DNA of 20,581 nt. Source: a virus. Below, piece after piece: positions 1-20,581 of this stretch. The stretch spans positions 1-20,581 of the IMG/VR virus record IMGVR_UViG_3300047560_001379; one strand, given 5' to 3'. Made by a program: the position numbers and the translations under genes. The notes under the pieces are model-generated. The model made no database searches, was not told where the DNA came from, and saw only the letters and a list, made by a program, of their open reading frames with translations. The stretch's first letter is position 1. The number at the start of each line of letters is the position of its first letter.

Positions 1-40
1 TATTATATGTCAAGTGTTTATTTTGAAAACAAAAGTATTA

Positions 41-115
41 CTCGCCGTAGTTCAAGGGATAGAACGATTCTCTCCTAAAGAATAAATATAGGTTCGAGTC
101 CTATCGGCGAGACCA
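41..115 (+). tRNA. tRNA-Arg(CCT)
   Basis: Cloverleaf with acceptor CTCGCCG/CGGCGAG, anticodon loop CTCCTAA (anticodon CCT), T-loop TTCGAGT, discriminator A and encoded CCA (113-115). It decodes AGG. It precedes a consensus promoter by 2 nt. Confidence 0.95.
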
Positions 116-117
116 GG

Positions 118-146
118 TTGACAGAAAATGGTTTCTGTCATATAAT
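118..146 (+). promoter_or_regulatory. Perfect-consensus sigma70 promoter with internal dyad
   Basis: TTGACA (118-123), a 17-bp spacer and TATAAT (141-146) match the consensus exactly. A 9-bp inverted repeat, TGACAGAAA (119-127) and TTTCTGTCA (132-140), covers the -35 and the spacer. It could be an operator or a hairpin ending the upstream tRNA transcript. It should drive the HNH gene at 197. Confidence 0.9.
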
Positions 147-196
147 AAGGATGTTAAATACATGAAGTGACACAACCATAGAAAGTGAGGATGAAA

Positions 197-757
197 ATGG
201 CTGTTCTAGCACTAGATATCTCAGGAGTTCCCCGGCAGTGGATCTCATACGATGATGCAATTACCTACCACGCAAAGGACGCAGTCGCCTGGAGTATGGG
301 TGACGTAGTTGCTAAGTATCGTGGTGGTTTACAAAACGACGGTGAAATGAGTTACCTAGAAACAACCAGCATCATCGCTGTTAAGGGTCACGGTTTCAAC
401 CCACACAAGCATGCCAACGTTGCATTGAGCAACCGTACATTGTTCGGTCGTGACCGATATGTATGTGCATACTGTGGTGGTCATTTCCCTAACTACAACA
501 ATCTAAGTCGTGACCACATTCTGCCTAAGAGCCGAGGTGGTGAAAACACTTGGATGAACGTGGTTACTGCATGTAAGGATTGTAACGCAAAGAAGGGTCA
601 CAAGCTACTTAAGGAATGTGGTCTTGAATTGCTGTATGTCCCATACGCACCAAACCATTACGAAAACATGATTCTACAGAACCGCAACATCATGGCGGAT
701 CAAATGGATTACTTGATTGCAGGTGTTCCAAAGCATAGTAGGATTCTGTTGTCATAG
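197..757 (+). CDS. HNH endonuclease family protein
   Basis: A 186-residue protein with a C-terminal-half HNH/zinc core: CxxC at C90/C93, the DHILPKSRGG motif with D106-H107, N121, and a second CxxC at C126/C129 ending CNAKKG. HNH proteins of this type are metal-dependent DNA nucleases, often free-standing homing-type or accessory enzymes in phages. The N-terminal ~80 residues are not recognised. I chose ATG 197 because GAGG (187-190) lies 6 nt upstream; GTG 185 and ATG 191 are in frame. With that start all lysine codons seen are AAG, a bias shared with the DUF2828 gene and unlike neighbouring genes, suggesting high expression. Nuclease family is confident; target unknown. Confidence 0.9.
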   Translation: MAVLALDISGVPRQWISYDDAITYHAKDAVAWSMGDVVAKYRGGLQNDGEMSYLETTSIIAVKGHGFNPHKHANVALSNRTLFGRDRYVCAYCGGHFPNYNNLSRDHILPKSRGGENTWMNVVTACKDCNAKKGHKLLKECGLELLYVPYAPNHYENMILQNRNIMADQMDYLIAGVPKHSRILLS

Positions 758-761
758 GAAG

Positions 762-805
762 ATATCACCGAGAGGCTTGACAAAAAAGAATCTCGGTGAT
801 ATACT
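762..805 (+). promoter_or_regulatory. Sigma70 promoter overlapped by 12-bp dyad
   Basis: TTGACA (777-782), 17-bp spacer and TATACT (800-805). A perfect 12-bp inverted repeat, ATATCACCGAGA (762-773) and TCTCGGTGATAT (791-802), has its right arm over spacer and -10, and the -35 in its loop. No T-run follows, so an operator role is as likely as termination of the HNH transcript. It should drive tRNA-Thr and tRNA-Asn. Confidence 0.85.
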
Positions 806-823
806 AACTATAAATAAAATTAA

Positions 824-898
824 GCCGAATTAGCACAGTGGTAGTGCAATCGCCTTGTAAGCGATAGGTCGTCTGTTCGAGTCAGACATTCGGCACCA
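824..898 (+). tRNA. tRNA-Thr(TGT)
   Basis: Acceptor GCCGAAT/ATTCGGC, anticodon loop CTTGTAA (TGT), T-loop TTCGAGT, discriminator A, encoded CCA. First tRNA after the 777 promoter. Confidence 0.96.
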
Positions 899-919
899 AA
901 TTCTCGCAGTGTACTCTAT

Positions 920-992
920 TCCCCGATAGCTCAGTTGGTAGAGTGCCGGACTGTTAATCCGTTGGTCCCTGGTTCGAGCCCAGGTCGGGGAG
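920..992 (+). tRNA. tRNA-Asn(GTT), CCA not encoded
   Basis: Acceptor TCCCCGA/TCGGGGA, anticodon loop CTGTTAA (GTT), T-loop TTCGAGC, discriminator G. Unlike the other 24 tRNAs here, no CCA follows. The gene sits inside an 8-bp flanking inverted repeat, TGTACTCT (910-917) and AGAGTACA (994-1001), that would extend the acceptor stem in the precursor. Confidence 0.96.
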
Positions 993-1025
993 CAGAGTAC
1001 ATTGCGTTTCACATAAGGAGTATGT

Positions 1026-1220
1026 ATGATAGTTTGCGAAAATAGTGGATACAAATTACAGGTTGAAGTTCGTCATTTAGACATACCTCCTAACGCCAAG
1101 TATGTTAGAATTTTCACTACATATGATTGGGCCAAAGATCCTGAAGTAGAGCAGAACAAAATGGAACTCATTCTAAGTGAAGATGAGGTCGCCGCTTTTA
1201 TTAAAGCACTAACTGACTAA
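1026..1220 (+). CDS. Small protein of unknown function (64 aa)
   Basis: A 64-residue acidic protein with a good ribosome binding site (AAGGAG ending about 6 nt before ATG 1026); an alternative ATG at 1022 is in another, short frame. The sequence alternates short beta-like stretches (RIFTTYDWA, MELILSEDEV) and ends in a helix (AAFIKALTD). No signal peptide, membrane segment or known motif is seen. It is followed 7 nt later by the FkbM-type methyltransferase gene, so the two are probably co-transcribed and translationally coupled. Confidence 0.75.
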   Translation: MIVCENSGYKLQVEVRHLDIPPNAKYVRIFTTYDWAKDPEVEQNKMELILSEDEVAAFIKALTD

Positions 1221-1227
1221 GATATTT

Positions 1228-1920
1228 GTGTCGTTGGACTACCGAGTAATTTATCACGACCGAGAAATAGATGGTATACAACCATCCGATCAAGGTTGGA
1301 TGTGGCCAGAACATGACAATATGTTTGAATGGTTTGCCCAAGAAATTGTTAGGTACAAAAAAGCATATCAACAAAATTGTAAAAATTTTAAGGTAGCGAT
1401 ACAAGCAGGTGGTCATTGCGGAGTTTTCCCTCGCATTATTTCTTCACTGTTTGAAACAGTGTACACATTTGAACCCGATGGTTATAGTTTTCATTGTTTA
1501 GTTAATAATTGTCAACTTGATAACATCAAAAAATTCAATTGTGCATTAGGTGGAGAGAACGAGTTAGTCTACCAAACCTATCGTGGTCAACATAACATGG
1601 GCGTCAACAATTACGCTAGACCAGTCGAAGGAGAAACTCCTATGATGCTGGTTCGTGATGTAGACAACGTTGATGAAGTAGCATTGGTAAACATACCACA
1701 AGTACGAATCGATGATTTAGGATTAGAACAGTGTGACTTGATACATTTAGATGTTGAAAATTATGAGGGCCATGTAATTGATGGCGCTATGAAAACAATT
1801 GAGAAATTTAAACCGGTTATCTTTTGTGAAAGCATACCAGTAGAACAAGAAAAATACTTGAAAAGTTTGGGCTACTCTAATGTTTTCGCAGATACAGCCG
1901 ACACAATGTTTAAGATTTAA
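1228..1920 (+). CDS. FkbM-family SAM-dependent methyltransferase
   Basis: A 230-residue protein with FkbM-type class I methyltransferase features: a SAM-binding motif AIQAGGHCG (about 57-65), an acidic loop FEPD (81-84), and a C-terminal IHLDVENYEG block followed by the conserved GA...KPVIFCE strand. The family usually O-methylates sugars or other small molecules. Start is GTG 1228 just after the preceding stop (TAA 1218-1220) with no clear Shine-Dalgarno, suggesting translational coupling. The gene ends 5 nt before tRNA-Arg(TCT). Substrate is unknown; a role in modifying surface glycans of host or virion is a guess from the family. Confidence 0.88.
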   Translation: MSLDYRVIYHDREIDGIQPSDQGWMWPEHDNMFEWFAQEIVRYKKAYQQNCKNFKVAIQAGGHCGVFPRIISSLFETVYTFEPDGYSFHCLVNNCQLDNIKKFNCALGGENELVYQTYRGQHNMGVNNYARPVEGETPMMLVRDVDNVDEVALVNIPQVRIDDLGLEQCDLIHLDVENYEGHVIDGAMKTIEKFKPVIFCESIPVEQEKYLKSLGYSNVFADTADTMFKI

Positions 1921-1925
1921 ATTTT

Positions 1926-2000
1926 CTGGCGTTAGTTCAATGGATAGAACAGTAGCCTTCTAAGCTATAAATACAGGTTCGATTCCTGTACGCCGGACCA
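1926..2000 (+). tRNA. tRNA-Arg(TCT)
   Basis: Acceptor CTGGCGT/ACGCCGG (one T-G pair), anticodon loop CTTCTAA (TCT), T-loop TTCGATT, discriminator A, encoded CCA. Decodes AGA. Confidence 0.95.
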
Positions 2001-2047
2001 AAAACAAAAGTAGTACAAAAAATATTTCAAAATATTTTAAAAAAGTG

Positions 2048-2076
2048 TTGACAATAAATACACTTGGTGATACAAT
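2048..2076 (+). promoter_or_regulatory. Sigma70 promoter of rRNA-like leader
   Basis: TTGACA (2048-2053), 17-bp spacer, TACAAT (2071-2076). The 19 bases 2069-2087, covering the -10 and expected start site, recur identically at 7308-7326. They contain the dyad CAATACTTGTATTG (2073-2086). It drives the boxB/boxA leader, ncRNA A and the Glu-Asp-Ser-Cys tRNAs. Confidence 0.9.
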
Positions 2077-2087
2077 ACTTGTATTGA

Positions 2088-2118
2088 CAGTGAGAAATCA
2101 CTGATTGTTCTTTAAAAA
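2088..2118 (+). promoter_or_regulatory. rrn-type boxB hairpin and boxA antitermination site
   Basis: CAGTGA (2088-2093), GAAA loop and TCACTG (2098-2103) form a 6-bp boxB-like hairpin. TGTTCTTTAAAAA (2106-2118) follows and matches the bacterial rRNA boxA (E. coli TGCTCTTTAACAA). In rRNA operons the order promoter-boxB-boxA recruits Nus factors and prevents Rho termination of untranslated RNA. Here it precedes about 1.1 kb of untranslated ncRNA and tRNA. Confidence 0.78.
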
Positions 2119-2512
2119 GTTACCCAACATATAAATTGCTGTGAAGCAATCACTATATGTAAACACATTGGCTCACAAGCAACCGCAGGACTTGTGTTAA
2201 AAAGATGCGGAGTCGTGGACGACTTATACTAAGTCCTAGTGTTCAATCACAGCGTACAGTAGACCGCTAATGTGTTTGCATATAGTGAATAAGGTTACCT
2301 ACACCGTTAGGGGTGAACGAAGGGTGAAGTTCAGGACAACTGTCCCGCCCGGATACCCATGAAGCAGGGACTCTTGCGTAGCTAAGAGACAACCCAGGGA
2401 TGCGACGGAACTATTCGGTAGGTAGTAATGAGAGCGAGTGCTCTTCCTTGCACTAATAAAATGTGGCACACGGGCTTGAGCAAGGGGTACTTGTCTACCT
2501 CGCCCGTGTGTC
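2119..2512 (+). ncRNA. Putative structured non-coding RNA A
   Basis: About 400 nt with no credible ORF but dense complementarity. Arms 2151-2172 and 2266-2287 pair over 22 bp with only two G-U pairs. Inside them is an H-type pseudoknot: CACAAG (2174-2179) with CTTGTG (2191-2196), and CCGCA (2183-2187) with TGCGG (2206-2210), with an A-rich third loop. Two small hairpins follow (2212-2223 or 2221-2235). The 3' part ends in an 11-bp helix, 2465-2475 with 2502-2512. No RNase P, tmRNA or 6S signature is present. Phage and freshwater giant RNAs such as GOLLD also occur beside tRNAs, but I cannot align it to one. tRNA-Glu follows 11 nt later, so the RNA is probably released by tRNA processing. Confidence 0.65.
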
Positions 2513-2523
2513 AATCTATAAAT

Positions 2524-2599
2524 GCTCGGTTCGTCTAGAGGCCTAGGACAACGCCCTTTCACGGCGTGAACAGGGATTCGAATTCCCTACCGAGTACCA
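2524..2599 (+). tRNA. tRNA-Glu(TTC)
   Basis: Acceptor GCTCGGT/ACCGAGT with a G1-U72 wobble, anticodon loop CTTTCAC (TTC), T-loop TTCGAAT, discriminator A, encoded CCA. Confidence 0.96.
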
Positions 2600-2634
2600 A
2601 TATATTCGTATAGTTTAATACTAGATTAAAACGG

Positions 2635-2652
2635 CATTAGGGATCCCTAATG
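2635..2652. repeat. 18-nt perfect palindrome between tRNAs
   Basis: CATTAGGGATCCCTAATG is self-complementary over 18 nt in the 92-nt spacer between tRNA-Glu and tRNA-Asp. A second inverted pair, GTTTAAT and ATTAAAAC, lies just before it. It could be a processing hairpin or a protein binding site. Confidence 0.7.
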
Positions 2653-2691
2653 TAGATACTAGAGTACTGTTCTAGTTGCGATAATTATTTT

Positions 2692-2768
2692 GGCCTGTTA
2701 GCGCAGTTGGTTAGCGCATCAGCCTGTCACGCTGAGGGTCACCGGTTCGAGCCCGGTACAGGTCGCCA
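2692..2768 (+). tRNA. tRNA-Asp(GTC)
   Basis: Acceptor GGCCTGT/ACAGGTC, anticodon loop CTGTCAC (GTC), T-loop TTCGAGC, discriminator G, encoded CCA. Confidence 0.97.
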
Positions 2769-2773
2769 AATAT

Positions 2774-2865
2774 GGATAGTTGGCCGAGTGGTCGAAGGCA
2801 GCGGTTTGCTAAACCGTCCTCCGGTGAAAGCCGGAGCATAGGTTCGAATCCTATACTATCCGCCA
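2774..2865 (+). tRNA. tRNA-Ser(GCT)
   Basis: Class II tRNA with acceptor GGATAGT/ACTATCC, anticodon loop TTGCTAA (GCT), a long variable arm built on CTCCGG...CCGGAG, discriminator G and encoded CCA. Decodes AGC/AGU. Confidence 0.97.
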
Positions 2866-2871
2866 AACAAT

Positions 2872-2948
2872 GGTCGGGTACCAGAGTGTTTAATGGCTCC
2901 GGTTGCAACCCGGTTGATTCGTAGGTTAAAATCCTACCCCGACCTCCA
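2872..2948 (+). tRNA. tRNA-Cys(GCA) with altered D- and T-loops
   Basis: Acceptor GGTCGGG/CCCGACC, anticodon loop TTGCAAC (GCA), discriminator T, encoded CCA. The T-loop reads TTAAAAT, so position 56 is A instead of C. The D-loop reads GAGTGTTTAA, where the usual G18-G19 appears as G-T. The two changes would keep the 19-56 tertiary pair as U-A. Confidence 0.93.
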
Positions 2949-3182
2949 AGTTTTGTAAGTGTAGATGTTGAGAAAGCATGTGTAGGCATACATATGTGAG
3001 TTGGAGATTGGCCCCAACAAGTATCAACTATAACTACGTACCTCTAACCAGTCCGCGGCTTTACAGAAAATACTGGTAAAATGATAGCGAATGAGGGAGG
3101 CGCTATTACTTGCAAATTAAATCTCGCCCTTACTTACGGCGTACAATGTGATAAGTAGTAAGTAGTCTACAGACCCACGCTT
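2949..3182 (+). ncRNA. Putative structured non-coding RNA C
   Basis: Gene-free stretch after tRNA-Cys with nested complementarity. An outer helix of GTAG (2961-2964) plus GTTGA (2967-2971) pairs with TCAAC (3024-3028) plus CTAC (3034-3037). It encloses two hairpins: 2978-2984 with 2989-2996, and GTTGG (3000-3004) with CCAAC (3014-3018). A third 8-bp hairpin, TGATAGCG (3082-3089) with CGCTATTA (3101-3108), follows. It is probably the tail of the transcript from the 2048 promoter and ends in the hairpin at 3183. I recognise no family; structure is by eye only. Confidence 0.5.
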
Positions 3183-3220
3183 TGATAGGTTGTGCGGGTT
3201 CAAACAATCTATCACTAATT
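3183..3220 (+). terminator. 11-bp hairpin, probable terminator
   Basis: TGATAGGTTGT (3183-3193) pairs with ACAATCTATCA (3204-3214) over 11 bp with one G-U, loop of 10 nt, followed by CTAATTTT. It lies directly before the next promoter, which fits termination of the upstream tRNA/ncRNA transcript. The U-tail is imperfect. Confidence 0.55.
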
Positions 3221-3249
3221 TTGACAATAAATCAAATTTCGTTTATAAT
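3221..3249 (+). promoter_or_regulatory. Perfect-consensus sigma70 promoter
   Basis: TTGACA (3221-3226), 17-bp spacer and TATAAT (3244-3249). It starts with TTGACAATAAAT, shared with the promoters at 2048 and 19214. It drives a six-codon ORF and the two tRNA-Lys genes. Confidence 0.92.
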
Positions 3250-3269
3250 TCATTTTTAAGGAGAAAGAC

Positions 3270-3290
3270 ATGAAACGAGGTAAACGTTAG
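3270..3290 (+). CDS. Six-codon minigene (MKRGKR)
   Basis: ATG AAA CGA GGT AAA CGT TAG follows a strong Shine-Dalgarno (AAGGAG, spacing 7) and a perfect promoter, so it should be translated. It lies about 60 nt before tRNA-Lys(CTT) and tRNA-Lys(TTT); two of its six codons are lysine AAA. It could be a leader peptide regulating the tRNAs, a drop-off minigene of the lambda bar type, or the remnant of a longer gene. Function is unproven. Confidence 0.5.
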   Translation: MKRGKR

Positions 3291-3301
3291 TGTCATCCTT
3301 G

Positions 3302-3436
3302 ACCCCCGTATGGTCTGGGATGGCACGATAAAGACAATCTTTACGATCCATCCCTCCGAGGTGTTGTTGGTAGCATACCGGACTCTTAATCCGAGAGGTG
3401 TCAGTTCGAATCTGACTGGGGGGACCATATGGGGGT
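3302..3436 (+). other. Nested helices enclosing tRNA-Lys(CTT)
   Basis: ACCCCCGTATGGTC (3302-3315) is complementary over 14 bp (one G-U) to 3423-3436, which contains the ACCA end of tRNA-Lys(CTT) and the first six bases of tRNA-Lys(TTT). Inside it GGGATGG (3317-3323) pairs with CCATCCC (3348-3354), whose last three bases are the start of tRNA-Lys(CTT), around an inner TAAAGA/TCTTTA hairpin. Both helices compete with the tRNA acceptor stems, so they could delay or order processing. Confidence 0.6.
3352..3427 (+). tRNA. tRNA-Lys(CTT)
   Basis: Acceptor CCCTCCG/TGGGGGG with wobble pairs, anticodon loop CTCTTAA (CTT), T-loop TTCGAAT, discriminator A, encoded CCA. It decodes AAG, the lysine codon favoured in the HNH and DUF2828 genes. 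Confidence 0.93.
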
Positions 3437-3508
3437 ATAGTGTTAACGGTTTAGCACAGCAGACTTTTAATCTGCCAGGTCAGGGTTCGAATCCCTGTGC
3501 CCCTACCA
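3431..3508 (+). tRNA. tRNA-Lys(TTT)
   Basis: Acceptor GGGGGTA/TGCCCCT with G1-U72, anticodon loop CTTTTAA (TTT), T-loop TTCGAAT, discriminator A, encoded CCA. Three nt separate it from tRNA-Lys(CTT). Confidence 0.95.
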
Positions 3509-3680
3509 TATAAAAGCACATTGTGGCGAGTTTTACACTAGACTAGGAATACGGCAGTAGACTTAATAGTTGTAAACGGTAGCCTGGATCCAGCAGTGTG
3601 TTTCTATATGGTAATTTTTATCACATTTTCAGCGCGGTCCTTTTTAGGGTAGCCAAGCGGGTTAATGTGTTTCTATGTGG
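3509..3680. other. Gene-free spacer with direct repeat and tRNA-like fragment
   Basis: No ORF of note. TGTGTTTCTATATGGT (3597-3612) recurs with one mismatch at 3666-3681. Bases 3645-3665 (AGGGTAGCCAAGCGGGTTAAT) resemble the 5' D-arm half of a tRNA such as tRNA-Gln, without a matching 3' half, so they may be a tRNA remnant left by rearrangement. Confidence 0.4.
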
Positions 3681-4055
3681 TTAGAATCTCATGTGCCAAC
3701 CCAAGCTAGCATTATGACTAGCCGCGGTGCCGTGAGATACTGTTCTGATTGTTAAGTAGAATCCTCTCCATTTAGGATCTACATAATCAGCTATGTAGTA
3801 ATTGCTAACAAGCATGCCCACAAAATATAAATCTACTTTTCTTGTACTAGGATAAGGTCCTAGTATCATATTAGATTCTTTGTGTCCTGGCATGTCATCA
3901 AAATGTCTTGACCCATATCGGGTAGTAGCCCAGTCTGCGGTAATCGCTAACTGTGAAGCTACAAAAAGTTTTTTGTCAAAGTCACTCCAGTCATCCCAAC
4001 CGGCATGACAGTTAAGTGATATGAATGCAATTATTATTGTTATTATTTTCTTCAT
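3681..4055 (-). CDS. Exported protein with signal peptide, unknown function
   Basis: A 124-residue protein encoded against the direction of the surrounding tRNAs. Residues 1-18 form a signal peptide (two Lys, a hydrophobic IITIIIAFISL core, cleavage after CHA) and the mature part begins GWDDWSDFDKK. A middle motif ILGPYPSTRKVDLYF and later hydrophobic stretches (FVGMLVSNYYIADYV) recall small inner-membrane or periplasmic proteins. The Shine-Dalgarno is weak. It interrupts the tRNA cluster and may be a later insertion. I do not recognise the family; roles such as altering the infected cell envelope are speculation. Confidence 0.75.
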   Translation of the reverse strand: MKKIITIIIAFISLNCHAGWDDWSDFDKKLFVASQLAITADWATTRYGSRHFDDMPGHKESNMILGPYPSTRKVDLYFVGMLVSNYYIADYVDPKWRGFYLTIRTVSHGTAASHNASLGWHMRF

Positions 4056-4102
4056 ACCATTTTACTTATGTTTAGTAAACTGGTATATATATCTGTATAA
4101 AA

Positions 4103-4187
4103 GGACAGGTGGGTGAGTGGTTAATACCAGCAGACTGTAAATCTGCCGCCTCTGGCTACGATGGTTCGAATCCGTCCCTGTCCACCA
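4103..4187 (+). tRNA. tRNA-Tyr(GTA)
   Basis: Class II tRNA with acceptor GGACAGG/CCTGTCC, anticodon loop CTGTAAA (GTA), long variable arm, T-loop TTCGAAT, discriminator A, encoded CCA. Confidence 0.96.
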
Positions 4188-4193
4188 ATTCAT

Positions 4194-4267
4194 GTCTCGC
4201 TGGTGTAATGGCAGCACGTGGGTCTCCAAAACCTTTAGTGGGAGTTCGAGTCTCTCGCGGGACGCCA
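4194..4267 (+). tRNA. tRNA-Trp(CCA)
   Basis: Acceptor GTCTCGC/GCGGGAC (one T-G), anticodon loop CTCCAAA (CCA), T-loop TTCGAGT, discriminator G, encoded 3' CCA. Confidence 0.95.
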
Positions 4268-4386
4268 AAGATTTCGTTAGTGACAAAATCAGTTGCTGTG
4301 GTGTAGGATGCTTTAGCCTCAAAGCTATCCGCATTCAACTTGTACAAAAGTAGTACACCTTCCGGAATTGATTTGTCTACGAACAT
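4264..4386 (-). pseudogene. Possible N-terminal gene fragment antisense to tRNA-Trp spacer
   Basis: Reading the minus strand from ATG 4386 gives about 41 residues of ordinary protein-like sequence (MFVDKSIPEGVLLLYK, then a Thr-rich stretch ending NEIFG) before the frame runs into sequence antisense to tRNA-Trp. No Shine-Dalgarno is visible. It may be the decayed 5' end of a gene truncated by tRNA insertion, or chance. The plus strand shows only the word ACAAAAGTAGTACA (4344-4357), repeated from 2004-2017. Confidence 0.25.
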
Positions 4387-4399
4387 ATAATTATTTATT

Positions 4400-4494
4400 G
4401 CCCTTGTAGTTTAGTGGTAAAACACCCGGCTTATACCCGGCACATGTCCCCAGATTAGGGAGCGTCCCTGGTTCGAATCCAGGCGAGGGTACCA
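4400..4494 (+). tRNA. tRNA-Ile(TAT) with long variable arm
   Basis: Acceptor GCCCTTG/CGAGGGT (G1-U72), class I D-arm, anticodon stem CCGG/CCGG with loop CTTATAC (TAT), T-arm CCTGG/CCAGG with TTCGAAT, discriminator A, encoded CCA. At 95 nt it is about 18 nt too long: the variable region carries a TCCC/GGGA hairpin as in Ser, Leu or Tyr tRNAs. It would decode AUA if charged with Ile; identity from the anticodon is therefore less sure. Confidence 0.82.
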
Positions 4495-4538
4495 AATATA
4501 TTGCGTAGTATTCAGTATTGATATATACTACAAATATT

Positions 4539-4615
4539 GCGCTTGTAGCTCAGTTGGTTAGAGCAGTGGACTCATAATCCATTGGTCGCGGGTTCGAGTC
4601 CCTCCGAGCGCACCA
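4539..4615 (+). tRNA. tRNA-Met(CAT), elongator, or tRNA-Ile2
   Basis: Acceptor GCGCTTG/CGAGCGC, anticodon loop CTCATAA (CAT), T-loop TTCGAGT, discriminator A, encoded CCA. CAT may be elongator Met or, if lysidine-modified, Ile2. A separate Ile(TAT) gene nearby favours Met. Confidence 0.92.
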
Positions 4616-4622
4616 GACACAT

Positions 4623-4696
4623 GCGGGTGTCGTAAAATGGTATTACCTTAGCCTTCCAAGCTAAAGTCGTGGGTTCGATTCCCATCGCCCGCTCCA
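4623..4696 (+). tRNA. tRNA-Gly(TCC)
   Basis: Acceptor GCGGGTG/CGCCCGC, anticodon loop CTTCCAA (TCC), T-loop TTCGATT, discriminator T, encoded CCA. Confidence 0.96.
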
Positions 4697-4702
4697 AAAT
4701 GT

Positions 4703-4735
4703 TTGACAGAGTATTTTAAATTTGTTATACTCTGT
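4703..4735 (+). promoter_or_regulatory. Sigma70 promoter with 9-bp dyad
   Basis: TTGACA (4703-4708), 17-bp spacer, TATACT (4726-4731). ACAGAGTAT (4706-4714) and ATACTCTGT (4727-4735) are a perfect inverted repeat spanning -35 to -10, followed by TTTTGTTCTTT, so the hairpin could also end the upstream transcript. Drives tRNA-Leu(TAG) onward. Confidence 0.9.
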
Positions 4736-4737
4736 TT

Positions 4738-4750
4738 TGTTCTTTAAAAA
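4738..4750 (+). promoter_or_regulatory. rrn-type boxA
   Basis: TGTTCTTTAAAAA is identical to the boxA at 2106-2118 and lies 7 nt before tRNA-Leu(TAG), just downstream of a consensus promoter. It fits Nus-dependent antitermination of an untranslated tRNA/ncRNA transcript. Confidence 0.75.
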
Positions 4751-4756
4751 TTAATT

Positions 4757-4839
4757 GCCCCGATGGTGGAATTGGTAGACACGCTGGTCTTAGAAGCCAG
4801 TACTTCGGTGTGCGAGTTCGAGTCTCGCTTGGGGCACCA
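4757..4839 (+). tRNA. tRNA-Leu(TAG)
   Basis: Class II tRNA with acceptor GCCCCGA/TTGGGGC, anticodon loop CTTAGAA (TAG), short variable arm around TTCG, T-loop TTCGAGT, discriminator A, encoded CCA. Its ACCA end is the left end of a 16-bp helix running to 4988. Confidence 0.95.
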
Positions 4840-4988
4840 TAATATAATACATTCTTGGTCTAAGTAAGCTACAGCCTTAGCTCACCAAACGACTACGAAG
4901 TGACTGATCGATCCGGTCACAACAAATCTCGTACTAGATGGTTACAGGAAAACATGGACAATTTCTTGGGAGTGTATTATATTATGGT
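4836..4988 (+). ncRNA. Structured RNA between two tRNA-Leu genes
   Basis: ACCATAATATAATACA (4836-4851) pairs perfectly over 16 bp with 4973-4988. Inside are TTGGT with ACCAA around a CTAA/TTAG hairpin, then TACGA with TCGTA enclosing GTGAC/GTCAC. The shape is a closed multi-branched RNA of about 153 nt. The left arm uses the discriminator and CCA of tRNA-Leu(TAG), so forming the helix would hide that 3' end until cleavage. No coding potential. Family unknown. Confidence 0.62.
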
Positions 4989-4994
4989 ACAAAT

Positions 4995-5079
4995 GCGCTT
5001 ATGGTGAAATAGGTAGACACAGGAGACTTAAAATCTCCCGCTCAACGGCGTGCTGGTTCGAGTCCGGCTAGGCGCACCA
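4995..5079 (+). tRNA. tRNA-Leu(TAA)
   Basis: Class II tRNA with acceptor GCGCTTA/TAGGCGC, anticodon loop CTTAAAA (TAA), variable arm CGCTCAACGGCG, T-loop TTCGAGT, discriminator A, encoded CCA. Confidence 0.96.
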
Positions 5080-5084
5080 AATTT

Positions 5085-5092
5085 GATAAATA
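5085..5092 (+). promoter_or_regulatory. TAAATA box, T4-late-promoter-like
   Basis: GATAAATA resembles the T4 late promoter TATAAATA and ends 7 nt before ATG 5100, which has no Shine-Dalgarno. The transcript would be nearly leaderless. Same spacing at 16818 (minus) and nearly the same at 17680. Confidence 0.45.
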
Positions 5093-5099
5093 CTGTACT

Positions 5100-5270
5100 A
5101 TGGATATCAAAATATATATTAACGACAAACTTTACAAATCTGTCACTGTAGACGGTGAGACATACAACCCATCTGATTATTGGCCTCAAATTCAGACCGA
5201 TAAGGAAGCAGGATTGTTAAACTCATTCAACGTACAAGAGTCGATGAAAGTAGAGTTCCGCGTACAGTAA
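5100..5270 (+). CDS. Small protein of unknown function (56 aa)
   Basis: A 56-residue protein beginning MDIKIYINDKLYKSV and ending MKVEFRVQ, with a central NPSDYWPQIQTDKEAGLL stretch. The alternating pattern suggests a small beta-rich fold. No signal peptide or membrane segment. There is no Shine-Dalgarno; a TAAATA box lies 7 nt before the ATG. An 8-bp hairpin, TTTAGTGA (5279-5286) with TCACTAAA (5296-5303), follows the stop. It lies between tRNA-Leu(TAA) and the initiator-like tRNA. Codon-level coherence and clean ends make it likely real; function unknown. Confidence 0.72.
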   Translation: MDIKIYINDKLYKSVTVDGETYNPSDYWPQIQTDKEAGLLNSFNVQESMKVEFRVQ

Positions 5271-5312
5271 TCTTTCTTTTTAGTGATAATACGATTCACT
5301 AAATATCTTTAT

Positions 5313-5386
5313 CGCGGGATAGAGAAACGGTAACTCAAGAGTCTCATAAGCTCTAGATCCTGGTTCGATTCCGGGTCCCGCAACCA
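5313..5386 (+). tRNA. Initiator-like tRNA-fMet(CAT)
   Basis: Acceptor CGCGGGA/TCCCGCA leaves a C1-A72 mismatch, the bacterial initiator hallmark needed for formylation. The D-stem carries A11-U24, also initiator-type. Anticodon loop CTCATAA (CAT), T-loop TTCGATT, discriminator A, encoded CCA. The anticodon stem is AGAGT/GCTCT and lacks the three G-C pairs that normally guide the tRNA to the P site. Confidence 0.88.
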
Positions 5387-5395
5387 AAAATAATT

Positions 5396-5472
<77 letters not shown>

Positions 5473-5490
5473 ATTAACTATAGGAAAAAA

Positions 5491-5634
5491 ATGGCACAAG
5501 CTCAGTCACAAGGTCGTAATACAAAAGGTCACGTAGTTAGCAAGCGCACCTGTCAAGGTGGAAAAGCTAAAACTAGTTCTATGAATAAAAGTCGTAGACG
5601 CACATTCAAAACATACAGGGGTCAGGGTAAGTGA
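5491..5634 (+). CDS. Small, very basic protein (47 aa)
   Basis: A 47-residue protein rich in Lys, Arg, Ser, Thr and Gln (MAQAQSQGRNTKGHVV, then SKRTCQGGKAKTS and NKSRRRTFKTYRGQGK). It is almost certainly nucleic-acid binding by composition; it looks like a small ribosome- or RNA-associated protein, but I recognise no family. AGGAAA precedes ATG 5491. Its stop TGA (5632-5634) overlaps the GTG start of the following methyltransferase (GTGA), implying translational coupling. Confidence 0.75.
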   Translation: MAQAQSQGRNTKGHVVSKRTCQGGKAKTSSMNKSRRRTFKTYRGQGK

Positions 5635-6236
5635 GATACATCAAGGAAGCATTTGATGTGACAACTTTTGCTCAGGCAAAAAATGTTGTATTGAGTGATG
5701 ATCCTAACGATCCTAAAAAATTTGATAGAGAAACAGATTTTTTAGTTGACACAATCAAAGACAATATTACAATCACTGATGAATCAGTTGTATTAGACTT
5801 TGGTTGTGGCATGGGCCGTGTTAGTAAAAAATTGATTGACACCTTTAATTGTAATGTCATTGGTGTTGATATTAGTGATAGTATGCTTACTTTCGCACGA
5901 TTGTATACTGCAAACGTAAAAAAGTTTATAGCTAGTAAAGAATGCCCTCAACCTGAATCGGTTGATGTTTGTTTAGCTGTTTTGGTATTACAACATACAG
6001 AGAATCCAAAACAAGAGATAGACAAAATCTGTAATGCGTTGAAGCCAGGTGGGTATCTTGTGTTAGTTAATGAAGCAGGCAGATTGATTCCCGGTGGAGT
6101 CGAGAATGGTTTCATTAAGTGGGCTACAGATCACTTTGATGTATTCGGAGAAATAAACTCTAGACTTACTAGAGTAAATAGTGTAAGATATATTAATCAC
6201 GACACGATGAGTGTTGTGTTTTATAAGAAAATTTAA
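5631..6236 (+). CDS. Class I SAM-dependent methyltransferase
   Basis: A 201-residue protein with a Rossmann SAM-binding core: motif I VLDFGCGMGR (about 54-63), motif II GVDIS (78-82), motif IV region VDVCLAVLVLQH, and a KPGGYLVLVNEAG strand. The family transfers methyl groups to varied substrates; nothing here fixes the target. The GTG start overlaps the upstream stop as GTGA. The stop lies one base before tRNA-Val(TAC), so mRNA and tRNA are probably one transcript. In this setting RNA, protein or sugar methylation are all possible. Confidence 0.85.
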   Translation: MRYIKEAFDVTTFAQAKNVVLSDDPNDPKKFDRETDFLVDTIKDNITITDESVVLDFGCGMGRVSKKLIDTFNCNVIGVDISDSMLTFARLYTANVKKFIASKECPQPESVDVCLAVLVLQHTENPKQEIDKICNALKPGGYLVLVNEAGRLIPGGVENGFIKWATDHFDVFGEINSRLTRVNSVRYINHDTMSVVFYKKI

Positions 6237-6237
6237 T

Positions 6238-6313
6238 GCCTCGTTAACTCAGCGGTATGAGTAGCTCCTTTACACGGAGAAGGTCGGCAGTTCGATCCTG
6301 TCACGAGGTACCA
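6238..6313 (+). tRNA. tRNA-Val(TAC)
   Basis: Acceptor GCCTCGT/ACGAGGT (G1-U72), anticodon loop TTTACAC (TAC), T-loop TTCGATC, discriminator A, encoded CCA. One base after the methyltransferase stop. Confidence 0.95.
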
Positions 6314-6319
6314 AAATTT

Positions 6320-6393
6320 GCGGGTATGATGTAAAGGTAACCTGAATCCTTGCCAAGGATTATTTGCGAGTTCGATTCTCGCTACCCGCTCCA
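6320..6393 (+). tRNA. tRNA-Gly(GCC)
   Basis: Acceptor GCGGGTA/TACCCGC, anticodon loop TTGCCAA (GCC), T-loop TTCGATT, discriminator T, encoded CCA. Confidence 0.96.
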
Positions 6394-6410
6394 AAATTTA
6401 GAAAGTAGTT

Positions 6411-6611
6411 ATGGCACGAATAAGCAGTCAAAAAGCCGCAGAAGCAGTAGGTAATCGTTATGATTTAATTCTTATTGCCTCTGCTAGAGTTAGAGAGTTG
6501 CGTAAAGGACATAGACCTAAAATGGAAACTAAGAATGGTCCTGTTGTAACTGCACTATCAGAAATTGAAGATGGTCACGTTGGACGTGACTATTTGAAAA
6601 GAGTTAAATAA
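6411..6611 (+). CDS. rpoZ: RNA polymerase omega subunit homologue
   Basis: A 66-residue protein matching the bacterial omega subunit: MAR start, GNRYDLILIASARVRELRKG helix block (about 14-33, the family's NRFxLxxxAxxRARQL signature), and a C-terminal VTALSEIEDGHVG segment (family VVALREIxxGxVG) ending LKRVK. Length and the GHRPKMETKNGP connection are closest to the short omega of betaproteobacteria. Omega clamps the beta-prime C-terminus during RNAP assembly and is linked to ppGpp response in cells. A phage copy could replace host omega and bias host RNAP. It lies between tRNA-Gly(GCC) and tRNA-Ala. The Shine-Dalgarno is weak (AGAAAG). Identity is fairly sure; function in the phage is inferred. 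Confidence 0.85.
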   Translation: MARISSQKAAEAVGNRYDLILIASARVRELRKGHRPKMETKNGPVVTALSEIEDGHVGRDYLKRVK

Positions 6612-6617
6612 AACATT

Positions 6618-6693
6618 GGGGGTGTAGCTCACCAGGGAGAGCGGTAGCTTTGCAAGCTATAGGTAGCGGGTTCGAGTCCTGTCACCTCCACCA
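6618..6693 (+). tRNA. tRNA-Ala(TGC)
   Basis: Acceptor GGGGGTG/CACCTCC, anticodon loop TTTGCAA (TGC), T-loop TTCGAGT, discriminator A, encoded CCA. Confidence 0.96.
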
Positions 6694-6698
6694 ATATT

Positions 6699-6789
6699 GG
6701 AAACTTGGCAGAGTGGTTGATTGCAACGGTCTTGAAAACCGTCGAACGTTTATAGCGTTCCGAGAGTTCGAATCTCTCAGTTTCCGCCA
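6699..6789 (+). tRNA. tRNA-Ser(TGA)
   Basis: Class II tRNA with acceptor GGAAACT/AGTTTCC, anticodon loop CTTGAAA (TGA), variable arm GAACGTTTATAGCGTTC, T-loop TTCGAAT, discriminator G, encoded CCA. Confidence 0.97.
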
Positions 6790-6801
6790 AAAGGAGTAGT
6801 T

Positions 6802-7176
6802 ATGAAAATCACAGAGGATCAGTTTAGATATGAGTGGTTTTCTGGTACAGGTAAAGGTGGACAGCACCGCAACAAACATCAAAACTGTTGCCGCTGTATA
6901 CATGAGCCAACTGGAATAACTGCTAACGGCACTAATAGTCGCAGTCGTGAAGATAACAAACGTGCGGCATACATCAATTGCTTGAGTAGAGTTCAAGCAC
7001 ACTTCCACGAAGATACACAACGCTATCTAGCCGGAGAAGAAAGAATCAGAACATACCACGAACCTGACAACAGAGTAGTGGATCATGCTAGTGGCTTCAC
7101 TGATACATATACCAATGTTGTTGTAAAAGGCAACATAGATGATGTAATTGAAGCTAGAGCAAAAACAGTAAGATAA
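6802..7176 (+). CDS. GGQ-domain release-factor-like protein
   Basis: A 124-residue protein with the peptidyl-tRNA hydrolysis motif of class I release factors: SGTGKGGQHRNKHQN with GGQ at 19-21, then PTGI and the SRSREDNKRAA helix. Its C-terminal part RIRTYHEPDNRVVDH (about 81-95) and VKGNIDDVIEA match the end of RF1/RF2. Full RFs have about 360 residues; this lacks the N-terminal domain and the codon-reading domain 2, so it cannot read stop codons in the usual way. It resembles stand-alone GGQ proteins (ArfB, RF-H types) that release peptides from stalled or damaged ribosomes, but the RF-type tail differs from ArfB's basic tail. Good Shine-Dalgarno (AAGGAG). It sits between two tRNA-Ser genes. 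Confidence 0.85.
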   Translation: MKITEDQFRYEWFSGTGKGGQHRNKHQNCCRCIHEPTGITANGTNSRSREDNKRAAYINCLSRVQAHFHEDTQRYLAGEERIRTYHEPDNRVVDHASGFTDTYTNVVVKGNIDDVIEARAKTVR

Positions 7177-7177
7177 T

Positions 7178-7267
7178 AGAGAGTTGCCTGAGAGGCTGAA
7201 GGGCGCACCCTGGAAAGGTGATGGTCGCTATTGCGGCACAAGAGTTCGAATCTCTTACTCTCTGCCA
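7178..7267 (+). tRNA. tRNA-Ser(GGA)
   Basis: Class II tRNA with acceptor AGAGAGT/ACTCTCT, anticodon loop CTGGAAA (GGA), long variable arm, T-loop TTCGAAT, discriminator G, encoded CCA. It begins one base after the preceding stop. Confidence 0.96.
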
Positions 7268-7286
7268 ACTGTTTACCCAAAATCTA

Positions 7287-7326
7287 TTGACGGTAAACAC
7301 ACTTTACGATACAATACTTGTATTGA
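7287..7326 (+). promoter_or_regulatory. Sigma70 promoter of ncRNA B / DUF2828 unit
   Basis: TTGACG (7287-7292), 17-bp spacer, TACAAT (7310-7315). The 19 bases 7308-7326, including the dyad CAATACTTGTATTG (7312-7325), are identical to 2069-2087 at the promoter of ncRNA A. No other promoter is seen before the CDS at 7847. Confidence 0.85.
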
Positions 7327-7838
7327 ATGAATTGAGAAAGTTTTTAGGATCGGTACAGCAACATAATCATTTTTATGAACTGGTGGTGTCTATGGTAGTT
7401 ACTGGAGGGTACGCCCATTGAAGGTAACTATTGAAATAGCATTATCGCAACAGGAGTGATGGCCCTGTTTAAAAAAGCAGTCAGCAACGATCCTGTTATT
7501 TTTATTTGGATGAGTACAGCAAGTAAAAACAATTCTTTACCGCTAATGCAGTAGACGGCGGCCCCTGGAAAGGCTATAGCTAGGAAACTAGACGCTAATG
7601 GAACTGACGACTTATGGAAAGACATATATGATGTTTGTACAGACACAACACAAACTAGTCAACATGAATTGTTGATAGGGCTCTAGGAAACTGAACCAAT
7701 ATACAGGGGAAAGGCTAGACCAGAAAGAAAAACTTAACCTGTTTCGATCATCCAGTTTTATTTTGGGATACTCACAGCAACACTTTATTTTCTCATTGGA
7801 AAAAGAAAATGTATCCCGCTTCATAATCACATAGAAAG
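7322..7838 (+). ncRNA. Putative structured RNA B upstream of DUF2828 gene
   Basis: More than 500 nt without a credible gene, between the promoter and the Shine-Dalgarno of the DUF2828 gene. Visible helices: AGGATCG (7346-7352) with CGATCCT (7488-7494); within it TAGTTAC (7396-7402) with GTAACTA (7424-7430) around a GGG-TACG-CCC hairpin, and AACAGG/CCTGTT. Then CTAG-GAAA-CTAG (7580-7591), TCAAC/GTTGA, and GGGATAC (7765-7771) with GTATCCC (7811-7817) around ATTTTCT/AGAAAAT. Three words occur twice: CGCTAATG (7541, 7593), CTAGGAAACT (7580, 7683) and GGAAAGGCTA (7567, 7708). It may be a separate RNA bound by the downstream TROVE-like protein, a long regulatory leader, or both. No known family recognised. 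Confidence 0.6.
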
Positions 7839-7846
7839 GAGAAACT

Positions 7847-9265
7847 ATGAAGTTCGTTGACGCAATCAAGAATCAAGAAGCCCGTACTGCCAATGGCATG
7901 AAGGCGCGAGTCTCTAGCGCAAATGCGTGTGTAGACTTGTTTTACAATATCGGCGCAAGCCGAGGCAAGAACATTGTTCCTGCTTTTACAGCGGCTTACC
8001 TAGAAAACTCCGATCTAGCGTTGCGTATCGCCCAATGGGCACGTGACGTTCGCGGTGGCTCCGGTGAACGTGAATTGTTCCGTGACGTCCTACGTCACTT
8101 GGAAAAGACTTCTCCAGAAGATGCTTTGCGTCTAATGAAGAAGGTCCCTGAAGTTGGTCGTTGGGATGACTTGTTCGTTTTCACTGACCCTAAGTTGAAG
8201 TGGGAAGCATACAACATGTTGGGCGATGCCCTTCGTGCTGGTAACGGTTTGGCAGCTAAGTGGACACCTCGTAAGGGTAAGGTCGCGGCTGAAATCCGTG
8301 AAATGTTCGGTATGACTCCAAAGCAATACCGTAAGACTCTAGTTGGTATGACCAAGGTTGTTGAAACACAAATGTGTGCCAACGACTGGGATAACATCAA
8401 CTTCAGTCATGTTCCTTCTGTCGCTCACTCACGATACAAGAAGGCATTCGGTCGCCATGGTCAAACATACGCTGAATACGTTTCTAAGTTGGTGAAGGGT
8501 GAAAGTGGTGTGAAGATTAACGCAAGTGCAATCTTCCCTTACGATGTATTGAAGGGCCGCATCGGTCGCTACAACACAATGTCTAAGCAAGAACTTGACG
8601 TTGTTCAAGCACAATGGGATGCACTGCCTAACTATGTCGGTGCCTCTAATGTTCTACCTATGGTAGACTCTAGTGGTTCTATGACAACTGCGGCAGGTGG
8701 TTACGGTTCTAAGTCAGGTCTAACCTGCTTGGAAGTCGCAATCTCCCTAGGCTTGTACTTTGCGGACAAGAACACCGGTAAGTTCAAGGATACATTCTTG
8801 ACCTTCAGTAACACTCCTAAGTTGGTGAGCCTACATGGTAACATCAACGATAAGATCAACCAAATGAACACAGGTGAGGTAGCTAACACTAACTTGCATG
8901 CGGCAATGGCATTGATCTTGGATGTAGCTGTCAAGAACAATGTTCCTCAAGCAGAAATGCCTGAAACATTGGTAATCTTTTCTGACATGCAATTCGATCA
9001 AGGCGTAAAGCGTGACGAATCAGCAATGGAAATGATTGAACGCAAGTTCAAGGCGGCAGGTTACACTGTCCCTCAAGTTGTGTTCTGGAACTTGAACGCC
9101 GCATACGGTAACACTCCTGTCAAGTTTGACAAGAAGGGTACTGCTCTAGTCTCTGGCTTCAGCCCTGCTGTTGCTGGTGGTATCATGGGCGGTAACATGG
9201 ATGACTTCACACCAGAAGCAATCATGTTGAAGACCGTTATGAAGCCTCGTTACGACTTGGCTTAA
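7847..9265 (+). CDS. DUF2828 protein: TROVE-like RNA-binding plus vWA domain
   Basis: A 472-residue protein with the DUF2828 pattern: WARDVRGGSGERELF near residue 65, VPEVGRWDDLF near 105, LAAKWTPRKGK, then a PKQYRKTL...KAFGRHGQTY block and KINASAIFPYDV, followed by a von Willebrand A domain with MIDAS DSSGSM (D274, S276, S278) and later acidic sites (LVIFSDMQF). This helical-repeat plus vWA plan parallels Ro60/TROVE proteins, which bind misfolded RNAs and Y RNAs; DUF2828 itself is functionally uncharacterised as far as I know. Strong Shine-Dalgarno (AAAGGAG). Lysine codons appear to be all AAG, suggesting high expression. Structured non-coding RNA lies on both sides, which fits an RNA-protein particle. 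Family call is confident; the RNA-binding role is inference. Confidence 0.88.
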   Translation: MKFVDAIKNQEARTANGMKARVSSANACVDLFYNIGASRGKNIVPAFTAAYLENSDLALRIAQWARDVRGGSGERELFRDVLRHLEKTSPEDALRLMKKVPEVGRWDDLFVFTDPKLKWEAYNMLGDALRAGNGLAAKWTPRKGKVAAEIREMFGMTPKQYRKTLVGMTKVVETQMCANDWDNINFSHVPSVAHSRYKKAFGRHGQTYAEYVSKLVKGESGVKINASAIFPYDVLKGRIGRYNTMSKQELDVVQAQWDALPNYVGASNVLPMVDSSGSMTTAAGGYGSKSGLTCLEVAISLGLYFADKNTGKFKDTFLTFSNTPKLVSLHGNINDKINQMNTGEVANTNLHAAMALILDVAVKNNVPQAEMPETLVIFSDMQFDQGVKRDESAMEMIERKFKAAGYTVPQVVFWNLNAAYGNTPVKFDKKGTALVSGFSPAVAGGIMGGNMDDFTPEAIMLKTVMKPRYDLA

Positions 9266-9566
9266 TATACACTCGGATTACACTTTGCCGTTATTATAAG
9301 TGGGTAGGTTGTTACCAAATCAACCGGGTACGCAGGGAATTACCTTAAGGCTCACAGTCGAGCGACTTAAAAATACCGTGGGGCAGAACTTGACTGTCCA
9401 TATAGAGACAAGTAGGACGGAACCTTAAACCCACGTTGGGGCTTGGTAGTGCGAGTAGCCAACACTAAATATCATAGACACCCTAGACAAACATACGCAA
9501 TATTAGTCTTACACGACCTACGTTCTTTATTAATACATTATACATAGAGCAACTAGGGTGTTTTTT
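9266..9566 (+). ncRNA. Putative structured RNA G downstream of DUF2828 gene
   Basis: 300 nt with no credible gene. GTGGGT (9300-9305) can pair with ACCCAC (9429-9434), enclosing GGTTG (9307-9311) with CAACC (9321-9325), an AGTC/GACT hairpin and an ACTTG/CAAGT hairpin. A GTTGG...CCAAC helix with inner GGCT/AGCC follows. ACACCCTAG (9478-9486) pairs with CTAGGGTGT (9553-9561), followed by TTTTTT, a terminator-like end though the 66-nt loop is long. It is either the long 3' UTR of the DUF2828 mRNA or a separate RNA. Structure by eye only. Confidence 0.5.
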
Positions 9567-9572
9567 CTGCTC

Positions 9573-9601
9573 TTGACAATAATTTCCGTTTAGTATATAA
9601 T
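9573..9601 (+). promoter_or_regulatory. Perfect-consensus sigma70 promoter
   Basis: TTGACA (9573-9578), 17-bp spacer, TATAAT (9596-9601). It starts tRNA-Leu(GAG) and probably the four-gene operon that ends at the terminator 11186-11211. Confidence 0.92.
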
Positions 9602-9615
9602 ATAGTTTAGTTAAT

Positions 9616-9692
9616 GCCCCGGTGGTGGAATTGGCAGACACGCCACGTTGAGGTCGTGGTATTTGTGGGTTCGAATCCCATCTGGGGTACCA
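9616..9692 (+). tRNA. tRNA-Leu(GAG) lacking the long variable arm
   Basis: Acceptor GCCCCGG/CTGGGGT (G1-U72), Leu-type D-arm, anticodon stem CCACG/CGTGG with loop TTGAGGT (GAG), T-loop TTCGAAT, discriminator A, encoded CCA. At 77 nt it has only about five bases in the variable region, whereas leucine tRNAs are class II with a long arm. It may be a deletion derivative; charging is uncertain. Confidence 0.88.
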
Positions 9693-9705
9693 ACAAAGGA
9701 ATATT

Positions 9706-10194
9706 ATGTGGATTCAAAATGTAGCATTGAGTGATATCCCGAAAGGGCATCATGTGCGTGTGGGTGAAAATTCTATGCTGATTCAAATTGTTGATCCGTG
9801 CATGGAGTTCCCTACTCCCTTGCACAAGTTTAAAGAGGTACATCAGTTTGAATTCTTGGACCTTGAGCGTGATGACAAGTTTGGCGAAGAATTTAAAATC
9901 ACCGATGAACAAGCCGAGCAATTGGTTAAGTTGTTGCAACATGCCCTTGAAAATCGTATGGATGTTGTCGTTCATTGTGTCGCAGGTGTGTGTCGCAGTG
10001 GCGCAGTATGTGAAGTTGGTGTGATGATGGGCTTTCAGGACACTGAGGATTTTCGTAGCCCTAACTTGCTGGTCAAACACAAAATGATGAAAGTCTTGGG
10101 TTGGACCTATGATGAAAACGAACCACATACAATCAATGGTATTGAATTAGATTCAGGATTGATTGTGCCTAAGAATTACGAAGGTGATATATGA
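9706..10194 (+). CDS. CX5R (dual-specificity-type) phosphatase-like protein
   Basis: A 162-residue protein with the cysteine phosphatase loop VVVHCVAGVCRSG: catalytic C91 and R97 in the CX5R spacing, preceded by H90. A candidate general acid lies earlier (DLERDDKFGEEF region). The family removes phosphate from Tyr/Ser/Thr, RNA 5' ends or lipids; small stand-alone phage members are mostly uncharacterised. Good Shine-Dalgarno (AAAGGAA). First protein gene after tRNA-Leu(GAG); its TGA overlaps the next ATG (ATGA). It shares the operon with a metallophosphoesterase, so two hydrolases of phosphate esters are made together. Confidence 0.82.
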   Translation: MWIQNVALSDIPKGHHVRVGENSMLIQIVDPCMEFPTPLHKFKEVHQFEFLDLERDDKFGEEFKITDEQAEQLVKLLQHALENRMDVVVHCVAGVCRSGAVCEVGVMMGFQDTEDFRSPNLLVKHKMMKVLGWTYDENEPHTINGIELDSGLIVPKNYEGDI

Positions 10195-10433
10195 AATGGC
10201 AAATCGTAAGTAATGATGCTGTATGGATGTATCCCCCTGATATCCAGTTAAGTACCTGTGAGGTTATAACTTTTTGGGGTAAGCCCTACGAATCGTGTTT
10301 GTTTTATAGTAATGGTAATAGTGAGGTTGTTGCTGAGTATTATAATCAAGAGGATGCGTTGGCAGGGCATGTTGAATTAGAAAAGAAATATGGATTGAAA
10401 AGATGTACAAAATTAATGATTTACAATTTTTAG
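10191..10433 (+). CDS. Unknown protein (80 aa)
   Basis: An 80-residue protein starting MKWQIVSNDAVWMYPP and ending KRCTKLMIYNF. It appears soluble, with aromatic-rich beta-like stretches (VITFWGKPYESCLFY) and a charged helix (EDALAGHVELEKKY). No motif recognised. Start ATG overlaps the upstream stop (ATGA), and its end overlaps the next gene by 31 bp, so the operon is translationally coupled. Confidence 0.75.
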   Translation: MKWQIVSNDAVWMYPPDIQLSTCEVITFWGKPYESCLFYSNGNSEVVAEYYNQEDALAGHVELEKKYGLKRCTKLMIYNF

Positions 10434-10642
10434 ACTTAGCATCCGCAATGGATCATGCTAAGTTATTGAATGAGTTTGTGACTATAAAGGGTCCAAACTT
10501 TGAAGTTTGTGGTATGTTTGGTGTTGACTCTGTTAAGAACGGTGTTACACCTGACGGTGTTAAGTACGACTGGAACAAGGCAAGCCGAATCGGTCGTGTA
10601 AAGAAGGAGAAGAATTATGCCAGCAGTGTTTCTAGTGAGTGA
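10403..10642 (+). CDS. Unknown protein (79 aa)
   Basis: A 79-residue protein starting MYKINDLQFLDLASAM, with a short helix, a strand pair (FVTIKGPNFEVCGMFGVD) and a basic tail (RIGRVKKEKNYASS). The motif of a small domain with a central GVDSVKNGVTPDG loop is common-looking but not recognised. It overlaps both neighbours (31 bp upstream, 26 bp downstream). Its C-terminal coding end contains the Shine-Dalgarno (GAAGGAG) of the metallophosphoesterase. Confidence 0.72.
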   Translation: MYKINDLQFLDLASAMDHAKLLNEFVTIKGPNFEVCGMFGVDSVKNGVTPDGVKYDWNKASRIGRVKKEKNYASSVSSE

Positions 10643-11186
10643 CACACACTTTGGTCATGCTGGGGTATGTCGTTTTATGAGGGCAGATGGAGTAACGAAA
10701 TTACGCCCTTGGGACAACCCTGATGAGATGGATGAAGCAATGGTTAAGGTCTGGAATGAACGGGTCAGACCTAACGATAAAGTTTACCATCTAGGTGATG
10801 TTGTTATCAATCGCAAGTCTCTGTCTATCATGCATAGACTGAACGGTGACAAGGTTCTAATCAAGGGCAACCACGATATTTTTAGACTGGAAGATTACAC
10901 TCAGCACTTTAGAGATATTCGCGGGTATCATGTAATGAACGGTATGATCCTTAGTCATATCCCTGTACATGAAGAAAGTCTGGGGAGATTCGGAACTAAC
11001 ATTCACGGTCATCTACATGCTAACAAAGTGATGAAAGATGATGTTGAAGATGTTCGTTACTTCAATGCTTGTGTTGAAAATCACGACTTTGGCCCTGTAC
11101 TGTTTGAGGATGCTATAAAGCAAATCAAAGAACGAGGCGGTACAGTTGGAATGAAAAGTCGAGAATCGGTCTATGGACCGGACTAA
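10617..11186 (+). CDS. Calcineurin-like metallophosphoesterase
   Basis: A 189-residue protein with all metallophosphoesterase motifs: DxH (D9-H11, SDTHFGH), GD (G60-D61), GNHD (84-87), a lone His (H114, LSHIP) and GHLH (131-134). These bind two metals and hydrolyse phosphomono- or diesters. Length and simple architecture fit phage and bacterial YfcE-like or Icc-like single-domain enzymes; substrate unknown. Strong Shine-Dalgarno. The stop is inside the left arm of the following terminator, so it is the last gene of the operon begun at 9573. Confidence 0.9.
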   Translation: MPAVFLVSDTHFGHAGVCRFMRADGVTKLRPWDNPDEMDEAMVKVWNERVRPNDKVYHLGDVVINRKSLSIMHRLNGDKVLIKGNHDIFRLEDYTQHFRDIRGYHVMNGMILSHIPVHEESLGRFGTNIHGHLHANKVMKDDVEDVRYFNACVENHDFGPVLFEDAIKQIKERGGTVGMKSRESVYGPD

Positions 11187-11211
11187 TAGGGACTTCGGTC
11201 CCTATTTTTTT
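11186..11211 (+). terminator. Rho-independent terminator with UUCG loop
   Basis: ATAGGGAC, TTCG tetraloop, GTCCCTAT, then a run of T. Clear intrinsic terminator after the metallophosphoesterase gene. Confidence 0.95.
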
Positions 11212-11252
11212 GGCTGGAAAACCAGATATGCTGATATTTTTTTGCCCAAAAT

Positions 11253-11280
11253 TTGATAAATATCAATGTATAATTATAAT
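11253..11280 (+). promoter_or_regulatory. Sigma70-like promoter of envelope operon
   Basis: TTGATA (11253-11258), 16-bp spacer, TATAAT (11275-11280), 20 nt before ATG 11301. The TTTGATAAATA portion also matches the box at 5083-5092, so a late-type promoter there is an alternative. Confidence 0.65.
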
Positions 11281-11300
11281 AACCTATAAAGGGAGACAAC

Positions 11301-11858
11301 ATGAAAAAACTAGTATTAACAATACTATTCCTAGCTGGCGCATCCGCCATCGCACAAACTGATCCAATCATAACACAATCTACATCTACTAGTAGCACGT
11401 ATTCGGAGTCTACTACTACGGTGAAATCACCTCCTCCTAGTGCTATTGCTCCTGCAATTACTAGTATCAATAGTGACTTATGCGTAGTTGGAGCATCAGG
11501 TGCAGTACAAACACAAATATTTGGTTTCAGTATGGGTTCGACAACTGTTGACTTAAACTGTGAACGCTTAAAGTTATCCAAGACCCTATATGACATGGGT
11601 ATGAAAGTAGCCGCTGTAGCTACAATGTGTCAGGACCGTCGTGTCTGGGACGCTATGATTAGTGCTGGCACACCTTGCCCAATCGACGGTAAGATCGGCG
11701 CCGAAGCTAAAGAGATTTGGGATGCTAATCCACATAGAATTCCTGGCAATCCACCAAAAGTGGAAAAGGTATCTGAAACAACAGTAAAGCAAGATGATGA
11801 AAAAGTTTCTAGTTCTAGTATTGGTACTTGGTTCTCTAATCTGTTCCGCTCAGAATAA
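11301..11858 (+). CDS. Exported Ser/Thr-rich protein, unknown function
   Basis: A 185-residue protein with a signal peptide (KK, hydrophobic LVLTILFLAGASA, cleavage after AIAQ), then a Ser/Thr-rich region with PPPSAIAPAI, and a domain with four cysteines (SDLCVVG, LNCERL, ATMCQDRR, GTPCPIDG) that could form two disulfides in the periplasm. The tail is Lys/Ser-rich and ends WFSNLFRSE. Good Shine-Dalgarno (AAAGGGAG). First gene of the exported-protein operon; its end overlaps the next gene by 65 bp. Not recognised beyond being exported. Confidence 0.82.
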   Translation: MKKLVLTILFLAGASAIAQTDPIITQSTSTSSTYSESTTTVKSPPPSAIAPAITSINSDLCVVGASGAVQTQIFGFSMGSTTVDLNCERLKLSKTLYDMGMKVAAVATMCQDRRVWDAMISAGTPCPIDGKIGAEAKEIWDANPHRIPGNPPKVEKVSETTVKQDDEKVSSSSIGTWFSNLFRSE

Positions 11859-13308
11859 TACGCAGCCGACGGCTGGAGCAACGTACTTATCGTCCCCGAA
11901 TCTTTTGCAATCAACACAGGGTTCGTGGACTAATACTGTTCCGGGTTCTGCGGGAGGATCATCAGGTGGAGGTAATGCCGCGGCATTTAATGCTAGCACA
12001 AATACTATTATTTTCGGATATACTACACAAACTGTTGCTCAAACATATGCGTTTAATCAAGCATTACAAAATGCTGGCTTGTCAATAGGTGGCTATAATT
12101 ACTCTTGGAAAATTAATAATGCTGATAGTAATACTGGAACATTGTCAGGTAAGTTTACACTAACTGGATTGAATGGTTCTGCGTTGCAGACATACAACTA
12201 TACATATAACGATCCTACTACCGGAGATTCAGAAAAATTTCAAACGTTTACCGGAACTCAGTGGTTCCCGCAAAATCATCTATCTTCTAACATTTCAGGG
12301 TTTACTATGGAATGGACGGGTAAAGATAATAGATTCTGGGCAGGTTATTACGGACCACGTGTACGAGAGCCATCGATTGAATTAAGATACTTAGTAGATC
12401 CATGTGCCGCCAATCCATTATCCTCACCAAATTGTCCTGGATATGCTGAAGCATACAAGACACAACAGTGTACAGCTAATCCATTGTATGATTCAAGTTG
12501 TCCTGGCTATGCGGCTGCATTAAAAACACAGCAATGTAATGCAAATCCAATGAGTGATCCAACTTGTCCTAATTATCAGACATACTTGAATGAACAGTGT
12601 TTGAAAGATTCTTTGTTTAGTACATTGTGTGAGGGATACAAAACAGCATACGCTATTAAGTATCTAGTTAATCTAGATCCTGCTGTGACAACCGCAGTAA
12701 ACCAACAGTTGACTACAACTAATGAAGTTGCTAAAAATGATCCTGCAAAAGTAACTGTTGTAAACACAACAGTCGATGCAGTATTATCTACACCATCAAC
12801 TACATCAGCTACATCAACTTCACCTGCATCTGTGACTTCGGTAGTTAATCAGACAAATACATCTACAATAACTACATCTCCAATAGCTAATGCAACAACT
12901 GCGGCATCTGCTCCTCCACCGCCCCCTCCTCCTGCAAAGCAAGAAGAAAGAGCACAAGAGCAGAAAAAGACAGACAATGAAGTTGCTAAAGTAGAGCGAA
13001 AGCCAGGTAACAATCCAGAGAATGCAAGAAAAGAAATATCACAAAAGGCTAAAGAATTAGCACAGAATGCAGGCAAGGCTAATACTATGGAAGGTCAAGT
13101 AGCCACACAAGGTTTATTAGTGGGGCTTATGGGTTATGTTCCTGGCTTTGTAGGATATCAGCAAGCAACATTACCAGATACAAATGCATTAGAACTAGCT
13201 ATGAAGTATTCAAAACCAGTAGTTGATAATCGTAACGCACAGCGTAGAATGCAAGGTGCAAGTGACAGACTACACAATGAAATGGTAGAGAGTCAATACA
13301 GACAATAA
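11794..13308 (+). CDS. Exported Cys-repeat, Pro-rich protein
   Basis: A 504-residue protein. Residues 1-20 are a signal peptide (MMKKFLVLVLVLGSLICSA). About 25-200 is Gly/Asn/Thr-rich and beta-like. Residues 204-289 hold four tandem repeats of about 22 residues on the pattern CxANPLxxxxCPGYxxAxKTQQ, with paired cysteines. A Thr/Ser-rich stretch leads to seven prolines (about 374-380), a Lys/Glu-rich coil and a C-terminal region with GLLVGLMGYVPGFVGY, possibly membrane-touching. Start is ATG 11794 or 11797 inside the preceding gene. Tail-fibre-like or surface roles are possible, but a signal peptide argues for export by the host Sec system. Function unknown. Confidence 0.83.
   Translation: MMKKFLVLVLVLGSLICSAQNNTQPTAGATYLSSPNLLQSTQGSWTNTVPGSAGGSSGGGNAAAFNASTNTIIFGYTTQTVAQTYAFNQALQNAGLSIGGYNYSWKINNADSNTGTLSGKFTLTGLNGSALQTYNYTYNDPTTGDSEKFQTFTGTQWFPQNHLSSNISGFTMEWTGKDNRFWAGYYGPRVREPSIELRYLVDPCAANPLSSPNCPGYAEAYKTQQCTANPLYDSSCPGYAAALKTQQCNANPMSDPTCPNYQTYLNEQCLKDSLFSTLCEGYKTAYAIKYLVNLDPAVTTAVNQQLTTTNEVAKNDPAKVTVVNTTVDAVLSTPSTTSATSTSPASVTSVVNQTNTSTITTSPIANATTAASAPPPPPPPAKQEERAQEQKKTDNEVAKVERKPGNNPENARKEISQKAKELAQNAGKANTMEGQVATQGLLVGLMGYVPGFVGYQQATLPDTNALELAMKYSKPVVDNRNAQRRMQGASDRLHNEMVESQYRQ
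12403..12660 (+). repeat. Four tandem ~22-codon Cys-repeat units
   Basis: In-frame tandem repeats encoding C-ANPL----CPGY--A units; the fourth, from 12598, is diverged (CLKDSLFSTLCEGYKTAY). They probably form disulfide-stapled turns in the exported protein. Confidence 0.8.
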
Positions 13309-13329
13309 GAATAATAATAAGGAAATAAA

Positions 13330-15114
13330 ATGAGTTTAAGAAAGATATTAGGGACAGTTACGTTATTATTTGCAATGGTAGCAGCCAAAGCAGATATCAC
13401 AGATGGTAGATTTACTACTGCTCAGATTTGGGACGTACAATACTCATGGAGTGGTACTACATTAAATGCATTCAACTTTAACAATTTGTATGCTAGCGTA
13501 AACTATGCTACACAAGCTAACAGTGCCGCACGCCTAACAGATGCACAGATTGCAGACGCAGGATCTAATGGTAGATACTTTGCATTCTTTAATAGTACAA
13601 CTAATCCTGGCACCTACGGCTTGGGATTATACAACAGTGATGGAACACTGTATAAAGTTATCAACAACACAGGAACATTCTCTGCCCTAGGCAACGGCGC
13701 TATCTTCTATTTAGGTAACGGCGCTTGGGGCACAGTTATCACACCCGAAGCAGGTTATAGTAAAGGTCAATCAGGAACATTTACTAGTATGAATCGTAGT
13801 GTATCAGCCGGAGACTTGACTGGTTATACATATACTAATACCACACCATTGACAGCTGGCCAAACTGCAGGTAGTTCAGGTCCTACAGTTACAGGTACTA
13901 GTACAACAAACACAGTAACAAGCACTACAACCAATGGTTCTCCTGTTACTACAATTACTGCTGCTCCAGGTGCACCAATCGTAACAACATCTACAGCATT
14001 GAATCGCGGCGCGCAAACTGCAAAAACTCTTGCTGTTGATAATGTGTTAACCACGACAACATACAATCCTGTAATTACAACTACAACAGTTACAACTCCA
14101 AGAACAGTAACAACTACAACAACCCCTGTAACTACTACAACATATAGTGATAATACTACAACAACTACAACTGGATCTGCTGTTGTGACTACAACAAGTG
14201 GTACTCCTTTAGTATCATCTAGTAGCGTAACTGTTAATGGTGATCCTACAGTAACTACCCAAGTAGTACAAACTTGGACAACACGCATCGATGGTATTGA
14301 CCGTATCAGACAAAGCAGCGATTGGACTAATCAAGCAATGACTGGTAGCATCGTAGAACGCTTCACCGTCGATGAAAACGTAGTTAGACAACGTATCGGT
14401 GCATTCGGTGACGAGAATCAAGGATGGATGTATATCATCGGTGAAGGTAATTTCACTAATACCAAAGATGGTTATAGACAAAAAGGAAATATAGCTGGTC
14501 TCGGCTATGACCGCAGAATATCACCAAACTTAATAGTAGGTGGTAGCTATGCAGAAGCTGTTAGAACATTAACCGGAGATCAAGCAGGAGCTGATTCTTA
14601 TAAGGTAGTAGGTACATTGTATTCTCTATATGCATATGATGGTTGGCTGTTGAATACTACACTAGGACATAGCAACAATAAATTTACAAACTACCACAGT
14701 ATCCAAGACTTGAATATCACAAACACTGGATCAACAAATGGTGTTGATAATTGGTTGCACAATAGAATCTATACACCAGAGTATAACAACTTCAAGTTGT
14801 TAGCTGGTGTTAGAACAAACCAGACTAAAGTTAATGCTTTCTCCGAAACAGGAGATCCATTAACAGCAATGTCATACGACAAAGTTAACCAAATCCATAC
14901 TACAAATGAATATGGATTCCGCTGGGATAAGCAATTAGGACAAGTCGTTCTAGGTGCAGAGTATGCAATGAACAGTGATAAGTTGCAAACATCAACCGTA
15001 ACAGTTGGTTTCACCCCATCTAGTAATATACTAGGTAACATAGGTATCAGAAATCAGAAACAAAACGGTATTGAAAACAATGTAGGCTTCACAAGCATTA
15101 CATGGAAATTTTAA
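13330..15114 (+). CDS. Autotransporter-like outer-membrane protein
   Basis: A 594-residue protein. A signal peptide (about 1-22, ending VAAKA) leads to a Gly/Asn/Tyr-rich beta domain (23-180), a Thr/Ser-rich stalk (about 186-302), a short linker, and a C-terminal region (about 340-594) with the alternating pattern of an autotransporter beta-barrel: NIAGLGYDRRISPNLIVGGS, YSLYAYDGWLLNTTLG, EYGFRWDKQLGQ, VVLGAEYAM. It ends in ITWKF; a terminal Phe is the usual BAM recognition signal. Autotransporters export their passenger through the barrel onto the cell surface. A phage copy could mask receptors or change adhesion of infected cells. Shine-Dalgarno AAGGAAA; same operon as the exported proteins upstream. 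Confidence 0.8.
   Translation: MSLRKILGTVTLLFAMVAAKADITDGRFTTAQIWDVQYSWSGTTLNAFNFNNLYASVNYATQANSAARLTDAQIADAGSNGRYFAFFNSTTNPGTYGLGLYNSDGTLYKVINNTGTFSALGNGAIFYLGNGAWGTVITPEAGYSKGQSGTFTSMNRSVSAGDLTGYTYTNTTPLTAGQTAGSSGPTVTGTSTTNTVTSTTTNGSPVTTITAAPGAPIVTTSTALNRGAQTAKTLAVDNVLTTTTYNPVITTTTVTTPRTVTTTTTPVTTTTYSDNTTTTTTGSAVVTTTSGTPLVSSSSVTVNGDPTVTTQVVQTWTTRIDGIDRIRQSSDWTNQAMTGSIVERFTVDENVVRQRIGAFGDENQGWMYIIGEGNFTNTKDGYRQKGNIAGLGYDRRISPNLIVGGSYAEAVRTLTGDQAGADSYKVVGTLYSLYAYDGWLLNTTLGHSNNKFTNYHSIQDLNITNTGSTNGVDNWLHNRIYTPEYNNFKLLAGVRTNQTKVNAFSETGDPLTAMSYDKVNQIHTTNEYGFRWDKQLGQVVLGAEYAMNSDKLQTSTVTVGFTPSSNILGNIGIRNQKQNGIENNVGFTSITWKF
13884..14235 (+). repeat. Low-complexity Thr/Ser-rich coding tract
   Basis: ACA/ACT/ACC-rich tract encoding the threonine-rich stalk of the autotransporter-like protein. 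Such tracts vary in length by slippage and make long spurious valine-rich frames on the other strand. Confidence 0.85.
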
Positions 15115-15129
15115 TTAAAGGAAAATAAA

Positions 15130-15717
15130 ATGGCAGAAGATAATAAGAACCTTAACGAAAAGGTCGATCAACTAGAAGAAGCAGCTAAGAAATATGCCAG
15201 CAAAGATACTGTCATTAGTATCGGTGGGTATGAGTTCACACCTGCAAAACTAATGGTTGCATTCACAATCGTATCATCTACACTAGGTGGACTATACGGT
15301 GCGTTTGAAGTCTACAAAGACTATGTTGGTATGAAGAAAAAGATTGCTGAATACACAGCTCCTGATCTTTCAGGATTTGACAAGCGTTTAGCAGTTATCG
15401 AAGAAAACAGCCAAAAGTCTAGTGACTATACACGTGATATCAAAACTGATTTAAAGAATGATATCCGTCGTAACGAAACTGTAACTGAGCAAGTTGAGCG
15501 TTCTGTAAAACAGGCTCAGCGTGAGACAGAACAAGAAATGCGTCAAGCACGTAAAGATGTGCGTGAAGATTTAGATAAAGCAAGAGGCGAGGTTAATGCT
15601 ATTCGTAAAGAAATGGCTGATGCCCGCAGAGAAATATCTAAAGAAGTAGAACAGTTGAAAAAAGAAGTTGACAATAAGATTCAAAAAGCTATTGACAACC
15701 CTTTAGCCGGCAAGTAA
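15130..15717 (+). CDS. Membrane-anchored coiled-coil protein
   Basis: A 195-residue protein. A charged N-terminal 35 residues precede one hydrophobic segment (about 40-62, LMVAFTIVSSTLGGLYGAFEVY), then a long, highly charged heptad-rich coiled coil (about 80-190). No signal peptide. The layout recalls inner-membrane spanins or scaffolds, but the N-terminal extension is long for a spanin and no outer-membrane partner is evident. Shine-Dalgarno AAGGAAA. Last gene of the envelope operon; its end overlaps the convergent gene on the minus strand by 15 bp. Confidence 0.8.
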   Translation: MAEDNKNLNEKVDQLEEAAKKYASKDTVISIGGYEFTPAKLMVAFTIVSSTLGGLYGAFEVYKDYVGMKKKIAEYTAPDLSGFDKRLAVIEENSQKSSDYTRDIKTDLKNDIRRNETVTEQVERSVKQAQRETEQEMRQARKDVREDLDKARGEVNAIRKEMADARREISKEVEQLKKEVDNKIQKAIDNPLAGK

Positions 15718-16818
15718 TTTAGACAATTCTTCAAATTGGTCAACAAACCCCTGGATTTGTTTTTGACGAACTAAAGTCAAGGATGAATACCAGGGTGTAT
15801 CATTTCTATCGTACAACCATCTCCAGCACGTTCTATATCTATCTAACAACAAGAAGCCAGTTTTATTCATGGCTCCAGCCAAATGTATCAAACCGGTATC
15901 AATAGAGATAACGTAATCTAAGTGTTCAATTAAACCAGCAGTGTCATTCCAATTTGTGATATTATCAAAATAGTCTTTAACATTCAACTGTGATAATACT
16001 TCTTCTTCGCCATCATCAAGTGCGGCTTGTAAACTTATCCATTCATATTGTGGATGTGCTTTTATAAAATCTACAATAACATTGAATGGTATCTTTTTTG
16101 TTCTACCTCTCCAACAAAACCCTATACGCTTTTTGGTCTTCCTACCTAATATTTTCTTCCATTTGGGTTGCTTGTTAGGAGTTATATATTGTTCAGAGAC
16201 TGGGAAGTTTTCGTATGTTATCTTCAACAATTTAGGTAAACTTAATATGGGAATCCAGTAGTCGTGTTCAGGTAATTCTTCTGTGTTGTCAATTACTAGA
16301 TTGTTAAATGAGTTAGTAAACAATTCTTTTAATTGTGGTTCTGTTTGAATGATAACAGTAGCACCCAATTCTTCAACGTGTTTTATAAAACGAATGAATT
16401 GAATATTGTCTCCGTCACCTTCTTCACATAGTACTGCGACTGTCTTTCCAGTCACATCTTGTCCTTCCCATCTAGGTTTCTCGTATTGAAGTAAGATATG
16501 CTCATGGTGTTTAAAGCGCCATCTAGCCTCAAACAGTTCCCAACCTTTTTCTAAATCTCCTGCTGCCAAATGAGCGACCGCAAGATTGAATGGAGGAATT
16601 CTTTCATCTGGGTTTATCTCTATTGCCATTTCGATGAACTTGTATGCACGTTCAGGATATCCTGATTCACGTAACAGATTGCCGTAGTTACTATATGCCA
16701 AACCCATATTTGGGTATTGTATAAAAGCCTGTGCATAACAAAACAGTGCTTTATCTAATTGGTCAGAGTAATAGTATTCTTTAGCTTTCTTATCAAGCTC
16801 AGGTAACGACATAAACAT
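15703..16818 (-). CDS. TPR protein with glycosyltransferase-like domain
   Basis: About 371 residues on the minus strand. N-terminal tetratricopeptide repeats (about 1-95: LDKALFCYAQAFIQYPN, GLAYSNYGNLLRESG, ERAYKFIEMAIEINP) lead to the WELFEARWRF motif and a GT-B-like domain with EEGDGDNIQFIRF, the IGFCWRGR motif and ISIDTGLIHLAGAM near the C-terminus, typical of the TPR/heptosyltransferase-like (GT9-type) family. Likely modifies sugars or glycoprotein. ATG 16818 is preferred; TTG 16824 is in frame. No Shine-Dalgarno; TAAATA (complement of 16826-16831) ends 7 nt before the ATG. Encoded against its neighbours, divergent from the carboxypeptidase gene. Confidence 0.82.
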   Translation of the reverse strand: MFMSLPELDKKAKEYYYSDQLDKALFCYAQAFIQYPNMGLAYSNYGNLLRESGYPERAYKFIEMAIEINPDERIPPFNLAVAHLAAGDLEKGWELFEARWRFKHHEHILLQYEKPRWEGQDVTGKTVAVLCEEGDGDNIQFIRFIKHVEELGATVIIQTEPQLKELFTNSFNNLVIDNTEELPEHDYWIPILSLPKLLKITYENFPVSEQYITPNKQPKWKKILGRKTKKRIGFCWRGRTKKIPFNVIVDFIKAHPQYEWISLQAALDDGEEEVLSQLNVKDYFDNITNWNDTAGLIEHLDYVISIDTGLIHLAGAMNKTGFLLLDRYRTCWRWLYDRNDTPWYSSLTLVRQKQIQGFVDQFEELSKLLAG

Positions 16819-16867
16819 AGACAATTATTTAGCCTTAATAATTGATAGACTTACAAAAACACTGTAC

Positions 16868-16875
16868 AATAAATA
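16868..16875 (+). promoter_or_regulatory. TAAATA box before carboxypeptidase gene
   Basis: AATAAATA ends 4 nt before ATG 16880, with no Shine-Dalgarno. Together with the minus-strand TAAATA at 16826-16831 it makes a divergent pair of late-promoter-like boxes in a 61-bp intergenic gap. Confidence 0.35.
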
Positions 16876-16879
16876 AACT

Positions 16880-17641
16880 ATGCGAAAAATTTTGTTATCT
16901 TTATTGTTGACACCGTTACTAGCATTAGCGAACCCAAATACAGTGGTGTATGATGTTACTAACCAAAAAGTAGTAACAGGCTCTTTGAATAGTAATGAGG
17001 TCAGTATTGCTAGCATTAGCAAGCTAATGACTGTTTATACTGTTCTTAAAGAGAATCAGGACTTGTCAGAGTTATTGACAGTAAATGGTAAACCAACACC
17101 CAACACGAAGATTGTTAAAGGAATGGTGTTGAGTCGATTAGACCTAATCAACCTAGCCTTAATCAGTAGCGACAATCTTGCTGCCATAACACTAGCAGAA
17201 AACTATCCGGGAGGATATACTAGATTTGTTCACACTATGAACATCCATGCAGAAAATTTGAGTATGCATCATACTAGATTTATAGAACCCACAGGTCTTA
17301 GTCCCATGAACTATAGTTCCATAGAGGATGTGATTACTTTGACCAAAGAAGTTAGTAACTACGACATTGTAAGATTTGCAGCCAGATCATCTACTATAGT
17401 TGCGGAGAATGTTAAGGGAAAGAAGCGAGTCAAAGTAAACGGCAACAGTACTAGCAAGTATTTTGGACAAGAGGGAATAGTCACAATAAAGACTGGATTC
17501 ACTAGAGCCGCAGGGTTCTGTATTACCATGCTAGTGAAATCAAATAACCAATTATACAATGTGACTGTGTTGGGCGCAAGGACTGCCCACGAAAGACAAT
17601 TGTTGGTTGAAAAGAGTCTGAGGGTAATATATAAGGCATAA
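16880..17641 (+). CDS. D,D-carboxypeptidase/endopeptidase (penicillin-binding, S11 type)
   Basis: A 253-residue exported protein with signal peptide (LLSLLLTPLLALA) and the three penicillin-binding active-site motifs: SxxK (S45-I-S-K48), SDN (97-99) and KTG (204-206). It also has the HHTRFIEPTGLSPMN block of peptidase S11. Members trim D-Ala from, or cut crosslinks in, periplasmic peptidoglycan (PBP7/PbpG-like in length). It lacks the extra C-terminal domain and membrane anchor of PBP5. In a phage it could weaken the wall for lysis or modify it against other phages. No Shine-Dalgarno before ATG 16880. Confidence 0.9.
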   Translation: MRKILLSLLLTPLLALANPNTVVYDVTNQKVVTGSLNSNEVSIASISKLMTVYTVLKENQDLSELLTVNGKPTPNTKIVKGMVLSRLDLINLALISSDNLAAITLAENYPGGYTRFVHTMNIHAENLSMHHTRFIEPTGLSPMNYSSIEDVITLTKEVSNYDIVRFAARSSTIVAENVKGKKRVKVNGNSTSKYFGQEGIVTIKTGFTRAAGFCITMLVKSNNQLYNVTVLGARTAHERQLLVEKSLRVIYKA

Positions 17642-17663
17642 TATACGTATTTTATACACAATG

Positions 17664-17671
17664 TATAAATA
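17664..17671 (+). promoter_or_regulatory. TATAAATA box, exact T4 late-promoter motif
   Basis: TATAAATA ends 8 nt before ATG 17680, which has no Shine-Dalgarno. It lies in a dyad (GTATTTTATAC with GTATAAATAC, one bulge) spanning about 17649-17673. Confidence 0.5.
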
Positions 17672-17679
17672 CATTTATC

Positions 17680-18132
17680 ATGCTTACCTTCATCAAAGAC
17701 CTCACCAATAAACTACTAGACTTCATCAAAGACGATCCTGTTCGTCCTGAAATACCAACTGACTTCCGCGTAAGCGATGGCAGAATGGTCGCCGCACTTG
17801 TAAACGAAGACAAACCAGACGCAATGGTTTGTGTTAGTTTTCACGACTTTGTGCCACAGGATACAAATGACTTAAAGACTACAGCGCAAGTTCCCACAAC
17901 TGCTGTGTTCTATACCATTTGGAGTTATAAAGCAGGAAAAGGTCAAGAGTTATTGATTGAAGCAGTTAAGGGTATCCAGCGTGATTATCCTAGCGTTACA
18001 CGTTTTGTGACACTAAGTCCAAAGACTGATGTAGCACGTAGATTCCATCTACGTAATGGTGCTATTGTGTTCCGTGAGAATCTAGACACTATCAACTATG
18101 AGTATCTAAAAACTGAAGCCGAAACTAAATAA
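17680..18132 (+). CDS. Possible GNAT-type acetyltransferase (150 aa)
   Basis: A 150-residue protein. An amphipathic N-terminal helix (MLTFIKDLTNKLLDFI) precedes a mixed alpha/beta region. The pattern AVFYTIWSYKAGKGQELLIEAVKGI followed by FVTLSPKTDVARRFHLRNGA looks like the central strand, cofactor-binding helix and final ARRFHxRNGA segment of GNAT N-acyltransferases, though the RxxGxG/A motif is degenerate (KAGKGQ). Substrate unknown. A TATAAATA box lies 8 nt before the start. Three bases separate it from the metalloprotein gene downstream. The family call is tentative. Confidence 0.72.
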   Translation: MLTFIKDLTNKLLDFIKDDPVRPEIPTDFRVSDGRMVAALVNEDKPDAMVCVSFHDFVPQDTNDLKTTAQVPTTAVFYTIWSYKAGKGQELLIEAVKGIQRDYPSVTRFVTLSPKTDVARRFHLRNGAIVFRENLDTINYEYLKTEAETK

Positions 18133-18135
18133 TTC

Positions 18136-18591
18136 GTGGACGTTAGATATTTTTACCAAACTGATAAACGCAATTATCAACAAGAAGCAATAATAGACAA
18201 ATTTGCTAATGCTATCTCTAAGATAATAGAACTACCACCTCTGTTAGAAGTGTGTTTATATCCATTGGATGAAAATGTCTATGGTGGCATAGACATGTTA
18301 CGTATAAATCGTATAGGTATCAATAGCACTTTACCTTTTGATGCAATACCAAAAATACTAGCGCATGAATTGATCCACGTACATCAAAAGCACAAGGGTT
18401 TCTTAAAAATTAAAAGTGACGGTACATGTTACTGGCATGGTATTCCTATCACTAAGAAACTCCCCGAGGACATGACATACGAAGAATACAGCAACTTACC
18501 TTGGGAATTGGATGTGACTAACAAACAAATGAAGGTATTGTCTGAAGCCATTAATTTGTTGACAAATAATCCAAACTCCGATATACTGTAA
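18136..18591 (+). CDS. HExxH zinc-metallopeptidase-like protein
   Basis: A 151-residue protein with the zincin motif HELIH (77-81, in ILAHELIHVHQ) and a downstream E124 in a YSNLPWELDV segment that can be the third zinc ligand, as in SprT/small zincin-type proteins. Start is GTG 18136, 3 nt after the upstream stop, with no Shine-Dalgarno, so translation is probably coupled. It could process a phage or host protein; lysis or head maturation are both possible. Its last codons overlap a consensus promoter for the next gene. Confidence 0.78.
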   Translation: MDVRYFYQTDKRNYQQEAIIDKFANAISKIIELPPLLEVCLYPLDENVYGGIDMLRINRIGINSTLPFDAIPKILAHELIHVHQKHKGFLKIKSDGTCYWHGIPITKKLPEDMTYEEYSNLPWELDVTNKQMKVLSEAINLLTNNPNSDIL

Positions 18592-18599
18592 TTACAGTA
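18559..18599 (+). promoter_or_regulatory. Sigma70 promoter with 16-bp palindromic operator
   Basis: TTGACA (18559-18564), 17-bp spacer, TATACT (18582-18587), inside the end of the preceding gene. TACTGTAATTACAGTA (18584-18599) is a perfect palindrome over the -10 and start site, a good repressor site. Drives the 59-residue gene at 18617. Confidence 0.85.
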
Positions 18600-18616
18600 A
18601 ACGAAAGGAGTTCAAA

Positions 18617-18796
18617 ATGCTAAAGTATTTTATTTTCCGTTTAGACTATTCGCAAACTGACAACACCATGATTATTGTTCAAGCCGAGTCTAGGGAACAG
18701 GCTGAAAAGTATCTCAAGCGACATGGTGAGAACGGTCCCAGATATGTCACCTACTACGGTGAGCAGGAAAAGATTGCTAAAGCAACAAAAATTTGA
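18617..18796 (+). CDS. Small protein of unknown function (59 aa)
   Basis: A 59-residue protein (start MLKYFIFRLDYSQTDN) with a beta-alpha-beta look: strand YFIFRLD, strand MIIVQAES, helix REQAEKYLKRH, strand YVTYYGE, basic tail. Strong Shine-Dalgarno (AAAGGAG). It has its own promoter. Its stop TGA (18794-18796) lies within the -35 box of the next promoter. No family recognised. Confidence 0.8.
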   Translation: MLKYFIFRLDYSQTDNTMIIVQAESREQAEKYLKRHGENGPRYVTYYGEQEKIAKATKI

Positions 18797-18821
18797 CAAA
18801 TAATTGTTTTGGGAATATACT
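18793..18821 (+). promoter_or_regulatory. Sigma70 promoter
   Basis: TTGACA (18793-18798), 17-bp spacer, TATACT (18816-18821). It shares TTGACAAATAAT with the promoter at 18559. Drives the 70-residue gene at 18850. Confidence 0.9.
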
Positions 18822-18849
18822 AGCATCTTCATTAACGAAAGGTGCTAGT
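18819..18849 (+). promoter_or_regulatory. Inverted repeat flanking the ribosome binding site
   Basis: ACTAGCA (18819-18825) pairs with TGCTAGT (18843-18849), with the Shine-Dalgarno (GAAAGG) at the end of the loop and ATG immediately after the right arm. The transcript would probably begin inside or after the left arm, so it may act as an operator rather than an RNA hairpin. Confidence 0.55.
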
Positions 18850-19062
18850 ATGTCTTACGATATCGATACGTTTGTGAACACTAACAAAGCGAACGTCTTT
18901 TTTGATGATTCTGACGAAGTTGCTGGCGCTCTCGAATTTGAAATGAAATTCAAGTTTGACAGTATTAATACTAAAGCAGACCCTGTGCTGATTTACGAAA
19001 TGAATACTAAAGCAGTAGCGTGGTACGATCTTGAAATGTGCATGGGCTTCATCCAAAAGTAA
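18850..19062 (+). CDS. Small acidic protein (70 aa), unknown
   Basis: A 70-residue acidic protein (start MSYDIDTFVNTNKANV) with a repeated NTK-A feature (FDSINTKADP and YEMNTKAVAW) and a closing WYDLEMCMGFIQK. Start ATG 18850 is supported by GAAAGG and a promoter 30 bp upstream; in-frame upstream codons would overlap the promoter. A strong terminator follows. Function unknown. Confidence 0.78.
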   Translation: MSYDIDTFVNTNKANVFFDDSDEVAGALEFEMKFKFDSINTKADPVLIYEMNTKAVAWYDLEMCMGFIQK

Positions 19063-19106
19063 TACTCAAGTATTACAATTTTAGAAAACAAAAGTATTCA
19101 TTTTAC

Positions 19107-19139
19107 GGTCCTAGGCGCTCTAGGACCAATTCTTTTTCT
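19107..19139 (+). terminator. Rho-independent terminator
   Basis: GGTCCTAG (19107-19114), loop GCGCT, CTAGGACC (19120-19127), then AATTCTTTTTCT. Ends the unit begun at 18793. Confidence 0.88.
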
Positions 19140-19179
19140 GGCCACGCACTCTGACATACAAGTAGCGGAATTATCCCTA

Positions 19180-19195
19180 GTTAGTACTTACTAAC
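19180..19195. promoter_or_regulatory. Inverted repeat upstream of GIY-YIG promoter
   Basis: GTTAGTA and TACTAAC around CT form a dyad 19 bp before the -35; GGATATCC (19201-19208) follows. Candidate operator. Confidence 0.4.
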
Positions 19196-19213
19196 ATACA
19201 GGATATCCAAAAT

Positions 19214-19242
19214 TTGACAATAAATCCGACCTGTGTCATAAT
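19214..19242 (+). promoter_or_regulatory. Sigma70 promoter, leaderless
   Basis: TTGACA (19214-19219), 17-bp spacer, CATAAT (19237-19242). The ATG at 19249 lies 7 nt after the -10, exactly where transcription should begin, so the mRNA would have no leader. Confidence 0.85.
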
Positions 19243-19248
19243 ACATAC

Positions 19249-19584
19249 ATGCTGAAAACACAACGCAAACGCCGCACAGATCGTAACCAAGTGATTTACT
19301 TCATCCAGGATGTTGTAACACTTGAGTACTACATCGGTTTGACTGCGATGGAATTCAAAGGCAATGTTCGCAAGACCCTCAACCGTCGTATGCAAAAGCA
19401 CATGCAACGGGCTATGACCGAGGACAAGAATTGGGGTCTGAGCCGCGCATTGCGTGAGCGTGGTGCCGAGCGTTTTGTGTTCGGTGTCATCGAGGTTGTG
19501 CGTGGTAAGCGTCCTGCTCATGCTCGGGAAACTGAATTGATTAACACCTTGCAACCCCAACTCAATACTTTTGGAATCAAGTAA
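19249..19584 (+). CDS. GIY-YIG nuclease-like protein
   Basis: A 111-residue protein matching the GIY-YIG fold: VIYFI strand (15-19), YYIG (27-30), a catalytic-type Arg in LNRRMQKHMQ (about 46-47), a mid-domain FVFGVIEVV strand and the metal-binding Glu in ARETELINTLQPQLN (E95). The first motif is degenerate (VIYFIQ for GIYxI). GIY-YIG domains cut DNA, often as homing or restriction nucleases. The whole protein is the domain plus a basic N-terminal tail. No leader or Shine-Dalgarno. The stop TAA shares its last A with the next ATG. Confidence 0.85.
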   Translation: MLKTQRKRRTDRNQVIYFIQDVVTLEYYIGLTAMEFKGNVRKTLNRRMQKHMQRAMTEDKNWGLSRALRERGAERFVFGVIEVVRGKRPAHARETELINTLQPQLNTFGIK

Positions 19585-19829
19585 TGAACGAACGAATGAT
19601 TGAACTGATGAATGAAGCCAACAAAGATGCTGGCTTTACTTTCACAATGGATCAAGCCAAGTCAGTGCATGAGTTGATGGAAAAATTCGCCGAGTTGATT
19701 ATTGAGGACATGCACAAAAAGGTAATCGCAAGTATTCTAATCACCGATGTGGTCATGGAAGAAAAAGGTCAAGTGCCCACTTCCGAAGATTACATCCGTG
19801 CAATCAACCACGATTTTGGAGTGAAGTAA
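19584..19829 (+). CDS. MNER-family small protein, copy 1
   Basis: An 81-residue acidic helical protein starting MNERMIELMNEANKDAG, with the FAELIIEDM block. It is the first of three paralogues sharing the MNER start, a helix, and FAELI-V/I-E/K. Small proteins of this type are seen in T4-like phages; role unknown. It joins the GIY-YIG gene upstream (TAATG) and the membrane-protein gene downstream (TAATG). Confidence 0.78.
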   Translation: MNERMIELMNEANKDAGFTFTMDQAKSVHELMEKFAELIIEDMHKKVIASILITDVVMEEKGQVPTSEDYIRAINHDFGVK

Positions 19830-19969
19830 TGTATATTGAAATGACAACTTTTGCGGTGCCTACTTTTCTTGTTGAAGGTATTAAGTTTGCGCTATTGATG
19901 ATGGCAGGCTGGCTAGCTGTCGTGCTTACTGTTTTTACCGTATACTGGTTTACTGGAGTTAATAAATGA
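19829..19969 (+). CDS. Small membrane protein (46 aa)
   Basis: A 46-residue protein (start MYIEMTTFAVPTFLVEG) that is mostly one transmembrane helix (FALLMMAGWLAVVLTVFTVYW) with a short GVNK tail. ATG overlaps the upstream stop and TGA overlaps the next ATG (ATGA). Candidate toxin, holin-like or superinfection protein; nothing decides. Confidence 0.7.
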   Translation: MYIEMTTFAVPTFLVEGIKFALLMMAGWLAVVLTVFTVYWFTGVNK

Positions 19970-20208
19970 ACGAACGAATTAAACCACTGTATGAGCAGGC
20001 TCACATAGAACGCCGACAAGAATATTTTAGTTCTGAAGTTGATCCTACTATCAAGTCAGTATCAGTGACCCGTCACTTTGACCCCGACTTGTTCGCCGAG
20101 TTGATTGTCAAGGAATGTATGTCAATCGTTTCTAAAAGCGGAAACAGTAAAGCAGAAGTCCTTAATGATTTAGAAGAATTCATTTGGAGTAAAAATGAAA
20201 GCATATAA
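19966..20208 (+). CDS. MNER-family small protein, copy 2
   Basis: An 80-residue protein starting MNERIKPLYEQAHIERR with FDPDLFAELIVKECMSIV in the middle, the clearest copy of the FAELIVKEC block, and a C-terminal helix. Paralogue of the genes at 19584 and 20478. Overlaps both neighbours. Confidence 0.78.
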   Translation: MNERIKPLYEQAHIERRQEYFSSEVDPTIKSVSVTRHFDPDLFAELIVKECMSIVSKSGNSKAEVLNDLEEFIWSKNESI

Positions 20209-20374
20209 ACTTGAATTGTTCTTTACTAACCTTGACAATAGCCTTTATACAAATGAGGCTGCTAGTGTTACAATGGATATCAAAGCTGACAACGAAGCCC
20301 ATGCTTATATGTTAGCAAGTCGCTTTAAGCAGGTGTTTGACGCAGACCATTATGTTCTTGAGGAAGTAAAATGA
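20195..20374 (+). CDS. Small protein of unknown function (59 aa)
   Basis: A 59-residue protein (start MKAYKLELFFTNLDNS) with beta-alpha-beta look (KLELFFTN; NEAHAYMLASRFKQVF; HYVLEEVK), similar in plan to the 59-residue protein at 18617. GGAGT precedes ATG 20195. Overlaps the upstream gene by 14 bp and the next by ATGA. Confidence 0.72.
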   Translation: MKAYKLELFFTNLDNSLYTNEAASVTMDIKADNEAHAYMLASRFKQVFDADHYVLEEVK

Positions 20375-20475
20375 TTGAAACTATTTTGACTATGTTAGTG
20401 GTTGTGATTATTGGTGTAAATGTTGCAACTACAGTATCAACAAGATTTCGCCGCTGGCTTTATACTAAGGATTAA
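20371..20475 (+). CDS. Tiny membrane protein (34 aa)
   Basis: A 34-residue protein with one hydrophobic helix (ILTMLVVVIIGVNVATTV) and a basic tail (RFRRWLYTKD), giving an N-out/C-in topology by the positive-inside rule. ATGA overlap upstream; MNER copy 3 starts 2 nt after its stop. Confidence 0.62.
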   Translation: MIETILTMLVVVIIGVNVATTVSTRFRRWLYTKD

Positions 20476-20477
20476 AA

Positions 20478-20581
20478 ATGAATGAACGAATGCTAGAACT
20501 TTACAGACAGGCTCAAGTTCCGGATACGGCTATTGATCCGTCAAACAATATGCCCTATGAGACAACCACTTTTAGTGCGGA
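20478..20581 (+). CDS. MNER-family small protein, copy 3 (cut by window end)
   Basis: At least 34 residues, starting MNERMLELYRQAQVPDTA, then a Pro/Asn-rich stretch. The start and first helix match copies 1 and 2. The frame is open to the window edge. Confidence 0.72.
   Translation, partial: MNERMLELYRQAQVPDTAIDPSNNMPYETTTFSA

What the first reader, a model, noticed from the sequence alone, without database searches (positions are those of the whole stretch)
7287..9566. Possible Ro60/Y-RNA-like particle: DUF2828 (TROVE-like + vWA) gene flanked by structured RNAs
Seen: a DUF2828 protein gene with a MIDAS vWA domain, preceded by >500 nt and followed by 300 nt of gene-free sequence full of helices, all behind one promoter. 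Known: TROVE proteins bind Y RNAs and bacterial rsr genes often lie next to their Y RNA genes; DUF2828 has no assigned function that I know of. Inference: this could be a phage-encoded RNA-protein module for binding tRNA, rRNA or its own ncRNA.
Basis: partly seen in the sequence, partly recalled or inferred. Interest (0 to 1): 0.88.

Follow-up and report, generated by a model that had tools for sequence, protein, structure and literature searches.

The report
Phage Ro60-like protein with tagged RNAs
This virus of bacteria carries a relative of Ro60, a ring-shaped RNA-binding protein, together with three small RNAs built on one shared stem-and-bulge "address tag"; the same tag sits beside this protein in very different phages, sometimes on tRNA look-alikes, which makes a widespread but unexplained phage RNA-protein system testable.

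Summary
The DUF2828 gene (7847-9265) encodes a Ro60-like protein: the second AlphaFold model matches ten Ro60/TROVE structures over 365-403 residues, Z 13.6-18.1, above vWA-only proteins at 12.6 or less. The 579 nt upstream hold three separate RNA elements: 7347-7493, 7508-7753 and 7766-7816. Each has paired ends (6-7 bp) and, 3 nt inside the 5' strand, an unpaired CAGCAA core. Single-sequence folding energy is unremarkable (z -1.05), but homologues prove structure: 361 of 395 distinct copies have a perfect closing strand against about 60 expected, and the heads covary. A DNA search with the 5' motif alone led to contigs with DUF2828 in 92 of 118 cases; a scrambled motif found 12 stretches and no DUF2828. 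The element also lies beside DUF2828 in FelixO1, KVP40, Listeria P61, Bacillus, mycobacterial, cyanobacterial and other phages. In relatives some heads are tRNA mimics laid out like YrlA Y RNAs, and some tRNA genes carry the module as an inserted hairpin. Best reading: a phage Ro60 with Y-RNA-like clients sharing one binding stem, one of them in its own mRNA leader. Binding is inferred, not shown. Phage Ro/Y RNA pairs are known; the shared module and tagged tRNAs look new.

The parts
7287..7315 (+). sigma-70-like promoter TTGACG-17-TACAAT driving the leader and DUF2828
   Evidence: 10/12 match; promoter of >=10/12 upstream of 40 of 56 homologues of the first element, 0 of 56 shuffled
7347..7493 (+). 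RNA element 1 (family 0): GGATCG/CGATCC end stem, CAGCAA core at 7356-7361, structured head of about 110 nt
   Evidence: 57 homologues; covariation 0.442 vs 0.182 shuffled; CM R1 hit E 2.2e-4
7508..7753 (+). RNA element 2 (family 1): GGATGA/TCATCC end stem, CAGCAA core at 7517-7522, structured head of about 210 nt
   Evidence: 46 homologues; 98.3% of cells paired, covariation 0.514 vs 0.219 shuffled
7766..7816 (+). RNA element 3: leader hairpin, GGATAC/GTATCC end stem (7 bp counting 7765/7817), CAGCAA core at 7775-7780, ending 30 nt before the start codon
   Evidence: 47 of 51 distinct 120-nt leaders of relatives contain such an element; CM R1 hit E 1.2e-4
7836..7841 (+). ribosome-binding site AAGGAG of DUF2828, just after element 3
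   Evidence: sequence
7847..9265 (+). DUF2828 gene: Ro60-like protein (helical-repeat ring plus MIDAS vWA domain), 472 aa
9478..9561 (+). terminator-like stem ACACCCTAG/CTAGGGTGT with a 66-nt loop, followed by TTTTTT; probable end of the transcript, not a copy of the CAGCAA module
   Evidence: conserved in relatives with one compensatory change (L024 CATCCTAG/CTAGGATG)
9573..9601 (+). promoter TTGACA-17-TATAAT for the next unit (tRNA-Leu and downstream genes)
   Evidence: 12/12 match; conserved in A6

Best explanation
The locus encodes a phage Ro60-like RNA-binding protein and a set of Y-RNA-like client RNAs. One promoter (7287-7315) makes a leader with three RNA elements and then the DUF2828 mRNA. 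Each element has its two ends paired in a 6-7 bp stem of variable sequence; 3 nt after the 5' strand comes an unpaired CAGCAA core, and in most copies UGU follows the closing strand. Inferred: DUF2828 binds this stem-plus-core module much as Ro60 binds the end stem of Y RNAs, while the interchangeable heads (two large folds and a bare hairpin here; tRNA mimics in relatives) recruit or imitate other RNA-handling partners. The copy 30 nt before the start codon probably lets the protein regulate its own translation; in KVP40 the start codon itself lies in the closing strand of that hairpin. Shown by computation: the Ro60 fold, the elements, their covariation, and their strong same-strand linkage to DUF2828 across unrelated phages. 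Inferred: binding, autoregulation, tethering.
For: Fold: a pLDDT 78 model matches Xenopus Ro (Z 18.1, 403 residues), a TROVE crystal structure (17.1), phage phiLo Ro60 (15.7), D. radiodurans Rsr (13.7) and human Ro60 (13.6), above vWA-only proteins at 12.6 or less. Elements: 361 of 395 distinct 5' motifs have a perfect 6-nt closing strand within 300 nt, against 60 when stems are re-dealt and 22 when letters are shuffled; 26 stem sequences, 304 of 361 followed by UGT. The interior helices, which were not used for selection, covary. Linkage: the motif alone found 118 stretches; 73 contain DUF2828, all 73 on the same strand and 72 of 73 upstream; with whole contigs 92 of 118; 13 of 14 motif-found contigs of 80 kb or more. 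A scrambled motif gave 12 stretches and no DUF2828. DUF2828 is in 1.3% of phage records (681 of 50,697). Distant phages: 31 elements on the DUF2828 strand in 13 loci against 2.9 for permuted cores; clusters only at that gene in complete Finnry and P61 and near-complete BcoS-136. Control tRNA arrays without DUF2828: 1 chance element on the tRNA strand in four. Model R1, trained only on relatives of the window, finds tRNA-like elements beside DUF2828 in Finnry (E 2.4e-12), FelixO1 (2.8e-11), Bacillus BcoS-136 (4e-9) and phiM12 (1.3e-7). Leader position: 47 of 51 leaders; KVP40 start codon in the stem.
Against: No binding or expression data for these RNAs. DUF2828 does not match the Pfam TROVE model by sequence, and Foldseek alone ranked Ro60 first only for the weaker model, not for the better one. 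The phage core (5'-strand CAGCAA bulge) is not the internal loop of Rfam's YrlA model. One 180-kb contig (G009) has elements but no detected DUF2828 or TROVE gene. Serratia BF and Salmonella Munch have DUF2828 but no element found within 6 kb. In Listeria phage CKA15 the most abundant noncoding RNA (26,236-26,727; PMC12282133) is not the CAGCAA cluster (about 25.3-25.6 kb).
Confidence: 0.75

Rival explanations
1. The modules are RNA-processing or circularisation sites: permuted tRNAs and other RNAs are cut at the stem and joined by a ligase, as for permuted tRNA genes of algae and archaea; DUF2828 is at most a helper.
For: Many tRNA-like elements have the 3' half (anticodon or variable region, T arm, acceptor strand) before the 5' half; phiM12 keeps an encoded ACCA between the halves; real tRNA genes carry the module as a hairpin between the D and anticodon arms.
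Against: Most heads are not tRNAs. Ligases do not track the elements: RtcB in 0, T4 Rnl1 type in 2 and RNA_ligase in 4 of 19 large contigs, against DUF2828 in 18. YrlA Y RNAs have the same permuted layout without splicing (established knowledge).
Confidence: 0.1
2. The elements are repeats or regulatory structures of phage tRNA arrays in general, and DUF2828 is linked only because both live in tRNA arrays.
For: Elements and DUF2828 both lie in or next to tRNA clusters; elements are shuffled in order between relatives.
Against: Four tRNA-array phages without DUF2828 show one chance element on the tRNA strand. The same core and 3-nt spacing recur next to DUF2828 in phages of very different hosts. 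47 of 51 leaders have one directly before DUF2828.
Confidence: 0.07
3. The module is read by a host protein (a host Rsr, a ribonuclease or a chaperone), and DUF2828 serves the same pathway without touching these RNAs.
For: Host Y RNAs and Rsr exist in many bacteria; one 180-kb contig has elements without DUF2828 or TROVE.
Against: The core is the same in phages of Salmonella, Vibrio, Bacillus, Listeria, Mycobacterium and a cyanobacterium, which makes one host reader unlikely.
Confidence: 0.05

Closest known systems
Ro60/Rsr with Y RNAs (animals, Deinococcus, Salmonella rsr-YrlA)
   Same: Ro60 fold with ring and MIDAS vWA domain; small RNAs with paired ends encoded beside the protein; in relatives tRNA-like heads with the YrlA layout
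   Different: Sequence family is DUF2828/DUF7788, not Pfam TROVE; a different conserved core (CAGCAA on the 5' strand); several different RNAs per phage; one in the protein's own mRNA leader; module also inserted in tRNA genes
Phage Ro-like proteins and phage Y RNAs (mycobacteriophages; Listeria CKA15, PMC12282133; jumbo-phage TROVE proteins, PMC7824862 and PMC7765460; Thermus phage phiLo Ro60, PDB 9l5y)
   Same: Ro-like protein beside tRNA arrays; CKA15 authors proposed Y RNAs near their Rsr-like gene; mycobacteriophage Y RNAs were already reported (cited in PMC12282133)
   Different: No paper found describes the shared stem-CAGCAA module, its two large head families, its presence in DUF2828 leaders, or tRNA genes carrying it
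Circularly permuted tRNA genes (algae, archaea; PMC3978253)
   Same: 3' half before 5' half of the tRNA
   Different: No bulge-helix-bulge motif was looked for; a conserved end stem with CAGCAA core; linkage to DUF2828 and not to ligases
GOLLD and ROOL RNAs (large phage RNAs near tRNA arrays)
   Same: Structured noncoding RNAs in phage tRNA arrays (PMC12286853)
   Different: Rfam finds no match in the flanks; these elements are 45-300 nt and modular

Membership tests
Ro60/Rsr proteins (as a fold and architecture) | Helical-repeat ring followed by a vWA domain | tested here: met
Model with pLDDT 78.1, pTM 0.76; Ro60 structures are the ten best by VIA-align, Z 13.6-18.1 over 365-403 residues.
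Ro60/Rsr proteins (as a fold and architecture) | MIDAS metal site in the vWA domain (DxSxS) | tested here: met
   D274, S276, S278 invariant in 36 homologues
Ro60/Rsr proteins (as a fold and architecture) | Binds Y RNA and RNAs with single-stranded ends | not testable with these tools
   needs a binding assay
Pfam TROVE (PF05731) | Sequence match to the TROVE model | tested here: not met
   36 homologues match DUF2828 and DUF7788, none TROVE; so it is not filed under TROVE
Y RNA (general) | Short RNA whose 5' and 3' ends pair in a stem that carries conserved unpaired nucleotides, encoded near the Ro gene | tested here: met
   361 of 395 copies close; invariant CAGCAA core; 92 of 118 linked
Y RNA (general) | Bound by the Ro protein in vivo | not tested
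   no RNA-protein data available
YrlA (RF02553) | Rfam gathering score 69 bits | tested here: not met
   best 40.1 bits, full length, in L056; none in the window
YrlA (RF02553) | tRNA-like head: T arm, closed acceptor stem, D arm | tested here: not met
   Absent from the three window elements; present in relatives (63 elements with a T arm; helices covary)
GOLLD / ROOL | Rfam model match | tested here: not met
   no such match in the window or either flank

The most novel reading that the evidence does not exclude
Phages of many hosts use one RNA address tag (paired stem plus CAGCAA bulge), read by DUF2828, to gather a varied set of phage RNAs into Ro-like particles: large new RNAs, tRNA mimics, the protein's own mRNA, and true tRNAs that carry the tag as an extra hairpin between D and anticodon arms. 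The tRNA mimic and the tagged tRNA would be circular permutations of one another.
Probability: 0.5. Interest if true: 0.9.

Novelty: new variant of a known kind. Interest (0 to 1): 0.8.

Why it matters
What Ro60 and Y RNAs do in bacteria and phages is a long-standing open question. A short, recognisable module that sits beside DUF2828 in unrelated phages, including the laboratory phages FelixO1 and KVP40, gives DUF2828 a likely role and tells where its RNAs are. It turns dark intergenic space in phage tRNA arrays into testable RNA genes, explains some phage 'pseudo-tRNAs' as tagged tRNAs, and makes binding, autoregulation and tRNA mimicry directly testable with short synthetic RNAs.

Tried and rejected
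Folding energy of the flanks as evidence: not better than shuffled. Known RNA families: only tRNAs in the window, no other match even at E 10 beyond chance. DNA similarity of the region to named phages: in the rows listed, only tRNA genes and a piece of DUF2828 match. Sequence link of DUF2828 to solved Ro structures: none; the best PDB sequence hits are weak and unrelated, so the fold comparison was needed. First pattern for distant phages had the wrong spacing and is void as a test. Weak hits of model R1 can come from two ordinary tRNAs in a row (E down to 2.8e-4 in control arrays), so only hits with E below 1e-6, or with core and closing stem, are counted; the R1 hits in Citrobacter Ci1 (L202:7913) and L204:7618 belong to tagged tRNAs and are not counted as Y RNAs. 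The idea that the three abundant Listeria CKA15 RNAs are these elements: the only one with published coordinates is not. A ligase-based circularisation reading: ligases do not track the elements. TROVE as the partner in contigs without DUF2828: none found. No further copies in the window beyond the three; other weak pattern matches look like chance.

Full report
WHAT WAS CLAIMED.

THE OBSERVATION. The gene is real: 7847-9265, 472 aa, Pfam DUF2828 and DUF7788, PHROG 850 'RNA-binding protein'. It lies in a tRNA-rich phage contig of 20,581 bases, with 24 tRNAs found by ARAGORN (the contig is the whole record). The flanks 7268-7846 and 9266-9615 hold no convincing gene. Folding energy does not set them apart from shuffled sequence (z -1.05 and -1.53), and Rfam sees only tRNAs. 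A promoter lies at 7287-7315.

THE UPSTREAM FLANK IS THREE RNA ELEMENTS. Eighty relatives from IMG/VR match the upstream flank in movable blocks whose order can change. Inside the window a 21-nt repeat at 7341, 7502 and 7760 marks the start of three units: 7347-7493, 7508-7753 and 7766-7816. Each begins with a 6-nt strand whose exact complement ends the unit, and each has CAGCAA 3 nt after that strand. In 81 sequences the 5' motif occurs 174 times on the gene's strand, once on the other, and about 3 times by chance. Over all loci, 361 of 395 distinct copies have the perfect closing strand within 300 nt, against 60 when stems are re-dealt among copies and 22 when stem letters are shuffled. The stems come in 26 sequences and 304 of 361 are followed by UGT. 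This test does not depend on selection by pairing. The later alignments do select on the end stem, so there only interior helices count as new evidence.

HEADS. Clustering the interiors gives families of 57 members for element 1 and 46 for element 2; there are 134 short hairpins like element 3 and many tRNA-like ones; 63 elements contain a tRNA T arm. Covariation scores against shuffled mean: element 1 family 0.442 vs 0.182, element 2 family 0.514 vs 0.219, tRNA-like 0.737 vs 0.188. Sliding the partner by 1-3 columns destroys the signal in all three. A promoter of at least 10/12 stands before 40 of 56 copies of the element 1 family, none after shuffling, but before only 4 of 45 of the element 2 family; so the three elements and the gene are probably one transcript.

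tRNA MIMICS AND TAGGED tRNAs. In several relatives the head is a tRNA with its halves exchanged: T arm and acceptor 3' strand, short loop, acceptor 5' strand and D arm. Rfam's YrlA model (Y RNA-like) finds them below its cut-off: 40.1 bits, full length, in L056; 30.8 in L022. YrlA has the same plan, but its internal loop differs in placement and sequence. The reverse arrangement also exists: otherwise ordinary tRNAs with the module as a hairpin between D arm and anticodon arm, for example L095:7954, L141:8499, cyanophage L204:7619 and 7750, Aeromonas L205:10374 and Citrobacter L202:8034. The Aeromonas one, and a similar one next to the Citrobacter one (L202:7988-8101), are annotated as 114-nt pseudo-tRNAs. 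Tagged tRNA and tRNA mimic are circular permutations of each other. The window itself has neither.

LINKAGE TO DUF2828. In 73 the gene is inside the stretch, 73 of 73 on the same strand and 72 of 73 upstream. Searching whole contigs adds 9 and 10: 92 of 118. Of 14 contigs of 80 kb or more found by motif alone, 13 encode DUF2828. A scrambled motif gave 12 stretches and no DUF2828. Only 1.3% of phage records carry DUF2828. In 26 contigs searched whole, most motif hits lie on the gene's strand within about 15 kb and the reversed pattern is almost absent. RtcB (0 of 19), T4 Rnl1-type (2 of 19) and RNA_ligase (4 of 19) do not track the elements. Four tRNA-array phages without DUF2828 had one chance element on the tRNA strand.

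DISTANT PHAGES. Thirteen phages with DUF2828 at 32-47% identity to the window's protein were fetched. Elements with the same core and, nearly always, the same 3-nt spacing number 31 on the DUF2828 strand against 2.9 for permuted cores, and 6 on the other strand against 2.5. FelixO1 has four, Bacillus BcoS-136 eight, Listeria P61 three, Finnry three, KVP40 three good ones, Milchi four with core CAGCAC, Synechococcus BUCT-ZZ01 two. Serratia BF and Salmonella Munch have none within 6 kb. In the complete Finnry and P61 genomes and nearly all of BcoS-136 the good elements cluster only at this gene. A covariance model built only from the window's clade finds tRNA-like elements in Finnry (E 2.4e-12), FelixO1 (2.8e-11), BcoS-136 (4e-9, 5.7e-9) and phiM12 (1.3e-7, 9.6e-7), and finds the window's own elements 1 and 3. 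Weak hits of this model to tandem ordinary tRNAs occur and are discounted.

THE PROTEIN. With a more diverse alignment the model improves to pLDDT 78, pTM 0.76, and the ten best VIA-align matches are all Ro60/TROVE structures, Z 13.6-18.1 over 365-403 residues; the next are vWA-only proteins at 12.6 or less. Sequence search alone does not reach Ro60 and no homologue matches Pfam TROVE.

HOW IT PROBABLY WORKS. DUF2828 binds the stem and CAGCAA core (inferred from linkage, fold and the conservation of exactly this part). The heads are exchangeable. A copy stands within 120 nt before the gene in 47 of 51 distinct leaders and within 600 nt in all 51; in KVP40 the start codon is part of the closing strand. 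The simplest use is autoregulation: free protein shuts its own translation. tRNA-like heads would tether tRNA-handling or RNA-decay enzymes or act as decoys, as proposed for YrlA and the Rsr-Y RNA-PNPase machine (established knowledge, cited in PMC12282133). These last steps are inference.

WHAT IS KNOWN. Phage Ro-like proteins are annotated, for example 'Ro-like RNA binding protein' in mycobacteriophages. Jumbo-phage TROVE proteins and a Vibrio phage Ro60 relative are noted in PMC7824862 and PMC7765460. The CKA15 study (PMC12282133) found an Rsr-like protein in virions and proposed that abundant noncoding RNAs upstream of it are Y RNAs. Its most abundant RNA (26,236-26,727) is not the CAGCAA cluster, which lies at about 25.3-25.6 kb; I found no coordinates for the other two abundant RNAs in the passages read. 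A structure of a Thermus phage Ro60 exists (9l5y). In ten searches of the open library I found no paper describing the CAGCAA module, the two large head families or tagged tRNAs; only 4 papers mention DUF2828 at all, none of them by title about phages. Key Y RNA papers (PMC4201824, PMC10870794, PMC6047535) are not held, so earlier mention there cannot be excluded.

VERDICT. New variant of a known kind. Main gaps: no binding or expression data, and the downstream flank has no part in it beyond a terminator-like end.

Noticed in passing
L095:7954, L110:5828, L125:2073 (-), L141:8499 (-), L187:4985, L202:8034, L204:7619 and 7750, L205:10374: tRNA genes with the CAGCAA module inserted as a hairpin between D arm and anticodon arm; the L205 copy and a neighbour of the L202 copy are annotated as pseudo-tRNA. 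Whether the insert is removed or the tRNA works with it is unknown.
   Followed up: partly
L214:4393-5052 (Listeria P61); about 26,236-26,727 in CKA15 (OR088597): A gene-free stretch of about 500-650 nt behind a good promoter that PMC12282133 reports as the most abundant phage RNA; it lacks the CAGCAA module and was not searched against Rfam here.
   Followed up: no
L210:3317-3456 (Sinorhizobium phage phiM12): tRNA-like element with exchanged halves that keeps an encoded ACCA after the acceptor strand and has a long end stem; it could be a true permuted tRNA gene and not only a mimic.
   Followed up: partly
L240:16116-16255 (Bacillus phage BcoS-136): An element whose head is a tRNA in normal order with an anticodon arm, the module replacing the acceptor end: a third way of joining module and tRNA.
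   Followed up: no
window 6802-7176: RF-1 domain protein with GGQ motif inside the tRNA array, probably a phage ribosome-rescue or peptidyl-tRNA hydrolysis factor.
   Followed up: no
window 9266-9465: Block just after DUF2828 conserved in L004, L011 and L027, and found in L066 about 2.5 kb upstream of the gene; possibly another small movable RNA without the CAGCAA core.
   Followed up: partly
window 4400-4494: tRNA-Ile(TAT) of 95 nt with an extra hairpin of about 25 nt in the variable region.
   Followed up: no
window 3431-3505: A tRNA found by Rfam but missed by ARAGORN.
   Followed up: no
L150 (contig G009, 180,565 bases): Good elements, two of them tRNA-like, but no DUF2828 or TROVE gene detected in the contig; the gene may be lost, diverged or outside the fragment.
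   Followed up: partly
window 9706-10194: Dual-specificity-phosphatase-like protein directly after tRNA-Leu.
   Followed up: no
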